From Desulfatiglans anilini DSM 4660 (GTDB taxonomy: Bacteria; Desulfobacterota; DSM-4660; Desulfatiglandales; Desulfatiglandaceae), in NCBI RefSeq assembly GCF_000422285.1, contig NZ_AULM01000022.1:1-64000 (forward strand): a DNA stretch of 64,000 nucleotides. Reading direction: 5' to 3'. Of the stretch, positions 1-64,000 are shown piece after piece; position 1 is the stretch's first letter, and each line of letters begins with the position of its first letter. The notes below the pieces were generated by a model that did no database searches, was not told the DNA's origin, and saw only the letters and a list, made by a program, of their open reading frames with translations. The position numbers and the translations under genes were made by a program.

Positions 1-812
1 TCGATGTCTTCGAACTTGAATGCGGTGATGGAACCAGGGAGTTGATAGTTGCCGAACTGGACGGTGGCGTCTTGTTCTGACTGGAGGGTGATGTTCTGGC
101 AGACGCTGGTGGAAGCGGCCCATCCGGACTGCAGGGTTTCCTTGACGGAGTACTCGCCTGGAGTGAGGTTGTCAAAGAGGGCGTTGCCGCTGGTGTCGGT
201 ATTGGCAGGGGATCCGATCTCCTCGCCGCTCTGGCAGTTGGAGCCGGAGTAGAGGGTCATTTCCCAGCCGGAAAGGGGATCCTCGTCGGTGCCCTGGATC
301 TTGTCCTGATCGATGTCTTCGAACTTGAATGCGGTGATGGAACCAGGGACATAGCAATCGGGTCCGGTAATTAAATCAGTTGAAATCACTTCATCAGAGG
401 TAGAAGCTTTTGCATAAACATAAAGTGAATTGCTTTTTACCGGATATAAGTTATCGAGTGTAAAACAAACAGTTCTTATTTCATTATCGTCATAACCTTC
501 ATCAAATTTAATGCCATTTTTAACATCCCATTCGGGTTTATCATCAGCTTGGAGAACATTCTTTTCACTAAAGCAATCTGGCAAAATCAAAACCCAATGG
601 CTGAGCGATGGCTTTTCGCCGGATGTAACTTCATAACACCAAGTCGACGTTTTAGATTCATAGTTGTAAGTCACACCAATATACTTAAAAGTATGTGTGC
701 TGGTCCCATTAGATCCCGTGGTGGATATTTCTATTTTATCGTGTGCGTTGGCGATAGAAAAAGAGAGACATACAATAAAAAACAGACCACAACCAAGAAA
801 ACGATTTTTCAT
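1..812 (-). CDS. Secreted surface protein with SdrD/Cna-B-like repeats (3' end outside window)
   Basis: The frame is open from ATG at 812 to the window edge, so at least 270 codons are visible. AAGGAG lies 7 nt upstream of the ATG. Residues 1-23 form a signal peptide (MKNRFLGCGLFFIVCLSFS, then IANA and cleavage). About 130 residues of an AT-rich, unrecognised domain with several Cys follow. Then comes a 103-residue unit that begins PGSITAFKFEDID and contains DNLTPGEYSVKE, typical of SdrD-B/Cna-B (prealbumin-like) domains. A second unit starts at the edge. The first 40 nt of the two units (1-40 and 310-349) are identical, so the array was amplified recently. The gene lies downstream of two c-di-GMP-I riboswitches, consistent with an adhesin. 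No C-terminal anchor can be seen. Exact function is unknown. Confidence 0.8.
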   Translation of the reverse strand, partial: MKNRFLGCGLFFIVCLSFSIANAHDKIEISTTGSNGTSTHTFKYIGVTYNYESKTSTWCYEVTSGEKPSLSHWVLILPDCFSEKNVLQADDKPEWDVKNGIKFDEGYDDNEIRTVCFTLDNLYPVKSNSLYVYAKASTSDEVISTDLITGPDCYVPGSITAFKFEDIDQDKIQGTDEDPLSGWEMTLYSGSNCQSGEEIGSPANTDTSGNALFDNLTPGEYSVKETLQSGWAASTSVCQNITLQSEQDATVQFGNYQLPGSITAFKFEDI

Positions 813-996
813 TGCTTTTCTCCTTAAATGATAACAGATGTAAATTTAATGTCTGTTTTAGGGCCAACTGTGAAATGTCTCATCTAAAATTAAATCTCCA
901 GTTGTAATCCTGGTCAGCGGATGGTGTTTGATGTCAAATTTTGAGAAATAGATGGTTTTCGCGAATTTTGTTCGATATTTCAAACGCTTATGTCAT

Positions 997-1046
997 AAAA
1001 AATGACAGCCGGACTACCTGAAGGATTCAGGCAGTCCGGCTGTCAT
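997..1046 (-). terminator. Intrinsic terminator of the proximal c-di-GMP-I riboswitch
   Basis: On the minus strand a 20-bp stem (1046-1027 with 1021-1002) has one G-U wobble and a 5-nt loop, and is followed by six T. The wobble is stable only in RNA read from the minus strand. The 5' arm is also the 3' part of the aptamer, so a folded aptamer and this terminator exclude each other. This suggests ligand-ON control of the gene at 812. Confidence 0.8.
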
Positions 1047-1100
1047 TTTCAGACCCGTGACTTTCCGCCCCCTCCTTACGAAGGGTTTGGCCTTTACTGA
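1026..1100 (-). ncRNA. c-di-GMP-I (GEMM) riboswitch, proximal copy
   Basis: Read on the minus strand the segment holds the GEMM-I landmarks in order: GGCCAAACC, a small CCTT/AAGG hairpin, GGGGCGGAAAG, TCACGGGTCT, a short loop, then GACAGCCGGACTGCC. The conserved AAACC and GAAAG segments and the ACGGGTCT/AGCCGG pairing match the family. By-eye alignment to the Vibrio Vc2 aptamer keeps G at position 20 and A at 47, which favours c-di-GMP over cGAMP. The aptamer merges into the terminator at 997-1046. Confidence 0.85.
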
Positions 1101-1213
1101 AATCCAGCGACTACGATTCTTGGACTAGCGATAGACCATCAAGCAAAGATCAAGCTTGATAACTGTTGAATATAAATTAAGGATATTAAAAATACAGGCT
1201 GACTTAGCCAACG

Positions 1214-1249
1214 AAAAAGCCGGATTGCCCCCTAGTAGGCAACCCGGCT
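1214..1249 (-). terminator. Intrinsic terminator of the distal c-di-GMP-I riboswitch
   Basis: On the minus strand AGCCGGGTTGCC (1249-1238) pairs with GGCAATCCGGCT (1229-1218). The stem has 12 bp with one G-U, the loop is 8 nt, and five T follow. The 5' arm overlaps the aptamer's 3' strand, as in the proximal unit. Confidence 0.75.
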
Positions 1250-1305
1250 GTCTTCGAGAGATCCGTGGCTTTCCGTCCCCATCTCGCGATGGGTTTGGCT
1301 TTTCT
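1229..1305 (-). ncRNA. c-di-GMP-I (GEMM) riboswitch, distal copy
   Basis: The minus strand reads AAAAGCCAAACC, the hairpin CCATC-GCGA-GATGG, GGACGGAAAGCC, ACGGATCTCTCGAAGAC, AGCCGGGTTGCC. This is close to the usual deltaproteobacterial GEMM-I pattern. As in the proximal copy, the pair normally G21-C46 appears as C21-G46. It is in tandem with the 1026-1100 copy and about 130 nt upstream of it. The presumed promoter lies above 1310, where TACAAT is visible but no convincing -35. Confidence 0.85.
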
Positions 1306-2367
1306 AGTGATGAGTATTGTACGCCGAACCTTTAAGTTAGAACTTTAGTATATTTATATGGAGCTGTTTCTAGGATGTCAAGTAATAAAATGCAGGAGTT
1401 TGAACGGGATGATTTAAGCCCTTATGGGAAGGGCAGGATCCATATGTCAATGTCCGTAAAATTTTGTGCATACATGACAGCAATCAATGATACGGTTGTA
1501 GAAATTATTTCTGATAGCTTTCTATTAAAAATAAAATTATGACATCATATTTTGCTTTATTTATAATTTGTTTTTAATGATATGATATTTGTACGATTTC
1601 ATTTTATAGCAAAATGGATGCTATTTTTTTTATTGAATTAAATTATAGCAGTCATAGAATTTTGAAAATTAGCATTTATATGCAACATATCAGAAAAATT
1701 AAATTTTTTAATTGGATTGATATATGTTTTACTGCGTAAAATATTTGTTGAATATAAATAAATATCGCTTCCTTTTATGCAAAAATTCATTTTATTTTGT
1801 TGATATTTACAAGTTATAAATCAAAAAATAAGTCATTACTATACGAGTGAATTTTATAGTTTGATTCAAAATTGGACGCTAAATCACGGCATGGCTTTTT
1901 TCTTATTCTTTGAATAGAAGAAAATTATGCTAATGTGATAATTATGAAAAGCGAGGTTATATTGCCTCATTTTCATATATGAGGGATCATTCAATTACAT
2001 GAAAGATATGTGGATTACAATAATGTCACTAAGGTGAAAATAGATGTGGATCATCACTTGCTGATCAACATCTGTGCATAAATGAAAAACTGCCGATTCG
2101 GAGTACGCTTGATTTTCCCACCAAGTTTTTGAACCGATAGGCAAACAACAACAGGGCTGGTTTATTTCATTTTCATGATTGCTTGCATGATATGGGATTA
2201 GCCGGTAAACGGATTTTTCAGAATGGCCAGGCACGCAAATTGCTCGCTTGCAAGGGTGATGAGTTGGAAGCGCGTTAAGTTTCATTCGCCCTGTTTCTGG
2301 CTCTTTAGGCCTGGTGAAAGGGCCGGGAGAAGAAAAGTCAACGGCTGGACAATAGCGGGCAAGGGAT
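1306..2367. other. AT-rich intergenic stretch
   Basis: This stretch of about 1 kb is much richer in A and T than most of the window and has many stop codons in all frames. I see no supported gene, CRISPR array or tRNA. It probably contains the promoter for the riboswitch-controlled transcript running toward lower coordinates. With the AT-rich N-terminal part of the surface protein it suggests horizontally acquired DNA. Confidence 0.5.
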
Positions 2368-2820
2368 ATGACAGAAAAATGCCGGATAAAGATCAGTTTG
2401 ACCGATCTCGACCGCGAGCGGTTAAATCGGTGGTTGCAGTCGAGCAAGGCTTCGAAGCGGGTAGCGGCCCGGGCTCGCATCATACTGGATTTCGACCGGG
2501 GCAAACCGGCAGCTGAAGTGGCGGATTCACTCGGTGTAAGTGTCGCTCTGGTCTACCGTTGGGTGAGTCGGTACAGGGAAAAAGGCCTCGATGGTCTGCG
2601 GGATTTTCCCAGATCCGGGCGACCCTCCAAATTGAGTGAACAAGAAGTCGAAGGCTTGGTCCGCTCTGCGATGAAAAAATCACCCTCCCATAGAGGCCCG
2701 TGGAGCATCCGGTCGGTTGCGCGGGAGGCGGGAGTAAGCAAATGGCAGGTCGAAAAGATTTGGAAAAAAAGCTGGTCGCGCGCGCAGTCCACGAAATCAG
2801 TGGGGTCCGGCGCTTCCTGA
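2368..2820 (+). pseudogene. Truncated IS630-family transposase (N-terminal DNA-binding part)
   Basis: The first ~135 residues match the double helix-turn-helix start of IS630/Tc1-mariner-type transposases. They include RVAARARIILDFDRGKPAAE, ADSLGVSVALVYRWVSRYRE, GLDGLRDFPRSGRPSKLS and a second HTH REAGVSKWQVEKIWKK. Full-length proteins are around 340 residues and carry a DDE catalytic domain. Here the similarity stops near 2775 and the frame ends at 2820, so no catalytic domain is present. No terminal inverted repeats were identified. It is a dead insertion-sequence remnant, or less likely a stand-alone HTH regulator derived from one. Confidence 0.7.
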
Positions 2821-3029
2821 AACCTCCCGAAATGTCTAGAATCGGCGCAGTTGGAATGCCAGGAGCTTCTTTGCGGCGAAAGAAGAGAGCCGCAAAGAAT
2901 GGGGTGAAAGCTGTTTGAAATCGTCGGGAAGCCTCTGCAGGAGGATATCCTGCTGAAATGGTTGTTGGACATTGGAGGAGAGAATTTCCCAATGTTTGCC
3001 GCCTTCGCTCGGGGCGGACTGGATGAGCC

Positions 3030-4028
3030 ATGAAAGGGCATGAACATTGGACCCCAGGCCGGATTCTGGGGGTATCCGGAGCATACTGGCAGGGCTGTGC
3101 GCTTCAGACTGCGGTCAAGCTGAAGGTGTTTTCGTGGCTGGAGGATGAAAGAGCCACCGCAGAAAGTTTGGCCGAACGTCACCGGGTAAACCACAGGGCG
3201 CTCACGTATCTCTTGAACGCGCTTGCCGCTATGGGACTGGTCGAGAAAGAGGGCGCGTCTTATCGTTGTACGGATGAGGCCCGGCGGTTCCTTGTCGAGG
3301 ATTCGTACGAGTATATTGGACACATGGTCATGCACCATCACTTCCTGGTGGAGCCCTGGTCGAGGCTCGATGAGGCCGTCATGACCGGGCGGCCGACCCG
3401 GCGGCAGGGCTTGAGGGAAGGGCTCGAGCGCGAGAGCTTCCTCATGGGGATGTTCAACCTCGCGATGGGGATTGCTCCTGATCTGGTCAAGAGGATCGAT
3501 TTGATGGGGCGCTCCCGGCTGATCGATATCGGCGGGGGGCCCGGGACCTATGCCATTCATTTCTGCCTTCACGATCCGAATCTGCGCGCCGTTGTCTTCG
3601 ACCTGCCCGACACCCGCCCCTTTGCCGAGCGAACCATCGCCCGGTTCGGGGTTCAGGATCGGGTTCATTTCGCCGCAGGGGATTATCACAGCGATCCGAT
3701 CCCCGGTTCCTGCGATGCGGCCTGGCTTTCTCACATCCTGCACGCGGAGGGGCCGGAGGGTGCGGCCAGGATCGTGGCCAAGGCCGTAAAGGCCCTGGAG
3801 CCGGGAGGGCTTCTTTTTATCCACGAGTTCATCATGGACGACAGCTTCGACGGACCGCTTTTCCCCGCCCTCTTCGCCCTGAATATGCTCGTCAACACCA
3901 GCGAGGGGCGGTCCTACGCCCAAACGGAGATTCGGGGCATCATGGCCGATGCGGGCCTTGGAAACATCGAACGGCTCGATTTCAAGGGACCGAACGAATC
4001 CGGAATCATGCGTGGAGAGCGGCGCTGA
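3030..4028 (+). CDS. SAM-dependent O-methyltransferase (HIOMT/COMT-like)
   Basis: The 332-residue protein has an N-terminal winged-helix dimerisation domain (about 1-100, with LNALAAMGLVEKEG) followed by a class I methyltransferase fold. Its SAM-binding motif I is LIDIGGGPGTYAI near residue 165, and acidic residues follow in VVFDLPDT. This layout is that of acetylserotonin/caffeate-type and polyketide O-methyltransferases, which methylate a hydroxyl on a small aromatic or polyketide substrate. The substrate cannot be deduced, and no biosynthetic partners are adjacent. An in-frame TGA six bases upstream fixes the start at 3030 or later. The ribosome-binding site is weak. Confidence 0.85.
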   Translation: MKGHEHWTPGRILGVSGAYWQGCALQTAVKLKVFSWLEDERATAESLAERHRVNHRALTYLLNALAAMGLVEKEGASYRCTDEARRFLVEDSYEYIGHMVMHHHFLVEPWSRLDEAVMTGRPTRRQGLREGLERESFLMGMFNLAMGIAPDLVKRIDLMGRSRLIDIGGGPGTYAIHFCLHDPNLRAVVFDLPDTRPFAERTIARFGVQDRVHFAAGDYHSDPIPGSCDAAWLSHILHAEGPEGAARIVAKAVKALEPGGLLFIHEFIMDDSFDGPLFPALFALNMLVNTSEGRSYAQTEIRGIMADAGLGNIERLDFKGPNESGIMRGERR

Positions 4029-4679
4029 TAGGGTGGTTTCCTCTATTTTTATCAACGGGTTATCTGTACGATTTTATCTGCACCCGGTCCTGGCCGGCCC
4101 GCCTTCCGCATGCGGCCTCTCCCCACTTTTCCTGCGGTCATTGAGCGCTGCTCGCAGATCGTTCCAGATCCGAGGAAATAGGCCCCAGGATTTTAAGATG
4201 AGGCGGAGACAGCCCATTGAGAAGCATTTTACAGGCTGCATTGCATTCGACCCTATCTATGGGATTACGGGTTAATTTTTAAAATATATCAATAAAACGC
4301 GATATTTACCGCGTTGTTTTTTCCTTGACAGATAGCCACTTTGTAGCTAGATTGCAGTCATGTAGCCCATAGGCCTCTCCGCCGGATCTCATTGAGCGGC
4401 ATATGGTAACGCGCAGCGGTTGTTTACCTGTAACAGACTTTTGTCGTCCATGCATGCTGCGACGTTTCGGCAAAGAGGCCGGTCGAGGTTCCGGTACTTT
4501 GGAGAATCTGAAACCGGGTGACATTTCGCGCTACAATCTTCTAGACAAGCAGGTTGTTGGGTGTCTCTGAGGGAAGGGTTCGTCCTGTGAGATAAGAACC
4601 GGGAGTCCTGAAAGCCTCTTGCAACAGTCATTCGCATCCTGATGCCGGTCAGTGATCCTTTACTCGAAGAAACTACACG
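4029..4679. other. Intergenic region with no supported gene
   Basis: This is 650 nt between the methyltransferase and the DUF2080 gene. The reading frames here have no recognisable products. The only notable feature is a promoter-like pair, TTGACA at 4325-4330 and TAGATT at 4348-4353 with 17-nt spacing, pointing toward the DUF2080 gene about 330 nt away. Confidence 0.4.
4325..4353 (+). promoter_or_regulatory. Candidate sigma-70 promoter
   Basis: TTGACA, a 17-nt spacer and TAGATT match the consensus well. It would transcribe the DUF2080 and GNAT genes with a long leader, or a small RNA in between. Evidence is sequence only. Confidence 0.35.
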
Positions 4680-4871
4680 ATGCCTGACGAGAAAAAGTCT
4701 AAAAGTGAAACGGCTTCTGTCGATGACGCCATGGTCAGCGGAAAGGTTAAATTCGAGGTCTATGGTGAAGAGATGGTCGAGAAGTATGTCAAGCTGAGCG
4801 GAAACAGTGGCCGGGTTTATCTCCCCCCTGACTGGGTAGGCTGCAGGGTGAAGATTATCAGGATCGATTAG
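4680..4871 (+). CDS. DUF2080-like small protein (transposon-associated, AbrB-like)
   Basis: This is a 63-residue protein. The C-terminal part, EKYVKLSGNSGRVYLPPDWV followed by GCRVKIIRID, has the pattern of DUF2080 'transposon-encoded' proteins (V-K-x-x-G-N-S-x-x-V-Y-x-P-x-x-W-x-G-x-x-V). These resemble half of a SpoVT/AbrB DNA-binding swapped-hairpin. The N-terminal ~25 residues are polar and low in complexity. It may bind DNA or act as an antitoxin-like partner, but no toxin is obvious. The next gene, a GNAT, starts 38 nt downstream on the same strand and may be co-transcribed. Confidence 0.6.
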   Translation: MPDEKKSKSETASVDDAMVSGKVKFEVYGEEMVEKYVKLSGNSGRVYLPPDWVGCRVKIIRID

Positions 4872-4909
4872 CTAGACGGACAAGCGTTTTTCAGAAGACA
4901 GGGCTGAAA

Positions 4910-5353
4910 GTGGTCGATAGATTGATCATCAGAAAAATTCGGGTTGAAGATGCGGAGGCCATTGGGCGGATCGACTCCGCGATCATCAAGAAGCCTTCAC
5001 GAATCGATTTCGGCCATATCATCAAGGAGATGGTCCGGAAAGACGAGGACGTGAGCTGCGTCGCCGAAGTTGATGGGGATGTCGCAGGATACATGATCAG
5101 CTACATCATCTACAGCGGTTTCGGCCTCGAGAAGAGCGCCTGGATAGCCTCCTTGGGGGTGGATCCAAGATTTATGGGGCAGGGGATCGGAAAGGCCATG
5201 GCCGAGGAAATCCTGCGCATTTACCGTGAGAAAGGCATTCACCACATTTATACCGCTGTCCGCTGGGATTCAGTGGATCTTCTCTCTTTTTTCAAGACCC
5301 TCGGCTTTGACCGCAGCAGCTTCATCAACCTCCGCAAGGATCTGGAATCCTAG
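4910..5353 (+). CDS. GNAT-family N-acetyltransferase (RimI-like)
   Basis: The 147-residue protein has one GNAT domain. ASLGVDPRFMGQGIGKAMAE carries the acetyl-CoA pyrophosphate-binding signature (R/Q-x-x-G-x-G/A) near residue 90, followed by YTAVRWDSVDLLSFFKTLGF, a typical beta5-alpha4 segment. The size and the order of motifs resemble RimI-type enzymes that acetylate protein N-termini or small amines. The acceptor is unknown. The start chosen is GTG at 4910; TTG at 4921 is possible. It shares its direction with the small DUF2080 gene upstream. Confidence 0.8.
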   Translation: MVDRLIIRKIRVEDAEAIGRIDSAIIKKPSRIDFGHIIKEMVRKDEDVSCVAEVDGDVAGYMISYIIYSGFGLEKSAWIASLGVDPRFMGQGIGKAMAEEILRIYREKGIHHIYTAVRWDSVDLLSFFKTLGFDRSSFINLRKDLES

Positions 5354-5372
5354 CTTTCTCCCGCCCGGAAAA

Positions 5373-5590
5373 GATTTCCCGGCAGAACCCGGTTTCCAAT
5401 CCGGAAATGGAGGTTTTTCTTCACACCCTTCGGGTGCTCAGTCCCACCGCTTCGCGGCGGGTCCCGGTTTGGCCAATATCAAGAAAATCAAGCGCTTGCG
5501 TGGAGGCGATCTGCAGGTCGCCGCACAAGCAAACGTGCAGATCGACGCCGAGATTGGCCAAAAAGACCATTTCTGGATGGAAACCAGCTC
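5373..5590 (-). repeat. Dispersed intergenic repeat, copy 1
   Basis: Read on the minus strand this begins GAGCTGGTTTCCATCC and continues AAATGGTCTTTTTGGCC. It then has GCACGTTTGCTTGTGCGGCG and ends ATTTCCGGATTGGAAACC with a short tail. It matches the copy at 50096-50275 over nearly its whole length but carries about 50 extra bases (GGGACCCGCCGCGAAGCGG and flanks). The outer arms are imperfect inverted repeats. It fills the gap between the GNAT and receiver genes. Confidence 0.75.
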
Positions 5591-5764
5591 TTTTCTATGC
5601 AGAACGTGTTTCCATCAGATGGTCCGGATCCCCCGGAACCTGATGGGGAAATCATCGTCTTTATGCTCCAAACGACACCCATTCGCTTTTCTGAAAGATG
5701 GTGGAACGACGGGCGCGGCTGTTTGCCGTCCGGAATGACGGTCGATTCGGAGCACATCGTCCGC

Positions 5765-6163
5765 TCATTTTCGAGTGCGCAGGGCTTGATGGATGTTATC
5801 GAAGGTGTCGATGAGTTCATCCAAGCCGTCGGCGGGGGTCTGGGGGTGGATGTTGCCTAGAATGCCGTACCCTTCGGCCTTCTCGTCAAGCTCTTCGCTG
5901 CTGAACTCCGAGATGAGAATGAGTGAGGTCATGGGCGACTGCATGACGATCTTGCACATCAGCTCCAGGGTAGGAATGCCCTCTTCGGTGCTGCCGGCCA
6001 AGGCCAGCGCAACCCCGCCTTTTTTCAGAAGCTGCAGACCTTCCTCCGCCCGGGGTTCCATCGAAACGTCGAAGCCCCGTTTTTCGAGGATGGATTTGAG
6101 CGTTTGGGTGATCTCCGCGTTTTTTTCGACAATAAGCACTTTCACCGATTGATGTTCTCCCAT
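5765..6163 (-). CDS. Degenerate response-regulator receiver domain protein
   Basis: This 132-residue protein is a single CheY-like domain. VKVLIVEKNAEITQTLKSIL opens it as a receiver does, and SLILISEFSSEE resembles the beta4/T region. The acidic pair after strand 1 is reduced to E-K. The strand-3 segment ALALAGSTEEG has no clear phospho-accepting Asp. It is therefore probably not phosphorylated in the usual way and may be a pseudo-receiver or protein-interaction module. AAAGGAG precedes the ATG at 6163. No kinase is nearby, and the partner is unknown. Confidence 0.6.
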   Translation of the reverse strand: MGEHQSVKVLIVEKNAEITQTLKSILEKRGFDVSMEPRAEEGLQLLKKGGVALALAGSTEEGIPTLELMCKIVMQSPMTSLILISEFSSEELDEKAEGYGILGNIHPQTPADGLDELIDTFDNIHQALRTRK

Positions 6164-6348
6164 GGTAAGAACTCCTTTGAAAGGGGGTTGGATCTTTGCT
6201 GGATCGAACGATGCGGGCGATTCTACTCGCAGGAAACACTGCTGACAAGGCCCTTTGTCCTTCGAGAGTTTCCTGGAATGGGCGAACGAAGGATTTTAAG
6301 GCTTGACAAGTGTTGGGAGTGGGATATAAATAAGGTTCTTCAAGTGTC

Positions 6349-6425
6349 CGGGACGTAGCGCAGTCTGGAAGCGCACCTGAATGGGGTTCAGGGGGTCGGA
6401 GGTTCAAATCCTCTCGTCCCGACCA
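6349..6425 (+). tRNA. tRNA-Pro (GGG anticodon), CCA encoded
   Basis: Acceptor arms CGGGACG and CGTCCCG flank a D arm (GCGC...GCGC), anticodon stem CCTGA/TCAGG with loop ATGGGGT (anticodon GGG), and T arm GGAGG-TTCAAAT-CCTCT. The gene ends in ACCA. A C1-G72 pair is characteristic of bacterial tRNA-Pro. Confidence 0.95.
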
Positions 6426-6649
6426 GTAAGATTGAAAGGCGGATGGTTCGGCTGCCGAGGCGGGGGTCCATCGGATCGGCAGGAGATTCAATCTGCATGA
6501 TGCTTTTGAGCGGGTAGCCCTTCGCGGGGCGCCCGCTTTTTTTCGATGATGAGTCGAAGAGCAACCGGATCGGGATCTTTTCCTGCCCGTCGGATCTTTC
6601 CGGACGGGAAACGTTGTCTTGCCCGATGTGCTTCTCCGGGTGGGCGCGA

Positions 6650-6822
6650 ATCCGTTTTCCCCAATCGCGGCGTCAAACTGCGCGCTTGTTTGGGTGGTGT
6701 ACAAACGCACGCTTCCATGCAACCGTCCGATTTCTCTGGCTTTAGCTGAGCCGGAAGCCGCCGCGCAGCGGCGGGACGGAGCACCTGAAGGATGTGAAGA
6801 AAAAGCCTCATTTCATGGCGGG
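6650..6822 (+). repeat. Dispersed intergenic repeat, divergent copy 2
   Basis: The order of blocks is the same as in copy 1: CCAATCGCGGCGTCAAACTG, GCGCGCTTGTTTGGG, a GC hairpin (CCGCCGCGCAGCGGCGG), then GTGAAGAAAAAGCCTCATTTC. Identity to the other copies is lower but the blocks are collinear. It lies just upstream of the promoter at 6836. Confidence 0.55.
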
Positions 6823-6835
6823 CATGAATTAAGGA

Positions 6836-6864
6836 TTGACACTCCGGCCGGCAATGAGTAGAAA
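6836..6864 (+). promoter_or_regulatory. Candidate promoter of the Ca-repeat/exbBD-tonB operon
   Basis: TTGACA (6836-6841), a 17-nt spacer and TAGAAA (6859-6864). A transcript starting near 6871 would carry a structured leader that ends in the hairpin at 6931-6985, before the coding start at 7106. Confidence 0.55.
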
Positions 6865-6874
6865 ATGGGCATGA

Positions 6875-6985
6875 GGTGCCAAGAAGGCACCCTCCCCTGG
6901 AATTCAACCGATTGTTAGGATTAAAGAACGGCCACGAAGGCCTGGATCGCCAAGGGCGGTCCATGTGCGCTTCGTGGCTTTTTTT
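6875..6985 (+). promoter_or_regulatory. Structured leader ending in a terminator-like hairpin (possible attenuator)
   Basis: A hairpin GGTGCC/GGCACC (6875-6891) is followed by about 40 nt of unstructured sequence. The outer stem GCCACGAAG/CTTCGTGGC (6931-6939 with 6970-6978) then encloses a nested GGATCGCC-AAG-GGCGGTCC hairpin and is followed by seven T. The U-G pair in the nested hairpin fits the plus strand. Because a promoter lies just upstream and the gene begins 120 nt downstream, it may be a conditional terminator. No named riboswitch family was recognised. Confidence 0.5.
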
Positions 6986-7105
6986 GTTTCGGCGCCTTTC
7001 GAGGGGTCGATGGTTCATACGAGGCATTGGTTTTACCCGATGAGCAATCCCGTGCATGGAACGGCTGAGGGTTGGGCCTCAGCGCGAATCCGGGTTCCAG
7101 GATTC

Positions 7106-8866
7106 ATGAAGGAATCCGATGCGGTTCCCGGCTGGAAATGGACCACCCTTTTGGCAGCGGTATGCGCCTTTGTCTGGCTGGTTTTATCTGCAGGGCCTTG
7201 GGTCGGTGAAACCTACGGCGCGGAGCGGGTAGTCCGGCAGGATGCGGACGGCGATGGGCGGATCGACCGTGTTGCCCATCTGGATGCATCCGGCAACGTC
7301 GTCTTGCTTGAAGTGGACATCGACGGGGACGAATTCTTCGAAACCCGGCAAGTCTATGAAAAGAGCGTTTTGGTGCGTATCGAAAAAGACACGGACCGGA
7401 ATGGGAAACCCGACGAGACCCACTTTTTCGAGAACGGGAAGCGGGTGCGCCAGGAAAAAACCGGTTCGAAGGGGCGGATAACGGACGTCGTTCTCTTCGA
7501 CCAGGAGGAGAGGCCTTTGCGCTGGGAGCGCGATACGACCGGCGATGGGCGCATGGATACGATCTCTGAGTACCGGGAAGGCAAGATTCAGCGGATTACG
7601 CGGGATACGACCGGTGACGGCCGGGTGAACGTCTGGCAGGACTTTCAGAACGAACAGCCCAAAGAGCAGCGCACGGACCGTGACGGCGATGGCCGCCTGG
7701 ATCAGGTGGTCACCTATGACAGACAGGGTCAGCCTGAAAAAAGCCTGCATGATTCGGACGGCGACGGGCGGATGGAAACCGTCCGGTTCTACCGCAAGGG
7801 CGAACTCGTCCGGCAGGAGGTGGATGCGGACGGCGTCCCTCCGCCTGAGCGGATCGTGGAATACAGCGGCGGTCAACCTGTGCTGGACAGGCAGGATACG
7901 AACGGGGACGGCCGCTACGATGCGGAGCTGAAATTCAAGGATGGGAAGCCCGCCTACCGCGAGGAGGATTCCGATCATGACGGGAAGATGGACCGGTTCA
8001 CCGAATTCGACGCCGCCGGCCGGCCGCTGGTGGTGAGGGAAGAAGGCCGCACCACCCGTTTTCTCAAGGGCGAAATCCTCAGCGTCGAGGAGACCGGAAA
8101 GGGACGAACCATCCTCACGGAATACGAGGGCGGTCAACCTGTGCGTCAGACGGTCGACGAGGACGGGAACGGCCACCCCGAGCAGACGATCCACTTCGAT
8201 CGGGAAGGCCGCATCGCCAGGGCCGAACGGGACACGAACCTGGACGGCCGGCCGGACACGTGGGAAAGGTATCAAGCGGGGGTTTTGATCCGAACGGAGC
8301 AGGACCGGAACCATGACGGAAAGATCGATGCAGAGACGGTGTATGTGAAGGGGAACCGGTCCCGGATTTCACTGGATACGGACCATGACGGACGCTTCGA
8401 AACCACGCAGCGGTTCGATCATGCTGAATGGTCCATGGTGACGGAGGTGGACCGGGACGGCGATGGTCAACCCGAAGAGCGCTACGCCTACTCGGAGGAT
8501 GTCCTGCGGCTGAAGACGCTGTTCGAAAAGGGCGCCGACAGCCCGGTCTTCGAGGAGGCCTACGACGAGCAGGGGCGCGTGGTGTGGTCGCGAGAGGCCC
8601 TCTCGGGTGGCACGGGTGCAACGCTGACCTGGCGTTTCGATGAAGACGAAAAGGCCGTCGAGGCCGAGAAGGATTCGGATGGGGATGGCCGAACCGATGT
8701 CTGGTTCCATTACAGCCCGGAGGGGCGCATCGAACGGGTGGCCGAAGACAGGAACCGGGACGGGAAAGCGGACCTCTGGGAGGAGTACGATGCCTCCGAG
8801 GCGGTGGTTTCGCGCAGTGAAGATCTCGATTTCGACGGTGTCGCCGACATCGAGAAGACTTTCTAG
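7106..8866 (+). CDS. Exported Ca-binding-repeat (DxDGDGxxD) protein
   Basis: This 586-residue protein has an N-terminal hydrophobic segment (about residues 10-32, TLLAAVCAFVWLVLSAG) that acts as a signal peptide or anchor. After it come roughly twenty imperfect repeats of 21-24 residues. Each has an acidic loop such as RDGDGRLD, DSDGDGRMET or DTNGDGRYD, then an aromatic/glycine strand (xxYxxGxxx). The loops resemble calcium-binding EF-hand/dockerin/thrombospondin-3 turns. A longer frame opens at 6965, but that start lies inside the terminator hairpin, so ATG 7106 is preferred. It is followed at 35 nt by exbB, so it probably works with the TonB system in the periplasm or at the outer membrane. 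No enzymatic domain was recognised. Confidence 0.75.
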   Translation: MKESDAVPGWKWTTLLAAVCAFVWLVLSAGPWVGETYGAERVVRQDADGDGRIDRVAHLDASGNVVLLEVDIDGDEFFETRQVYEKSVLVRIEKDTDRNGKPDETHFFENGKRVRQEKTGSKGRITDVVLFDQEERPLRWERDTTGDGRMDTISEYREGKIQRITRDTTGDGRVNVWQDFQNEQPKEQRTDRDGDGRLDQVVTYDRQGQPEKSLHDSDGDGRMETVRFYRKGELVRQEVDADGVPPPERIVEYSGGQPVLDRQDTNGDGRYDAELKFKDGKPAYREEDSDHDGKMDRFTEFDAAGRPLVVREEGRTTRFLKGEILSVEETGKGRTILTEYEGGQPVRQTVDEDGNGHPEQTIHFDREGRIARAERDTNLDGRPDTWERYQAGVLIRTEQDRNHDGKIDAETVYVKGNRSRISLDTDHDGRFETTQRFDHAEWSMVTEVDRDGDGQPEERYAYSEDVLRLKTLFEKGADSPVFEEAYDEQGRVVWSREALSGGTGATLTWRFDEDEKAVEAEKDSDGDGRTDVWFHYSPEGRIERVAEDRNRDGKADLWEEYDASEAVVSRSEDLDFDGVADIEKTF

Positions 8867-8901
8867 GAGAAAGGCCCTTTTTGAAGGGCGAAGGGGGTTG
8901 A

Positions 8902-9516
8902 ATGTTCGAGTTTCTTGCAAAGGGCGGTGTGCTCGTGACGCCCATCCTGTTTTGCTCCGTTTTGGCCTTGGCGATTTTTATCGAACGGGTCATTCGGTTC
9001 AGTGTCCTGCGCAAAAGGGGGCGCTTTGTCGCCGAGCGGGTGGCGACCCGGATCGAGGGTGGCGATCGGGAAGGGGCCCGGCAGGCAGCGAGTGAAAGCC
9101 GTTCGCCCATGGGGCGCATCCTCGCGCAGGGGCTGGATGTGGCCGATCAGGACCGGGAGACCTTCGAGACTGTTCTCGCCCATGCCACCGAAGAAGAGGT
9201 GCGCGATCTGTCGCGCTATCTGCAGGCGCTCGCGACCATCGCCAATATTGCGCCGCTCCTCGGGCTTCTCGGCACGGTCATCGGCATGATCAAGGCCTTC
9301 ATGGTGATTCAGCAGATGGGGGGGAAGGTCAATGCCGCGGTCCTGGCCGGGGGGATCTGGGAGGCGATGCTGACCACGGCCCTCGGGTTGGCGGTGGCCC
9401 TGCCGGCCATGGTCGCCCACAGTTGGCTTCTCGTCCAGGTGGACCGGTACGAGGCGCGTCTCCAGACCGGGGTCGTCCGTTTCATCAAGAGCCTCGGACG
9501 CTTTCAGGAGAGCTGA
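8902..9516 (+). CDS. exbB: ExbB/TolQ-family proton-channel protein
   Basis: This 204-residue inner-membrane protein energises TonB. It has three membrane segments: about residues 10-32 (TPILFCSVLALAIFIERVI), 110-135 (ANIAPLLGLLGTVIGMIKAF) and 150-180 (LTTALGLAVALPAMVAHSWL). The GLLGTVxGM and TALGLxVALPA signatures are diagnostic of MotA/TolQ/ExbB. A ribosome-binding site GAAGGGGG precedes the ATG. exbD begins 4 nt after its stop and a tonB-like gene follows, so this is an ExbB-ExbD-TonB operon. The adjacent TonB receptor favours ExbB over TolQ. Confidence 0.92.
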   Translation: MFEFLAKGGVLVTPILFCSVLALAIFIERVIRFSVLRKRGRFVAERVATRIEGGDREGARQAASESRSPMGRILAQGLDVADQDRETFETVLAHATEEEVRDLSRYLQALATIANIAPLLGLLGTVIGMIKAFMVIQQMGGKVNAAVLAGGIWEAMLTTALGLAVALPAMVAHSWLLVQVDRYEARLQTGVVRFIKSLGRFQES

Positions 9517-9519
9517 GAA

Positions 9520-9927
9520 ATGCTGGTGCATCGAAGAAAAAGGCCGCGCTACGGCATCCAGGCTCCGCTGACCTCCCTGATCGACATCGTCTTCCTGCTG
9601 CTGATCTATTTTCTCCTGACCACCAACTTCATGGTCGACGAGGGGATCGACGTCAAACTGCCCCAGGCGCAGGCCTCCCGTCCGCAGACCCGGACCGAGA
9701 TCACGGTCTATGTGGATGCGGAGGGCCGTGCCTTCCTGGAAAACACCGAAATGAGCCTGGGCGAGCTCTTCAAGCGTCTTCAGGAGTTGATCGGGAACGC
9801 TCCGGACCAGATGGTTCTCATCAAGGCCGAGCGCAGCGTGGTGTTGAACAAGGCGGTCCAGGTCATGGACGTCGCGAAGGCCGCCGGCGCCGGGCGGCTT
9901 TGCCTCGCGACCGAGAAGGGCTTTTGA
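9520..9927 (+). CDS. exbD: ExbD/TolR-family biopolymer transport protein
   Basis: This 135-residue protein has a short cytoplasmic N-terminus, one membrane helix (SLIDIVFLLLIYFLLTT) and a periplasmic domain. The helix contains the conserved aspartate (LIDIVFLLL) required for proton coupling in ExbD/TolR. The periplasmic part has DVKLPQAQAS and ITVYVDAEGRAFLENTEM, as expected for the family. It is tightly coupled to exbB and followed 10 nt later by the tonB gene. Confidence 0.92.
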   Translation: MLVHRRKRPRYGIQAPLTSLIDIVFLLLIYFLLTTNFMVDEGIDVKLPQAQASRPQTRTEITVYVDAEGRAFLENTEMSLGELFKRLQELIGNAPDQMVLIKAERSVVLNKAVQVMDVAKAAGAGRLCLATEKGF

Positions 9928-9937
9928 GGGGGTTTGG

Positions 9938-10642
9938 GTGGAAGCGGCAAGCGGCTCGGGAAAGAGATCCAACTGGCTGTTGCGCGGATTGATCGCGGTC
10001 TCGATTGCCGTCCACGCGGTCGTCTTTGTCCACGTCGCCGGGATATACGACGCGCGGGATCGTGACTACATCGAGCTCACGCTGCAAAACGAGGTCGAGC
10101 CTGCAACCAGGAGCATCCCGCGTCCTCCACAGAGAAACCGTCAGCCTCCGCAGACGGACGTCACGCAGCCCAGCCCTCTGAGACCGCAGCCCGTAAAACC
10201 CCCGCCGGCCCCACCTGTCCCGGAGTCGTTCAAAGCCCCGAATCCCTCGCTGGTCGAGCCCATCGCGGTGCCCGAACGTCCTGCGATGTCGAAGCCGGGT
10301 GCAGTTGCCTGGTCCGCGCCGAAGTCCGTTCCAGGAGGGGCGGCTGCCTATGGTTCGTCCGAGGACTATTTCGGGATGGTCCGGATGAAAATCGAAGGCA
10401 ACAAGAAGTACCCGGTCGTTGCCAGGAAGCGACAGGTCGAAGGGCGGGTCAAGGTCCGGTTCGTCATCGAATCAGACGGAACCGTCAGCGACCTGGTCCT
10501 TTCCGAGGGTTCCCGCCATGCGATGCTGGACGAGGCCGCCCTCGAGGCGGTAAGGGCTTCTGCGCCTTTTCCGCCGCCTCCAAGGCGTCTGTTCAGCGGG
10601 CCGGTTTCGCTCGAAGTGAGCATCCTTTTCGAACTGATGTAA
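9938..10642 (+). CDS. tonB: TonB-family energy-transducing protein
   Basis: The 234-residue protein starts at GTG 9938. It has one N-terminal membrane anchor (about 14-36, LLRGLIAVSIAVHAVVFVHV) and a proline-rich spacer (about 55-110, PRPPQRNRQPPQ and VKPPPAPPVPE). The C-terminal TonB fold (about 150-234) has YPVVARKRQVEGRVKVRF and ESDGTVSDLVLSEGS. It would carry energy from ExbBD to an outer-membrane receptor, most simply the one encoded convergently at 13104-15203. It is last in the plus-strand operon, and a dispersed repeat follows immediately. Confidence 0.92.
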   Translation: MEAASGSGKRSNWLLRGLIAVSIAVHAVVFVHVAGIYDARDRDYIELTLQNEVEPATRSIPRPPQRNRQPPQTDVTQPSPLRPQPVKPPPAPPVPESFKAPNPSLVEPIAVPERPAMSKPGAVAWSAPKSVPGGAAAYGSSEDYFGMVRMKIEGNKKYPVVARKRQVEGRVKVRFVIESDGTVSDLVLSEGSRHAMLDEAALEAVRASAPFPPPPRRLFSGPVSLEVSILFELM

Positions 10643-10815
10643 ACCAGTTTGCCGTTCGGAAATGGTTTTTTAATGCCCGTCTCGACCTCAATGGACACGT
10701 TTGCCGGTGCGGCGACCTACCGGCCGCCTCATGATGATCGCTTGATGGCAGGGATATCGTCAAACAGGGACTTGGTCCGAAGGGGTGGGACTGAGCAGAC
10801 GGAGCATCTCAAGAA
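10640..10815 (+). repeat. Dispersed intergenic repeat, copy 3
   Basis: GCCGTTCGGAAATGG, GGACACGTTTGCCGGTGCGG, GATATCGTCAAACAGGGAC and GTGGGACTGAGCAGACGGAG appear in the same order as in copy 1. The start abuts the tonB stop codon. Confidence 0.65.
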
Positions 10816-10908
10816 ACCGGGATCAGCCCAGAAGGGGCGGGGCGGATCACCCGCCCTTCGGAGGTGGCCCCGGCGGTTGCCCTCAGGCATCCGACCCATG
10901 GGCAGGGT

Positions 10909-11009
10909 GTACGTCCGGTGGACGCCTTCATGACCATCGCCGTGAGCCGCTGGGATGGGCATTTTGGTGGCGACGGGATCGACGGGACGATAGGCGCCGC
11001 CGGGCGTAC
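10909..11009 (+). repeat. Long imperfect stem-loop after tonB
   Basis: GTACGTCCGGTGGACGCC (10909-10926) pairs with GGCGCCGCCGGGCGTAC (10993-11009) over 17 bp with two U-G pairs and one bulge. The wobbles fit only plus-strand RNA, suggesting a 3'-UTR structure of the tonB transcript. No T-tract follows. Confidence 0.4.
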
Positions 11010-11014
11010 ATCGT

Positions 11015-11878
11015 TTATTTGGCGCAGGCGCCGGCCACGAACAGCCCAAGCCAGTTCTCGTCCATGGCTTTGACGTCTTCCAGGAGAGAGCCCAGGCGTG
11101 TCCTGAGGACCGTTTCCTTGCCCGAATAGCCGGCGTAATAGACGATGGCGATCGGAAGGTCGGCCGGATAATAGCGGCTGAGCCTTTCGGCGATCCTGTC
11201 CAGGGTCTTGAGTGACATGTAGAGGATCATCGTGGTTTCGTACTTTGCAAGGTCCTTCAAGATTCCGTCATCCTTTTCCCAGGATTCACCGAAGAGAGAC
11301 TCAGGCGAGGTCAGGAACACAAAGCGTGCGTTCTCGGGGGTGAGGCTGCGTTTCAGGGCGGCGCCCGCCGCGTTGAATGCCCCCATGCCTGGAATGACTT
11401 CGAAGCGCGCATCGTCGAACCCCTGCAGCAGATATTGGAGACTCGGGCCGTAGACGCAGGGGTCTCCTCCGTCGAGCAGAGCGACGGTCTTTCCTTCCTT
11501 CAGCCTTTCAAGGATAAAACCCTGGACCTCCTCGATCCTTGCATCCCTTTCCTTCGCCCAGAGGGTGGGATCCTTCTTCTTGAGGTCCCGAACCTCGTTA
11601 CCAAGAATCTTTTCCCACGGGTCGAAGGCGACTTTCCTGGGGTCGATGTGGGTCCCGAAGGCCGCAAACCGCTGGGGCATACGCGGTGAGCAGAGGAGTA
11701 CATCGGCCTTTTCGATGACCGCGAGTGCCCGTGGCGCCGTGAGATCGGGTCCGGCCGGACCCATGCCCACGACGTACAGCTTACCGGGTTCGGCGGCCCG
11801 GAGGGCGGCCTGGGAAGGCAACAGCAGGAGCGTGAAGAGCAGCAAGGTGCATGAGGCCAGGAATCTGCGGGCTGTCAT
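11015..11878 (-). CDS. Exported tetrapyrrole methylase (CbiF/CobM-like fold)
   Basis: The 287-residue protein begins MTARRFLASCTLLLFTLLLL, a clear signal peptide with probable cleavage near ALRAA. The rest looks like a SAM-dependent tetrapyrrole (precorrin) methylase. LYVVGMGPAGPDLTAPRAL is the N-terminal SAM/glycine motif, LLDGGDPCVYGPSL the second, and VIPGMGAFNAAGAALKRSL the third. These enzymes are normally cytoplasmic because SAM is. Export implies binding of a tetrapyrrole or a changed role. The start at 11878 has AAGGAG and overlaps the upstream stop by ATGA. It is last in an operon with a TonB receptor and two DUF4198-like proteins. Confidence 0.8.
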   Translation of the reverse strand: MTARRFLASCTLLLFTLLLLPSQAALRAAEPGKLYVVGMGPAGPDLTAPRALAVIEKADVLLCSPRMPQRFAAFGTHIDPRKVAFDPWEKILGNEVRDLKKKDPTLWAKERDARIEEVQGFILERLKEGKTVALLDGGDPCVYGPSLQYLLQGFDDARFEVIPGMGAFNAAGAALKRSLTPENARFVFLTSPESLFGESWEKDDGILKDLAKYETTMILYMSLKTLDRIAERLSRYYPADLPIAIVYYAGYSGKETVLRTRLGSLLEDVKAMDENWLGLFVAGACAK

Positions 11879-12375
11879 CGGGATCTCCTTCCTTTCCACC
11901 ACAAGCCAAAGAGAACGATGTTGAGGAGGATGCTCAGACCGGCGGCGATGCCGGCGAGGCGCGAGGGGGCCGGCCCGTCCTGGGAGGCGGCGTTCTGGGG
12001 GCCCGTTTGATCTGCAGCGGCTGCTGCAGCAGCGCCGGACGGTGGGACGTCGACGGATGCCTGTGCCAGGTGCCCCATCCCGTCGTCGGCTGTGATGCGC
12101 CAGGTGCCGGCCTTGTCCGGGTGGAACGCGAATTGTCCGTGCAGGTCGGTCCGGCCGTTCTGGTATTCGATCTTCGGGTTGTCCGGGCTGAAGATCAGGA
12201 CCTCGGCGTAGCGCATCGGTTCACCGTCGGCATAGAAAAAAGCGACCGTGATGGCGTTTTTGTCCTCCAGGATGCGATGGCCTGTCCCGTGGGCCAGGAG
12301 GGTCGCAGGAAGGAGCACACAGGCCAGGAGGGCCGCTGTCGTCAGAAGAACGCAGCGCGGAGTAAAGGATTTCAT
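11875..12375 (-). CDS. Exported DUF4198/carboxypeptidase-regulatory-like protein with C-terminal anchor
   Basis: The 166-residue protein has a signal peptide (about 1-28, LLTTAALLACVLLPATLLAH). A small beta domain follows (VAFFYADGEPMRYAEVLIFS, RTDLHGQFAFHPDKAGTWRI) like Cna-B/carboxypeptidase regulatory folds. An alanine-rich linker leads to a C-terminal membrane helix (LAGIAAGLSILLNIVLFGLWW). The layout resembles periplasmic accessory proteins of nickel/cobalt uptake systems (DUF4198/CbiL type). It overlaps both neighbours by 4 nt (ATGA), so translation is coupled. The histidine near the mature N-terminus (AHGTGHR) could bind metal. Confidence 0.65.
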   Translation of the reverse strand: MKSFTPRCVLLTTAALLACVLLPATLLAHGTGHRILEDKNAITVAFFYADGEPMRYAEVLIFSPDNPKIEYQNGRTDLHGQFAFHPDKAGTWRITADDGMGHLAQASVDVPPSGAAAAAAADQTGPQNAASQDGPAPSRLAGIAAGLSILLNIVLFGLWWKGRRSR

Positions 12376-13085
12376 TTCACCTCGAATATCAGGAAAGTGG
12401 TCAGCAAATGGTAATCCCGGTCAGGGTCGTTCTGGACGGGGATCTTGTGGCGCACAGAAAGCAGACGCCACCCGGTGCCTTCGATCGGGACGGCGGCGTT
12501 CCCATTGGCGTCGCTCCGAACCTCCAGGTTCGAATCGGAGAGGAGGGAGGCGCCCGGCAGAGGCTTCCCATCGAGGAGAACCTTGATCTGCAGGCCGCTG
12601 CCCGGGGAGGCCTTCGCTGGGGGGGTGAGCGGCACCAGTTCCAGCCTGAGCCCGCTCTCCTTGAGGGCCGCCTCGGAATCATCGAACAGGACCTTGGCGA
12701 ACTGGGTGGAAAAAAAGGCTTCTATGACCGTGTGTCCGGCTTCGACGGCCTCCCGCCGCGTCATGAACTTCTTCCCCCGTGTCGTGAGGACCCGATAGCC
12801 CCAGTCGCAGGTGAGCGTAACGGCAGAGGGGGGTTCCGAAGTCTTGAAAGAAACCGCCTCCGCCCCGTCGATTCGATCTACAGCGATCTGCACGCCCTCT
12901 GAATTGTAAGCATGGATGTCCTTCACGCATTCTGGGGCGTATGGGGTTCCCTGGTCCGGCATGTGTCCGCGCATGACGGTATAGACCCCGTCTTTTTCGG
13001 CGACCCACAGGTGGTGGGCATAGGTTGGACCGGTGAAGCAAAGAAAGGCTAATAGCAAAAAGAACGGCGTTCTTATGATGTTCAT
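12372..13085 (-). CDS. DUF4198 periplasmic protein (metal-uptake type)
   Basis: The 237-residue protein has a signal peptide (about 1-23, FFLLLAFLCFTGPTYA) and mature N-terminus HHLWVAEKDG. Its beta-rich body is typical of DUF4198, including SGLQIKVLLDGKPLPGASLL and SDANGNAAVPIEGTGWRLLS. DUF4198 proteins are commonly encoded beside TonB receptors or nickel/cobalt transporters, and the N-terminal His-His may form a metal site. It lies 18 nt after the TonB-receptor stop and overlaps the next gene by 4 nt. Substrate is inferred only from context. Confidence 0.75.
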   Translation of the reverse strand: MNIIRTPFFLLLAFLCFTGPTYAHHLWVAEKDGVYTVMRGHMPDQGTPYAPECVKDIHAYNSEGVQIAVDRIDGAEAVSFKTSEPPSAVTLTCDWGYRVLTTRGKKFMTRREAVEAGHTVIEAFFSTQFAKVLFDDSEAALKESGLRLELVPLTPPAKASPGSGLQIKVLLDGKPLPGASLLSDSNLEVRSDANGNAAVPIEGTGWRLLSVRHKIPVQNDPDRDYHLLTTFLIFEVK

Positions 13086-13103
13086 GAGGTCAGGACTCCC
13101 GCA

Positions 13104-15203
13104 TTAGAATTCGAGTTTGAAGCCGCCGGTGACAATGGCCCCGGGGGCGATGGTGTTGCCTTCGGAGGCGGACAAAAAGATAGGATACTCCTTATCGAAG
13201 AGATTTTCCACGTTCAGGAAGACGGTAAAACGGTTCAGGAATCTGCGGGACACCCCGAGGTCAACCGTCCAGTAATCTTCCGTTTCGAGGGTGTTCTCAT
13301 TGTCGTAATAGATGTCGGCGTAATAGTTGCCGAGCAGGGTGACCGTTGCGAAGCGGGGGTGGTTGAAGTTCAATCCGATGTGAACGCTGTGCTTCGGATC
13401 GTTCGGGAGGTGGTTGCCCTCCAGGCTTTTGTTTTCCTGGTCTTCTTCGATCTGCGATACCGTGTAGCTGTAATTCCCGAACACGGTGAGATTGTCCAGG
13501 GGATACCACTGCAGTTCGGTCTCGAACCCGTAGATGTCGACCTTGCTGATGTTGTCGAGCTGGTATTCGTAATAGGTCTTGCCGTTTTTGACATAGGATC
13601 CGGTCAAACGGTCTCCGATATAGTCGTTGGCGAAGGATTGATAAAAGGTGGCCTTCGCCCAGACCGTATCCGAAAGGAAGCGCTCCCCGCCGAAGTCATA
13701 CGACCAGATCTCCTCCGGTTTCAGGTCCGGGTTGGCGGTCCGGTAGTAGGTTCCGCCTCCCCGGACGTGAACCTTGTACAGCTCGAAGAGGCTCGGGGCC
13801 CGAAAGCCTTTCCCTCCGGAGGCCCGCAGGGTGGTCTTCGCATCCGGGTGGAAAGCCACGCCGATTTTGGGCGAAAAGTTGCCTTCGTCCTGGGTCGGAT
13901 AGGCGTTCCGATAAGATTTGATGCCGCCGTCCGGTTTGGTGTCCCAGTTGGCGCCGTCCGAGGTCTCGATCCAGTCGTAGCGCGCGCCCAAGCTCACGAG
14001 CAGGCGCTTTTCGATAAGGTGAAGATTCAAATTGCCAAAGGGGGATACGAAGCGCTGGGTACCCTCCGCCCCGGCGTCCCTCGTCATTTCTGGATAGTCT
14101 TCGTCGTATTTCCAGGAGGCTTCTTTGTAGGCGGCGCCCAGCGTCAAGTCGGCCCAACCGAGGACCGGCAGAGTGGTTTGAAGATCGGCTCCCCAAGTGT
14201 AGGTGGAAGGCATGTTTTCCACCCGGTAAAGGGAGGTGTAGTTATCTTTTGCGGTGTCCTGGTAGGCGGTTTTGTCCGCGTGATTGAGATAGACCAGTCC
14301 CTTCAGGCCCAATCCGCCCGTTTGGCGGGAGTAGGTCGCCGAGTACTGATCCAGTTGGAGTTCGTCATAGAAGAATTCCCGCCCCTTCCCCATTTCATGA
14401 TCGTAGTAGAGGGCGGAAAAGGTCGCCTCCGATTCGGGACTGAGGTCGTAGGTCGCTTTGCCGAAGACTTTCCCTGCCTCGCGATAGCGATCGATGGTGT
14501 AGCTTTCCACCCGATCGGTCATGAGAAAGCCGTCACTGTCTTCGTAGCCGCCGGCGAGCATCAGACCGAGATCGTCCCATTTCTGGCTGTGAAAGACCGA
14601 TCCTGCGTAGGTGTCGGCTGTACCGGCCTGCCCGCTGATCGAGGATTGCCGCTTGGCGGATGGTTTCCGGGTGATGATGTGGATCACGCCGCCCAGACCT
14701 TCCGAGCCGTAGAGCGCTGAAGTGGGTCCGCGGACGATCTCGATCCGTTCGATGGTTTCCTTCGGGATATGCCCCCAGGCCACCCAGGCGATGGCATTGT
14801 TGAAGTTGTCGTTCTGCGGGACGCCGTCGACCAGCAGCAGGACCCGGTTTTTGCCTACGCCCCGCATGATGAGCGGGCTCACGATCCCGTTGGTTTGAAG
14901 TCCGTAATGGCGGAAATTGGAGACGCCCGGGACGCTGCGCACGATGTCCTCGACCCTTTCGAAAGGCGAAGCCATGATCTCTTCGGCGGTGATGACGGAG
15001 ACGTCCTGCGGTGCGTCGAAGACCGGGATTTCACTCCGGGTCGCCGACACGACGACGGCGTCGAGCTGGTGAAGTTCCTTGCCCTGCCTGACGTCGGCCG
15101 CCAGAAGCGGGGCTGCATAGGCCGATATCCCGAAGATCAGGGCGAGCCAGACAAAGGGTGTCGTTTTTGTGCAGAAATCTTTCCGAGGGTGTTTTTCATG
15201 CAT
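13104..15203 (-). CDS. TonB-dependent outer-membrane receptor
   Basis: The 699-residue protein starts at ATG 15203, with GAGGAAGG nearby upstream. It has a signal peptide ending near PLLAAD, then a TonB-box-like DAVVVSATRSE. The plug domain is clear (DVSVITAEEIMASPFERVED, SVPGVSNF, RGVGKNRVLLLVDGVP, ERIEIVRGPTSALYGSEGLG). A 22-strand barrel follows and ends with aromatic Phe (GGFKLEF). The family imports cobalamin, haem or metal chelates. Downstream DUF4198 and tetrapyrrole-methylase-like genes suggest a metal or tetrapyrrole ligand. A longer frame opens upstream, but the signal peptide and ribosome-binding site favour 15203. Confidence 0.93.
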   Translation of the reverse strand: MHEKHPRKDFCTKTTPFVWLALIFGISAYAAPLLAADVRQGKELHQLDAVVVSATRSEIPVFDAPQDVSVITAEEIMASPFERVEDIVRSVPGVSNFRHYGLQTNGIVSPLIMRGVGKNRVLLLVDGVPQNDNFNNAIAWVAWGHIPKETIERIEIVRGPTSALYGSEGLGGVIHIITRKPSAKRQSSISGQAGTADTYAGSVFHSQKWDDLGLMLAGGYEDSDGFLMTDRVESYTIDRYREAGKVFGKATYDLSPESEATFSALYYDHEMGKGREFFYDELQLDQYSATYSRQTGGLGLKGLVYLNHADKTAYQDTAKDNYTSLYRVENMPSTYTWGADLQTTLPVLGWADLTLGAAYKEASWKYDEDYPEMTRDAGAEGTQRFVSPFGNLNLHLIEKRLLVSLGARYDWIETSDGANWDTKPDGGIKSYRNAYPTQDEGNFSPKIGVAFHPDAKTTLRASGGKGFRAPSLFELYKVHVRGGGTYYRTANPDLKPEEIWSYDFGGERFLSDTVWAKATFYQSFANDYIGDRLTGSYVKNGKTYYEYQLDNISKVDIYGFETELQWYPLDNLTVFGNYSYTVSQIEEDQENKSLEGNHLPNDPKHSVHIGLNFNHPRFATVTLLGNYYADIYYDNENTLETEDYWTVDLGVSRRFLNRFTVFLNVENLFDKEYPIFLSASEGNTIAPGAIVTGGFKLEF

Positions 15204-15330
15204 GGGTATTATCCTTCCTCGAATTGCTGTTATGGGGTGATGGCCTCCCGCCGTGGATTTTCTCATTCGTTTCTTGACAAGCATGCAGCAGATTCCAAAA
15301 GGCATGCGGCCGGCCCCAGCAGAGGATGAA

Positions 15331-15498
15331 CTATCCGTGTGCCGCCTCGGGGCCCGGACCCTCCGCCCCGGCTTCGAAACAATCGATCGCTTGGGCCGCT
15401 GCAGCGTTGCTGGACGGTTGGCAAAAGGAGCCAAGAGATCCGGCTCCACCGGATCGGATCGATTTGGCCGCCGCTGCCGCCGAAAGAATCAGGATCAT
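15331..15498 (-). CDS. Possible small Ala-rich leader protein (uncertain)
   Basis: This 55-codon frame lies between the leader terminator and the TonB-receptor gene. The product begins MILILSAAAAAKSIRS, is rich in Ala and Gly, has two Cys and ends EAAHG. GAGAGGGG sits directly before the ATG, closer than usual. It may be a genuine small protein of the operon or a chance frame in GC-rich DNA. I know of no family for it. Confidence 0.25.
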   Translation of the reverse strand: MILILSAAAAAKSIRSGGAGSLGSFCQPSSNAAAAQAIDCFEAGAEGPGPEAAHG

Positions 15499-15532
15499 CC
15501 CCTCTCGATCAAGGCGCAGGTGCCAAAAAAAA

Positions 15533-15592
15533 ACACGAAGGCATTCCACCCCCAGGGGGCGGAAAAGACCTTCGTGGTCAGATTCCGATCGA
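15533..15592 (-). terminator. Nested terminator hairpin in the TonB-receptor leader (possible attenuator)
   Basis: On the minus strand the outer stem CACGAAGG/CCTTCGTG encloses TTCCGCCCC-CTG-GGGGTGGAA and is followed by at least eight T. It lies between a promoter (15744-15716) and the receptor gene. Its outer stem and nesting mirror the hairpin at 6931-6985 ahead of the TonB-ExbBD operon. Confidence 0.6.
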
Positions 15593-15715
15593 GATGGACT
15601 GCACCTATCCGCAGCCATAAACGCGGACGGGAAGGCGCCTTTCAAGCCACGGACATCCAAGTCCGGGCCGGGAACGAAAGGCCGGCAGCTTCGGCTGCCG
15701 CAATGCTACGGATGT

Positions 15716-15744
15716 GTCATAATGGATCGACCTTCAAACGTCAA
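15716..15744 (-). promoter_or_regulatory. Candidate promoter of the TonB-receptor operon
   Basis: On the minus strand TTGACG (15744-15739), a 17-nt spacer and TATGAC (15721-15716). Transcription would give a ~180-nt leader to the hairpin at 15533-15592, including a GGCAGC-CGAA-GCTGCC hairpin just after the start. Confidence 0.5.
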
Positions 15745-16250
15745 GCCATTTTGAGGGTTCATCCGAAGAGAAAAAGGCAGCGTGCATTTTAGAGAGGCTG
15801 CCGTTTGGATGAAATCTTCTCCCCTTAAAGGTCGACGAAGAAAGATCGCATGCGGGGGCTGAGAAATCCTGCAGGATGCGGCGAACAGGCGAGGTCTCCA
15901 TGAACGGAGACCGGGCCGGGCGTGCCGGGACCCCTGAGGACGCCTGCGGTTCAAGGGGTCCAACCTTTGGGTTGAATCTGGGAGGCAGGATCGTGCCGGC
16001 GGGGATTTCGCCCGCTGCAGGGCTCACGTCAGATCAGAACGATGCAGAAATAGGGGGAGCAGGGATAAGGATCGCGGCACGGTTCACGCACCCTGCCGGC
16101 CGATGTTTGCGTCCTCATCCGGGTTGTGCCACAATGTCCTGCGGACGGATCGGCCGCCGTATTCCGCCGCAACAGGGGCGGTGGACTCGCGCTCGAATGA
16201 GAAGCGGCGGGTTGGACGCATTTGGATCTTGGACTTTAGGAGGTCGGACG
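15745..16250. other. Intergenic region between divergent TonB-receptor and ZnuA-like genes
   Basis: This 500-nt stretch is GC-rich with long frames but no recognisable product. I see no clear metal-regulator palindrome or second promoter by eye. It ends with the strong ribosome-binding site of the ZnuA-like gene. Confidence 0.4.
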
Positions 16251-17153
16251 ATGAGGATGTCGACGTGGGCGGGGATGATCCTGGTTCTGGTTCTACTTCT
16301 GTCTTATGCAGCGGACCGGTCGCCGGTTCTTGCCGCTGAGCCGCTGAGGGTCTTCGTAAGCGTCATTCCACAGGGCTATTTTGTAAAGAGGATCGGGGGC
16401 GAGCGGGTGGAGGTGCATGCCATGGTCAAACCCGGCGCGAATCCGGCCACCTATGAACCTAAGCCGAATCAGATGGTTATGCTCGCCGGGACCCGGGTTT
16501 ATTTTGCTACGGGGGTCCCGTTCGAGGGTACGTGGCTCGGGCGGTTTGCTTCGATGAACCCCGGGATGCAGATCGTGCGCACCGATCGGGGCATCGAAAA
16601 GCGTTCGATGGAAGGTCATCGTCACGCGGATGAAAAGCCCGAGGCCGGCCATTCGTCCGAGGCCGGCAGGGATCCCCACGTCTGGCTTTCACCGCCGCTT
16701 GTCATGCTCCAGGCACGCCATATCCTAGAGGCCCTGATCCGGGAAGACCCTTCTGGAAGGACGGATTTTGAAGCGAACTACAAGCGGTTGATCCTCGACC
16801 TGATCGATCTCGATGCCGAGATTCGACATCTCTTCGCTGACAAAGGGGAAGGGGGGGCATTCCTGGTGTTTCACCCGGCATGGGGTTACTTCGGGGAGGC
16901 TTACGGCCTCCGGCAGATTCCTGTGGAGGTCGAGGGGAAGGAGCCCAAACCTTCCGAGCTCTCGCAATTGATCGACCATGCCCGGGAAGAAAAGATCACC
17001 GCCTTGTTTGTCCAGCCCCAGTTCTCTACCCGCAGTGCCCAGGTGATAGCGGAGGCGATCGGCGGGAAGCTGGTCGTCGCCGATCCGCTCGCAGGCGACT
17101 GGATGGCGAACCTGCGCCAGGTTGCGGAGAGTGTCCATGCGGCGCTGCCCTGA
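16251..17153 (+). CDS. ZnuA-like metal-ABC-transporter substrate-binding protein
   Basis: The 300-residue protein starts at ATG 16251 behind an ideal AGGAGGT. It has a signal peptide (VLVLLLSYAADRSPVLAA) and cluster A-I fold motifs: LRVFVSVIPQGYFVKRIGGE, VKPGANPATYEPKPNQM, RDPHVWLSPPLVM, FLVFHPAWGYFGEAYGL and VVADPLAGDW. A His-rich loop (EGHRHADEKPEAGH) is present. The first zinc ligand, His in the usual P-H-T-Y-E-P, is Ala here (PATYEP). The later His, His and Asp positions are kept. No permease or ATPase genes are adjacent. It may be an orphan zinc chaperone or serve the nearby import system. Confidence 0.85.
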   Translation: MRMSTWAGMILVLVLLLSYAADRSPVLAAEPLRVFVSVIPQGYFVKRIGGERVEVHAMVKPGANPATYEPKPNQMVMLAGTRVYFATGVPFEGTWLGRFASMNPGMQIVRTDRGIEKRSMEGHRHADEKPEAGHSSEAGRDPHVWLSPPLVMLQARHILEALIREDPSGRTDFEANYKRLILDLIDLDAEIRHLFADKGEGGAFLVFHPAWGYFGEAYGLRQIPVEVEGKEPKPSELSQLIDHAREEKITALFVQPQFSTRSAQVIAEAIGGKLVVADPLAGDWMANLRQVAESVHAALP

Positions 17154-17324
17154 GGACGGCGCATCGGCCTCCGTCCGACGTTTTTTGCAATCCATAGGAA
17201 TCACGCTGCAACCCCTTTCCGACACGGGATAGGACGGGGAGCAATCAAGCCGCCGGGTTGAGAAAGAAACCAAACATCCAAGAGATTCCAGGAGTGTGTC
17301 GGCTTTCTGCCTGCCTGGGGTTAT

Positions 17325-19433
17325 TCAAATGGATGTTGTTCGGGCCGGCCCCTTGGCCTCGCAGATCAGGACGCTGTGGGTGAGGACCAGGGTCGCCTCA
17401 GGGTGAGGCACAGGCTGCTGAAGGTCCTTTTCGGTGATGTCTTCGGGTGGGCGCCGCGAGGTGTCGACGGCCAGGAACCAGGTTTTTCCAGCCAGGGCGG
17501 GAAGCGGGACGCGCAGCGAGCGGGCCGACATGTTGCAGATGACGTGCACCGGCTCTTCTTCGGGCGTCATGCCGGCGAGGGTGAAGGCCAGGAAACGGCC
17601 CTCGGGATCGTTCCAGGACGGGTCGCTCCCGTCCGGCCCGTGCCAGGTGATGTCGGGGAGATCTTCCGGCCCGGCCGGGGCGCCGGTCAGGAAGCGCCTG
17701 CGCATGAGGGCGGGGTGGCGTTTGCGGAAAACGATCATCTCGCGGACGAATCGCAGCATGTCTTCGTTCGTGCGGGTGAGCTGCCAGTCGAGCCAGCCGA
17801 TGGGGTTGTCCTGGCAATAGGCGTTGTTGTTTCCCTGCTGGGAACGGAGGACCTCGTCGCCGGCAAGGAGCATCGGGACGCCTTGACTCAAAAGGAGGAT
17901 CGCCGCGAAATTGCGCGTCTGACGTCTGCGGAGGGAGAGGATGGCCAGATCCCTGGTGTCGCCCTCGCAGCCGCAGTTCCAGCTGAGGTTCTCCTCGGTC
18001 CCGTCCCGGTTGGCTTCTCCGTTGGCCTCGTTGTGCTTCCAGTTGTAGCTGACCAGGTCCTGGAGGGTGAAACCGTCATGGCAGGTGATGAAATTGATGC
18101 TGTTGATGGGAAGCCGGTCCCTCGGTTCGTAGAGGTCGCTGCTGCCGGAGACGCGGGTGGCGACTTCGCCGATGAGGCCGCCGTCCCCCCGTACGAACCG
18201 CCGGATGACATCCCGGTAACGGCCGTTCCATTCGGCCATGCGCAGCCCGGGAAAGGCGCCGACTTGATAGAGGCCGCCGGCATCCCATGCCTCGGCGATG
18301 ATCCTGGTCTGGTTGAGGACCTGGGAGAATTCGACGCCCCAGACGAACGGGGCGTTGCGCATGACCTGTCCGTCCTCCCCCCTGGTGAATACGCTCGCCA
18401 GATCGAACCGAAACCCGTCGACGTGCATTTCTTCGACCCAATATTCCAGGCATCGAATCAGAAAGAGCGATACGAGCGGGTGGTTGCAGTTGATGGTGTT
18501 GCCGCAGCCCGTGTAGTCTCGGTAGACGCTGCGGTCGCTGCGGTCGAGATGATAGAAGGCGTTGTTCCAGAAGCCCTTGAAGTTGATCATGGGGCCGTCC
18601 GCACCGCCCTCGGCGGTGTGGTTGAAGACCACATCCATGATGACGCCGATCTCGGCCTGGTGAAGCGCCTTGACCATGTCCCGGAAGTCCTTCAGATGGG
18701 ATCCTAGGTGCGGTGCGGTGCAGTACCCGGGGTGGGGCGAATAAAAGGAATGCGGGCTGTATCCCCAGAAGTTGTGGAGACCGCGCTCACGGGGGCCCTC
18801 GGGGATGTCCTGTTCGTCGAAGGCCATCACCGGCATCAGTTCTACATCCGTCACTCCAAGCGCTTTGAGATAAGGGATCTGCTCCACGAGGCCCGCAAAG
18901 GTACCCGGCTGCTTCACCTCCGATGAGGGGTGGCGGGTGAATCCTCCCACATGAGCTTCATAGATGACCGCCTTTTCAAGGCTGTGGTTCAGGGGTTCGT
19001 CACCCTCCCAGTCGTAGTCCGCCACATCGACTACGATGCCGCGCATGGCCGTGGCGGTGTTGTCTCCGGGGGCGGAGGCGCGCTGCCGGTCCCACAGGGC
19101 GTCCGATACCGCGACGGCCCAAGGGTCGACAAGGGATTTCCCGCCGTCGAAACGCAGCCCGGTGGCGGACGGGTTGCTCGGGCCGTCCGCGCGCCAGGTG
19201 TAGGCGGTGCCTGCCGGTAGGGCCTCGACGAAGACATGCCAGGTGAAATAGGTCCGGTTGATCTGCGGATCGAGTTGAATGACCTGAAAAGGCGCCCGGC
19301 TGAGGGCGTTTTCGAAAAGAAGCAGTTCTACGGCGTGAGCATACCGGCAGGGAAACGAGAAGTTCGTGCCCTCCTCCGAATATTGCATTCCAAAAGGGAA
19401 GCGTGAACCTGCACGCGTCCTGTATGGTTCCAT
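17325..19433 (-). CDS. glgX: Glycogen debranching enzyme GlgX
   Basis: The 702-residue protein is a GH13 isoamylase/GlgX-type enzyme that hydrolyses alpha-1,6 branches in glycogen or limit dextrins. An N-terminal CBM48-like domain (GMQYSEEGTNFSFPCRYAHA) precedes the catalytic barrel. Barrel motifs are GVIMDVVFNHTAEGG, VDGFRFDLASVF with the nucleophile Asp, IIAEAWDAGG with the acid Glu, and INFITCHDGFTLQDLVSYN. The start at 19433 (MEPYRTRAGS) fits the family better than the upstream ATG at 19481. It stands alone, divergent from the phosphofructokinase gene, consistent with glycogen-to-glycolysis flow. Confidence 0.92.
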   Translation of the reverse strand: MEPYRTRAGSRFPFGMQYSEEGTNFSFPCRYAHAVELLLFENALSRAPFQVIQLDPQINRTYFTWHVFVEALPAGTAYTWRADGPSNPSATGLRFDGGKSLVDPWAVAVSDALWDRQRASAPGDNTATAMRGIVVDVADYDWEGDEPLNHSLEKAVIYEAHVGGFTRHPSSEVKQPGTFAGLVEQIPYLKALGVTDVELMPVMAFDEQDIPEGPRERGLHNFWGYSPHSFYSPHPGYCTAPHLGSHLKDFRDMVKALHQAEIGVIMDVVFNHTAEGGADGPMINFKGFWNNAFYHLDRSDRSVYRDYTGCGNTINCNHPLVSLFLIRCLEYWVEEMHVDGFRFDLASVFTRGEDGQVMRNAPFVWGVEFSQVLNQTRIIAEAWDAGGLYQVGAFPGLRMAEWNGRYRDVIRRFVRGDGGLIGEVATRVSGSSDLYEPRDRLPINSINFITCHDGFTLQDLVSYNWKHNEANGEANRDGTEENLSWNCGCEGDTRDLAILSLRRRQTRNFAAILLLSQGVPMLLAGDEVLRSQQGNNNAYCQDNPIGWLDWQLTRTNEDMLRFVREMIVFRKRHPALMRRRFLTGAPAGPEDLPDITWHGPDGSDPSWNDPEGRFLAFTLAGMTPEEEPVHVICNMSARSLRVPLPALAGKTWFLAVDTSRRPPEDITEKDLQQPVPHPEATLVLTHSVLICEAKGPARTTSI

Positions 19434-19655
19434 CGCTCTTACCCCTTTGCGGGCGCTGGTGATTTCAGTCTGCAAGGACAATGGATTCTAAAGGGTCCGC
19501 GGCCGGCTGTCAAATGCTGAAGACGGCGGCGTGCGAAGCGGCCATGTCATCGTTCTTTCCAAAGGGGCGGGGCGGTGCTATACTCGTGCCGGGTTCGGAT
19601 GAACGAGTGAAATTCGGCATCGTTCGAAGAGGGTCTTCAATGCGGGGAGGGCTGG

Positions 19656-20945
19656 ATGACGAACACAGAATTGGACTTCACGATCCAGAAGCTCGGGGAG
19701 GGTGCCATGCCTTCCCCGATGGCGAATACCCAGTTCGTCAAAGACGAGCAGCATGTCGCTTTTCACCGGGATGCGCGCGATATCCTGGACTGCGTGGAAG
19801 CCGGTTTCGATCCGCCGCAGTTCGAACTGGCTGGGCCGCGTGAGAAGATCTATTTCGACCCGTGGAAGCTCAAGTGCGGGATCGTCACCTGCGGGGGCCT
19901 CTGTCCGGGGCTGAATGATGTCATCCGCGCCATCGTCCTTGGTCTCTTCTACCACTACGGCGTGCAGACCGTTTTCGGTTTCCGCTACGGCTTCGAGGGG
20001 TTGAGCTATCGCTATCACCATGTGCCGCTCGAACTGACCCCGGAGGGGGTCAAGAACATCCACAAGATGGGAGGGTCGATCCTGGCATCGTCCCGGGGGC
20101 CTCAGGACGTTTCCGAGATGGTCGACAATCTCGAGCGCATGAACATCGGGATCCTCTTTACCATCGGCGGGGACGGCACCCTGAGGGGCGGCATGGCCAT
20201 CGCCGAGGAGATCGAACGAAGAGGGCTGAAGATCGCCGTCATCGGTGTTCCCAAGACCATCGACAATGATATCTCCTATGTCCAGGCCTCCTTCGGTTTC
20301 GACACGGCCGTGTCGGAGGCGCGGATCGCGATCGATTCCGCCAACACGGAGGCGACAGGCGCCCGGAACGGGATCGGGCTCGTGAAGCTGATGGGGCGTG
20401 AGTCCGGTTTTATCGCTGCCTGGGCGACGATCGCGAGCAGCGACGTCAACTACTGCCTGGTCCCGGAGGTCCCGTTTACGCTGCACGGCTTCCTGCGCTC
20501 TCTCGAGGAGCGTATCGAACGGCGGGCGCATGCGGTGATCGTGGTCGGTGAAGGGGCGGGGCAGGAACTCATGCAGGCCACGGGGGAGCGGGATGCATCG
20601 GGCAACGTGCGGTTCAACGACATCGGGCTTTTCCTGAAAGAGAAGATCAACGACCACTTCAGGGGCCTAGGCGTCGAGGTGAATCTGAAGTACATCGATC
20701 CCAGCTACACCATCCGGAGCCTTCCAGCCAATCCGCGGGATTCCGCCTTCTGTCTTCTGCTGGGCCACCACGCGGTCCATGCGGGGATGTCGGGCCGCAC
20801 GAACATGCTCGTTGGCACATGGAAAGGCGAGTTTACGCATGTACCGCTCCGGATGGCCACTTCCAGCAGAAAAAAGATCAACCCTGACGGCCGCTTCTGG
20901 AGCACGGTCCTGTCCTCCACCGGGCAGCCGAGGGAAATGCTGTAG
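19656..20945 (+). CDS. 6-phosphofructokinase (mixed ATP/PPi-type sequence)
   Basis: The 429-residue protein belongs to the long PFK clade otherwise rich in PPi-dependent enzymes. It shows GGLCPGLNDVIRAIV, TIGGDGTLRGG, PKTIDNDISYVQASFGFDT, GIGLVKLMGRESGFIAAWA and the C-terminal PSYTIRSLPANP. The second Gly of GGDG is the residue seen in ATP-dependent PFKs (PPi enzymes have GGDD), while the Lys in PKTIDND is typical of the PPi clade. ATP dependence is therefore the better guess, as in trypanosomatid-like enzymes. GGGGAGGG precedes the ATG. It is divergent from glgX. Confidence 0.87.
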   Translation: MTNTELDFTIQKLGEGAMPSPMANTQFVKDEQHVAFHRDARDILDCVEAGFDPPQFELAGPREKIYFDPWKLKCGIVTCGGLCPGLNDVIRAIVLGLFYHYGVQTVFGFRYGFEGLSYRYHHVPLELTPEGVKNIHKMGGSILASSRGPQDVSEMVDNLERMNIGILFTIGGDGTLRGGMAIAEEIERRGLKIAVIGVPKTIDNDISYVQASFGFDTAVSEARIAIDSANTEATGARNGIGLVKLMGRESGFIAAWATIASSDVNYCLVPEVPFTLHGFLRSLEERIERRAHAVIVVGEGAGQELMQATGERDASGNVRFNDIGLFLKEKINDHFRGLGVEVNLKYIDPSYTIRSLPANPRDSAFCLLLGHHAVHAGMSGRTNMLVGTWKGEFTHVPLRMATSSRKKINPDGRFWSTVLSSTGQPREML

Positions 20946-21106
20946 CCTTCCTGTGCGGGAAATGGCCGCTTTCCGATGAGAACGTCGGTCGTCCAGGCTG
21001 ATTGCATGCAGACCGTCAGGGATTTTCCCCGCGACCGGGCGGCAACTACTCCCTTCCTCCACATTCTCGTCCGTAACGGCACGTTGTCCCCGAGACCGGG
21101 TGGCAA

Positions 21107-23677
21107 CTACGCTATCCAGATGCCCTCCAGATAAGAAGCTGTAAAATCCAGCATGATCCTCGGTTGATTGCTTTTCAGGTTCCAGGAGACGAAAGGCACC
21201 AGCTGGTCGGTGATGGCATCCTTTTCGAGCCCCAGATGGTCCGCGATCGCGGCGAGGGCCTGTCTCACCGTGGCGACCAGGACCTGGTCGAGCCGTGAAG
21301 CGGCGTTGACGGCCTTGAGCTTCGAGTTGCTCTGCAGCTCCGCCAGTGCCTCATCCCAGTGGATGGCTTCGATCTGACGGCGGAGGACGTAGCCGTTGCC
21401 GCGGTCCCGGATGATGAAGAGGATCGGGTTGACCTTCAGCCAGGCGCCCTTGATCTTGACGTCCTTGAAGGATGCTCCGATCCGTTCCAGCAGTTCGTTT
21501 TTCTTCTGCAGCCCCTCGATCTGGCGCGCCTGAACCCGTTCGATGATATAGGGTTCATTGTCGATGGCGATTTCTTTCAACCGGGTCGGGTCGAACCCGA
21601 GGTCCATGAGATCGCCGAGCGTCAGGGGGTCCGTGTAGGACTTGCCGCGCTCCTCGAGCCAGGCCATGAAGCTCGGCCGCCGGTAGTTCGGCAGGGCCTC
21701 GATTGCGCGGGCCGGGTCGTGGGTCAGATCGGACGGGAGGCGCGAGAGCAGGGCGAGCCGGCCCGCGCAGACAGGGCTCTTGTCCGCGAGTTCGCGCGGG
21801 GCGTAGCTCTTGATCTGAAGGTTCGCGATCTCCGGTGCCAGGTTGATCTGTCCGGCGGACTCGCCGCCCGTGTAGCCGATGAGTGAACCGATGCGGCGTC
21901 TGAAGGCGATGAATTTCGTGACGAAGCGGGTGAACATGAACCGCATGTAAACGGATGACTGCCTCGCATCGATCTCCGCCCCGAAATACGTGCACAGGGT
22001 CCGATAAAGAGTTTGGAACTCCTCCAGGGTGCGCCGCACCATGACCTCGTTGTCCCGTGCGTCGATGACGGCGCGCTTCCGGTTGAGGTGATAGAGGAGC
22101 TTCAGGAGCGCCGGCTTCAGATCGTGTTCTTTGAAGGCCGGCGGGATGAAGACCATGTAATTCGAGTCCTTTTCCAGGGCCGTCTCCCCGACGATGTCCG
22201 TGACGGGTTTCCAGGCTTGCTTCAGATAGATATCGTAGGTCGGGTCCTGATTGGGGATGATGTTGTCGAGGATCCCCAGGGCGGATTTCCCGGTCAGAAA
22301 AGCCCCGAAGTGTTCGAGAATGCGATTTCCCAGCCCCTTCCGGCGAAAGGGGGCGGCGACCTCCACGTAGACCAGGTAGTAGCAGGGGGCGGGTTTCTTG
22401 AGGTAGAGCATGTTGAGGCGCCCCAGGCTTTCGCCGGTTTCCGCTTTGATCTCGAGTTGATGGAAGCCGTTCTCGGAATCTCCCGGCCGTTGGCGGCTTA
22501 TCCGGCTGCCGGCGACGGTGGCGTCCACGAGGTCCCAGAGGTCATTGAAGAGATCGGCCACGATCGGGGCGTCCGGAAGCCCGCGGCGCATGCCTTCGTC
22601 GATCAACGCCACGAGGCTCAGACGTTCGGAGGCGCTGAGGGTTTTTTCGCCGATAGGCAGGCGAAGGGGGGATATCTGCCGGTGTTCTGCGGGGCTTGAA
22701 TCCGCATCGCGCCGGGGTTCGGGAATCGCTTCTTCCGCAGCGGCCCCCGGGCGGCAGGGGGAGGGCCCGGAGGCCACTTCCCTGGACCGTATGATCATCA
22801 GGCGGGAGAGGTCGTACATCACCTTGAAGGGCTGAATGTCCGTCAGACTACTCACGAAGCGCGCTTTATCGAGGGCGAGCGCCCCTGCACTCTCCCCGGC
22901 GGCGAGGCGGTTCACCATCTCCGTGTGGTATTCTTCGGCCGCCGCAATGGCCTTTGCAATGAATCGACCGGCCCCGCCGTTCACAACGCCGTTGTGGCTG
23001 AGGATCACCCGTTCGGCCTGCAGGGTCGCGAGCCTCCGGAGGCTTGCGCAGTATTGCCCCAGGGAAACGAAGTAATTGGGCCAGAAGATGTCCTTTTCGG
23101 GAAGGTAGAATCCGGCGGCGTCTCCGAGGGCGATCGTTTTTTCTTTTTGTTCGTAAAGCGACATGTGGCAGGGGGAATGACCGGGGGTGGCGATCGCCTG
23201 CCAGACGACGCCTTGACCGAGTTCGATGCTGTCTCCGTCGCGGATGATGATGTCCGCCTCGAAGCGGAAGTCGCGGAGCGACGGAGGCATGGCGGCAAGC
23301 TCCGCCTTGGCCTTCAGCAGTTGGGCGATGCCGAGGTCCACCAGGATGAATTCCCGCTGCAATTCGGGGGTGCTCAGGATCTCGGCGCCCGGAGCGCTGA
23401 CGACGAGTTTCAGATGCGGCCAGATCCGTTTGAGATATGGCACGGCCCCGATGTGGTCGGCATGGGTGTGGGTCAAAAAGACATATTCTATGCGGTTCGG
23501 ATCGATGCCGAGGCTAAGGATCTGTTCTGCGATGAGGGTCGAAGTGGGGCCTGTCCCCCCTTCGATGATCATTCCGGAGTCGCCCAGGGAGAGGTATACC
23601 GGAAAGGCCGGTATGCCAAGCTGAAACAGGTGGGGTGTCACGGCGATCGCGGGGTGCTCTTTGGGGTGGTCTTCCAT
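21107..23677 (-). CDS. Metallo-beta-lactamase / GNAT fusion with long C-terminal domain
   Basis: The 856-residue protein has three parts. Residues about 1-290 are an MBL hydrolase (GGTGPTSTLIAEQILSLG, VFLTHTHADHIGAVPYLKR, TPGHSPCHMSLYE, ALGDAAGFY, LSHNGV) with the HxHxDH metal site. Residues about 350-510 resemble a GNAT acetyltransferase (YVEVAAPFRRKGLGNRILEH). The last ~345 residues are unrecognised, helical and basic. The MBL part resembles glyoxalase-II-like hydrolases. The fusion may couple thioester hydrolysis with acyl transfer, but that is a guess. GAGGT precedes the ATG, and a possible attenuator lies ~100 nt upstream. Confidence 0.75.
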   Translation of the reverse strand: MEDHPKEHPAIAVTPHLFQLGIPAFPVYLSLGDSGMIIEGGTGPTSTLIAEQILSLGIDPNRIEYVFLTHTHADHIGAVPYLKRIWPHLKLVVSAPGAEILSTPELQREFILVDLGIAQLLKAKAELAAMPPSLRDFRFEADIIIRDGDSIELGQGVVWQAIATPGHSPCHMSLYEQKEKTIALGDAAGFYLPEKDIFWPNYFVSLGQYCASLRRLATLQAERVILSHNGVVNGGAGRFIAKAIAAAEEYHTEMVNRLAAGESAGALALDKARFVSSLTDIQPFKVMYDLSRLMIIRSREVASGPSPCRPGAAAEEAIPEPRRDADSSPAEHRQISPLRLPIGEKTLSASERLSLVALIDEGMRRGLPDAPIVADLFNDLWDLVDATVAGSRISRQRPGDSENGFHQLEIKAETGESLGRLNMLYLKKPAPCYYLVYVEVAAPFRRKGLGNRILEHFGAFLTGKSALGILDNIIPNQDPTYDIYLKQAWKPVTDIVGETALEKDSNYMVFIPPAFKEHDLKPALLKLLYHLNRKRAVIDARDNEVMVRRTLEEFQTLYRTLCTYFGAEIDARQSSVYMRFMFTRFVTKFIAFRRRIGSLIGYTGGESAGQINLAPEIANLQIKSYAPRELADKSPVCAGRLALLSRLPSDLTHDPARAIEALPNYRRPSFMAWLEERGKSYTDPLTLGDLMDLGFDPTRLKEIAIDNEPYIIERVQARQIEGLQKKNELLERIGASFKDVKIKGAWLKVNPILFIIRDRGNGYVLRRQIEAIHWDEALAELQSNSKLKAVNAASRLDQVLVATVRQALAAIADHLGLEKDAITDQLVPFVSWNLKSNQPRIMLDFTASYLEGIWIA

Positions 23678-23770
23678 AGTGATGGACCTCGAATAGGACG
23701 GTGTAGGGTTTTACGTCGATCTCGAACGGCGGTTCGGGAATTTCCCGGAAGATTCACCGCCGCAACGGCC

Positions 23771-23808
23771 AAAAAAAAACCGTGGGCACCTGGTGTGCCC
23801 ACGGTTTT
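23771..23808 (-). terminator. Strong terminator in the leader of the MBL-GNAT gene
   Basis: On the minus strand CCGTGGGCAC (23789-23780 complement arms with 23804-23795) forms a 10-bp perfect stem, extended by A-T pairs, with a 5-nt loop and nine T. It separates a good ribosome-binding site and tiny frame (23828-23854) from the coding gene at 23677, so it may act as an attenuator. Confidence 0.7.
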
Positions 23809-23827
23809 GAAAAACAGACAAGACCTG

Positions 23828-23854
23828 TCAACCCATGGGCACAGTCCACCTCCT
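23828..23854 (-). promoter_or_regulatory. Possible 4-codon leader frame with consensus ribosome-binding site
   Basis: AGGAGGT (23854-23848), 5 nt, then GTG CCC ATG GGT TGA (23842-23828). The GTGCCCATGG segment can pair with the terminator's CCGTGGGCAC arm. Translation of this mini-frame could therefore change which hairpin forms. The alternative is the end of an unrelated short transcript. Confidence 0.35.
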
Positions 23855-24152
23855 AAAATAAAAAAACAGCCCGGATTGACGATCCAATGTAGTCATCGAT
23901 AACCTTCTTCTCTTCACGACCGCGGCCCGCAACCTCGAAAGGAACCTTTTGGTGCCGCTCGCCGTCTTGCGATCCATCCCGGATCTTTTTTCGCGTTGCG
24001 ATGCTTCTGCGCGCTGGCTTACCGCGTCTTCGGCCGGAATCCAATCACCCCATCCCTCGAAGGTTCAAGGAAAGGGAATACCGCCCAGAGTAAACATCAT
24101 ATTTATGATCATCCAAAGGGGTTCGGTTTGTCAAGTTTTTTGAAGGGTCAAT
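23855..24152. other. Intergenic region upstream of the MBL-GNAT leader
   Basis: About 300 nt between the DUF1667 stop and the leader of the MBL-GNAT gene. It has no supported gene and no clear promoter by eye. Confidence 0.35.
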
Positions 24153-24548
24153 CTACCAAGCCGATTTTGAGCGTCGATCCTCCGCCACATGCCGCGTGGC
24201 GACAATGTTGCAGGCCGTTCCAGCAGGCGTCCGCAGCAGGACATCCCCGATACGGACGGGCGCGGTTACCCGAAGGGCCCGGATCGCTTGCATGACGCCG
24301 GTGATGCGGTCGAGCGGAATCGGGCTGTCCGTCCGCACGCTGACCAGGGGGAAGGCCCCGCTCTCGACCGCGATGCTGCTCGCGATGGTGCGGACGGGGT
24401 TGAGGAGTTCCTGCTCCGCCCAGGCAAGACCTTTATCGCAGGTGTGTCCGGAGACCTCCTTCACGACGACAGCCGGTGTCTCTTCATAAGCAATGGTCAG
24501 TTCGCAGCCGTTCGGGCAGATGACGCAGGTCAGCTGTTTTGTTTTCAT
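24153..24548 (-). CDS. DUF1667 redox-associated protein
   Basis: The 131-residue protein begins with a Cys cluster (QLTCVICPNGCELTI, then SGHTCDKGLAWA). The spacing suggests four Cys ligands for an Fe-S cluster or zinc. The body RITGVMQAIRALRVTAPVRI is typical of DUF1667. The family is almost always encoded after a two-gene FAD oxidase/NAD(P)-FAD oxidoreductase pair like the one here and is thought to be the third subunit of that glycerol-3-phosphate-dehydrogenase-like complex. It overlaps the upstream gene by ATGA, showing coupling. Confidence 0.85.
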   Translation of the reverse strand: MKTKQLTCVICPNGCELTIAYEETPAVVVKEVSGHTCDKGLAWAEQELLNPVRTIASSIAVESGAFPLVSVRTDSPIPLDRITGVMQAIRALRVTAPVRIGDVLLRTPAGTACNIVATRHVAEDRRSKSAW

Positions 24549-25786
24549 TCCACCGAAACCTCCAACTCTCTTGCGTCTTGGAGTTTTTCCGCCTTGATGT
24601 TGACGCGGATCATCTCAGCCGGGTGGAGGCGCATGAGCTTCTTCCGCGCCACCTTCCGTTTCCCGGCCCGCACCCAAACGGCCTGTTCCCTGGCAGGCTC
24701 CGTGACCCGCAGGGACAACGTAAAATCCCTCCGCCCGCTCACTGTCTGCGGCAGCACATAGCGGACGCCGGGTCCGGGGCTGATGGCGATCCGCGGCTCC
24801 GCAGCGCGGGCCTCACCCTGGACGTAGGCTGCAGCGCACGCGCCCGCGAGGGCGGCTTCCTCCGAGACCCAGTCGACCAGATCGTGGACGTGCAGGACAT
24901 TGCCGCAGGAGAAGACCCCCGGGATACTGGTCATGAACGTGTCGTCCACGGCCGCCCCGCTGGTCCGGTCTTCCATGATCACCGAGGCGCTCCGCGAAAG
25001 CTCGTTTTCGGGGATCAGGCCGACCGAAAGAAGCAGGGTGTCGCACGGGACGAGGCGCTCAGTGCCCGGGACGGGGCGGCGCAATGGATCGATCTCCGCG
25101 ACGGTCACGCCCGTGAGGCGCTCCTTTCCGTGGACCTCGATCACCGAGGTGCCGAGATAGAGGGGTATGCCGTAATCATTCAGGCACTGCTGGATGTTCC
25201 TGGGTAGGCCGCTTGCGTAAGGGAGAACCTCGAAGACCGCTTCGACCTTGGCCCCCTCCAGGGTCAACCGCCGGGCCATGATGAGCCCGATGTCGCCCGA
25301 GCCTAAAATGACGGCCCTTTCGCCGACCATGATGTTCTGAAGGTTGATCAGGTTCTGGGCGGCGCCGGCCGTATAGATCCCGGCTGGCCGGGTGCCCGGA
25401 AGGGAAATGGCGCCGGCTGTCCTTTCGCGGCAGCCCATGGCCAGGACCACGGCGCCGGCGTCGATCTGCATGAACCCGCCGCGCGAACTGACCTGGAGGG
25501 AACGGTTGGCGCCGAGGCCGAGGACGATCGTCCCGAGCATCGCCTCGATGCCGAGCGAATGGAATCGGTCGATGTAGCGCTGCGCGTACTCAGGACCGCT
25601 CAGAGCCTCCCCGAAGCGGTGCAGCCCGAAGCCGTCGTGGATGCATTGGTTGAGAATGCCGCCGAGGATCCTGTCCCGTTCGATCAGCAGGACGTCTTTG
25701 CACCCGTTGTCCCGTGCGGCAATGGCGGCGGAGAGGCCTGCCGGTCCTCCTCCGATGACGACCAGATCGCGTTTTATCGTTTGCAT
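24545..25786 (-). CDS. NAD(P)/FAD-dependent oxidoreductase (GlpA-associated)
   Basis: The 413-residue protein has a Rossmann FAD motif at the start (DLVVIGGGPAGLSAAIAARD). A second nucleotide motif, AVILGSGDIGLIMARRL, lies near residue 160. The ATG-like segment VFSCGNVLHVHDLVDWVSEE closes the FAD domain. It matches the pyridine-nucleotide-disulfide-reductase-like partner found with anaerobic GlpA-type dehydrogenases and DUF1667. It likely passes electrons from glycerol-3-phosphate or a related hydroxy acid to NAD(P) or another carrier. The start at 25786 is preferred over 25810, which would overlap the upstream gene. Confidence 0.85.
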   Translation of the reverse strand: MQTIKRDLVVIGGGPAGLSAAIAARDNGCKDVLLIERDRILGGILNQCIHDGFGLHRFGEALSGPEYAQRYIDRFHSLGIEAMLGTIVLGLGANRSLQVSSRGGFMQIDAGAVVLAMGCRERTAGAISLPGTRPAGIYTAGAAQNLINLQNIMVGERAVILGSGDIGLIMARRLTLEGAKVEAVFEVLPYASGLPRNIQQCLNDYGIPLYLGTSVIEVHGKERLTGVTVAEIDPLRRPVPGTERLVPCDTLLLSVGLIPENELSRSASVIMEDRTSGAAVDDTFMTSIPGVFSCGNVLHVHDLVDWVSEEAALAGACAAAYVQGEARAAEPRIAISPGPGVRYVLPQTVSGRRDFTLSLRVTEPAREQAVWVRAGKRKVARKKLMRLHPAEMIRVNIKAEKLQDARELEVSVE

Positions 25787-25799
25787 GGTGGTTCGGTCC

Positions 25800-27260
25800 C
25801 TAACGCACACGCCCTGAAAAGAGGTGCGAGTCTTTGCTGAACAATAGATAATCCTCCGGCCGGTAGCCGAATTCCTTTTCCAGGATCTGCACGATCCGCG
25901 GGAGGCAGAACCCCCCCTGGCAGCGCCCCATCATGGCCCTTGAACGATACTTGATCCCGGCGATCGTTTGCGCACCGAGGGGGTTCTGGATGGCCTCCAG
26001 GACCTCGCGCTTGGTGATCTGTTCGCAGCGGCAGACGATTTCACCGTAATCCGGGTCCTGCGCAACCAGATCGGCCTTCTCCTCGGCCGGCAGCTCGTGG
26101 AACAGCTCCGCACGGCCGGGGCGCTCTGCGATGAACGCGGCCTTTTCCACCAGGGGCAGCCTCTCCGCCACCATCCCCCGCACCATCTCGGCGATGGCCG
26201 GAGAGGAGGTCAGTCCGGGGCTTTCGATCCCGACCAGATTGATGAACCCCGGGAAATCGGTGCGGCTTTCGATGACGAAGTCCTTGAAGCCCTTGATCTC
26301 CGGCGGGGTCTGTTTGGCCCGGAGGCCGGAAAAGCTGCGGATGAAGTCCGCCGTCGAGATCCCGGGGAGGAGTTCGTGCCCCTCCTTCTTGAGCTGGGCG
26401 ATGATGTCGGATGTGCAGGCGTAGTCGTCGGGCGCATCTACGTATTCGTTGCTCGGGCCGATGAGGATATTCCCGTCGACGGTGTTCGTGAGGTGGATCC
26501 CCAGACCGGCGCCCCCCTTTCGCGGGGCCGGGTAGACGAGTACCGAGAGGCTCCCCTGCAGGCGCTTGTCGAGGATCAGGTATTCACCCCGGCAGGGGTA
26601 GATGCGATATTCCGAGATGCCGAGCAGCGCGCAGATCCGGTCGGCGTACAGGCCGGCGGCGTTGATCAGGACGCGGGCCTTGAAGGTATCGCCTCCCGTG
26701 GTCGTTACGGTGAATCCATCGGGGCTGTGGCGGACGGCGTCCGCCTCCTGCCCGAGGTGGAAGTCGACGCCGTTCGTTCTGGCATGGTCGGCGAGGGCGA
26801 TGGTCAGGCCGTAGGGGCAGATGATCCCGGTGGTCGGTGAGTGAAGCGCCCGGATGCCGCCTATGCCCGGTTGGATCGCCTGCATGGCGGCTGCGCCGAG
26901 GATCTCGAGCCCCGGAACCCCGTTGGCTTCGCCCTGCTCTTTCAAGGCATGGAGCGTGCGGATGTCTTCTTCGTCCTGGGCGACGGTGAGCTTGCCGATG
27001 TACTGGATCTTGACCTTCAGCTCCCGGCACAACCGGCCCATCAGGGCGTTGCCCCGCACGTTCAGGCGGGCGCGCAGGGTGCCGGGTTGGTAGTGAATGC
27101 CCGAGTGGAGCACCCCGCTGTTGCGGGAGCTCGTGCCCATGCCCACGTCCAGTTCCTTTTCGAGCACTGCGACGCGCATCTCGTAGCGGGACAGCTCCCG
27201 CGCGATGGCGTTGCCCACCACGCCTGCGCCGATGATCAAGACGTCATATGAATGTTCCAT
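25800..27260 (-). CDS. FAD-dependent glycerol-3-phosphate-dehydrogenase-like protein with BFD [2Fe-2S] domain
   Basis: The 486-residue protein starts with a DAO-type FAD motif (DVLIIGAGVVGNAIARELSR) and has TSSRNSGVLHSGIHYQPGTL, characteristic of GlpA/LhgO-like hydroxy-acid dehydrogenases. Near the C-terminus EIVCRCEQITKREVLEAIQN and RAMMGRCQGGFCLPRI carry the four Cys of a bacterioferritin-associated-ferredoxin-like [2Fe-2S] domain. With the next two genes it forms an anaerobic complex oxidising glycerol-3-phosphate or 2-hydroxyglutarate. No glpK or transporter is nearby, so the substrate is open. Confidence 0.85.
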   Translation of the reverse strand: MEHSYDVLIIGAGVVGNAIARELSRYEMRVAVLEKELDVGMGTSSRNSGVLHSGIHYQPGTLRARLNVRGNALMGRLCRELKVKIQYIGKLTVAQDEEDIRTLHALKEQGEANGVPGLEILGAAAMQAIQPGIGGIRALHSPTTGIICPYGLTIALADHARTNGVDFHLGQEADAVRHSPDGFTVTTTGGDTFKARVLINAAGLYADRICALLGISEYRIYPCRGEYLILDKRLQGSLSVLVYPAPRKGGAGLGIHLTNTVDGNILIGPSNEYVDAPDDYACTSDIIAQLKKEGHELLPGISTADFIRSFSGLRAKQTPPEIKGFKDFVIESRTDFPGFINLVGIESPGLTSSPAIAEMVRGMVAERLPLVEKAAFIAERPGRAELFHELPAEEKADLVAQDPDYGEIVCRCEQITKREVLEAIQNPLGAQTIAGIKYRSRAMMGRCQGGFCLPRIVQILEKEFGYRPEDYLLFSKDSHLFSGRVR

Positions 27261-27812
27261 GATTTGATAACGATCCGCTTTCTCTGATGTATTGACATGG
27301 CGCTCGACATCCCGCCTTCCAGTCGATGCGGTCCCTCGGCAGCCTCGGATTCACTGTGCACGTTCTTTATTCGATGGTGCTCGCAGATCATTTTCCTGTT
27401 TGCAAGTGCCGTCCGCCGCTGGCCGCCCTTCCGGGAAATCGCGGGTGCCTCCCCGGCTGTGTATGCTCGATCATCTCGTCGCAGCGGGTCCAGGGTTTTT
27501 CACCGGTTGCGCATACCCGGTCCCACCGCTTCGGAGCGGGTCCCGCCTCACGCCCTTCAGGTGCCCAGGTCCAACGCATTGCGGTGAGTCCCGCTCCGGC
27601 TGATTTCATTGCTGACACAAGCGGTTATACAAGCCTTCTCCGAAAAAAGAGCGGACCCGGTCGGCCTCGGCCAGCGCATGCATCCCTGGATGGAGAGCCT
27701 GCCGGTTCGGGATAGCCATTTTCAAGACCTCCCCCGGTTCCATGCCCGGAAACGCAGGAGCGCGGCCCGTTTTGAACCGAGGGCTGCGCTCACGGCTGAA
27801 AATGGATCTGGG
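27261..27812. other. Intergenic region with a fragment related to the dispersed repeat
   Basis: This 550-nt gap has no supported gene. At about 27519-27563 it contains GGTCCCACCGCTTCGGAGCG followed by GGTCCCGCCTCACGCC and TTCAGGTGC. This closely resembles the extra interior block of repeat copy 1 (5420-5465 on the same strand), so it is probably a decayed or partial repeat. Confidence 0.4.
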
Positions 27813-29249
27813 TCAGGACTCGATGCCCGCCAGGCGTTTGGCGGCATCTTTTTTCCGATTGGTGTTCGTTTCGCGGAAGATGGTGACCCGATGGGCCTCG
27901 GGCGATCCTCCACCGTGGATGTCGGAAATGGTGTCGGCGCTTTCGAGGGCGAGCTTTTCCGCCAGCCGGTACAGCTTGATGCGGTTATCGATCGGCACGC
28001 CGTCGGCCCCTTTCATGTATTTTTTCACCAGCGGTCCGATCTCCGGGTTCTCGAAATCGCGATCGGAAGGCATGTCGGCCACGAAGCCGCCGCAGACATC
28101 CACCATGAGCCGGATCGCCTCGGCCATCTCCTTGCCTTCGTGGATCTTGGAGGCGTTGGCCAGGACCGTGTCGATGAAATAGGTCCCGGAGGGTTCCTGC
28201 TTCCCCTCGTAGGAGCTGGCGAGACAGCAGCCGTATAGGGTCTCGGCACGGTGGATCATGTCGATGACCTTCTGCTTGAGGTGTCCAGCCTTTGATGTGC
28301 CATTATATTCCATCATCGTCAAGGCCGTTCCGATCATGCAGTCGATTTTTCCGGACTTGCAGCCGCCGTGGCTCTGACGGTGGAAGGAGGAGAAGCGGAC
28401 GACCATCTCCACCGCGAACTCCGTCTCCCCGCACATGAAGACCCGTTCCCAGGGGACGAACACATCGTTGAAGATCAGGGTGGGGCAGTACTTGGAGTAG
28501 CGGATGTTGCCGATGTCGCAGCCATCGAGTTCCCGCATGTCGAGGCTCGAACGGCCCACCACATGGATGAGTCCCGGTGCGTCCGCCGGCACGGCGAAGG
28601 ACAGGGCATAGTCCTCATCCCCTTTACGCATGGCGCGGGTGGGCAGCACGATGATCTCGTGCGAGGAAAGGGACCCGGTCTGGTGAGCTTTGGCGCCGCG
28701 CACCACGATGCCGTCGTCCCGTTTTTCGACGACGTGAACGTACATATCTTTGTCTTCCTGGTCTTTGGGGCCCTTGGACCGGTCGCCTTTGACGTCCGTC
28801 ACACCGGCATTGGCGGTCAGGTCGTTTTTCTGCATGTATTTCAGGAATTCGACAAAGTTGTCGTAGTAGTGCGTGCCGTACTTCTGATCGATATCGTAAG
28901 TGACGATCGAGAGGGTCGACAGGCAGTCGAGTCCGGTGCAACGCTGGTGGCAGGTGCCGACATAGGCCCCGAGCTTGCGGTTCAGCTTGACCCGGGCGAC
29001 CAGGTCTTCGATGGAGGACGGTGGCAGGGTGAACCGGTTCACCGGTTCGTTGATCAGCGGGCTCTGCGTGACCGCCAGGTCTTTGAAATCGTCCAGTTCG
29101 GCGACTTCATAGGTGGCGGCGGTGGCCTCGATCCCCGCCCGCAGCCGCGGGTTGTCCACCACATTGGTGAGTTTCTGTCCGAACATGTATGCGGTGGGGT
29201 TCATCCGGCGCAGAGATTCGATGTATTCTTCCTTCGTTTTCAAACCCAT
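27813..29249 (-). CDS. 4-hydroxybutyryl-CoA dehydratase/vinylacetyl-CoA isomerase-like protein
   Basis: The 478-residue flavoprotein belongs to the AbfD/HpaB family. The residues that bind the [4Fe-4S] cluster in the clostridial enzyme (C99, C103, H292, C299) have clear counterparts: C100 and C104 in GTCHQRCTGLDC, and H290 and C297 in FHRQSHGGCK. This separates it from flavin monooxygenases of the same fold, which lack the cluster. The expected reaction is conversion of 4-hydroxybutyryl-CoA to crotonyl-CoA, or dehydration of a related acyl-CoA. AAGGAGG precedes the ATG. A GntR regulator lies upstream, with acyl-CoA-ligase genes divergent beyond it. Confidence 0.85.
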   Translation of the reverse strand: MGLKTKEEYIESLRRMNPTAYMFGQKLTNVVDNPRLRAGIEATAATYEVAELDDFKDLAVTQSPLINEPVNRFTLPPSSIEDLVARVKLNRKLGAYVGTCHQRCTGLDCLSTLSIVTYDIDQKYGTHYYDNFVEFLKYMQKNDLTANAGVTDVKGDRSKGPKDQEDKDMYVHVVEKRDDGIVVRGAKAHQTGSLSSHEIIVLPTRAMRKGDEDYALSFAVPADAPGLIHVVGRSSLDMRELDGCDIGNIRYSKYCPTLIFNDVFVPWERVFMCGETEFAVEMVVRFSSFHRQSHGGCKSGKIDCMIGTALTMMEYNGTSKAGHLKQKVIDMIHRAETLYGCCLASSYEGKQEPSGTYFIDTVLANASKIHEGKEMAEAIRLMVDVCGGFVADMPSDRDFENPEIGPLVKKYMKGADGVPIDNRIKLYRLAEKLALESADTISDIHGGGSPEAHRVTIFRETNTNRKKDAAKRLAGIES

Positions 29250-29485
29250 TGTAACTCCTCCTTGGTGGCTTTAGAGAGTATGTAACGCCGGCGATATACA
29301 GCCTTTCCGCCTGAGCGTTGTTGCAGTCGTCGAGGTTTTTCATCTGCATTCTTTCCGGCGGGCAGAGCGAAAAACCCATTCCCGAGGCTCGGCAAGAATG
29401 ACCGGCAGGCTTTTTGTTGAAGCTGGCAAAGCATCGGCCGCTGCCGCGAGCCTCAATAGAAAAGACAGGCGGGTCCGGGGATTTC

Positions 29486-30190
29486 TTAAAATTCGGGTTC
29501 CTCCCGCTTCTCCAGGAATTTGCGAATCCCGGCAAGGACCTTTTCCTTGGCGCTGGTGATGTGCGCCGAGAGGACTTCCTGCGCCCCTTTTGCATCCCGA
29601 GCCAGGATGCAGTCGTAGGCTCTCTTGTGGGCCTGATCGGTTAGATCCGCAGGTTCGACAGAGAAATAGTTGCCGCCGTATTTCAGGAAAAGGAGATCGA
29701 AGATATTGCCGAGGATGCGGATCTGGGTCGATTTGCGGGAAAGGGAGGCAAGCGTCAGGTGAAACTCTCTGTTCTTGAAAAGCCGCTCCTGAATCAGGTA
29801 CGCCTCTTTATCCACGGAGCGGTGGGCCTCCAGGGCCGACCGCAGCTTCTCCGCGCCGTTCTCGTCCAGGTGCCTCACGACGGACGGGATCAGCGAAGGT
29901 TCGATCAATTCGCGCAATTCGTAAATCTCTTCGATTTCCTCGAGTCTGAAAGGCTCCATGAAGTAGCCGCGATTGGGTTCGTGGCGCACAAAACCCTGGA
30001 ATTCAAGCCATTTCAAGGCTTGGATGACAGGCGTAGGGCTCATGTGGAGCTGTTCGGCCACATCACCGCAGGCGACCTTCTGACCAGGGACGATTTCCTT
30101 ATGGTAGAGCATGCGCCGGATGCCCCTGTAGGCAATCTGGGCATGGTCTTTCCGTAGATCGTCCCGTCTTGAGGTCCTGTTGGGTTTCAT
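29486..30190 (-). CDS. GntR-family transcriptional regulator (FadR/FCD type)
   Basis: The 234-residue protein has an N-terminal winged helix (PGQKVACGDVAEQLHMSPTP, QALKWLEFQGFV) and a C-terminal all-helical FCD ligand domain (YELRELIEPSLIPSVVRHLD, NREFHLTLASLS, HKRAYDCILARDAKGAQEVL). Such proteins sense carboxylates or acyl-CoA. It sits between the dehydratase gene and the divergent succinyl-CoA-synthetase-like genes, with an AT-rich palindrome (30208-30235) just upstream, and probably controls both sides and itself. Confidence 0.87.
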   Translation of the reverse strand: MKPNRTSRRDDLRKDHAQIAYRGIRRMLYHKEIVPGQKVACGDVAEQLHMSPTPVIQALKWLEFQGFVRHEPNRGYFMEPFRLEEIEEIYELRELIEPSLIPSVVRHLDENGAEKLRSALEAHRSVDKEAYLIQERLFKNREFHLTLASLSRKSTQIRILGNIFDLLFLKYGGNYFSVEPADLTDQAHKRAYDCILARDAKGAQEVLSAHITSAKEKVLAGIRKFLEKREEPEF

Positions 30191-30207
30191 TTCTTGATTT
30201 CCGATTC

Positions 30208-30235
30208 AATTAAAAACTTGATTAAAAGTTTAATT
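30208..30235. promoter_or_regulatory. Candidate GntR operator palindrome
   Basis: AATTAAA-N14-TTTAATT lies between the divergent GntR gene and the ligase genes. The surrounding 50 nt also hold TTGATT/AATCAA-like half-sites. The AT-rich block stands out from the GC-rich neighbourhood and fits an autoregulatory site. Confidence 0.5.
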
Positions 30236-30352
30236 ACAGATATAAGCTTTTTGTCAAGCTTTTTTATTGGGAGTTGCCACAGCCCGTGCGATGCGATCGA
30301 TCGCGCGGGTTGCAAACACAAACCTCAGAGCATTCAGACAAAGGAAAGAATC

Positions 30353-31498
30353 ATGAGACTTTTCGAATACGAAGCCGCGGAGATCTTTGAGTCGAAAGGC
30401 ATCCCCGTCCCGCGCAGAGGAGTCGCGGAGTCCACCGAGGAGGCCTTGCGCATCGCCGACGGCATCGGATATCCGGTGATCGTCAAGGCGCAGGTCCTGG
30501 TGGGTGGCCGCGGCCTCGCGGGCGGGATTCAGGTCGCAAATTCCCCAGATGAACTGGAAGAGATCGCGGGCAACATCCTGAACATGGATGTCAAAGGTCT
30601 GGCCGTTCGCAAGATCATGATCGCTGAAATGGCGGCGGTTGAAAAGGAGCTCTATCTGGGGATTACCATCGATGGATTTTCGGGTCTTCCCGTGATTGTC
30701 GCGAGCACGGAAGGTGGTGTCAAAATAGAGGAAGTGGCGCGCAAGTCGCCCCAAAAGGTGGCTTCCGTTAAGGTCGATCCGCAGTTCGGTTTTCATCCCT
30801 ATCAGGCGAGGACCCTTCTGCGGGGGCTGGGGCTTTCGCAGCGTTTGCTCGTCTCCTGCGCGGATGTGATCGTTCAGCTCTACAAGATTTTTACCCAGCT
30901 CGAGGCCGTCATCGTCGAGATCAATCCTCTCGTGGTGCTTGCCAACGGCGGGGTCCTGGCCGTGGATGCCGTTCTCGAGGTCGACAACTCGGCCCTTTCA
31001 CGCATCCGGCGCTACTCCCTTCCGAACCTGATCGGCCGCATCGAGAATGCGCTGGAGCGCAAAGGCAAGGAAATCGGCGTAACCTACGTCGACCTCGATG
31101 GAGATATCGGCCTGATTTCTTCGGGGGCGGGCCTGGGCATGGCCACGATGGATATCATCGGTGAGCGGCTGAGGCCGGCCAATTTTCTCGAAACCGGCGG
31201 GGGGATCACCGACAAACTGCTCTATAACTGCATGGAACTGCTGATGATGAAGGACGGTTTGCGCGGTATTCTCATCAATATATACGGCGGGATCAATCCG
31301 ATCCACGAAGGGGCCAAAGGAGTCGTGCGTTATATCCAGGAAAAGAGGGTTGGCCTTCCGATCGTGGCGAAGGCGCTCGGGAATCATCAGGAGGAGACCT
31401 GGGAAATCTTTCGCTCGGCAGGGGTGCACGTGGTGACGGATCCTGCCTCCGAAGCGGCTGTGGAGCGGTTGTACGAACTGGTGGGCTCCGGGAAGTGA
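30353..31498 (+). CDS. Succinyl-CoA synthetase beta-subunit-like acyl-CoA ligase
   Basis: The 381-residue protein matches ADP-forming CoA-ligase beta subunits. It has an ATP-grasp domain (about 1-235, with VIVKAQVLVGGRGLAGGIQV and VEINPLVVLANGGVLAVDAV) and a C-terminal CoA-ligase domain (NFLETGGGITDKLLYNCMEL, NIYGGINPIHEGAKGVVRYI). Start ATG 30353 has AAAGGAAAG upstream. The next gene encodes the alpha subunit. Location next to an AbfD-like dehydratase and GntR gene suggests it may act on succinate, malate, 4-hydroxybutyrate or similar rather than serve only the TCA cycle. Confidence 0.87.
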   Translation: MRLFEYEAAEIFESKGIPVPRRGVAESTEEALRIADGIGYPVIVKAQVLVGGRGLAGGIQVANSPDELEEIAGNILNMDVKGLAVRKIMIAEMAAVEKELYLGITIDGFSGLPVIVASTEGGVKIEEVARKSPQKVASVKVDPQFGFHPYQARTLLRGLGLSQRLLVSCADVIVQLYKIFTQLEAVIVEINPLVVLANGGVLAVDAVLEVDNSALSRIRRYSLPNLIGRIENALERKGKEIGVTYVDLDGDIGLISSGAGLGMATMDIIGERLRPANFLETGGGITDKLLYNCMELLMMKDGLRGILINIYGGINPIHEGAKGVVRYIQEKRVGLPIVAKALGNHQEETWEIFRSAGVHVVTDPASEAAVERLYELVGSGK

Positions 31499-31633
31499 CC
31501 GGTGGGTTTGGTGGTGATATCCGGCAGCGGCCGCGGAAGGGCGCGACCCGTGTTTTTCCGGGTCGTCGATTCGTGAGGACGGCTCCACCGATGTTTTGAC
31601 GGGTATTTTTAAAGTGGGAAGAGGTAGAATCTC

Positions 31634-32506
31634 ATGAGTATTTTACTTGACGGCGACACCCGGGTGATTGTTCAAGGGATTACAGGCAAGATCGGGCAGG
31701 TACAGACCTATTGGATGCTCGAATATGGTACGGCGGTGGTCGGCGGTGTCACCCCGGGAAAAGGCGGGTCCACCGTGGAGGGGCTGCCGGTGTTCGACAG
31801 CGTGGCGGAGGCTGTCGAGAAAACCGGAGCCAACGCCTCTGTTTTTTTCGTTCCGGCTGCGTTCGTGCTGGATGCCTTTTATGAGACCGTTGATGCGGGC
31901 GTAAAATTTATTGTGGTTGTTCCGGAGCATGTGCCGGTGCACGACGTCATGAGGATGCGGGCCTATGCCAGCGAGAAAGGGGTCTTTGCCCTGGGGCCGA
32001 CGACGCCGGGCATCCTCGTCCCGGGCAAGGGCAAGATGGGAATTATGCCCGCTTCGCTTTTCTCTCCGGGACGGGTAGGGATCATCTCCCGCAGCGGTAC
32101 GCTCTCCTATGAGTTTGCCGGCATCCTCTCCCAAAAAGAGGTCGGACAGAGCACGGTGGTCGGGATGGGGGCCGACCCGGTCGCCTTGACGAACCTGCCG
32201 GACATTCTGAAGCTTTTCCAGGAAGACAAGGAGACGGACGGGGTCATTATCGTTGGGGAGGTCGGTGGGGAGCAGGAAGAAAGGGCTGCGGAGTATATCG
32301 CCGGCCAAATGACCAAACCTGTCGCCGCCTATATCGCCGGCCGGTTTTCTCCGCAGGGCAAACGCATGGGACATGCTGGGGCCATTGTCCGGGGGTCGGC
32401 CGGGACTGTCCAGGGAAAGGCGGATGCCTTGAAGGCCGCCGGGGTGACGGTCCTGAAAAGCCCCATCGAAGTGGGTCAGTGGGCGATGGACCACAAACTG
32501 AGGTAG
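31634..32506 (+). CDS. Succinyl-CoA synthetase alpha-subunit-like acyl-CoA ligase
   Basis: The 290-residue protein has the N-terminal CoA-binding Rossmann domain (RVIVQGITGKIGQVQTYWML, YGTAVVGGVTPGKGG). It also has the phosphohistidine loop RMGHAGAIVRGSAGTVQGKA with the active-site His. GPTTPGILVPGKGKMGIMPA and RVGIISRSGTLSYEFAGILS are standard alpha-subunit motifs. GGGAAGAGG precedes the ATG. It lies 135 nt after the beta subunit, farther apart than usual, and is followed by part of the dispersed repeat. Confidence 0.9.
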   Translation: MSILLDGDTRVIVQGITGKIGQVQTYWMLEYGTAVVGGVTPGKGGSTVEGLPVFDSVAEAVEKTGANASVFFVPAAFVLDAFYETVDAGVKFIVVVPEHVPVHDVMRMRAYASEKGVFALGPTTPGILVPGKGKMGIMPASLFSPGRVGIISRSGTLSYEFAGILSQKEVGQSTVVGMGADPVALTNLPDILKLFQEDKETDGVIIVGEVGGEQEERAAEYIAGQMTKPVAAYIAGRFSPQGKRMGHAGAIVRGSAGTVQGKADALKAAGVTVLKSPIEVGQWAMDHKLR

Positions 32507-32580
32507 TTTCCGTCCGGAAATGGTCTTTTTGCCCGATCTCTGCGTCAATCTGCACGCTGGATGAGTATTTCCGAATCTGC
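32506..32580 (+). repeat. Dispersed intergenic repeat, partial copy 4 (left arm)
   Basis: AGTTTCCGTCCGGAAATGG, TCTTTTTGCCCGATCTCTGC and GTCAATCTGCACG match the left arm of copies 1 and 7. Similarity ends near 32580. It abuts the alpha-subunit stop. Confidence 0.65.
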
Positions 32581-33218
32581 CCGGATGAAGGCCGGGCGTT
32601 GGGAAGATTTTCCTTTGAGAGTGCACGTCTCCCTGGAGGGAGGCGCACGGTCTGCCTTGAAGGAAGTTCTCGATGGGCCGGCCTCCGACCGGTCCCTTTC
32701 ACCTCTTCCCGGGAATGAATCCGTGTTTCCCCTTTTTCCTCGGCGGCCTTCCGGGAGCCCCGTGGATTTGTTCTTCAACGCATTGGAATCATTCATTCCT
32801 CTGTTCTCTGCCAGGCAGAAGGATGGCGCGAAAGCAAGCGGTTGAATGAGGGTTCGAGTATGGGCCGGATAACCTCGCCGATGCCTTACGCTTCTGCGGC
32901 CGGACGGGGTTCCAAGCGACGCTTGACAAAAACCCCCCGGGTCTTTAATCTCCCAGATATCACTTATCGGGTCATCCATCGACAATATAGGGGCGGTCCT
33001 TCATCTTGATAATGTCTGTCTTTCCTGCCCGCCCTTATCTCTGAATAATGAACGATTTTTGAAACAGACCAGCGATGCCCGCAGATCGACCCCCGGACGA
33101 GGAGGGCCTTCTTATGGAGAGGACTCTATGCCCAGTTCTTGGCCGGCAGAACGGTTCCTGAGGGCGGAACGTACGAACGAGGGGCTATCGAGTAAACAAA
33201 GGAAAAGGAGCGGACAAG
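32581..33218. other. Intergenic region before the RnfB-GltD fusion
   Basis: About 640 nt with no supported gene. It contains the promoter at 32923-32951 and a ~260-nt leader for the fusion gene. The remaining reading frames have no recognisable product. Confidence 0.4.
32923..32951 (+). promoter_or_regulatory. Candidate promoter of the RnfB-GltD fusion gene
   Basis: TTGACA (32923-32928), 17 nt, TAATCT (32946-32951). It is the best match in the upstream gap, with the coding start about 260 nt away. Confidence 0.45.
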
Positions 33219-35285
33219 ATGATTCAAGGGGCTTTGGTCATGCTGGGTTTGGGCACCATGTGCGGCCTTCTCTTGAGCCTGGCATCAAGGGTTTTTCATG
33301 TCGAGCAGGACCCCAGGATCGAGTTGGTGGAAGAATGTCTGGCGGGAGCAAACTGCGGGGGCTGCGGGTATGCCGGGTGTACGGCTGCGGCTGTGGCCAT
33401 CGTAGCGGGACAAGCGCCGGCAAGCGCCTGTATCGTGGGTGGGCCGGAGTCCGCCCGCAAGGTGGCGGCCATCATGGGCCTCGACGCGGGGCTCGCGGAG
33501 CCGGCGCGGGCCCTCAATTTCTGCACCGGTGGGGATCGCGCGGACAACAAATTCCTCTATTTGGGGGTCAACACCTGTCACGCGGAGGCGATGTTGTACG
33601 GAGGCAAGCGCCTGTGCGAGATCGGGTGCCTGGGGCATGGCGACTGCGTCAGGGCGTGCCAGTTCGGGGCGCTGAGCATGGGGCCGGAAGGCCTGCCCGT
33701 TGTAGACCAATCGAAATGCGTGGGGTGCGGTGCCTGCCAGAGGATTTGCCCCAAGGGCATCATCCGGGTCAAGACCATGTCGGAGCGCCTGCTCCATTTC
33801 AACCGGTCGGATGAGTGCCTGGCGCCGTGCCGGCAGACCTGCCCGGCGGAGATCAATATCTCGAGATATATCCATCAAATCCGTGAAGGCGACTACGAGG
33901 GCGCCGTCCACACCATCCGCGAGCGCAACCCGCTGCTGCTCGCCTGCGGACGGGTCTGTCCACACCCCTGTGAGAATCAGTGCCGGCGGGGCATCGAGGA
34001 TGAACCGGTCTCGATCAATCAACTGAAGCGTTTTGTGGCCGACTACGAGATGCATTCCGGAAAACGCCTGCCCATCAGCAAGGCGCCGCCCACGAACCGC
34101 CGGATCGCGGTGATCGGTGGGGGGCCGGCAGGGTTGAGCTGCGCCTATTTCCTGGCCCGCCTCGGACACGAGGTGACGATTTTCGAAGCGATGCCGAAGC
34201 TCGGTGGTATGCTGCGCTATGGCATCCCCGAGTACCGCCTCCCGAAGAAGGTGCTCGATTGGGAGATAGAGGGCATCATCAATCTCGGGATCGAGGTTCG
34301 CACCAACGTGACCTTCGGGTTGGATTTCAGCTTGGCTTCCTTGGTCGCCGTCGGTTATGACGCCATATTTATGGGGATCGGGGCATGGAAGGATTCCAGG
34401 TTGAGGGTCGAGGGAGAGGATCTCATTGGATGTTACACGGGGATCGATTTCCTGAGCCGCATGGCCGGGGGTGCGCCCGTGGAGATCGGTGAGACGGCGG
34501 CGGTCATCGGGGGCGGGAATACCGCCATCGACTGCGCCCGGACCCTGGTGAGGAAAGGGGCCAAGAAAGTCTATCTCGTTTACAGGCGTACACGCAAGGA
34601 GATGCCGGCCAACGAAATCGAAATCGAGGCTGCCGATCACGAAGGGATCGAGATGCTTTTTCTATGCGCCCCGGTCAGGGTGGTGGGGGATGAGAACGGT
34701 AAAGTAACGCATCTCGAGTACTTGAAGATGGAGCTTGGAGAGCCTGATGCCAGCGGGAGGCGAAGACCCGTCCCCGTCGAAGGGTCTGAGACCCTTCTGA
34801 AAACGGATATGGTGATCACGGCCATCGGCCAGGCGCCTGACATCGGGTTCAAGGAGAAAACCGAGGACCGTCTGGCGCAGCTGAAGACTACACGCTGGAG
34901 CACGATCGAGGGGAACCCCTACACCACGCAGACGAGCATTCCTTATATCTTCGCAGCGGGAGACGCCGCAACGGGGCCCTCGCTGGTGGTGGAGGCCATC
35001 GGGGGCGGGCGGAGGGCCGCGCGTTCGATTCATCAGTATGTCATGGGGGAGGAGGTGCATGCAGGCCAGCAGGAACTGGGTCGAAAAATGATCGACAAAA
35101 CCATTTTCGAATCGGTGCCGGGTATCGAGCCCAAACCCCGGTGCACAATGGAGGAATTGCCGGTTGACGTGCGCGTTCAATCCTTTGTGGAGGTGGACCA
35201 GGTGCTCACAGAGGAAACCGCGCTCGCGGAAAGCCAACGGTGCCTCGACTGCGGTCTGCTTTGCTACAACGTCGATAAAGATTGA
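33219..35285 (+). CDS. RnfB-like ferredoxin fused to GltD-like NAD(P)H/FAD oxidoreductase
   Basis: The 688-residue fusion begins with a membrane helix (about 1-25). An RnfB-type cluster site follows (C40, C46, C49, C54 in ECLAGANCGGCGYAGC, and C71), then two ferredoxin cluster motifs (about 133-180, CVGCGACQRICPKG). The rest is a glutamate-synthase-small-subunit-like module: N-terminal Fe-S part (CLAPCRQTCPAEI, CGRVCPHPCENQC), FAD motif VIGGGPAGLSCAYFLARLG near 300, and NAD(P) motif VIGGGNTAIDCARTLVRKG. It ends with CLDCGLLC. It would link NAD(P)H to ferredoxin at the membrane. No other rnf genes are nearby. AAAGGAG precedes the ATG. Confidence 0.88.
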   Translation: MIQGALVMLGLGTMCGLLLSLASRVFHVEQDPRIELVEECLAGANCGGCGYAGCTAAAVAIVAGQAPASACIVGGPESARKVAAIMGLDAGLAEPARALNFCTGGDRADNKFLYLGVNTCHAEAMLYGGKRLCEIGCLGHGDCVRACQFGALSMGPEGLPVVDQSKCVGCGACQRICPKGIIRVKTMSERLLHFNRSDECLAPCRQTCPAEINISRYIHQIREGDYEGAVHTIRERNPLLLACGRVCPHPCENQCRRGIEDEPVSINQLKRFVADYEMHSGKRLPISKAPPTNRRIAVIGGGPAGLSCAYFLARLGHEVTIFEAMPKLGGMLRYGIPEYRLPKKVLDWEIEGIINLGIEVRTNVTFGLDFSLASLVAVGYDAIFMGIGAWKDSRLRVEGEDLIGCYTGIDFLSRMAGGAPVEIGETAAVIGGGNTAIDCARTLVRKGAKKVYLVYRRTRKEMPANEIEIEAADHEGIEMLFLCAPVRVVGDENGKVTHLEYLKMELGEPDASGRRRPVPVEGSETLLKTDMVITAIGQAPDIGFKEKTEDRLAQLKTTRWSTIEGNPYTTQTSIPYIFAAGDAATGPSLVVEAIGGGRRAARSIHQYVMGEEVHAGQQELGRKMIDKTIFESVPGIEPKPRCTMEELPVDVRVQSFVEVDQVLTEETALAESQRCLDCGLLCYNVDKD

Positions 35286-35455
35286 CCCGGGTGCCCTCTG
35301 TCTCCAGTCCCGTAACTGTTTTACTGATCGTCAGATCGAGTGCCGGGACCAGGGCGTTGTCTCATCCCGTTTGAAGCGGGCTGGTTTGTGTCAACCGCTA
35401 CCGGTCTAGGGGGTGAGGGCTGGCGGAAAAAGATTTCGAATGCGAGGGGTTGACG

Positions 35456-35926
35456 ATGCCGAGTGTCGATTTTCTGGGTAAAGTCGATTTATTGAGGGGC
35501 CTCGATGAGCCTCGGCTGCTGCTCATTCAGGAGAGTTGCCAGCCGAAATCCTATGCTTTGGGTGAGAGGCTTTTCAAGGAAGACGAGATCGCAGACAGGA
35601 TCTGGATCGTGGAACGAGGCGAGGTGGGCCTTTTTTTCAATCTCCCCGGCCGGAAACGCTCAACCGAAAACCTTGTCGTGTCCATTTCGTCCGGTGAGTC
35701 GCTGGGCTGGTCCGGTTTCATGCCGCCCTACAGATACAGCCTGTCGGCATACTGCAACTCGGAACGCTGCGACATATTGATGCTCATGAAGGATGACCTG
35801 ACCAGGCTCTCAGAGCAGGACTACCGGTTGGGTTATACGGTGATGTCGAATCTCGCGGCCGTGGTGAGCAGGCGCTTTGACCAATTGCAGGAGTGGGGGA
35901 CGGTTTTGCCGCTCCCCTCTGTTTGA
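35456..35926 (+). CDS. Cyclic-nucleotide-binding-domain protein (copy 1)
   Basis: The 156-residue protein is a single CRP-type beta-barrel sensor domain: FLGKVDLLRGLDEPRLLLIQ, YALGERLFKEDEIADRIWIV, ERGEVGLFFNL and SGESLGWSGFMPPYRYSLSA. It lacks a helix-turn-helix. The phosphate-binding-cassette region is diverged (the usual R-S/T-A is not evident), so the ligand is uncertain. Start ATG 35456 with GAGGGG is preferred over TTG 35450. A paralogue follows, and the upstream neighbour is the RnfB-GltD fusion, suggesting redox or signalling control of that enzyme. Confidence 0.8.
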   Translation: MPSVDFLGKVDLLRGLDEPRLLLIQESCQPKSYALGERLFKEDEIADRIWIVERGEVGLFFNLPGRKRSTENLVVSISSGESLGWSGFMPPYRYSLSAYCNSERCDILMLMKDDLTRLSEQDYRLGYTVMSNLAAVVSRRFDQLQEWGTVLPLPSV

Positions 35927-36133
35927 GTTTTCCCCATGCGTGTTCGAATCGCTTTAAGCCGGGCTGTGCAGTGCGGAGCGTCACCCCGTGGTCGGGGTGG
36001 TTGGTAGCGTTGCACGCCGCCCGCTCTTCAAGCGCTCGGTGCTGCAAAGGATTCAGGAAATTCAGTTTTTACGGGCCGGGGCCTGACAACTGCGGTATTC
36101 AAGACAACCGTTTTCCGAGAGCAGGAGGGTCGG

Positions 36134-36616
36134 ATGGTCAGCCTTGATTTTTTGGAGGAGGTGGAGGTCTTCAGGGGATTGGACGATGACCGGCTCGCAG
36201 CCTTGCGAGGGTGCTGCGAGGAGTCTGAATTCAAAAGGGGGGATGAACTTTTTGGTATCGGGACGGATGCTAAGCATCTGTGGGCGGTGGAGAAAGGTGA
36301 GGTGACCCTGATGGGGGAGCCGTCCAAGACAGCCGGCTCAGCAGCGTTTCCACTTTCTTCGTTGGAGACGAGCATGATCTTCGGCTGGTCGAGTATGGTC
36401 CCGCCTTACCGGCATATGCATTCGGCGTTTTGCGCCAGCAGGACCTGCCGGGCGATAAAAATCGAAAGCGCCTGCCTTTCACGGGTGTTCGAGGAGGATC
36501 CCGAAATGGGCTACCGGGTCATGATGAGGCTCTTGAGATCCATCGGAAGGCGGTTCCATTCGCTTCAGGAAGAGCTGGTCAGGCGCCGTGGGCAGGATAT
36601 GCTGAACCAGTGGTGA
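36134..36616 (+). CDS. Cyclic-nucleotide-binding-domain protein (copy 2)
   Basis: The 160-residue paralogue of the preceding gene has the same layout: FLEEVEVFRGLDDDRLAALR, FKRGDELFGIGTDAKHLWAV, EKGEVTLMGEPS and FGWSSMVPPYRHMHSAFCAS. It also has no DNA-binding domain. Tandem duplication is clear from residue order and from flanking DNA. A decayed third copy lies at 38198-38464. It is separated from that copy by an AT-rich gene on the other strand. Confidence 0.8.
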   Translation: MVSLDFLEEVEVFRGLDDDRLAALRGCCEESEFKRGDELFGIGTDAKHLWAVEKGEVTLMGEPSKTAGSAAFPLSSLETSMIFGWSSMVPPYRHMHSAFCASRTCRAIKIESACLSRVFEEDPEMGYRVMMRLLRSIGRRFHSLQEELVRRRGQDMLNQW

Positions 36617-36689
36617 GTATGGTGTGGAGGTGCAGGGCTTTTGTGAAAATTTTAGAAATCCGTAATACATCCGGATGAATCTATAACAC

Positions 36690-37922
36690 CTACCAATATT
36701 CACTTCGGAGAATATGCCAACCGAAATACCATGCATTTGGTGCATTTTTAACTATATCATAAAACGATCTATTCAAAGTATTTTTGGAATGATAGCTTAA
36801 ATATATTACGCAGCCTTCTTTCTTGGTTACCATCATTTGATGGTCGATAATATAATCATTATTCCAATCAGCGCTTACTACGTCACCCAATTGAATATCA
36901 CAGGTTGTAGTGACATTGTATGCCCGATTCCTAAAATACATATGCCATGCCAAATTATCGGCTGCACTCCATGTGTAAGTCCATATGTTACCTGCACCGC
37001 TTTTTTCAAACCACCATTCTAAAATATTTTTTTTATCCCATCCGGTTGTCATAAACCAACCGCCAGCATAAAGACATTGTGATGCAAAATTGGTGCAATC
37101 CTTTTGTAATGGGTGTCCGTAATAGGGGTTACAACTTTCGGCATAAGCTATAGCATAATTCACTGCCGATGCCCTATTGTATGGATAAATTTCCAATTCG
37201 TGATTTAACATTTCCTCACTTTTGGCATGGGTTTCACTCATTTGATGATGCAATGGAATTTCCAGGGGAGGTAATACTAGAGGTTCGACAGCATCAGGAT
37301 TGTTTTCCATATATTCATCTAGCTGTATCTTGGCATCTGGTGTATCCGGTACAATTGGGTAAGTTACATCTTTTTTGTCATTTAAGTTTGAATAGAAGAT
37401 TTCATCATGTTGTTGATCGTAGATAACATCGTAATTTCTCATTGACTTCTTTATGATCATCACATGATCCATAACAGTTACAGTCAGTGGAGCGTCAAAA
37501 TTAGGTGAATGAATAAGCCGGCTCTGCATTTTGTTTTTCTCTCGAACTTTGATATATATCATTCTGCCGATTTTTTTCGTTATGATTATATCGATAATTT
37601 CCGATTGTGACCATATATATTCAATTTCGTCTTCTTCTTTTATTGTATTATATAAATCTATAAGTGTCGTTTTGTATTCATCGCCTGAAAATTTCCTCCC
37701 CATAGCCTCGGTTATCGGAAAATTATATCCCTCATCTACACCTGTTATTAGTAACATATCTCTCATTTCAAACAAATGCAATATTGTAGATCTGATTGAA
37801 TCTTCTTCATCTTGTTGGATATTGTATTCAGCATTGACAACACTTTCGCCATAAATTAGAACCAAAAAAAATAGACACAATTTGGCGATAATAATACAAA
37901 GGCTGCAATTTGCATGTCTCAT
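36690..37922 (-). CDS. Secreted amidase-domain (Amidase_6-like) protein, AT-rich
   Basis: The 410-residue protein has a signal peptide (IIAKLCLFFLVLIYGESVVNA). Its C-terminal third fits the putative amidase/papain-like family: YNRASAVNYAIAYAESCNPY, KDCTNFASQCLYAGGWFM with the likely catalytic Cys, and IIDHQMMVTKKEG with a likely His. The N-terminal part is unrecognised. Base composition is strikingly AT-rich compared with both neighbours, and such proteins are common in Firmicutes, so acquisition by transfer is likely. AAAGGAG precedes the ATG. It interrupts a duplicated gene array. It may act on cell-wall peptides or amide substrates outside the cell. Confidence 0.75.
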   Translation of the reverse strand: MRHANCSLCIIIAKLCLFFLVLIYGESVVNAEYNIQQDEEDSIRSTILHLFEMRDMLLITGVDEGYNFPITEAMGRKFSGDEYKTTLIDLYNTIKEEDEIEYIWSQSEIIDIIITKKIGRMIYIKVREKNKMQSRLIHSPNFDAPLTVTVMDHVMIIKKSMRNYDVIYDQQHDEIFYSNLNDKKDVTYPIVPDTPDAKIQLDEYMENNPDAVEPLVLPPLEIPLHHQMSETHAKSEEMLNHELEIYPYNRASAVNYAIAYAESCNPYYGHPLQKDCTNFASQCLYAGGWFMTTGWDKKNILEWWFEKSGAGNIWTYTWSAADNLAWHMYFRNRAYNVTTTCDIQLGDVVSADWNNDYIIDHQMMVTKKEGCVIYLSYHSKNTLNRSFYDIVKNAPNAWYFGWHILRSEYW

Positions 37923-38197
37923 GTATAGTCTCCTTTCTTCAAAGTATGCTTTTTTTATTGCTGCAATAATGGTACCGTTTGTGTTGAATATTGCCTGTTT
38001 TGGGCATTAACATAGCCCTTGGAAGTGAAAGCACAAAATCTTGTTGCTTTTTTTCCGATGCAGAAAAAATTGCTCAGCCTAGGAGGAACAGAGCGGAAGG
38101 AGAGACTGCACATGTTATTGTGAACACCGGTCTTCGCCATATACCGGTCTTTGGGATGAGGTCTGGTGGGAAGGGTTTCGAATGCAAGGGATCGACG

Positions 38198-38464
38198 ATG
38201 CCGAGTGACGTTTTCCGAGTAAAGTTGCTTTATTGAAGGGTTTTGAGTAGCCCGGTCGCTGATCATCCAGGGGTGTTGCCGGCAGGACTTCCCGGGTGAT
38301 CAGGATCGACAGCGCCAGTCTTTGCACGTTTCTGTTGGAGGATGATCCCGGAATGGGTTGGCGGGTCATGATGAGGCCCTTGAGATCGATCTGCAGGTCT
38401 TTTCATTCAGTCCTGGAAGCGGAGGTGAGGCACCGGGAACAGGATATTCTGAACCGGTGGTGAG
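38198..38464 (+). pseudogene. Decayed third copy of the cyclic-nucleotide-binding protein
   Basis: The first ~80 nt (GACGATGCCGAGTGACGTTT onward) match the start of copy 1 at 35456, including the leader before the ATG. From about 38283 to 38464 (CAGGACTTCCCGGG to GAACCGGTGGTGA) it matches the end of copy 2 (36438-36616). About 250 nt of the middle are missing and an in-frame TGA follows codon 12. It is a chimeric deletion remnant, not a functional gene. Confidence 0.8.
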
Positions 38465-38465
38465 T

Positions 38466-38676
38466 TTCCTTCCGGAAACGGTCTTTTTTCCAACTCGGGC
38501 GTCAATCTGTTGTTTTCTGGGGCGGCGATCTATAGGCCGCTTCCGAGCAAGTGCTGGATTTCATCGGTATTGTGAAAACCGCGGCCCACTTGGCAGCGGT
38601 AGGACCGATCACCCGAAGGGTGTGAAGAAAATATTCTCATTTCCGGATGGACACGAGTTAAATTTTGAAGACGCAC
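38466..38676 (+). repeat. Dispersed intergenic repeat, copy 5
   Basis: It starts GTTTCCTTCCGGAAACGG and contains GGGCGTCAATCTGTTG, CCGAAGGGTGTGAAGAAAA and CTCATTTCCGGATGGACACG. The flank right after it (CGGCTTTTGTGAAAATTT) also occurs directly behind copy 2 of the paralogous gene at ~36635 without the element in between, which implies insertion or precise loss. Confidence 0.75.
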
Positions 38677-38707
38677 GGCTTTTGTGAAAATTTGAACAAA
38701 TACCTTC

Positions 38708-38736
38708 TTGACACGGCTCGAAACTTTTGGTATTCC
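38708..38736 (+). promoter_or_regulatory. Candidate promoter of sat
   Basis: TTGACA (38708-38713), 17 nt, TATTCC (38731-38736). It is ~340 nt before the sat ATG and is the best match in this gap. The leader in between has no recognised structure. Confidence 0.5.
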
Positions 38737-39073
38737 TCGCACGTTACAATTGGACATGCTGGTCCTGACCCGGCAGGGATTGCGGTAAAGCGCGTCGAGA
38801 CTGAGCAGGTGGGCGTTTGATCATATCGAAGTGGACGGAGGAAGCCGCCGGCTGGCAGGAAAAGGCCTTGCCGGTTGCATAAACTGGCAGCTCATGCCAA
38901 AACCGCTTTGATCCGCCTGCAGCCGGTGCGCACGAGGAGCGGGTTCGCTTGGAGCATCCAAGCTTGCGCCAATGCAAAGGGGTTACAATGACCGGTTTTG
39001 GCGGGGAACACCGAGTTTGTAGCGATGCTTTTTTGGCAGGGAATCACCAACTAAACCCAGAGGAGAGGAAACG

Positions 39074-40264
39074 ATGATTAAGCCGCATGGATCCGATAAA
39101 CTGAATCCGTTGTATGTCATGGACGACGCAAAGCGCGCCCAGTTAACCAAGGAAGCCGAGAGCCTGCCTTCCATCGTGGTCAGTTCGGCCGCAGCCGGCA
39201 ATGCCGTCATGATGGGGGGCGGTTATTTCAATCCCCTGACGGGATTCATGAACGCCGCAGAGGCGATGAGCGTCGCGAAGGACATGAAGCTGAAGAACGG
39301 GCTGTTCTGGCCTGTGCCGATCGTGAATGTCGTGCCGGACGCCTCCGCTGTCAAAGGCGCGAAGAAGATCGCCCTCAGAGACCCGAACGTCGCCGGCAAC
39401 CCGGTCCTGGCGATCCAGGAAGTGGAAGCCATCGAAGAGTTCACCCCCGAGCAGATGAAGGAAATGACGCTGTCGATCTTCCGGACGGAAGACGAGAACC
39501 ACCCCGGGGTAAAGGCCTTCAACTCGGTTGGAAGGACGGTCATTTCCGGACCGATTCAAGTGCTGAACTATTCCTATTTCGATAAGGACTTCGGGGATAC
39601 CTTCAAGACGGCTTATGAGATCCGTGAGATGATGGGCAAACTCGGCTGGGAAAAGGTCGTCGCCTTCCAGACCCGGAACCCGATGCATCTGGCCCACGAG
39701 GAACTCTGCCGCATGGCTTACAACGACCTCAAGACCGACGGCATCCTGATCCACATGCTCCTCGGTAAGCTGAAGGCCGGTGATATCCCTGCGGATGTCC
39801 GCGATGCCTGCATCCGGAAGATGGTCGAACTGTATTTCCCGCCGAATACGGTGCTTGTTACTGGATATGGGTTCGACATGCTGTATGCCGGTCCGAAGGA
39901 AGCCCTGCTGCACGCGGTATTCCGCCAGAACTGCGGCTGTACGCACCTGATCGTCGGGCGTGACCATGCCGGAGTCGGCGACTACTACGGCCCCTTTGAC
40001 GCTCAGACGATCTTCGACGAGATCCCGAAAGACGCCCTCCTGCTCGACATCTACCGGGCGGACCACACAGCCTGGTCGAAGAAATTGAACAAGATCGTTA
40101 TGATGCGCGACGTACCGGACCACACCAAGGATGATTTCATTCTCCTTTCCGGCACCAAGGTCCGTGAGATGCTGGGTAATGGGCAGGCACCGCCTCCCGA
40201 GTTCTCACGCCCGGAAGTCGCCCAGATCCTGATCAACTACTATCAGTCAATCGACAAGAAGTAG
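39074..40264 (+). CDS. sat: Sulfate adenylyltransferase (ATP sulfurylase)
   Basis: The 396-residue cytoplasmic enzyme makes adenosine 5'-phosphosulfate from ATP and sulfate, the first step of dissimilatory sulfate reduction. Signature motifs are [18 protein letters not shown] (Q-x-R-N-x-x-H-x-x-H), [20 protein letters not shown] and [20 protein letters not shown]. The length fits homo-oligomeric bacterial/archaeal dissimilatory Sat without an APS-kinase domain. A strong AGAGGAGAGG precedes the ATG and a good terminator follows at 40309. Its product feeds AprBA, encoded 13 kb downstream. Confidence 0.96.
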
Positions 40265-40308
40265 GCAGGATCGTTTTGGGGGTCGAACCGGCCCTTCGAC
40301 GGTTAGAG

Positions 40309-40343
40309 AAGCCCGCCCTGTTTTAAGGAGGCGGGCTTTTTTT
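40309..40343 (+). terminator. Intrinsic terminator after sat
   Basis: AAGCCCGCC (40309-40317) pairs with GGCGGGCTT (40330-40338) over 9 bp with a 12-nt loop, and at least five further T follow. Confidence 0.85.
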
Positions 40344-40391
40344 ATAACATTCCGATCATGCGGAATCCTGACCGAACCTGGGAGATGTAAA

Positions 40392-41099
40392 ATGGATGCA
40401 GGGCGCAAGGCAGTAGTGCTGTCAAGCGGCGGATTGGACTCGACGACTGTGATGGCGATTGCCCTTGAAGAAGGTTTCGACGTATACAGTTTAACGGTTG
40501 ACTACGGACAACGACACAAGGTGGAACTGGAGGCTGCACGCAAGGTTGCCTCTGTATTGGGCGCCGAGGAGCACAAGGTCCTGCGTGTCGATTTGGCGGG
40601 AATAGGCGGGTCGGCACTGACAGACAACCTCAGGGTCCCGAAGGGCCGTCAGGAAGATCAAATCCCTAATGAGATTCCCATCACCTATGTCCCTGCACGG
40701 AATACCGTTTTTCTTTCTCTGGCCTTGGGTTGGGCCGAGGTGCTGGGGGCTGCGCATATCTTCATCGGGGCCAACAGCATCGATTACAGCGGCTATCCGG
40801 ACTGCAGGCCGGAGTACCTGTCGGCCTTCGAAAGGCTGGCCTTGCTGGCCACCAAGGCTGGAGTGGAAGGGCGGCTGAAGATGCGGATCCACGCGCCTTT
40901 ATTACATATGACCAAACGGGAAATCATTTTGAAGGGCTTGGAACTGGGTGTGGATTACAGCCTGACCCACAGCTGCTACGATCCACTGCCGGACGGCCGG
41001 GCCTGCGGAGAGTGCGACAGCTGCCGGCTGCGAAGGAAGGGGTTCCGGGAGGCCGGCATCCAGGACCCTTCGGAAAGGCAGGATGCCGGCCGGCCGTAA
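40392..41099 (+). CDS. queC: 7-cyano-7-deazaguanine synthase QueC
   Basis: The 235-residue enzyme makes preQ0 from 7-carboxy-7-deazaguanine and ammonia using ATP, in queuosine biosynthesis. The PP-loop motif [17 protein letters not shown] is at residues 8-24. [37 protein letters not shown] and [18 protein letters not shown] are family signatures. The zinc site is at the C-terminus ([20 protein letters not shown]). No other que genes are next to it. Confidence 0.95.
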
Positions 41100-41116
41100 A
41101 AGGGGGGCTCAGATCT

Positions 41117-42946
41117 CTATTTCCTTGGAGGTGACGGGGCCTCTGGGGGATAAAGCTTCTCGATTTCTCCCTGAAATTTTTCTTCCAGGATTTTTCGCTT
41201 CAGTTTAAGTGTCGGGGTCATCTCGCCTGTTTCCTGGGTCCATTCGTGGGGCAGCAGGCGGAACTTGCGGATCTGTTCGACCCGGGCGAAGTCAGCCATG
41301 AGGCGTTCGATTTCGCGCGTGTAAAGGTCGACCACGGGTTGATTCTGGATGAGATCCTCGTGGTCTGTGAAGGACACTTGATTGGTCCGGGCCCATTTCT
41401 TGAGCTCTTCGAAGGCCGGGACGATCAGCGCGGAGAGATATTTCCTTTTTTCTCCGATCACGGCCACCTGCTCGATAAAGGGGGACTCCATCAACCGGCT
41501 TTCAATATTTCTGGGGGCGATATTTTTGCCGCCGGCGGTGACGATAATATCCTTGATCCTGCCCGTGATGGAAAGGTAGCCCTCCGCATCCACGGTGCCG
41601 AGATCCCCTGTCCGAAAGAACCCGTCCTCCGTAAAAGCCTCACGAGTCGCAGCCTCATCCTTATAATAACCAAGCATAACCTGCGGCCCCTTGATGAGGA
41701 TCTCCCCCTCGGGTGAAATCTTGACGGTGGTTTCCGGCACTGGCGGGCCCACGGTTCCTGGTTTGATAAGACAGAAGCGGTTCACGTTGGTGATGGGGGT
41801 TGTCTCCGTCAGTCCGAAGCCTTCCAGTACCGTGATTCCCATGCCGAGGAAAAACTCCGCGTCGGAGACAGACAGCGCGCCGCCACCGGACACGGCGAAT
41901 CTCAGGCGATCCATGCCGAGCACGGCCTTCAGCTTCGAAAAGATGATCTTGTCCGCCAAACGGTAACGCAAGGCGAAAAACCCCTTCGGCGGTTTCTGGG
42001 TGCATGCGTAAGGCAGGTTCAGCCTGGCGGTTTCAATGGCCCATTTGAAAAGGGCCTGCTTGGTGGCCGGGGCTTCGCCGACCTTGGCGAGGATGCCGGA
42101 GTGGATCTTTTCGTAAAACCTCGGTACGCTGATGATGCAGGTGGGTTTGATCTCCACCATGTTCTCCTGAATCTTGGAAAAATCTTCGGCGAAGGCCACT
42201 TGGGCGCCCCATGCAATGGGCATGTAATACCCGGCGGTTCTCTCCAGGGAATGGGAGAGCGGCAGGAAGGACAGGAGGACGTCCTGGTCCGACACGAGGT
42301 CCCAGAAATCCGCCAGGGCCTGACGCACATTGGATACGAAATTGTCGTGAGAGAGCATCACGCCTTTGGGGGGACCGGTGGTGCCCGAGGTGTAGATGAT
42401 GGTGGCTACGTCGGAGGGTTTGACCGCGGCCAGCCTTGATTCGAAGACGTCGTTCCGGCCCTTTTTTTCGCCCTCCTGCAGCGCCTGGTCGAAATTGAGC
42501 ACATCCGGGCCGAACCCTTCTGCGGTGTCATAGGCTACAATGAACTCCAACCCGGGGAGACGGTCCCGGATCTGCATGATCTTCTGCAGGTGTTCTGCCG
42601 CACCGACCAGGCATCCTTTGGATTCGGAGTGCTGCAGCACATAATAGGCCTCCTCGGCGGAGTTGGTGGCATAGATCGGGACGTCTACGGCGCCGATGGA
42701 GAGGATGGCCAGGTCGCTCACCCACCATTCATACCGATTGGGGGAAAAGATGGCCACCCGATCCCCTGGTTCGATGCCTCTGGAGATCAGGAAGGCGGCG
42801 AGGTTCCGGACCATGGTGTTCATCCGGTTCCAGGAGATGTCCACATACCGGCCCCCTGTCTTGTACGAAACGCAGGTGCGGTCGCCGTACTTGCGGACCT
42901 GTTGCTGGAAAACGGCTGGCATCGAAGTGTCTTTCAATCGCTCCAT
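41117..42946 (-). CDS. Long-chain acyl-CoA synthetase (AMP-forming, FadD15-like)
   Basis: The 609-residue enzyme activates fatty acids to acyl-CoA through an acyl-adenylate. The AMP-binding P-loop is TIIYTSGTTGPPKGVMLSHD near 195. EGFGLTETTPITNVN and GYLSITGRIKDIIVTAGGKN (motif with the hinge Asp) follow. Its length and motifs fit the FadD15/FAA family of membrane-associated long-chain ligases. GGAGG lies before the ATG at 42946. It converges with queC, with stops 17 nt apart. Confidence 0.92.
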   Translation of the reverse strand: MERLKDTSMPAVFQQQVRKYGDRTCVSYKTGGRYVDISWNRMNTMVRNLAAFLISRGIEPGDRVAIFSPNRYEWWVSDLAILSIGAVDVPIYATNSAEEAYYVLQHSESKGCLVGAAEHLQKIMQIRDRLPGLEFIVAYDTAEGFGPDVLNFDQALQEGEKKGRNDVFESRLAAVKPSDVATIIYTSGTTGPPKGVMLSHDNFVSNVRQALADFWDLVSDQDVLLSFLPLSHSLERTAGYYMPIAWGAQVAFAEDFSKIQENMVEIKPTCIISVPRFYEKIHSGILAKVGEAPATKQALFKWAIETARLNLPYACTQKPPKGFFALRYRLADKIIFSKLKAVLGMDRLRFAVSGGGALSVSDAEFFLGMGITVLEGFGLTETTPITNVNRFCLIKPGTVGPPVPETTVKISPEGEILIKGPQVMLGYYKDEAATREAFTEDGFFRTGDLGTVDAEGYLSITGRIKDIIVTAGGKNIAPRNIESRLMESPFIEQVAVIGEKRKYLSALIVPAFEELKKWARTNQVSFTDHEDLIQNQPVVDLYTREIERLMADFARVEQIRKFRLLPHEWTQETGEMTPTLKLKRKILEEKFQGEIEKLYPPEAPSPPRK

Positions 42947-43161
42947 TGCGGTACCTCCGGGCGCTCCTGTTCGCGGGCGCAGACAAACATGGTCCTGTCA
43001 CAAAAAGAGCCTAGAAAAGGCGGTTTGAAACAGAAAAGTGCGTTGCACTCGATCGTTGATCTCTATAGGGATCGCTGGGGCGGTCGCTTCCGAGGCCCCG
43101 CTGCCTCAACGGGATGATGCCGGCCTGCCGATGGGTGGGAAGGCCGGCGGAAGGAGGTTGA

Positions 43162-44007
43162 TTATGCTTGTTTTTTGGGCTTTTTCCAAGCGATCAAAGG
43201 ACAGAGTTTGCAGATATTGAAACCGGGATAGGTTTCTCCCGTGCGGGGGAATGAGGCGCCGCCGTCACGGAGGGTTCTTTGAAGGGTCCATCGGACCGTT
43301 CTTTCAAGGTGTGAACCGGGCCAGATCCAGTTGATTTCCCCCTGTTCGGTCTTGCCAGAGGTGTAGCTGCTGCTGCACATCGGGGTGATGTTGGGTTCCT
43401 GTGTCACGTAACATCGAACAATTCCGTGGCAGACAGAAGAATTCATGCTCATGGTCATACGAAAAGGATGCGTGTCGAAAGCTGCGCACCAATCATTTCC
43501 CAAGTGATAGGACTGGAGGACGTCGGACATGCCATGAATGACGTCCGGTACGAAGGGGCTTTTGTGCAAGGGGGCTGTGGCAAAGGCGAGCAATCCAGGC
43601 GGCAGGCGTTTCTTTGTTTTAACAAAGCGCTCGGCCTGTTCCAGGTTTTGGGTATATTTCAGGTGCCCTTTGATCTCGGATTCATCCAGTTCTTTCCATC
43701 CAAGAACATATTTCGCATTTGAACATCCGGTTTTTTCCTTGGTGCTGAGAGTGATTTCGCCGCCTTGTCGGGAAGCCGCAACGTAGTGACACAAAGTAAA
43801 AGGGTGAAGCGCTTCTTTATAATCGGCCTGCTGTTTATAATCTTCGAGTTCTTCTTCTGAAAAGAAAAATTTGACGGCTACAGGATAATACTTGAATTTC
43901 AATAGATTGCGTAGAGTAAAAACAATGTCCGAATGGCTGAGTGTTTCCTTTTCAAGCATTTGCCTTGCAAACTCTACGTCGTTCAAAAGCATTGTCGTGT
44001 CTATCAT
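43162..44007 (-). CDS. DUF169 protein
   Basis: The 281-residue protein resembles DUF169, a family widespread in anaerobes. It has YYPVAVKFFFSEEELEDY, HPFTLCHYVAASRQGGEI, KTGCSNAKYVLGWKEL and several conserved Cys, including CKLCP near the C-terminus. The repeated Cys suggest metal or Fe-S binding. Function is not established. Start 44007 (MIDTTMLLND) has GGAGAG 7 nt upstream and is preferred over 44064. It stands alone. Confidence 0.75.
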   Translation of the reverse strand: MIDTTMLLNDVEFARQMLEKETLSHSDIVFTLRNLLKFKYYPVAVKFFFSEEELEDYKQQADYKEALHPFTLCHYVAASRQGGEITLSTKEKTGCSNAKYVLGWKELDESEIKGHLKYTQNLEQAERFVKTKKRLPPGLLAFATAPLHKSPFVPDVIHGMSDVLQSYHLGNDWCAAFDTHPFRMTMSMNSSVCHGIVRCYVTQEPNITPMCSSSYTSGKTEQGEINWIWPGSHLERTVRWTLQRTLRDGGASFPRTGETYPGFNICKLCPLIAWKKPKKQA

Positions 44008-44104
44008 AAGATGCTCTCCAGACTGTAGAAGGTTAAAGATTGTTTGCCTGTTAAAAACTCCCACGCCTCTCGGCCATACCGTTTGGGCTGTGCCGGCATG
44101 GTGC

Positions 44105-44290
44105 GGGTGCTTGGGCGCCGACCACCAGGGCGCCTCCGCGCAAGCGATTGATTTCCTTGATGCTGGCCAAAAATCCTCATTTCCGGGTTGGAAACGGGGT
44201 ACTAGCCGGAATCATTTCCAGATGGACAGCAATGAGGGATCAACGTCTGAAAACCCTGTGAAAAAGGTTTTCCGGATGGACACAAGTTCA
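44105..44290 (+). repeat. Dispersed intergenic repeat, copy 6 (left arm eroded)
   Basis: CGACCACCAGGGCG, CTCCGCGCAAGCGATTGATT, GGCCAAAAATCCTCATTTCC and TTTCCGGATGGACACAAGTT match copies 5 and 7. The interior and right arm are nearly identical to copy 7, while the left arm is not recognisable. Confidence 0.7.
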
Positions 44291-44592
44291 TGGAAAGCCT
44301 ATAAAATCGAGTGAAGGATGTCAACGGGAAACAGCATCACTCCCAGCTTGAGGACGGATCATTTGTCGCGGGGCCGGCCGGCTTAGGGCCATGCCGTTAG
44401 GTGTGCCTTCATAAAGAGAGGGGTTTGCGCACGGGCGGGGATGGAATCGTGGAGCCTTGCTTGTGCCGGAGGGGATAAGGGCTTGGCATGGGAATCTCCG
44501 CGGGGTTCTTAAGATCTTCCAAAAACCCGATGTCTGTGGCAGACTGGTGGGTGATCGAGGCCAACCGCAGGCATGCTTGACGCTCCGGGAAG
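44291..44592. other. Intergenic region between repeat copy 6 and a radical SAM gene
   Basis: About 300 nt with reading frames on both strands but no product I can recognise. I see no clear terminator for the radical SAM gene that ends at 44593. Confidence 0.35.
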
Positions 44593-45678
44593 TCAGGAGG
44601 TCGTGTGCGCCGGATTCCGGCCGACGGAGATGGACGGGTGCGGGTCTGGGGAACTGAAGGCGGTTCGATAGTCGACGGAGCAGCACGTTGCCTGGAAACG
44701 CGGGTGCAGGCCGAGTGCCAGCGCCTCCTCGACCGCTTCTTCGGACCAGACCGCCATACGGGTGATGCCGGCGCGAAGGGCGAGACACTCGAGGGATGTG
44801 CCCTCGCGATTGCGAGGTCTTTCACACCCGAGGGCGATGGGGACATCCGGCATGAGGAGCCGGGCGGAGGCGATGAGACGCGCGATCGCCAAAGGGGCAG
44901 GCGGTTTGACGGTTGACATGGCGGTCCCTTTGAGCGGGCTGAGCACAACGATGACCAACACGGTGGGATGGTAGCGGCGAATGATCTCGAGCGCTCGATG
45001 CTCTGAATCGATGCGGCCGAAATAGAGCCCGGCCACGATGTGCGGAATCCAGGCGATGCCACTCTTTTTGACGGCTTCGATGGCCTCGATGACCTTGTGG
45101 AGTCCTGGGAGCCGATAAACCTCTGTTGCGGCCTTTTCATCTCCCATGACATCGAGGAGGGCCTGACGGATGCCGGCGGCCTTGAGGTCCTTGGCGGTGC
45201 GGAGGTCCGGGAAGCCCGTGTGCGCCGAAAGGTGCAGGGTTGTTTCGCGTCCGAGGGACGAGATGACGTCTAGATAGCGGTTCCAGGGCAGTTCGCCGTT
45301 CCGGTTGGATCCACCGGTCAGGAGAATACCGTGGTTCCCGTTCACAGCGAGCAGACGGCCGCGGCGCAACAACTCCTCGGGCTCATCGACCTTGAGCATC
45401 GGTTGGAGGAGTGTTCCTGCGCAGTGGAGGCACTGCAACTCGCAGCGGCTGCCTGTGATGGAGAGGGCGGGATATCGGCCGCGGAAGCCGTGGAAGCGTA
45501 TCATTCCGGGGAGATAGAAGGTGATTTCTCTACCATGGCGGTCTCTGGCGATGTCCCACGCTTCGCGAAAAAGGGCTTCGTCGGCGGGACCGAATTCAGG
45601 AGAGGGAGATGCAAGGCTGGTTCCGATGGCTGTCCGGGAATCGGGAAGCGGGGGCTGATTGTTCGATCTTTCGGGCAT
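44593..45678 (-). CDS. Radical SAM protein, subfamily not recognised
   Basis: The 361-residue protein has the radical SAM cluster motif GSRCELQCLHCAG (C-x3-C-x2-C) near residue 80. A conserved barrel follows (GILLTGGSNRNGELPWNRYL, LHLSAHTGFPDLRTAKDLKA, ALLDVMGDEKAATEVYRLPG, IPHIVAGLYFGRID). LGCERPRNREGTSLECLALR near the end is a second conserved patch with Cys. The layout is reminiscent of lipoyl-synthase-like or biotin-synthase-like anaerobe enzymes, but I cannot assign a reaction. It diverges from a lipoprotein gene. Confidence 0.8.
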   Translation of the reverse strand: MPERSNNQPPLPDSRTAIGTSLASPSPEFGPADEALFREAWDIARDRHGREITFYLPGMIRFHGFRGRYPALSITGSRCELQCLHCAGTLLQPMLKVDEPEELLRRGRLLAVNGNHGILLTGGSNRNGELPWNRYLDVISSLGRETTLHLSAHTGFPDLRTAKDLKAAGIRQALLDVMGDEKAATEVYRLPGLHKVIEAIEAVKKSGIAWIPHIVAGLYFGRIDSEHRALEIIRRYHPTVLVIVVLSPLKGTAMSTVKPPAPLAIARLIASARLLMPDVPIALGCERPRNREGTSLECLALRAGITRMAVWSEEAVEEALALGLHPRFQATCCSVDYRTAFSSPDPHPSISVGRNPAHTTS

Positions 45679-45812
45679 GGACAGACCACGCGAGCCGCAG
45701 AGGCCGACGGCGTTTCAGGTTGAAGAAAAACAGCCTGCGTAAAACGGATTTTTCAACACGCTGCCAAGACCACGTTTTCCGAGGTGGAATCGGGATTGAA
45801 CATAGGGAGAGT

Positions 45813-46442
45813 ATGCAAATGCTGAAGAGAAATCAAGCCTGGTTTTTTTGGGTGCTGCCGCTCTTGATCTGCTTCGCGGCTTCGGGGTGCAGCACGCTTG
45901 CTGAATTGAAAGTGCACTATGAACTTCCCCCTGGCTCCAATGCCCTGTCGGGGCGGAGCATGGCGCTGTTGGTGGAAGATGGGCGCACGGTCCCGGAGAT
46001 TCTGGGAAAGGGCGCGGCCAAACAGTATGAGCATTTTTCAGGGAAGGTCTCCTTCAGCTATGCCCGCTACGGGGAACCCGGCTTCAAACAGGGGCTTTAT
46101 GATCTGCGCGAGCTGTTCACTGCGGCCTTCACAAAGAAATTGGAGAATCTCGGGATGGACGTGCGGACGGAGCGTGTACCGGGGGCGCTGGAACTCATCA
46201 TCCGTGTCGAGGAGTGCTCTCTGGACTTTGTTGACCGGCGGTGGATTGCCAGGGCGGTTTATGAAGCTCGAGTCGAGGAAAACGGGCGCTTTTTGGCATC
46301 GCAGCGGATCAGCGGCCACTCCGAAAGGCTGAAGATCATCGGCCGGAAGCAGGCCGATGCAGTCATGAGCGAGCTTTTTACCGATATCGTCAATCAGCTC
46401 GATGTCTTAAGACTTCTGGAGCAGGTCGAGCGAGTGCGCTGA
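45813..46442 (+). CDS. Predicted lipoprotein of unknown function
   Basis: The 209-residue protein has a lipoprotein signal (WVLPLLICFAASGCST) with the lipobox Cys near residue 25. The mature part is a mixed alpha/beta domain (SNALSGRSMALLVEDGRTVP, KLENLGMDVRTERVPGALEL). It is somewhat like periplasmic/outer-membrane LPS or transport accessory lipoproteins, but no family is assigned. Start ATG 45813 has GGGAGAG upstream. rimO begins 2 nt after its stop, so the two are co-transcribed. Confidence 0.75.
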   Translation: MQMLKRNQAWFFWVLPLLICFAASGCSTLAELKVHYELPPGSNALSGRSMALLVEDGRTVPEILGKGAAKQYEHFSGKVSFSYARYGEPGFKQGLYDLRELFTAAFTKKLENLGMDVRTERVPGALELIIRVEECSLDFVDRRWIARAVYEARVEENGRFLASQRISGHSERLKIIGRKQADAVMSELFTDIVNQLDVLRLLEQVERVR

Positions 46443-46444
46443 GG

Positions 46445-47812
46445 ATGGCCATCGCTATGAAAAATCGGCCACTGGACCATCATGGGGTGTATTGCATCAG
46501 CCTCGGCTGTGCAAAAAATCTCGTCGACACCGAGCATATGCTTGGTTTGATGCAGGCAGGCGGCTGCGGGTTGACCGAGACCCTGGGCGAGGCCGAAACG
46601 GTGGTGATCAACACCTGCGGTTTTATCCAGGAGGCTGTGCAAGAGGCGATCGGAACCATTCTTGAGGCAGCACGCGAGAAGGCCTTGGGAACCTTCAGAA
46701 ACCTGATCGTAACCGGGTGTTTTGTGCAACGGTACGGCTACAAGCTGACCCGGGAAATCCCCGAGGTGGACGCTTGGGTGGGTACCGGAGAATTCCACCG
46801 AATCGTGGAAGTGCTGAGCGCCCTGGAGGCTCAAAAAGGGCCTCTTTTCCTGATCGGTCCGCCCCGCTACCAGGCGGACCACGGCGTGCCGCGCATCCGG
46901 ACGACGCCGTTTTTCAGCACCTATCTCAAGATCTCTGAAGGGTGCTCCCATCGCTGCAGCTACTGCTGCATACCCCGCCTGAGGGGGCCTCTTCGCAGCC
47001 GCAGCCTGGATTCTCTGGTCCTCGAAGCGGAGCGGATGGTCGCAGACGGCGTCAAGGAGATCAACCTCGTCGGCCAGGATATCACGGCTTACGGGCGCGA
47101 TCGTTTGGAGCGCGGGGGGTTGGAGCGGCTCCTGAGGCGTCTGGTCAAGGTGGATGGGCTTGCCTGGATCCGGCTGATGTACTGCAATCCCGAAGGGATT
47201 ACCGATGCATTGTTGGAATTGATCGAAGGGGAGGAAAAAATCTGCCCTTATTTGGATATTCCCCTCCAGCATGTCAGCCCCGCCGTGCTTCGTGCCATGG
47301 GGCGAGGGGGCGGCGGAGAAAGTCCGTGGGAATTGATCGGGCGGATCCGCTCCGTCAAGCGCGGTATCGCCATCCGTACGACCTTCATGGTGGGCTTCCC
47401 GGGAGAAACGGAGCAGGATTTCGAGAATCTGCTCCGCTTTGTACAGGAGACGAGTTTCGATCATCTCGGTGTATTCTCGTTCAGTCCGGAGAGTGGCACG
47501 CGAGCGGCGAGAATCAGGACGGGCATTGTGCCCAAAAAGATCGCCGTCGAGAGGCGCCGCAAGGTAATGCAGCTTCAGTCCCGGATGGCGAAGAAGGCCA
47601 AGCAGGGGCTGATCGGATCCGTTTTTCCGGTTCTGATCGAGGGGTATTGCCCCGAAACGGAGCTTCTGCTGAGCGGGCGCACCTCCATGATGGCTCCCGA
47701 GGTCGACGGACAGGTCCTGATCACTAAAGGGACGGGAGCTGAAGGCGTGATCCTCCCGGTCAGGATTACCGAAGCCCACCCCTATGATCTAGTCGGCGAG
47801 ATTGTTTCTTGA
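46445..47812 (+). CDS. rimO: Ribosomal protein S12 methylthiotransferase RimO
   Basis: The 455-residue radical SAM enzyme methylthiolates Asp of ribosomal protein S12. The N-terminal UPF0004 domain has conserved Cys (YCISLGCAKNLVDTEHML, VVINTCGFIQEAVQEAI, LIVTGCFVQRYG). The radical SAM motif is SEGCSHRCSYCCIPRLRGPL. Other markers are EINLVGQDITAYGRD, IPLQHVSPAVLRAMGRGG and FMVGFPGETEQDF. The C-terminal TRAM domain completes the family layout. It follows the lipoprotein gene directly. Confidence 0.95.
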   Translation: MAIAMKNRPLDHHGVYCISLGCAKNLVDTEHMLGLMQAGGCGLTETLGEAETVVINTCGFIQEAVQEAIGTILEAAREKALGTFRNLIVTGCFVQRYGYKLTREIPEVDAWVGTGEFHRIVEVLSALEAQKGPLFLIGPPRYQADHGVPRIRTTPFFSTYLKISEGCSHRCSYCCIPRLRGPLRSRSLDSLVLEAERMVADGVKEINLVGQDITAYGRDRLERGGLERLLRRLVKVDGLAWIRLMYCNPEGITDALLELIEGEEKICPYLDIPLQHVSPAVLRAMGRGGGGESPWELIGRIRSVKRGIAIRTTFMVGFPGETEQDFENLLRFVQETSFDHLGVFSFSPESGTRAARIRTGIVPKKIAVERRRKVMQLQSRMAKKAKQGLIGSVFPVLIEGYCPETELLLSGRTSMMAPEVDGQVLITKGTGAEGVILPVRITEAHPYDLVGEIVS

Positions 47813-47920
47813 AACGATGTAGTCGGATTTGGTTTGACATGACTTCATTGCTTATTTAACCTTACCCATTTATCTCAAAGCAGCTAAAGCGGCTGGATGC
47901 GCCATCAGCGGGAGTTTCGG

Positions 47921-48904
47921 ATGAACCCAGACCAGGCTATACTGAACAAGCACAGACTTCACCTCGAAGAAATCGAGGCCGAACTGGCTCTTTCCGTCGG
48001 ATCCCGCGTAGCGAAAATCGAAGAAATATCCCGGCACACCCTCCTTGGAGGAGGAAAGAGACTCCGCCCACTCCTCTTTGTTCTTTCTTGCGGGCTTCTT
48101 GGATCGCGGGTTCAGGAATGCTACCGGTTGGCGGGTATTTTCGAGATCATCCACGCCGCCTCGCTCCTGCACGACGATGTCCTGGACAACGCGGAGACCC
48201 GGCGCAGCCGGCCTTCGGCCAACCGTCTCTGGGGCAACCATGCGGCGGTGCTCGTAGGGGACTTCTTGTACTCCAAGGCCTTTGCCGTGGCCTTTGAAAC
48301 GGGGCATCGCCCCTTTCTCCAGCGCCTGACGGAGACTACCACCCGTATGGCCGAAGGCCAGGTTCTGGAACTCGAACATACCTTCGACTGGGACATCGGG
48401 AAAGAAGCTTACCTGGAGATCGTCAAGGCCAAAACAGCGGTGTTGATTTCGGCTGCCTGCGAGTGCGGGGCGATTTTGAGCGGTGCGGGAGAAACGGCCG
48501 AATCGGCGCTTGCACAGTTCGGCTTCCATATGGGCGTGGCCTTTCAGTTGATGGACGACCTCCTGGATTACACGGCAGAGGAGAAGGTATTCGGCAAGCC
48601 GGTGGTCAAAGACCTGAGGGAGGGGAAGATTACCCTGCCGTTGATTTACGCGCTTGCGGATCTGGAAGAGGCGGACCGGGCTGCCCTTCGGACCCGCCTC
48701 ACGCCAGAGGGAGCGTTTCCGAGCGAGGCGGATTTCCTGCAGGTTTTGGAGATGGTGCGCACCGGCGGCTGCCTGGAGCGCGTTCGCGAAGAGGCCTCTG
48801 AAAGCGTCGAGCGGGCGGCCGGTTGCCTGGCGATTTTCCCTGACTCCCCTGCAAAACGTGATCTGCTCCAAATGAACCGTTACATCCTTGACCGGAGCTA
48901 TTGA
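47921..48904 (+). CDS. Polyprenyl diphosphate synthase (octaprenyl/heptaprenyl type)
   Basis: The 327-residue enzyme elongates isoprenoid diphosphates to the quinone side chain. First aspartate-rich motif LLHDDVLDNAETRRSRPS and second FQLMDDLLDYTAEEKVFGKP are intact, and GGGKRLRPLLFVLSCGLLG binds IPP. Chain length is not deducible with confidence. ATG 47921 (GGGAG upstream) is chosen over 47897. It provides the side chain of menaquinone, which would accept electrons in sulfate respiration. Confidence 0.9.
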   Translation: MNPDQAILNKHRLHLEEIEAELALSVGSRVAKIEEISRHTLLGGGKRLRPLLFVLSCGLLGSRVQECYRLAGIFEIIHAASLLHDDVLDNAETRRSRPSANRLWGNHAAVLVGDFLYSKAFAVAFETGHRPFLQRLTETTTRMAEGQVLELEHTFDWDIGKEAYLEIVKAKTAVLISAACECGAILSGAGETAESALAQFGFHMGVAFQLMDDLLDYTAEEKVFGKPVVKDLREGKITLPLIYALADLEEADRAALRTRLTPEGAFPSEADFLQVLEMVRTGGCLERVREEASESVERAAGCLAIFPDSPAKRDLLQMNRYILDRSY

Positions 48905-49024
48905 CCTGCAACCGGCTTATAGCGGCGCAAAAAGAGAAACGGCCTTCTGTTTTCTCCGGGACACCGCGGTTTCATCGGGCGCTTCGGCCTTTGCAGGAAA
49001 GCAGGAGGCTGAGTCGGGGCACGG

Positions 49025-50071
49025 TCATTTTCCGAAGGGACAGACGGGATAGCGGCATGCCTCACACTGAAGACACATGCCGCCGTGGGCCATTACGGCC
49101 AGGTCGCGCCGCGTGATCTCCTCCCCGGCGAGTACCCTCGGGAGAACGAGGTCGAGAACGGTCGCCCTGTAAAAAAGTACGCATGCCGGCAGACCGAGGA
49201 TCGGGATCTCTCCGATGCGGCCGTAAAGGAACATCGCCCCGGGCAGGACCGGCGTACCGTAAATGACGGGGTCGGCTCCGGCTTCAGCGACCGCCAGCCG
49301 GCTGATGTCGTCCGGGTCGACGCTCATGCCGCCGGCGACCATGACGAGCCGGGCGCCGGCCTGAATGACCGAGCGGATCCCGTCCACGATCCGGTCCAGT
49401 TTGTCGGGGGAGAAGACGAGTTTGCATATCTCACAGCCATAGGCGGCCAGCTTTTTGCGGAGGATGGGCGCGAATTTATCCTCGATGAGACCGGTGTAGA
49501 CCTCGTTTCCCGTCACGACCAGACCGGTCGGGGGTTGGGCCAGTGCCGTGACCGTAAAGACGGGTCCATAGGTTCGTATCGCTTCCAGCGCTTCCATGAG
49601 GGTCTTTTCTTTCAGGATGAGAGGGATAGCGCGGGTGGCGGCCAGGATGTCGCCAGCTTGGACGACGGTGTTCGTGTGGCGGGACGAGCAGGAGATCTCC
49701 GGGGTCATGTTCAATTCCACCAGGGCTTCCACGTTGATCTTCAGCAGTCCAGAGCGCGCCGCCTTGAGGGCGATTTTTCCTTCAGACGGAGACTCTTCGA
49801 AGCTCACACCCGGCCCTGCGATGACGTTGGCGATCCTGAGCGCGGCTTCGTCCTCATGAAGTTCGTCCCGTCCCAGCTTCAAGACATACAGATGTTCCTT
49901 CCCTAAACGCTTCAAATGCCGTATGTCTTCTTCCCGGATGATATGCCCCTTCTTGAAAGCCGGGCCTTTGAACTGGCCGGGCCTGATCTCCGTGATGTCA
50001 TGTGCCAGGACGGTGCCGACGGCCTGGTCGACAGATATGATGGTTGCGGATGATTTGTATTTGCCTGTCAT
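49025..50071 (-). CDS. Molybdopterin-binding (MoCF/MoeA-like) protein with C-terminal Cys motif
   Basis: The 348-residue protein contains a MoaB/Mog/MoeA-type MPT-binding domain (TGLVVTGNEVYTGLIEDKFA, ARLVMVAGGMSVDPDDISRL, LPGAMFLYGRIGEIPILGLP) at residues ~180-320. The N-terminal part (VDQAVGTVLAHDITEIRPGQ, GHIIREEDIRHLKRLGKEHL) matches MoeA-like domains. The C-terminus carries CLQCEACRYPVCPFG, a C-x2-C-x2-C-x4-C set suggesting Fe-S or zinc. It may help insert molybdenum or tungsten cofactor, or act as a regulator. Start 50071 has GAGGAG upstream. Confidence 0.8.
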   Translation of the reverse strand: MTGKYKSSATIISVDQAVGTVLAHDITEIRPGQFKGPAFKKGHIIREEDIRHLKRLGKEHLYVLKLGRDELHEDEAALRIANVIAGPGVSFEESPSEGKIALKAARSGLLKINVEALVELNMTPEISCSSRHTNTVVQAGDILAATRAIPLILKEKTLMEALEAIRTYGPVFTVTALAQPPTGLVVTGNEVYTGLIEDKFAPILRKKLAAYGCEICKLVFSPDKLDRIVDGIRSVIQAGARLVMVAGGMSVDPDDISRLAVAEAGADPVIYGTPVLPGAMFLYGRIGEIPILGLPACVLFYRATVLDLVLPRVLAGEEITRRDLAVMAHGGMCLQCEACRYPVCPFGK

Positions 50072-50095
50072 GAGATTTCTCCTCAAGCTATCGTC

Positions 50096-50275
50096 GATGA
50101 GCTGGTTTCCATCCGTAAATGGTCTTTTGGGCCGATCTAGGCGTCAATCTGCACGTTTACTTGTGCGGCGACCACCAGGGCGTCTCCGCGCAAGCGCTAG
50201 ATTTCCTTGATATTGGCCAAAAATCCTCATTTCTGGATTCGAAACTCGGGTTCTATCGGGAAATCATTTCCGGAT
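50096..50275 (+). repeat. Dispersed intergenic repeat, copy 7 (with a partial copy after it)
   Basis: It begins AGCTGGTTTCCATCCGTAAA, then has GCACGTTTACTTGTGCGGCG, CGCGCAAGCGCTAGATTTCC, GGCCAAAAATCCTCATTTCT and ends AAATCATTTCCGGATG. It is the cleanest copy and lacks the extra interior block of copy 1. A second left arm (GATCCGGAAATGGTCCTTTT) starts at ~50293, so a decayed neighbour copy adjoins it. Confidence 0.8.
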
Positions 50276-50374
50276 GAAAACAACCTGGTCTGATCCGGAA
50301 ATGGTCCTTTTGGCCCGTTTCGGGAGAGGCTGTTCCTGTCCTTTTGGGACTGGAAGCGGGGCGGGATGCGCCGT

Positions 50375-51142
50375 TCAAAGCCTCAACAGCAGTAGATCCG
50401 AGCCAAGCGTAAGCTCTCCACTATACGCCCGCCGGCAATCTCCGGCAATGTCTGTTTTCAGACACTCCGGATAAAAATGGGTCAGCACCAGATGCCGGGC
50501 GCCGGATTGTTCGGCAATACGGGCGGCTGAGGAAGGGGTCAGGTGCCCGGGTACAGGCGACTGGTCTGGAAAGGCGCATTCGAGGATGAGAATATCGGCA
50601 TCCTGCGCAAGGTGGACGATCTCGTCGCAATAATCTGTATCGCCTGAATATACAAGGATCTTCCCGTCCGAGGAGCGTATGCGGTAACTGATTCCCTGCG
50701 CAGAGTGGCGGGTGCATGCGGTCGATATCTCCAGCGAACCGATGGCCAAGACTCCATCATTTTCAGGGCGGATCTCCCTGACCGATACGCATTCACTCCA
50801 TCGTAAGGTAGAGCCCGCGTAGGCTGCTTCGAGGTGAGAGAGCATGTCTGTCAGGCCGGCCGGGCCGGCGAGGACCATTTGAGTTCTGGAGGCGGCAAAA
50901 GACGGGTTGCGCAAGGCGAAGAGAAGCGGAACCAGATCGGCGCAGTGGTCCGGGTGAAAATGCGTTAGAAACACCCCTCGCAGAGCGGTCAAGGGCAGGC
51001 CGGCTCTGGCCATTTGCCGGAGCGTGCCCGGTCCGAGATCAAGGCAGAAGAGGTGATCTGCCTCGCGGACGGCAATGGCTGGAGATGCGCGATCAGATAG
51101 TGGCAGGGCGGTGCCCGTGCCGAGGAGGACAACATCCATCAT
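50375..51142 (-). CDS. Metallo-beta-lactamase-fold hydrolase (RNase Z-like)
   Basis: The 255-residue protein has MBL motifs DVVLLGTGTALPLSDRASPA, GVFLTHFHPDHCADLVPLL (HxHxDH), DTDYCDEIVHLAQDADILIL and LVLTHFYPE. This pattern is that of RNase-Z/arylsulfatase-like small MBL hydrolases. Whether it processes tRNA or a small ester is not clear. The conserved exosite arm of RNase Z is not evident. Start ATG 51142 is preferred over TTG 51157. Confidence 0.85.
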   Translation of the reverse strand: MMDVVLLGTGTALPLSDRASPAIAVREADHLFCLDLGPGTLRQMARAGLPLTALRGVFLTHFHPDHCADLVPLLFALRNPSFAASRTQMVLAGPAGLTDMLSHLEAAYAGSTLRWSECVSVREIRPENDGVLAIGSLEISTACTRHSAQGISYRIRSSDGKILVYSGDTDYCDEIVHLAQDADILILECAFPDQSPVPGHLTPSSAARIAEQSGARHLVLTHFYPECLKTDIAGDCRRAYSGELTLGSDLLLLRL

Positions 51143-51157
51143 CGGTTTGCGGTCCAA

Positions 51158-51817
51158 ATGTTTCAGGTTGGTAATGCTACGGCATCTCTACGGACACGGC
51201 CTGGGATGCCCTTCGGTTTCGATGCGAGGGCGTGCGGCGCTCCCCTGTCTATATTTCGCAAAGCGGTGCCCCGTCCGGAGAAACAAGATGAGCCGGCCAG
51301 AATCCGGACCACTGGAGGTTGCTGAAAAAAGGGGCCGACAGCGGCCGGATGCGTGATCAATGCACACTCTGACCCGAAAAAGAGGCGCGATGATGAAGCC
51401 GATTCCCCGGACCGCACGGTGGCATCTTATCCGTGAATCTGTTCCCGGTCAATCCTTGACGAATCCATGAAACATGCCCTGACTGGCGGGCTTGACAAAG
51501 TGTAAGAAAACCTGACACCTTTCAACGTCGATCCGGTTCACTAGTTTTCCTGGTGGGACGCAGGGATCGGTAGTGCTCTCGATAGGTTGCCTCTTTTCGC
51601 TTTTAATCGCGGGAAGTGGCATGTTTCTTGTTTGAAAATGTCTCGCGGAAGGAGGAGTGGAATGCCCGTTGGAGCCCGGTGAATAAAAACAGGATATTTA
51701 TCTTGATAAATCAATCCGTTCGGCAAAACCGCCGAATGCGAAGCATCAAGAGTAAGGGTGAGAGGGCCTAGAAACGAGAAGGCACGCCGGCTCCTTTCCC
51801 GGCTGGCTCATTTTTAC
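51158..51817. other. Intergenic region upstream of the apr promoter
   Basis: This 660-nt gap has no supported gene. There is a second TTGACA near 51492 without a convincing -10. I see no RNA structure of note by eye. Confidence 0.4.
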
Positions 51818-51845
51818 TTGACACCAAAGGGAATTTATATATAAA
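51818..51845 (+). promoter_or_regulatory. Strong candidate promoter of aprBA
   Basis: TTGACA (51818-51823), 16 nt, TATAAA (51840-51845) is nearly a perfect sigma-70 match in GC-rich DNA. It would give a leader of about 500 nt before aprB at 52358. That leader has no recognised gene or riboswitch. Confidence 0.65.
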
Positions 51846-52357
51846 AGGGTGCTTGTTACAAAAAGCACAAAGTATCGGGGAGAAATCCTGGCACGAGAGG
51901 CTTTTTGGGTTGCGGATTGAAAATAGGGGCAGCAGGGTTGCCGATGTCTATAAAACATGAGGCAAACCGGGCTTTTGCCCTCGCGAGTGCGGCGGTGGAG
52001 GTGCTCAGCCAGGCCACCGCCGGAGAAGGAGGACCGGGTACCGCCCCTGTGCGGTTTACGACGCTGCTCCCTGCTGGCTCGGTCGCAGGCAAGGCAGAGA
52101 CTTTCTGCTTGTGCACGAGATGCCCTTGGAAGGGCTGTAGCAAGAGCGGGGAAATCCGGAGTGAATCGGGAAGTGTCGAAGCTGCGTGGGGCGAGGCTTG
52201 TCTACCTGAAATCGACACCGGTTCCTGGGCCTTGATTGCTTGAGATCGCAGTCTAGAAAAAGATCGTATTCAAGAGAAAGGAGGTGGCATTCACAACTTT
52301 TGTAAACACCCTTGTCTTTGTAGAATCCATTCATTTGTCTATCAGGAGGTGTAGATA
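51846..52357. other. Long 5' leader of aprBA
   Basis: About 510 nt between the promoter and aprB. It contains no convincing gene, though one frame of 112 codons is open by chance. It ends with TCAGGAGGTG, the strong ribosome-binding site of aprB. Function of the long leader is unknown. Confidence 0.4.
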
Positions 52358-52795
52358 ATGCCAAGTTATGTGATCACTGAGAAATGTGACGGTTGCAAAG
52401 GGCAGGACAAGACCGCTTGCATGTATATTTGCCCGAACGACCTCATGGTGTTGGATAAGGAGAGGATGAAGGCCTACAACCGCGATCCGGCGATGTGCTG
52501 GGAATGCCAGTGCTGCGTCAAGATCTGCCCGCAGCAGGCGATGGACGTGCGCGGCTATGCCGACTTCATCCCGATGGGTGCCAGTGTTGTGCCTCTGCGT
52601 GGTTCGCAGGATATTATGTGGACGGTCAAATTCCGCGACGGCAGCCTCAAGCGCTTCAAGTTCCCCATCCGGACGACCGAAGAAGGGACCGCGGATCCGT
52701 TGGGCGGCTTTGCTGCGCACGATGATCTGAACAGCCCGGCCCTGGCCACCGAACCGGCATCATTGGGACTGAAGGAAGTCCCCACAATAAAGTAG
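52358..52795 (+). CDS. aprB: Adenylylsulfate reductase beta subunit AprB
   Basis: The 145-residue cytoplasmic ferredoxin-like subunit passes electrons to AprA. Two [4Fe-4S] motifs are visible: KCDGCKGQDKTACMYICPND (with the family's longer insert) and CWECQCCVKICPQQAMDVRG. The C-terminal tail (FIPMGASVVPLRGSQDIMW) wraps the alpha subunit in known structures. AGGAGGT precedes the ATG. aprA begins 17 nt downstream. Together they reduce APS to sulfite and AMP. Confidence 0.96.
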   Translation: MPSYVITEKCDGCKGQDKTACMYICPNDLMVLDKERMKAYNRDPAMCWECQCCVKICPQQAMDVRGYADFIPMGASVVPLRGSQDIMWTVKFRDGSLKRFKFPIRTTEEGTADPLGGFAAHDDLNSPALATEPASLGLKEVPTIK

Positions 52796-52812
52796 TTTAA
52801 GGAGGGTAAGTT

Positions 52813-54696
52813 ATGGCAAATTTTCAGACTGTTGAAGTGAGTACCGACCTCCTGATCGTTGGTGGGGGATTTGCAGCTTGCGGCGCCGCCACCGAGGCGG
52901 CCTATTGGGCCAAGAAAAAAGGCTTGAAAGTGACGTTGGTCGACAAGGCTGCTCTGGATCGGTCCGGCGCCGTTGCGATGGGCCTCTCTGCCATCAACCA
53001 GTATGTTGGCATCAAAGACGGCGAGAACACCTGTGAAGACTATGTACGTTATGTCCGCCAGGACCTGATGGGAATCTCCCGTGAAGACCTGGTTTTCAAT
53101 ATTGCCCGCCACGTCGACTCCACCGTACACCTTTTCGAGAAGTGGGGCCTCAAGATCTGGACGGACGAGGCTGGCAAGTATGTTCACGAAGGCCGCTGGC
53201 AGCTCATGATCAACGGTGAATCTTACAAGATCATCATCGCTGAAGCAGCCAAGAACGCCATGAAGGAAGCGGGCGGCGAGATCTACGAGCGCGTTTTCAT
53301 CGTCGAGCCGCTGGTGGAAAACAACAAGATCGTGGGAGCCGTCGGCTTCAGCACCCGTGAAGAGAAATTCTACGTCTTCAAGGCGAAGGCGGTCATCTGC
53401 GCCATGGGCGGTGCGGTTCACGTGTTCCGTCCACGGTCCGTCGGCGAGGGCTTCGGCCGCTCCTGGTATCCGCCGTTCAACACCGGCTCCAGCGCCTATT
53501 TCACCCTGAAGGCCGGTGCCGAGATGACCTGCCAGGAAGTTCGCTTCATCCCCGTTCGTTTCAAGGATGCCTACGGTCCGGTCGGCGCCTGGTTCCTGCT
53601 GTTCAAATCCAGGGCCGTCAGCGCTGAAGGCGGCGAGTATATGGCCGTCCGCAAGGACGAGCTCCAGAACTGGGCCCCCTACGGCCTGGCCAAACCCATC
53701 CCGGCCAACCTGAGAAACTATCTCGGCATGCTGGATGTGGACGCCGGCCTTGGCCCCCTGTACATGGAGACGGCCGAAGCTATCGGCAAGATTGCAGATG
53801 CTTACAAAGACGACCCGAAGGCCTTCAAGAAGAAAATGAAGGAACTCGAGGCGGAAGCCTGGGAAGACTTCCTGGATATGACCATTTCTCAGGCGCATCT
53901 CTGGGCATCCCAGAACGTCAAACCCGAAGAGAAGCACTCGGAAATCGCGGCCTGCGAGCCGTACTTCATCGGCTCCCACTCCGGCGCATCCGGTGCCTGG
54001 GTCAGTGGTCCCGAGGATATGAACACCCCCTACAAATGGGGTTATCCCAACATGACCACGGTGGAAGGTCTGTTTGCGGCCGGCGACGCCTCCGGGGCCT
54101 CCAGCCACAAATTCTCCTCCGGTTCGCATGCTGAAGGCCGGATCGCCGGCAAGGCTGCGATCAAGTACATCGTGGATAAGGGTGCCGAGCCCAAGGTCGA
54201 TGCCGGCAAGGTGGATGCACTGAAGGCCAAGATTCTGGCCCCGTTGGACACCTATGCAGCGCACTGCAAAGAGACCACGGCCCCCGAGATCAACCCCAAT
54301 TACATCCTGCCCCTGCAGTTCATGCATCGTCTCCAGAAGATCATGGACGAATACGCAGGTGGTGTGACCGCGGCCTTCAAGACCAGCAAGTCGAACCTGC
54401 TGCGGGCCGAGGAACTCTTCGTCTTCCTGAAGGAAGATGCAGAGAAATTGGGTGCTGCGGATATCTATCAGCTCGAAAGATGCTGGGAGAACGTCCACAG
54501 AATGTGGCAAGGTGACGCCCACGTCCGGACCATGCTCTTCCGCGAGGAGACCCGGTGGCCGGGCTATTACTTCAGGGCTGACACCCCGAAGATGGATGAA
54601 AAGAACTGGCATTGCTTCGCCAACTGCCGCTTCGATCCCGCGAAGGGTGAATGGGAAATGATGAAGCGCGACGTGTGGAACATTCCCGGTGTGTAA
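52813..54696 (+). CDS. aprA: Adenylylsulfate reductase alpha subunit AprA
   Basis: The 627-residue FAD enzyme binds APS and forms sulfite through a flavin adduct. The FAD motif is LLIVGGGFAACGAATEAAYW near 14-33, followed by DKAALDRSGAVAMGLSAINQ. SCP-like conserved stretches include RHVDSTVHLFEKWGLKIWTD and MGGAVHVFRPRSVGEGFGRS. Later, LFAAGDASGASSHKFSSGSH is the second FAD segment. It has the length of dissimilatory AprA without any extension. It follows aprB and precedes a hairpin and qmoA. Confidence 0.97.
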   Translation: MANFQTVEVSTDLLIVGGGFAACGAATEAAYWAKKKGLKVTLVDKAALDRSGAVAMGLSAINQYVGIKDGENTCEDYVRYVRQDLMGISREDLVFNIARHVDSTVHLFEKWGLKIWTDEAGKYVHEGRWQLMINGESYKIIIAEAAKNAMKEAGGEIYERVFIVEPLVENNKIVGAVGFSTREEKFYVFKAKAVICAMGGAVHVFRPRSVGEGFGRSWYPPFNTGSSAYFTLKAGAEMTCQEVRFIPVRFKDAYGPVGAWFLLFKSRAVSAEGGEYMAVRKDELQNWAPYGLAKPIPANLRNYLGMLDVDAGLGPLYMETAEAIGKIADAYKDDPKAFKKKMKELEAEAWEDFLDMTISQAHLWASQNVKPEEKHSEIAACEPYFIGSHSGASGAWVSGPEDMNTPYKWGYPNMTTVEGLFAAGDASGASSHKFSSGSHAEGRIAGKAAIKYIVDKGAEPKVDAGKVDALKAKILAPLDTYAAHCKETTAPEINPNYILPLQFMHRLQKIMDEYAGGVTAAFKTSKSNLLRAEELFVFLKEDAEKLGAADIYQLERCWENVHRMWQGDAHVRTMLFREETRWPGYYFRADTPKMDEKNWHCFANCRFDPAKGEWEMMKRDVWNIPGV

Positions 54697-54712
54697 TGGC
54701 TGACCGTTGAGA

Positions 54713-54747
54713 AAATGCTCCAGGCATTTCAGTTGCCTGGAGCATTT
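54713..54747 (+). terminator. Hairpin between aprA and qmoA
   Basis: AAATGCTCCAGGCA (54713-54726) pairs perfectly with TGCCTGGAGCATTT (54734-54747) around a 7-nt loop. The T-tract is short, so it may be a partial terminator or processing/stability element that lets aprBA exceed qmo in expression. Confidence 0.7.
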
Positions 54748-54985
54748 CCGTCATGGAGCTCCTTTGCGTTGTCTCCCGAAGGACTTAATCCGGCCGACTA
54801 GGAAAGCAGCGCGCATGCTGGTGGTTGCTCTCCATAAATACAACGAATAGAAGCGTATTTGGTCGATGGGCATTCCGCTGACCGGAAAACGGGGGCATCG
54901 GATGCATATGGACGAAGTACGCTTTTTGTATGGATGGGCATACAGCGCGAAGAGATGAAGCAATAATTCAACCCTGGAGGATACA

Positions 54986-56254
54986 ATGGCAGATGTACAA
55001 ACGACAAACCAGAGCATATTGGTTGTGGGCGGAGGCATGAGCGGGATCACGGCCGCCCTCGAAGCAGCGGAAGCGGGGTATGATGTGGTCTTGGTCGAAA
55101 AGAGGCCCTACCTGGGTGGCCGCGTAGCCCAACTGTATGAATATTTCCCGAAGCTGTGCCCCCCGAACTGCGGTTTGGAGATCAATTTCCGGCGCCTGAA
55201 GGCGAATCCGCGGGTCCGTTTCTTTACCATGGCCGAGGTGAGCAAGATCAGCGGGAAAGAGGGGGATTATGATGTGACGGTCGCCCTGAAGCCCCGCTAT
55301 GTCAACGAGAAATGCACCTGCTGCGGGAAGTGCGCGGAGGTCTGTGAAGCGCAGATCGACAATCCGTTCAATTACGGGATGGACAATATGAAAGCGGCGT
55401 ATCTGCCTCACGATTTCGCTTTTCCGATGCGATACGTCCTCGATCCGTCCATCGTGAAGACCGAAGAGGGGCAAAAATGCAAAGAGGCCTGCGCATATGA
55501 CGCGATCGATCTGGACATGCAGGAAACCAGCTTCGATCTGAAAGCGGGCGCCATCGTCTGGGCCGGCGGATGGGATCCCTACGATGCCTCAAAGATCGAA
55601 TATTACGGTTTTGGAACTTACAAGAACGTGATCACGAATGTCATGATGGAGCGGCTGGCCTCCTTGGAAGGGCCGACCGCCGGCCGGATCCTGAGACCGT
55701 CGGACGGGAAGCCGGCGAAGAATGTGGCCTTCATCCAGTGCGCCGGTTCGCGGGACGAAAATCACCTCGCATATTGCTCCGGCATCTGCTGTCTCGCCTC
55801 CATGAAGCAGGCGAGCTACCTGAGGGAGAAGGACCCCGAATCCGCGGCGACGGTCTTTTTCATCGACATCCGTGCCCTGGATCGTTTGGAGGATTTCTAC
55901 ACACGGGTCAAGCAGGATGAAAAGGTCAGCTTTGTGAAGAGCAAGATCGCCGTGATCACCGAAGATGAAGAGACAGGGGATCTTCTGCTCGAAGGCGAAA
56001 ACACCCAGACTAGCGAGCAGATCCGTATGCGATTCGATCTGGTGGTTCTTGCTACAGGGATGGTTCCGAACCGGATGAGCACCGATGTGACCGGGGATAT
56101 TTCCTGGAACGAATATGGTTTCTTTGCCTGTGAGCCCGGAAAACCTGGAATCTACGGTGCCGGGTGTGCTCGAAGACCCACTGATGTCGCTTCCTGTGTG
56201 CAGGACGCCACAGCCTCAGCCCTGAAGGCCATTCAATCAATCGCGAGGAGGTAA
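54986..56254 (+). CDS. qmoA: QmoA, HdrA-like FAD subunit of the Qmo complex
   Basis: The 422-residue flavoprotein is HdrA-like and links AprBA to the electron-transfer chain. FAD motif: ILVVGGGMSGITAALEAAEA; then VLVEKRPYLGGRVAQLYEYF and KLCPPNCGLEI with Cys residues typical of QmoA. A cluster-type segment CTCCGKCAEVCEAQ follows, and ASYLREKDPESAATVFFIDI is an HdrA hallmark. GGAGG precedes the ATG. qmoB starts 4 nt after its stop. Confidence 0.95.
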   Translation: MADVQTTNQSILVVGGGMSGITAALEAAEAGYDVVLVEKRPYLGGRVAQLYEYFPKLCPPNCGLEINFRRLKANPRVRFFTMAEVSKISGKEGDYDVTVALKPRYVNEKCTCCGKCAEVCEAQIDNPFNYGMDNMKAAYLPHDFAFPMRYVLDPSIVKTEEGQKCKEACAYDAIDLDMQETSFDLKAGAIVWAGGWDPYDASKIEYYGFGTYKNVITNVMMERLASLEGPTAGRILRPSDGKPAKNVAFIQCAGSRDENHLAYCSGICCLASMKQASYLREKDPESAATVFFIDIRALDRLEDFYTRVKQDEKVSFVKSKIAVITEDEETGDLLLEGENTQTSEQIRMRFDLVVLATGMVPNRMSTDVTGDISWNEYGFFACEPGKPGIYGAGCARRPTDVASCVQDATASALKAIQSIARR

Positions 56255-56258
56255 CCCG

Positions 56259-58487
56259 ATGGACAAGAAGACAATCGTATATATATGCACAGGATGCGGC
56301 ATTGGCGACGCCGTGAATGTGGATCAGTTGAAAGAGGTTGTTGACGAAGACTTCAGCCTGCCGTGCAAGGATCATCCGTTCCTTTGCGGACCGGAAGGCT
56401 TGGCGATGCTGAAGCAGGACATGGAGAGCGAAGGGGTCAACACCTTCGTGCTTGCAGCATGTTCAGGGCGTGTGAACTATGATGTGTTTAACCTTGGGCC
56501 CGAGGCGATCGTGGAGCGTGTGAACCTGAGGGAGCAGGTGGCCTGGAGTATGCCGCCCCAGGATGAAGATACGCAGATGCTGGCTGAGGACAACCTGCGC
56601 ATCGCCTGTGCCAAGGTCAAAGACACCAAGTTGCCCGAAGCGTTCAAGGCCGAAGAGGAATATGCAAAGGATATTTTGGTGGTCGGAGGAGGTCTGGCCG
56701 GATTGACCGCTGCTCTGGAGACCGCCAAGGCAGGATACAACGCCGTTCTGGTCGAGAAAGAGGCGACCTTGGGGGGATGGCTGGCCCGGAACAAGAAGCG
56801 GATCACCATGCCCTACAAGGAACTTACCGACACGGGAATCGAGGACTTGGTGTCCGCTGTGACGGGGAACCCGAAGATCAAGGTGTACACCTCGGCGAGC
56901 GTCGAGAAGGTCGAAGGGGGTCCAGGGCTTTTTTCTGTCGCGATCAAAGCTGACGGGAATGCAGTCACGGAGCGGATCGGCGCCATTGTGCAGGCCAATG
57001 GCTGGGTCCCGTACGATGCGAACAAGCTGGGCCATCTGGGCTACGGCAAGTTCAAAGACGTCGTGACCAATGTCGAATTCGAGTTGATGGCGGCGGGCGG
57101 GAAGATCGCACGGCCTTCCGACGGAAAAGAGGTCAAGAATACGCTGTTCATCCAGTGCGCCGGGTCGCGTGATCCCGAGCATCTGCCCTACTGCTCCTCC
57201 GTATGCTGCATGGTGTCGCTCAAGCAGGCGACCTATCTCAAAGAGCAGGACCCCGAAGCCGTCAATTACATCCTTTACAAGGACATGCGGACGGTCGGCC
57301 AGGCCGAGGATTTTTACCGCAAAGCCCAGAACGACGGGAATATCTTTATCCGCGGCAGTGTTAAGGAGGTTGGAGAATCGGGCGGCAAGTTGTTCGTAGA
57401 GGCCGACGACGAACTGCTGGCGGAGAGGATCAGGATCGAGGAGATTGACCTGGTGGTTCTCGCTGTCGGAATGGTGCCGGCCACCAAGCCGTTGCAGACC
57501 CCGCGGATCAAGGCGCCTCAGGATGCACCGGACAAGGATGAAGAAGGGATGATCGAGGTGCAGCCAGATTCCGGTTTCTTCGCCACACCGGCGTTGAGGC
57601 TTGCCTATCGTCAGGGTCCCGAGTTGCCGACGCTCAAATACGGCTTCCCGGATTCGCACTTCATCTGTTTCCCGTATGAAAGCAGACGGACGGGAATCTA
57701 TGCGACCGGCTGTGTGCGGAAACCTATGGAAACCGCTAAAGTGTTAGACGACGCGGTGGGCGCGGCCATGAAGGCGATCCAGTGTTGCGAGGCGACCGCC
57801 AACGGGATAGCCGTGCATCCACGGGCCGGTGATATGAGCTATCCCGAGTTCAACATGAATCGGTGTACACAGTGTAAACGGTGTACGGAAGAGTGCCCGT
57901 TTGGTGCCATCAATGAGGACGAAAAGGGGAATCCTCTGCCCAATCCCACCCGCTGCCGTCGATGCGGCGTGTGTATGGGTGCCTGTCCCGAGCGGATCAT
58001 TTCTTTCAAGAATTACTCGGTGCCGATGATTGGCAACATGATCAAAGCTATTCATGTGCCTGAAGAAGACGAGGAAAAGCCCAGAGTGGTGGCGCTCATC
58101 TGTGAGAACGACGCCTATCCCGCGCTGGATATGGCCGGCATCAAACGGATGAAATGGAGCCCCTATGTACGTTTCATTCCGGTCCGGTGCCTCGGTTCGG
58201 TCAATCTGGTATGGGTCGCCGACGCGCTTTCACGGGGGATCGACGGTTTGCTGCTTTTCGGGTGTCGGCACGGTGATGACTATCAGTGCCACTTCATCAA
58301 GGGCAGCGAGCTTGCCAACACCCGGCTCGGAAAGGTTTCAGAGACCCTGGACCGCCTGGCACTCGAATCCGATCGTGTGAAATTCGTGGAAGTGGGGATC
58401 TCGGACTACCACAAAATCCCTCAGATCATCGACGAGTTCATGGAGACGATCGAGTCGGTCGGCCCGAACCCCTATAAAGGCTGGTAG
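56259..58487 (+). CDS. qmoB: QmoB, HdrA/MvhD-like subunit of the Qmo complex
   Basis: The 742-residue protein has an N-terminal segment with CTGCGIGD. FAD motif ILVVGGGLAGLTAALETAKA follows near residue 137. Two ferredoxin clusters come next (CTQCKRCTEECPFGAI and CRRCGVCMGACPERII), then a C-terminal MvhD-like domain (RCLGSVNLVWVADALSRGID, LLLFGCRHGDDYQCHFIKGS) that holds a [2Fe-2S] site in MvhD. It is co-transcribed with qmoA. The MvhD-like end is the expected docking face for an electron donor or acceptor. Confidence 0.95.
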   Translation: MDKKTIVYICTGCGIGDAVNVDQLKEVVDEDFSLPCKDHPFLCGPEGLAMLKQDMESEGVNTFVLAACSGRVNYDVFNLGPEAIVERVNLREQVAWSMPPQDEDTQMLAEDNLRIACAKVKDTKLPEAFKAEEEYAKDILVVGGGLAGLTAALETAKAGYNAVLVEKEATLGGWLARNKKRITMPYKELTDTGIEDLVSAVTGNPKIKVYTSASVEKVEGGPGLFSVAIKADGNAVTERIGAIVQANGWVPYDANKLGHLGYGKFKDVVTNVEFELMAAGGKIARPSDGKEVKNTLFIQCAGSRDPEHLPYCSSVCCMVSLKQATYLKEQDPEAVNYILYKDMRTVGQAEDFYRKAQNDGNIFIRGSVKEVGESGGKLFVEADDELLAERIRIEEIDLVVLAVGMVPATKPLQTPRIKAPQDAPDKDEEGMIEVQPDSGFFATPALRLAYRQGPELPTLKYGFPDSHFICFPYESRRTGIYATGCVRKPMETAKVLDDAVGAAMKAIQCCEATANGIAVHPRAGDMSYPEFNMNRCTQCKRCTEECPFGAINEDEKGNPLPNPTRCRRCGVCMGACPERIISFKNYSVPMIGNMIKAIHVPEEDEEKPRVVALICENDAYPALDMAGIKRMKWSPYVRFIPVRCLGSVNLVWVADALSRGIDGLLLFGCRHGDDYQCHFIKGSELANTRLGKVSETLDRLALESDRVKFVEVGISDYHKIPQIIDEFMETIESVGPNPYKGW

Positions 58488-58553
58488 GCGTGTAGAGGGT
58501 GAAAAGGCAGAAGATCTGAAACCCTCACATTCTCCAGCAGGAAGAGGTCGCTT

Positions 58554-59168
58554 ATGGGAAAGATTGAGAACAAGGGAGGGGGTCGACCGGTGGGTTACAA
58601 CACATCATTTGCTGAGGAGGTCTTTCGGAATGTCGACTTCGGCGAAGAGATCAAGATGTGCATGCAGTGTGGTGTGTGTGCGGCATCCTGTCCGCTGAGC
58701 CTCAAAATGGACTTTTCGCCCCGCAAGATCTTCACTTTGATCCGTGCGGGCAAGCGTGAGGAAGTTCTGGGCAGCCAAGCCATCATGTTGTGCACCTCCT
58801 GCTATTCGTGCAAGGTTCGATGCCCGAGGAAGATCCCGGTTGTTGATGTGATGCACGGGTTGGCCAATTACGCCCTGCGCCAGGGTTTCGTCCCCCGGAA
58901 GAACACATCCGTTTTTGGCGGCGAATTCTGGCGGCAGATCTATAAATTGGGTCGTATCGACGAAAAGGACCTCTCACGGCGTTATTTCTTCGCCGACGGA
59001 CTCGTCCCTGGCATCAAGAACAGTCTGGAAATGATGGATATGGGGCTTCAGATGCTTCTGCACAAGCGCATGAAGCTCTTGCCCGAGCGTCCGATCAAGG
59101 GCATTAAGGCCCTGCGAAGGATGCTGGACAAGGCCGAGCAAATGGGGAAAGGAGGTGCGCGGGCATGA
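58554..59168 (+). CDS. HdrC-like iron-sulfur protein replacing QmoC's soluble half
   Basis: The 204-residue protein has two [4Fe-4S] motifs (CMQCGVCAASCPL near 38 and CTSCYSCKVRCPRKI near 82). Helices typical of heterodisulfide-reductase subunit C follow, and there is no membrane segment. In most sulfate reducers the third Qmo gene, qmoC, fuses this domain to a cytochrome b. Here it is a separate HdrC. AGGAAGAGG lies before the ATG. The stop overlaps the HdrB start by ATGA. Confidence 0.9.
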   Translation: MGKIENKGGGRPVGYNTSFAEEVFRNVDFGEEIKMCMQCGVCAASCPLSLKMDFSPRKIFTLIRAGKREEVLGSQAIMLCTSCYSCKVRCPRKIPVVDVMHGLANYALRQGFVPRKNTSVFGGEFWRQIYKLGRIDEKDLSRRYFFADGLVPGIKNSLEMMDMGLQMLLHKRMKLLPERPIKGIKALRRMLDKAEQMGKGGARA

Positions 59169-60043
59169 AGTATTTCCTTTATTGGGGCTGCAGCCTGGAA
59201 TCCAGCGGAGCGAACTTTCTGGTCTCTTTGAAGCCGGTTGCCAAGGCACTGGGGACAGACTTCGTCGAGATCGAGGATTGGAACTGCTGCGGAGCGAGCA
59301 TCTCCTATGTTGGAGCCAGCGACCTTTCCATCAAGGTTTTGAACGCACGGAATCTAGCGCTGGCTGAAAAACAGGGCGGATATGATATCGTCGCACCCTG
59401 CAGTTCGTGTTATATCCAGATGATCAAGGTGAACCACGAGATACAGGAAAGTGAAACCCTCGCTGCGCAGGTGAACGAGATCCTGGCCGAAGGCGGGTTG
59501 CATTACAGCGGGAAGGTGCGGGTACGGCACATCCTCGATGTGTTGTATCACGACATCGGCACAGACAGGATCAAGGAGAGGGCAGTCAAGCCGCTGAATG
59601 GTCTGAAGGTGGCCGGATATGTCGGTTGCCAGTCGGTTCGGCCTTACGGGGAGTATGACAGTGTCGAGAGACCCGTTATTCAAGACCGAATCCTGAATGC
59701 CATTGGTGCGGAGGCGGTTCCTTTTCCGAAAAAGATGCGCTGCTGCGGCTCTGGCATCTTCCTGACAGAGATGGATCACTGTATGCATCTGGTCAAAGAT
59801 ATCCTGGATGACGCCCTCGTCCATGGGGCGAAGCTCGTTTCGACGGTTTGTCCCATGTGTGCGATGAATCTTGAGAACTACCAGTCGCGGATCAACAAGG
59901 CGTTGGGAACGCGTTTCGATGTTCCCATCGTTTATCTGACCCAGTTGATGGCTGCGGCCTTCGGGATGGATCTGAAGAAGGACGCTGCGCTGGATTATAA
60001 TATCATCCCGCCTGAGACGCTGATCCAAGCCGCTCTGGGATGA
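59165..60043 (+). CDS. HdrB-like CCG-domain subunit
   Basis: The 292-residue protein contains two CCG domains, which hold the non-cubane [4Fe-4S] clusters of HdrB. They are DWNCCGASISYVG with CSSCYIQM, and KMRCCGSGIFLTEMDH with VSTVCPMCAMNLENYQ. It belongs to the HdrB family that acts at the disulfide site of heterodisulfide reductase. With HdrC it would take electrons from QmoAB's flavins or deliver them to a soluble partner. The ATG overlaps the hdrC stop. A strong terminator follows. Confidence 0.92.
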   Translation: MKYFLYWGCSLESSGANFLVSLKPVAKALGTDFVEIEDWNCCGASISYVGASDLSIKVLNARNLALAEKQGGYDIVAPCSSCYIQMIKVNHEIQESETLAAQVNEILAEGGLHYSGKVRVRHILDVLYHDIGTDRIKERAVKPLNGLKVAGYVGCQSVRPYGEYDSVERPVIQDRILNAIGAEAVPFPKKMRCCGSGIFLTEMDHCMHLVKDILDDALVHGAKLVSTVCPMCAMNLENYQSRINKALGTRFDVPIVYLTQLMAAAFGMDLKKDAALDYNIIPPETLIQAALG

Positions 60044-60065
60044 TCCGACATTTTGGAACGTTCTT

Positions 60066-60115
60066 GAGAACCAAATCCGAGAGGGCTCTACCGCTCGGGT
60101 TTGGTTCTCTTTTTT
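60066..60115 (+). terminator. Strong terminator after qmoAB-hdrCB
   Basis: GAGAACCAAATCCGAG (60066-60081) pairs with CTCGGGTTTGGTTCTC (60094-60109) over 16 bp with one G-U near the loop, followed by six T. Confidence 0.92.
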
Positions 60116-60161
60116 CCTCCGTTAAGAGGATGCTCGATGGCGGGGAGAGAGGGAGGCAACG

Positions 60162-60431
60162 GTGGCGGAAGCTAAAGAAAGATGTCCGCATTGCGGTGAG
60201 GTGCTGCTCAAATGGACGCCCCCGGCGAATTCGACCTGGGATACGGAATTTCAGTGGGTATGTTTCAATGACGAATGTCCCTATTACACAAGGGGCTGGG
60301 ATCATATGCTCAAAACACAGAACATCAAGGCATCCTACCGGTACAGGAAGGATCCTCACACCGGGTCGAGTGGACCGCTTCCGTGCTGGTCCCAGGAGGC
60401 CCACAAGGACCACATTATCTCCGATGACTGA
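60162..60431 (+). CDS. Small zinc-ribbon protein
   Basis: The 89-residue protein starts at GTG 60162 with GGAGG 8 nt upstream. It has CPHCGE near residue 8 and CFNDECPYY near 33, a C-x2-C...C-x4-C ribbon like ogr/Delta-type or rubredoxin-like zinc fingers. Aromatic-rich stretches (STWDTEFQWVCF) lie between. Function is not known. It is located right after the Qmo operon, so it may belong to sulfate-reduction regulation or assembly. Its last codons overlap the next tiny gene. Confidence 0.65.
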   Translation: MAEAKERCPHCGEVLLKWTPPANSTWDTEFQWVCFNDECPYYTRGWDHMLKTQNIKASYRYRKDPHTGSSGPLPCWSQEAHKDHIISDD

Positions 60432-60570
60432 TGAGATGCCCCTGACCGTTTGCATCCATGCTGCGGAAAGGGAAGTGATGTGCGCCGATTCCTGCCTGTT
60501 GGGCAAAGAGCGTCAAGGCACAGGGCTCTTTTGCTGCAAAGAGGGAGATCTCCTGGCTTCTTACCTTTGA
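60424..60570 (+). CDS. Tiny Cys-rich protein overlapping the zinc-ribbon gene
   Basis: A 48-residue frame opens at ATG 60424, 8 nt before the end of the zinc-ribbon gene, in another frame. The product has five Cys (TVCIHAAE, VMCADSCLLG, GLFCCKEGD) and an acidic/hydrophobic pattern. The overlap suggests translational coupling. No family is recognised. It could be a small metal-binding or redox peptide, or a chance frame. The Cys density favours the former. Confidence 0.45.
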   Translation: MTDEMPLTVCIHAAEREVMCADSCLLGKERQGTGLFCCKEGDLLASYL

Positions 60571-60678
60571 CTTGGGGACAGTGCGTAATCTGCTTCGCGA
60601 GGGCGCTGGAGCAGGCCGGAAGATGAATGGTATGATGGGTCCAAAGACTAGGCTGTAGGGGCCGATGGAAAGGTTTAC

Positions 60679-61443
60679 ATGAGAAAGATCGGGAGAAATG
60701 ACCCTTGCCCTTGCGGCAGCGGCAAAAAGTTCAAAAAATGCCACCTCGGGCGGGAGGACGAGCTCTTCCACCAGGAGGATGGGGCGTTTGCGGCGGATTT
60801 GAGCGCCCGCATCACGGCACTGCCTGAAGTGGATTATGGCGGCGCCCATGAAATGGTCCGTGCTTTGGACCTGAAAACATTGAGCAGGGGAGAATTCGGC
60901 ATTCGTTTCGTAGATCTGAAGGCCTATCAGGAACTCGAAGTAAGCGGAGAGACAGGGAGCGAGTCCAGACAGGATGCAACCGGGGGGGTTCTGATCAATC
61001 TCTTGAAGACGCGTCCGAGTGACCCGGCGCATATCTATGTCGCGATTTCCCCCGATATCGGGAAGAGCGCCCTGGCGCATCAGATCGCCCATGTCTTGGA
61101 CTATGCGGTGGGCTCGGGTCTGATTCCTGGGTCGATGAGGGCGCTCAGTTACGAATTGGGGATTCCGATCGACCAACTCGAACATCCCCAGGAATTCGGT
61201 TACTGGCTGCGCTATGTTCGTGAAAAACTCGAAATCGAACTGGATGCAGACGATACGGTGATCGACTTTCTCTATGAAAACCGGATGCTCGTCAAAGGGC
61301 GTGATATAGAGAAACAGGACATGGCTGCCCTCAAGGACCAGTCCCAGCGAATATTCAAGTTTCTGTCGCAGAAAGGCCCGGAGCTGGATGCACTTATTTG
61401 TGAGAAGCCTGGTTATATCGGCAGCCGTCTTGCGGCGGATTGA
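60679..61443 (+). CDS. SEC-C motif protein
   Basis: The 254-residue protein begins with a SEC-C zinc motif ([19 protein letters not shown]). That motif is the Zn-binding tail also found in SecA and YchJ. The rest, with [20 protein letters not shown] and YGTL-like helices ([20 protein letters not shown]), is an alpha-helical domain I cannot name. SEC-C in this position often marks small metal-binding or secretion/stress accessory proteins. It precedes two YkgJ-type proteins on the other strand. Confidence 0.8.
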
Positions 61444-61522
61444 AGATGAGCCGCAAGACGCTCGGATTGAAAGGCTGCTTGAGTGAAGACGCTTCGTTGC
61501 GCTCGAAGCAGTCTGCTTCGGC

Positions 61523-62332
61523 TCATTTCTGTAAGAGGTTCATCGTTTGTTCGCCGAATAGACTGAAGCGAAGCCAGCGGAAGGCAAATTGGAGCAGCTC
61601 TTCATCCTGGGTACGCAGCCTTTCTTGGAGTTCTCTAGCGACGTTAAAATGACGCAGAAAACTACTGCCGAACACAAACGATCGAAATCTGTCCAAATCG
61701 TAAGAGGCCATGAAAAACATCTGGATGTTTCGTTCCATGGCCGTTTTCATGGCGAACGGCCTCGCGGTGGTTACAATCCTCGACCAGGCGTCATTCATCC
61801 GGCTGTAGTCGTCAAGTCCCTCATGTGAAAGCCATTCCTGCAAGGTCCACTCCCGAGCTTCGACAAACCCTTGGCAGTGAGGTTCTTTAACAAGGAAAAA
61901 CCGCTCTTGCGCAGCGGGCTGAGCCTCCGTGAATGCCGAGGCGCGCCCGACAGGATAAAGTCGGCAGGCGGAAGGTCTGTCCTCGTACAGGGTGCAGCCA
62001 ACCGCAGAGACAAAAGGGCAGCGGCCTCCTTCAGTGTCCTGCATGCAAAGTTTGACCATCGGGAAGCGTGCGCCGGTATCGAAGAACGTTTCCGTGTGGA
62101 CTTCCAGGAACTTTCCGGACGGCATTCCGAGGCGGCGCTTGAGGCGCAATATGTCGTAAGGCGTCAGGATCAGGCGGAGTTTCGCACAGCAGGCGGTGAA
62201 GCATGAGATTCCGGGGTGGCAGTCGAATTGGAAGCGCCGGCCGGATTCGAGCGGCTCGAAAGACGCCTTGGGCGCGGCGGTGTGAGCGGGAGACTCTGGG
62301 TTTGGTGCTGGATTATCGGAACGATGAGTCAT
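61523..62332 (-). CDS. YkgJ-family cysteine-cluster protein (copy A)
   Basis: The 269-residue protein has the YkgJ cluster pattern: FDCHPGISCFTACCAKLRL near the start of the domain, then CPFVSAVGCTLYEDRPSACR. These are the Cys of a zinc or Fe-S site (C-x5-C-x3-C-C and C-x7-C-x9-C). The C-terminal part (MFFMASYDLDRFRSFVFGSS) is helical. It overlaps the upstream paralogue by ATGA, so the pair is coupled. Function is unknown. Such proteins are common in Desulfobacterota. Confidence 0.82.
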   Translation of the reverse strand: MTHRSDNPAPNPESPAHTAAPKASFEPLESGRRFQFDCHPGISCFTACCAKLRLILTPYDILRLKRRLGMPSGKFLEVHTETFFDTGARFPMVKLCMQDTEGGRCPFVSAVGCTLYEDRPSACRLYPVGRASAFTEAQPAAQERFFLVKEPHCQGFVEAREWTLQEWLSHEGLDDYSRMNDAWSRIVTTARPFAMKTAMERNIQMFFMASYDLDRFRSFVFGSSFLRHFNVARELQERLRTQDEELLQFAFRWLRFSLFGEQTMNLLQK

Positions 62333-63108
62333 TTTACACCCGGCGCACCTTCCTTGACGGTGAGGGTTTTTTTCCCGAATATTCCGAACTGAATCCAGTC
62401 ATAGCTGAATTTCAGCAGTTCGAGATCACTGCGCAGCATCTTCTGGATGCGGTTCGGGTCGACCTCGAACCGCTGTAGAAAGGAGCTGTTGAAGACGAAT
62501 TCACGAAATTTGTCCAGGTTATAAAGTGCCATGAACACCATTTTGAGAATCTGCGGGTTGTCGATATCGGGACTCTGGGCCTTCAACGGGGCGGTGATTT
62601 CAGTAAAAAGGGCATTCGTCTGATCGTAGATGGGGACTCCCTGGTCGACGAGCCAATCGGCTATGCGCCAACGTTTCTGTTGCAGAAGGCCTTTGCAGCG
62701 GGATGAGTCGGTGATCAGACGGAAGGTGCCGTCATCGTTCATGTCGAGCGGGAACATACGACAGGCCCATGGTCGATCGACATAGACACGGCATCCTTGG
62801 GGTCCGACGAGTGAGCATTTCTTGTCGTCTTCGTTCATTTTCAGGACAACCATCGGAATGAGTCGGTTGGGCTTGGGAAGGACGAGCGTATGACGATCCA
62901 GGAATTCATCCGATGACATCCCCAGACCGTTTTTCATCCTGAGAAGATCGTAGGGTGTCAGCACGATCGTTACGTCGCGGCAGCACTGCGTAAAGCAGGG
63001 AACTTCGGGAGAACAGTCGAACTGGAAGGTGAAATCCGGGTCCATCCTTTCCATCTGGGGGTCGGTCTGTTTCATCTCATGCTTCATGGAATTTTTCGAT
63101 CCTTTCAA
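62329..63108 (-). CDS. YkgJ-family cysteine-cluster protein (copy B)
   Basis: The 259-residue paralogue of the following gene has FDCSPEVPCFTQCCRDVTIV, then CSLVGPQGCRVYVDRPWACR and YNLDKFREFVFNSSFLQR. The order and spacing of Cys match copy A, so they arose by tandem duplication and may form a heterodimer. Start at 63108 gives a short charged N-terminus; MKHEMKQTDP at 63087 is an alternative. Confidence 0.82.
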   Translation of the reverse strand: MKGSKNSMKHEMKQTDPQMERMDPDFTFQFDCSPEVPCFTQCCRDVTIVLTPYDLLRMKNGLGMSSDEFLDRHTLVLPKPNRLIPMVVLKMNEDDKKCSLVGPQGCRVYVDRPWACRMFPLDMNDDGTFRLITDSSRCKGLLQQKRWRIADWLVDQGVPIYDQTNALFTEITAPLKAQSPDIDNPQILKMVFMALYNLDKFREFVFNSSFLQRFEVDPNRIQKMLRSDLELLKFSYDWIQFGIFGKKTLTVKEGAPGVK

Positions 63109-63310
63109 TCCAGGTGTTTTTCAGGAAACAAATCGCTTGACTCGAGCGTGGAGATCGATTTTCATACGGGAGCGTCGAGACCTCAACGCGCTTCTGCTGC
63201 TGTAAAATCAGCGTGTTATGCTGCTCCTTTCTGTGATTTCAGGAGGTCTATAGCAGCAAAGAAACGGAGGGGTCAACCAAATAATACGAGCAAAGGAGCA
63301 AAGGTTCTCA

Positions 63311-63724
63311 ATGGAACGGACACTGGCGATTATCAAACCGGACGGTGTGGTCCGCAAACTTGTTGGCACGGTCATTCAGAGGCTGGAGCAGGAGGGTATC
63401 CGCGTGGCCGGAATGAAGATGATCCGTCTGACAAAAGTGCAGGCCAAAGGTTTTTACAAAGTCCACCAAGACAAGCCCTTCTTCGATAGCGTCACGGATT
63501 TCATGTCCTCAGGTCCGTGTGTTGTCATGGTTCTGGAGGGCGAGGATGTCATTGCGCACTACAGAAAAATCATGGGGGCCACGGATTTCAAAAAAGCGGC
63601 TGAGGGGACTATCAGAAGGGACTTCGCCACCGACATCGAAAAGAATGTCGTCCACGGCTCGGACTCTCCGGAGACGGCCGCTTTCGAGATCGGGTACTTT
63701 TTCAGTGCAATGGAAGTGGGTTAA
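63311..63724 (+). CDS. ndk: Nucleoside diphosphate kinase
   Basis: The 137-residue enzyme transfers gamma-phosphate between NTPs and NDPs. RTLAIIKPDGVVRKLVG at the N-terminus and the catalytic His in KNVVHGSDSPETAAFEIG are diagnostic. The length is normal for hexameric or tetrameric Ndk. A GC-rich hairpin follows at 63748. Confidence 0.96.
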   Translation: MERTLAIIKPDGVVRKLVGTVIQRLEQEGIRVAGMKMIRLTKVQAKGFYKVHQDKPFFDSVTDFMSSGPCVVMVLEGEDVIAHYRKIMGATDFKKAAEGTIRRDFATDIEKNVVHGSDSPETAAFEIGYFFSAMEVG

Positions 63725-63747
63725 TCTCTGTTGAACTTGCTAAAACA

Positions 63748-63773
63748 GGGGGCCGCTCATTTGAGCGGCCCCC
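63748..63773. terminator. Hairpin between convergent ndk and the next gene
   Basis: GGGGGCCGCTC pairs with GAGCGGCCCCC (11 bp, 4-nt loop). The T-tracts are short on both strands (a TGTTTTA run on the minus strand), so it may serve both convergent genes. Confidence 0.65.
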
Positions 63774-63822
63774 TTCGGAATAAACCGCGCTTAATCGGCA
63801 TCCGTCGGTGCGGAAAGGCGGC

Positions 63823-64000
63823 TCAGGAAGCAGATGCGCCTTCCTCTTCGAGCTTCTTTTTCTCTGCTTTCAGATCTTCGACTTCACGCTTCAAGGATTC
63901 GACCTCGGTCTTCAGCCCGGAACCGCTCTCGTCAAAGCTTTCCGCGGCCTTTTTGTCTTTGATTTCTTCGAAGCCGAGATAAGCTGCCAGGGCGCCGCCA
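63823..64000 (-). CDS. C-terminal end of a protein with a coiled-coil tail (5' part outside window)
   Basis: The frame is open from the right edge to TGA at 63825-63823, with 58 codons visible. The sequence GGALAAYLGFEEIKDKKAAE is followed by a heptad-like, Glu/Lys-rich coiled coil (LKTEVESLKREVEDLKAEKK). It has no recognised domain in the visible part. It may be an envelope or scaffold protein. It converges with ndk. Confidence 0.6.
   Translation of the reverse strand, partial: GGALAAYLGFEEIKDKKAAESFDESGSGLKTEVESLKREVEDLKAEKKKLEEEGASAS

Follow-up and report, generated by a model that had tools for sequence, protein, structure and literature searches.

Why would a gene for an adhesin-like protein be preceded by two riboswitches of the same class, and do both of them act on it? 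In the 64,000-nt stretch of Desulfatiglans anilini DSM 4660 analysed here (the window), an initial annotation had placed two c-di-GMP-I (GEMM-I) riboswitches on the minus strand ahead of such a gene and proposed that both are ON switches. Tandem c-di-GMP-I riboswitches form the largest tandem class, with 347 doublets and 12 triplets, and have been termed pseudo-cooperative (PMC9481103), while c-di-GMP tandems are enriched in Thermodesulfobacteriota (PMC12452182). Hundreds of bacterial genes are already known to have this arrangement, and the window locus is a further example. Our analysis favours the reading that two serial c-di-GMP-I ON riboswitches control the adhesin-like gene, as proposed, with a probability of about 0.83.

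Results

The whole 64-kb window was compared with Rfam using cmscan and gave three matches, two of which were the tandem c-di-GMP-I units. The distal (first transcribed) aptamer at 1234..1308 (−) matched RF03167 with 65.1 bits (E = 4.2e-13) and RF01051 with 62.1 bits, and the proximal aptamer at 1026..1100 (−) matched the same models with 72.9 bits (E = 2.3e-15) and 67.2 bits, respectively. With gathering cut-offs of 59 for RF03167 (c-di-GMP-I-GGC) and 35 for RF01051 (c-di-GMP-I, GEMM-I), both units passed both models, RF03167 being the best-scoring model and RF01051 the general family. The two minus-strand GEMM-I aptamers of the initial annotation were therefore recovered by the Infernal search with RF01051 that it had recommended, and its extent of 997-1305 contains real units, but the distal aptamer extends to 1308/1309 and not to 1305. 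Low-scoring miRNA and sRNA matches in Rfam were dismissed as hairpin artefacts.

Position equivalents to Vc2 were mapped by hand, with position 20 assigned by eye, giving G20 = 1299, G46 = 1273, A47 = 1272 and C92 = 1239 in the distal aptamer and G20 = 1091, G46 = 1065, A47 = 1064 and C92 = 1031 in the proximal one. At position 37 of the RF03167 model, which aligns with A47 and has a consensus G, both units carry A, and this difference from the consensus residue places both of them in the parent family and not in the GGC variant. The model pair 11/36 is C-G in both units, where the consensus is G-C. The locus thus consists of two complete switches of one class on the same strand, with a separate platform for each and no ORF between them; the spacer from the distal terminator to the proximal aptamer is about 115 nt on the minus strand, and a search for minus-strand ORFs of at least 60 aa between the units found none.

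Each aptamer is followed by a strong hairpin and a U run. The distal terminator (1214..1249 (−), −23.9 kcal/mol) comprises a hairpin at 1249-1218 and five U at 1218-1214, and the aptamer 3′ strand supplies its 5′ arm, AGCCGGGTTGCC. The proximal terminator (997..1049 (−), −40.8 kcal/mol) comprises a hairpin at 1047-1001 and six U at 1002-997, again with the aptamer 3′ strand as its 5′ arm. Both arms span the C92 equivalents, in agreement with the earlier claim that each unit has its own terminator built on the 3′ strand of its aptamer. Terminator-like sites were well beyond shuffled expectation (8 observed, 1.2 ± 1.1 in shuffles), and when the downstream sequence was shuffled, the observed energy of the overlapping hairpin was matched in 0/300 cases for the proximal unit and 1/300 for the distal unit.

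Folds of the growing transcript, which are equilibrium single-sequence predictions of a decision that is itself kinetic, gave the aptamer-kept fold an energy 5–7 kcal/mol higher than that of the optimal fold at the point where the aptamer was just complete, and 21–26 (distal) or 34–39 kcal/mol (proximal) higher once the terminator arm was transcribed. The fold with the aptamer kept, which had been suggested as a check, was thus 21–39 kcal/mol worse after that arm had emerged. Judged from the shared strand and this energy gap, the predicted aptamer and terminator folds are mutually exclusive in both units, a situation also described for the pilM ON switch (PMC9262584); ligand binding should therefore keep the terminator from forming, in a decision that is expected to be kinetic.

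The relation between aptamer and platform was also compared among relatives, where 77 class-I units of the family were divided into two subtypes by the pair at 21/46 and counted if they had a clear terminator. An overlapping platform was present in 29/31 units with C21-G46, the subtype found in the window, and in 3/20 units with C46, most of which carry a distinct hairpin that begins downstream of the aptamer; several of the automatic overlap calls in this sample contain a nested separate hairpin. In 84 further units from the order and phylum, overlap was found in 31/33 G46 units versus 5/19 C46 units, some C46 units with overlapping terminators being the exceptions. Fisher tests of subtype against platform gave p = 1e-8 and 6e-7, values that overstate the association because the units are related by descent. 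The 12-bp overlap helix was paired in 91.7% of cells over 19 sequences, compared with at most 48% when slid, and contained 10 double-changed cells versus 4.0 expected (0/500 shuffles). The counts from the two samples suggest that aptamer subtype largely predicts platform in the phylum, with C21-G46 units mostly overlapping and ON and G21-C46 units mostly carrying a separate terminator, and the association may simply be shared descent. Such a rule would aid the annotation of many riboswitches; it was absent from the open-licence literature consulted on these riboswitches, which was not searched for it by name. By eye, the C46 units of the family precede flagellar, PilM-like and PilC-like genes, among others. 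Two C21-G46 units of one relative (L179 and L180, G081) have a terminator that starts 11 nt past the aptamer, and its 5′ arm looks like a copied aptamer 3′ strand (ACCGGACTACC) that may provide an additional strand for switching.

A sigma-70-like promoter (TTGACA-17-TATAAA, 1353..1381 (−)) lies directly ahead of the distal unit with a predicted start near 1346; it agrees with the consensus at 11/12 positions, which is a match and not a proof of function. On the other side of the units, a leader of about 185 nt, close to the roughly 190 nt first given, separates the last terminator U (997) from the ATG (812); it includes a ribosome-binding site AAGGAG (820..825 (−)) placed 7 nt upstream of the start codon. 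This leader had no unusual structure (z = −0.10), so translational control there is not supported. The region upstream of the riboswitches (1350-2100) is very AT-rich (19–30% GC) beside genes with 55–60% GC, and is followed at 2368-2820 (+) by a helix-turn-helix transposase-like ORF; the two together are possibly an insertion or acquired segment. Elsewhere in the window, 6965-8866 (+) encodes a 633-aa secreted-looking protein with many acidic DxDxDG-type calcium-binding-like repeats and only weak Pfam matches.

The adhesin-like frame (3..812 (−)) encodes a signal-like N terminus, a 148-aa region with no Pfam match, an SdrD_B/SpaA-like repeat and the start of a second one, in line with the secreted SdrD-B-like repeat protein described at the outset. 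The frame runs off the contig start and is incomplete in the contig, and its N terminus had no relative in a genome-collection search or in 60 related genomes, so that these searches gave no orthologous loci for comparison. Most relatives of a nearby window protein belong to Desulfobacterales-type Deltaproteobacteria, which gives an approximate placement of the host. Another contig (C3:3-1460) opens with a 91% identical repeat. The repeat lies in a frame of 486 aa that contains four SdrD_B domains and, at its C terminus, a motif resembling IPTL-CTERM, which scored 30.9 bits with TIGR04174 (cut-off 20.5) and 17.4 with Pfam PF18203, below that model's cut-off of 20.8. Because near-identical repeats stand at the ends of these two contigs (C20 and C3), the C3 frame is most likely the rest of the adhesin-like gene, split by its repeats in the assembly. 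The genome encodes the cognate exosortase XrtH (90.9 bits, cut-off 86), by which the protein is probably sorted, and a role in adhesion is predicted from its domains.

A second tandem pair of the same subtype is present on contig C58 of the same genome, with the units 244 nt apart and overlapping terminators, and precedes a gene for an SdrD_B/DUF7507 protein. The C58-type pair is conserved in a congener (G001) ahead of a complete 2132-aa gene, also with IPTL-CTERM. The best-scoring unit of this congener (G001:142894) was rejected as a single-copy orthologue, since it precedes an unrelated 337-aa protein. Identities between the two loci were 0.69 for proximal-proximal and 0.67 for distal-distal units, compared with 0.59 and 0.53 within each pair. 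As units in like position are closest to each other, the tandem probably predates the separation of the two loci, and the positions have since been distinct; this age is read from pairwise identities because a tree of the short units was weakly supported. The C58 terminators differ little (−19.2 and −22.4 kcal/mol), whereas in the window the distal one is clearly weaker.

Discussion

Under the favoured reading, transcription of the adhesin-like gene would start from the promoter at about 1381-1353, and the nascent leader would meet two independent c-di-GMP-I riboswitches serially. In each unit the aptamer would fold first. With c-di-GMP bound, the 3′ strand containing C92 would be held in the aptamer and the polymerase would read on, while with no ligand the emerging 3′ arm would capture this strand, the terminator would form and transcription would stop. 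Full-length mRNA would be made only with both gates open, giving low basal expression and a modestly steeper response. A high level of c-di-GMP would turn on production of a large surface protein with SdrD_B repeats, which XrtH probably sorts. In a lineage that is known chiefly through metagenomes, the locus would connect c-di-GMP with an SdrD_B-repeat surface protein for which sorting by an exosortase is predicted.

What a second gate adds was estimated with a model of two identical, independent gates for one ligand. EC90/EC10 fell from 81 to 40, so that the effective Hill slope reached no more than 1.19, while multiplication of the leak turned 20-fold induction into about 400-fold. The main gain expected from the tandem in this model is a tight OFF state with less leak, which agrees with the doublets measured in Bacillus thuringiensis, where Bc4-5 had a background of 0.070 and 28-fold induction and the singles had 0.168-0.342 and 11–13-fold (PMC4759541). 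The sharper response to c-di-GMP anticipated earlier would accordingly be modest at most, with a Hill slope up to about 1.2 in the model. The term AND gate was overstated, since a single ligand gives no logic AND, and the units are better called a pseudo-cooperative pair (term from PMC9481103).

Several other explanations bear on ligand, sign and order. Class-I riboswitches contact their ligand through G20, A47 and C92 (PMC4744006); all three are present in both window units according to the mapping on Vc2, so c-di-GMP is the likely ligand of both. That the units sense 3′,3′-cGAMP, or both dinucleotides, is quite unlikely: the C21-G46 scaffold also carries A20 units in the same genome and in relatives, but cGAMP-type variants carry a single pocket change (PMC9481103), recognition of cGAMP has been linked to G20A (PMC6274999), and A20, the mark of the cGAMP riboswitch (GEMM-Ib), is absent from both window units, which carry G20. 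Moreover, Desulfobacca acetoxidans aptamers lacking the cGAMP-type pocket change preferred c-di-GMP in in-line probing (PMC9481103). It is extremely improbable that the hairpins work as OFF switches or terminate constitutively. A terminator that follows a class-I aptamer can act as an OFF platform, and the C46 units of the family mostly have separate ones; in both window units, however, the strand with C92 is common to aptamer and terminator, which makes binding and termination incompatible. The ON sign is further supported by the conserved overlap among relatives, and it is from this and the anatomy that we infer the response itself. A promoter between or after the units could bypass one or both switches and take them out of series. 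Weak promoter-like matches (9/12) do occur at 1211-1185, 917-889, 874-844 and 855-828, but such matches were no commoner than in shuffles (7 found, 6.7 expected), and the 11/12 match with 17-nt spacing stands directly ahead of the first unit, which leaves this bypass improbable and a single transcript through both units the expected case.

Two further explanations concern the roles of the two gates. The window's distal terminator is the weaker one (−23.9 vs −40.8 kcal/mol), and in C58 the distal terminator stem includes several G-U pairs and its U run is short, as might be expected if only the strong proximal gate mattered, the distal gate being a weak or decaying remnant and the tandem a by-product of duplication. 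This appears unlikely, since the distal unit passes the Rfam cut-off with all ligand contacts kept, its terminator arm pairs 12/12 in both loci despite sequence change, and the greater likeness of like-position units between loci than within them argues that both were kept for long. The gates could also be non-redundant, with separate identities since before the locus duplication and a different ligand preference or affinity, making a true two-input or staged gate for the exosortase-sorted adhesin. This is very doubtful; its basis is the order of a weak first and a strong second terminator, together with the use of the same scaffold by A20 units in relatives. If true, the pair would integrate c-di-GMP with cGAMP or compute with two thresholds. 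With its two related tandem loci, the genome offers a test case for why tandem switches are kept.

The pair of serial ON switches favoured here shows no essential difference from published tandem c-di-GMP-I riboswitches, which likewise have two complete class-I units on the same strand with their own terminators and no ORF separating them, and which occur in the same phylum-level group; the window locus has no individual description in the cited papers. The triple tandem Bc3-5 of Bacillus thuringiensis (PMC4759541) is likewise a series of class-I switches with an output that increases with c-di-GMP, and its doublets showed less leak and more induction than singles as measured there, but it has three units, belongs to another phylum and lies upstream of cspABCDE. 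Vc1 ahead of gbpA in Vibrio cholerae (PMC4744006) is also a class-I riboswitch through which c-di-GMP raises expression of a secreted attachment protein, although it is a single unit and the protein is unrelated. In Paraclostridium, c-di-GMP-II riboswitches stand in tandem ahead of a gene for a surface-anchor protein (COG4932; PMC9481103); they similarly combine tandem c-di-GMP sensors with a surface protein, but belong to an unrelated aptamer class (II) in Gram-positive hosts. The pilM riboswitch of Geobacter metallireducens (PMC9262584) shares the ON platform, its terminator capturing the strand of the aptamer that holds the ligand-pairing C (C75 in that RNA), and differs in being a single unit that binds cGAMP ahead of a pilus gene.

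The same genome also contains a class-I unit that carries the cGAMP-type change A20 (C34:14036-14162, L047), ahead of a 667-aa secreted protein without a Pfam match, and similar A20 units were seen in two relatives (G061 and G005); both dinucleotides may be in use in this genome. The G46 units of the family were seen by eye to precede mostly secreted proteins. Genes after several G46 units (L099 on G026:C64, L091 on G005:C8 and L100 on G026:C345) carry PEP-CTERM signals with TIGR02595 above cut-off, and these endings suggest that such riboswitches are associated more widely with exosortase-sorted proteins.
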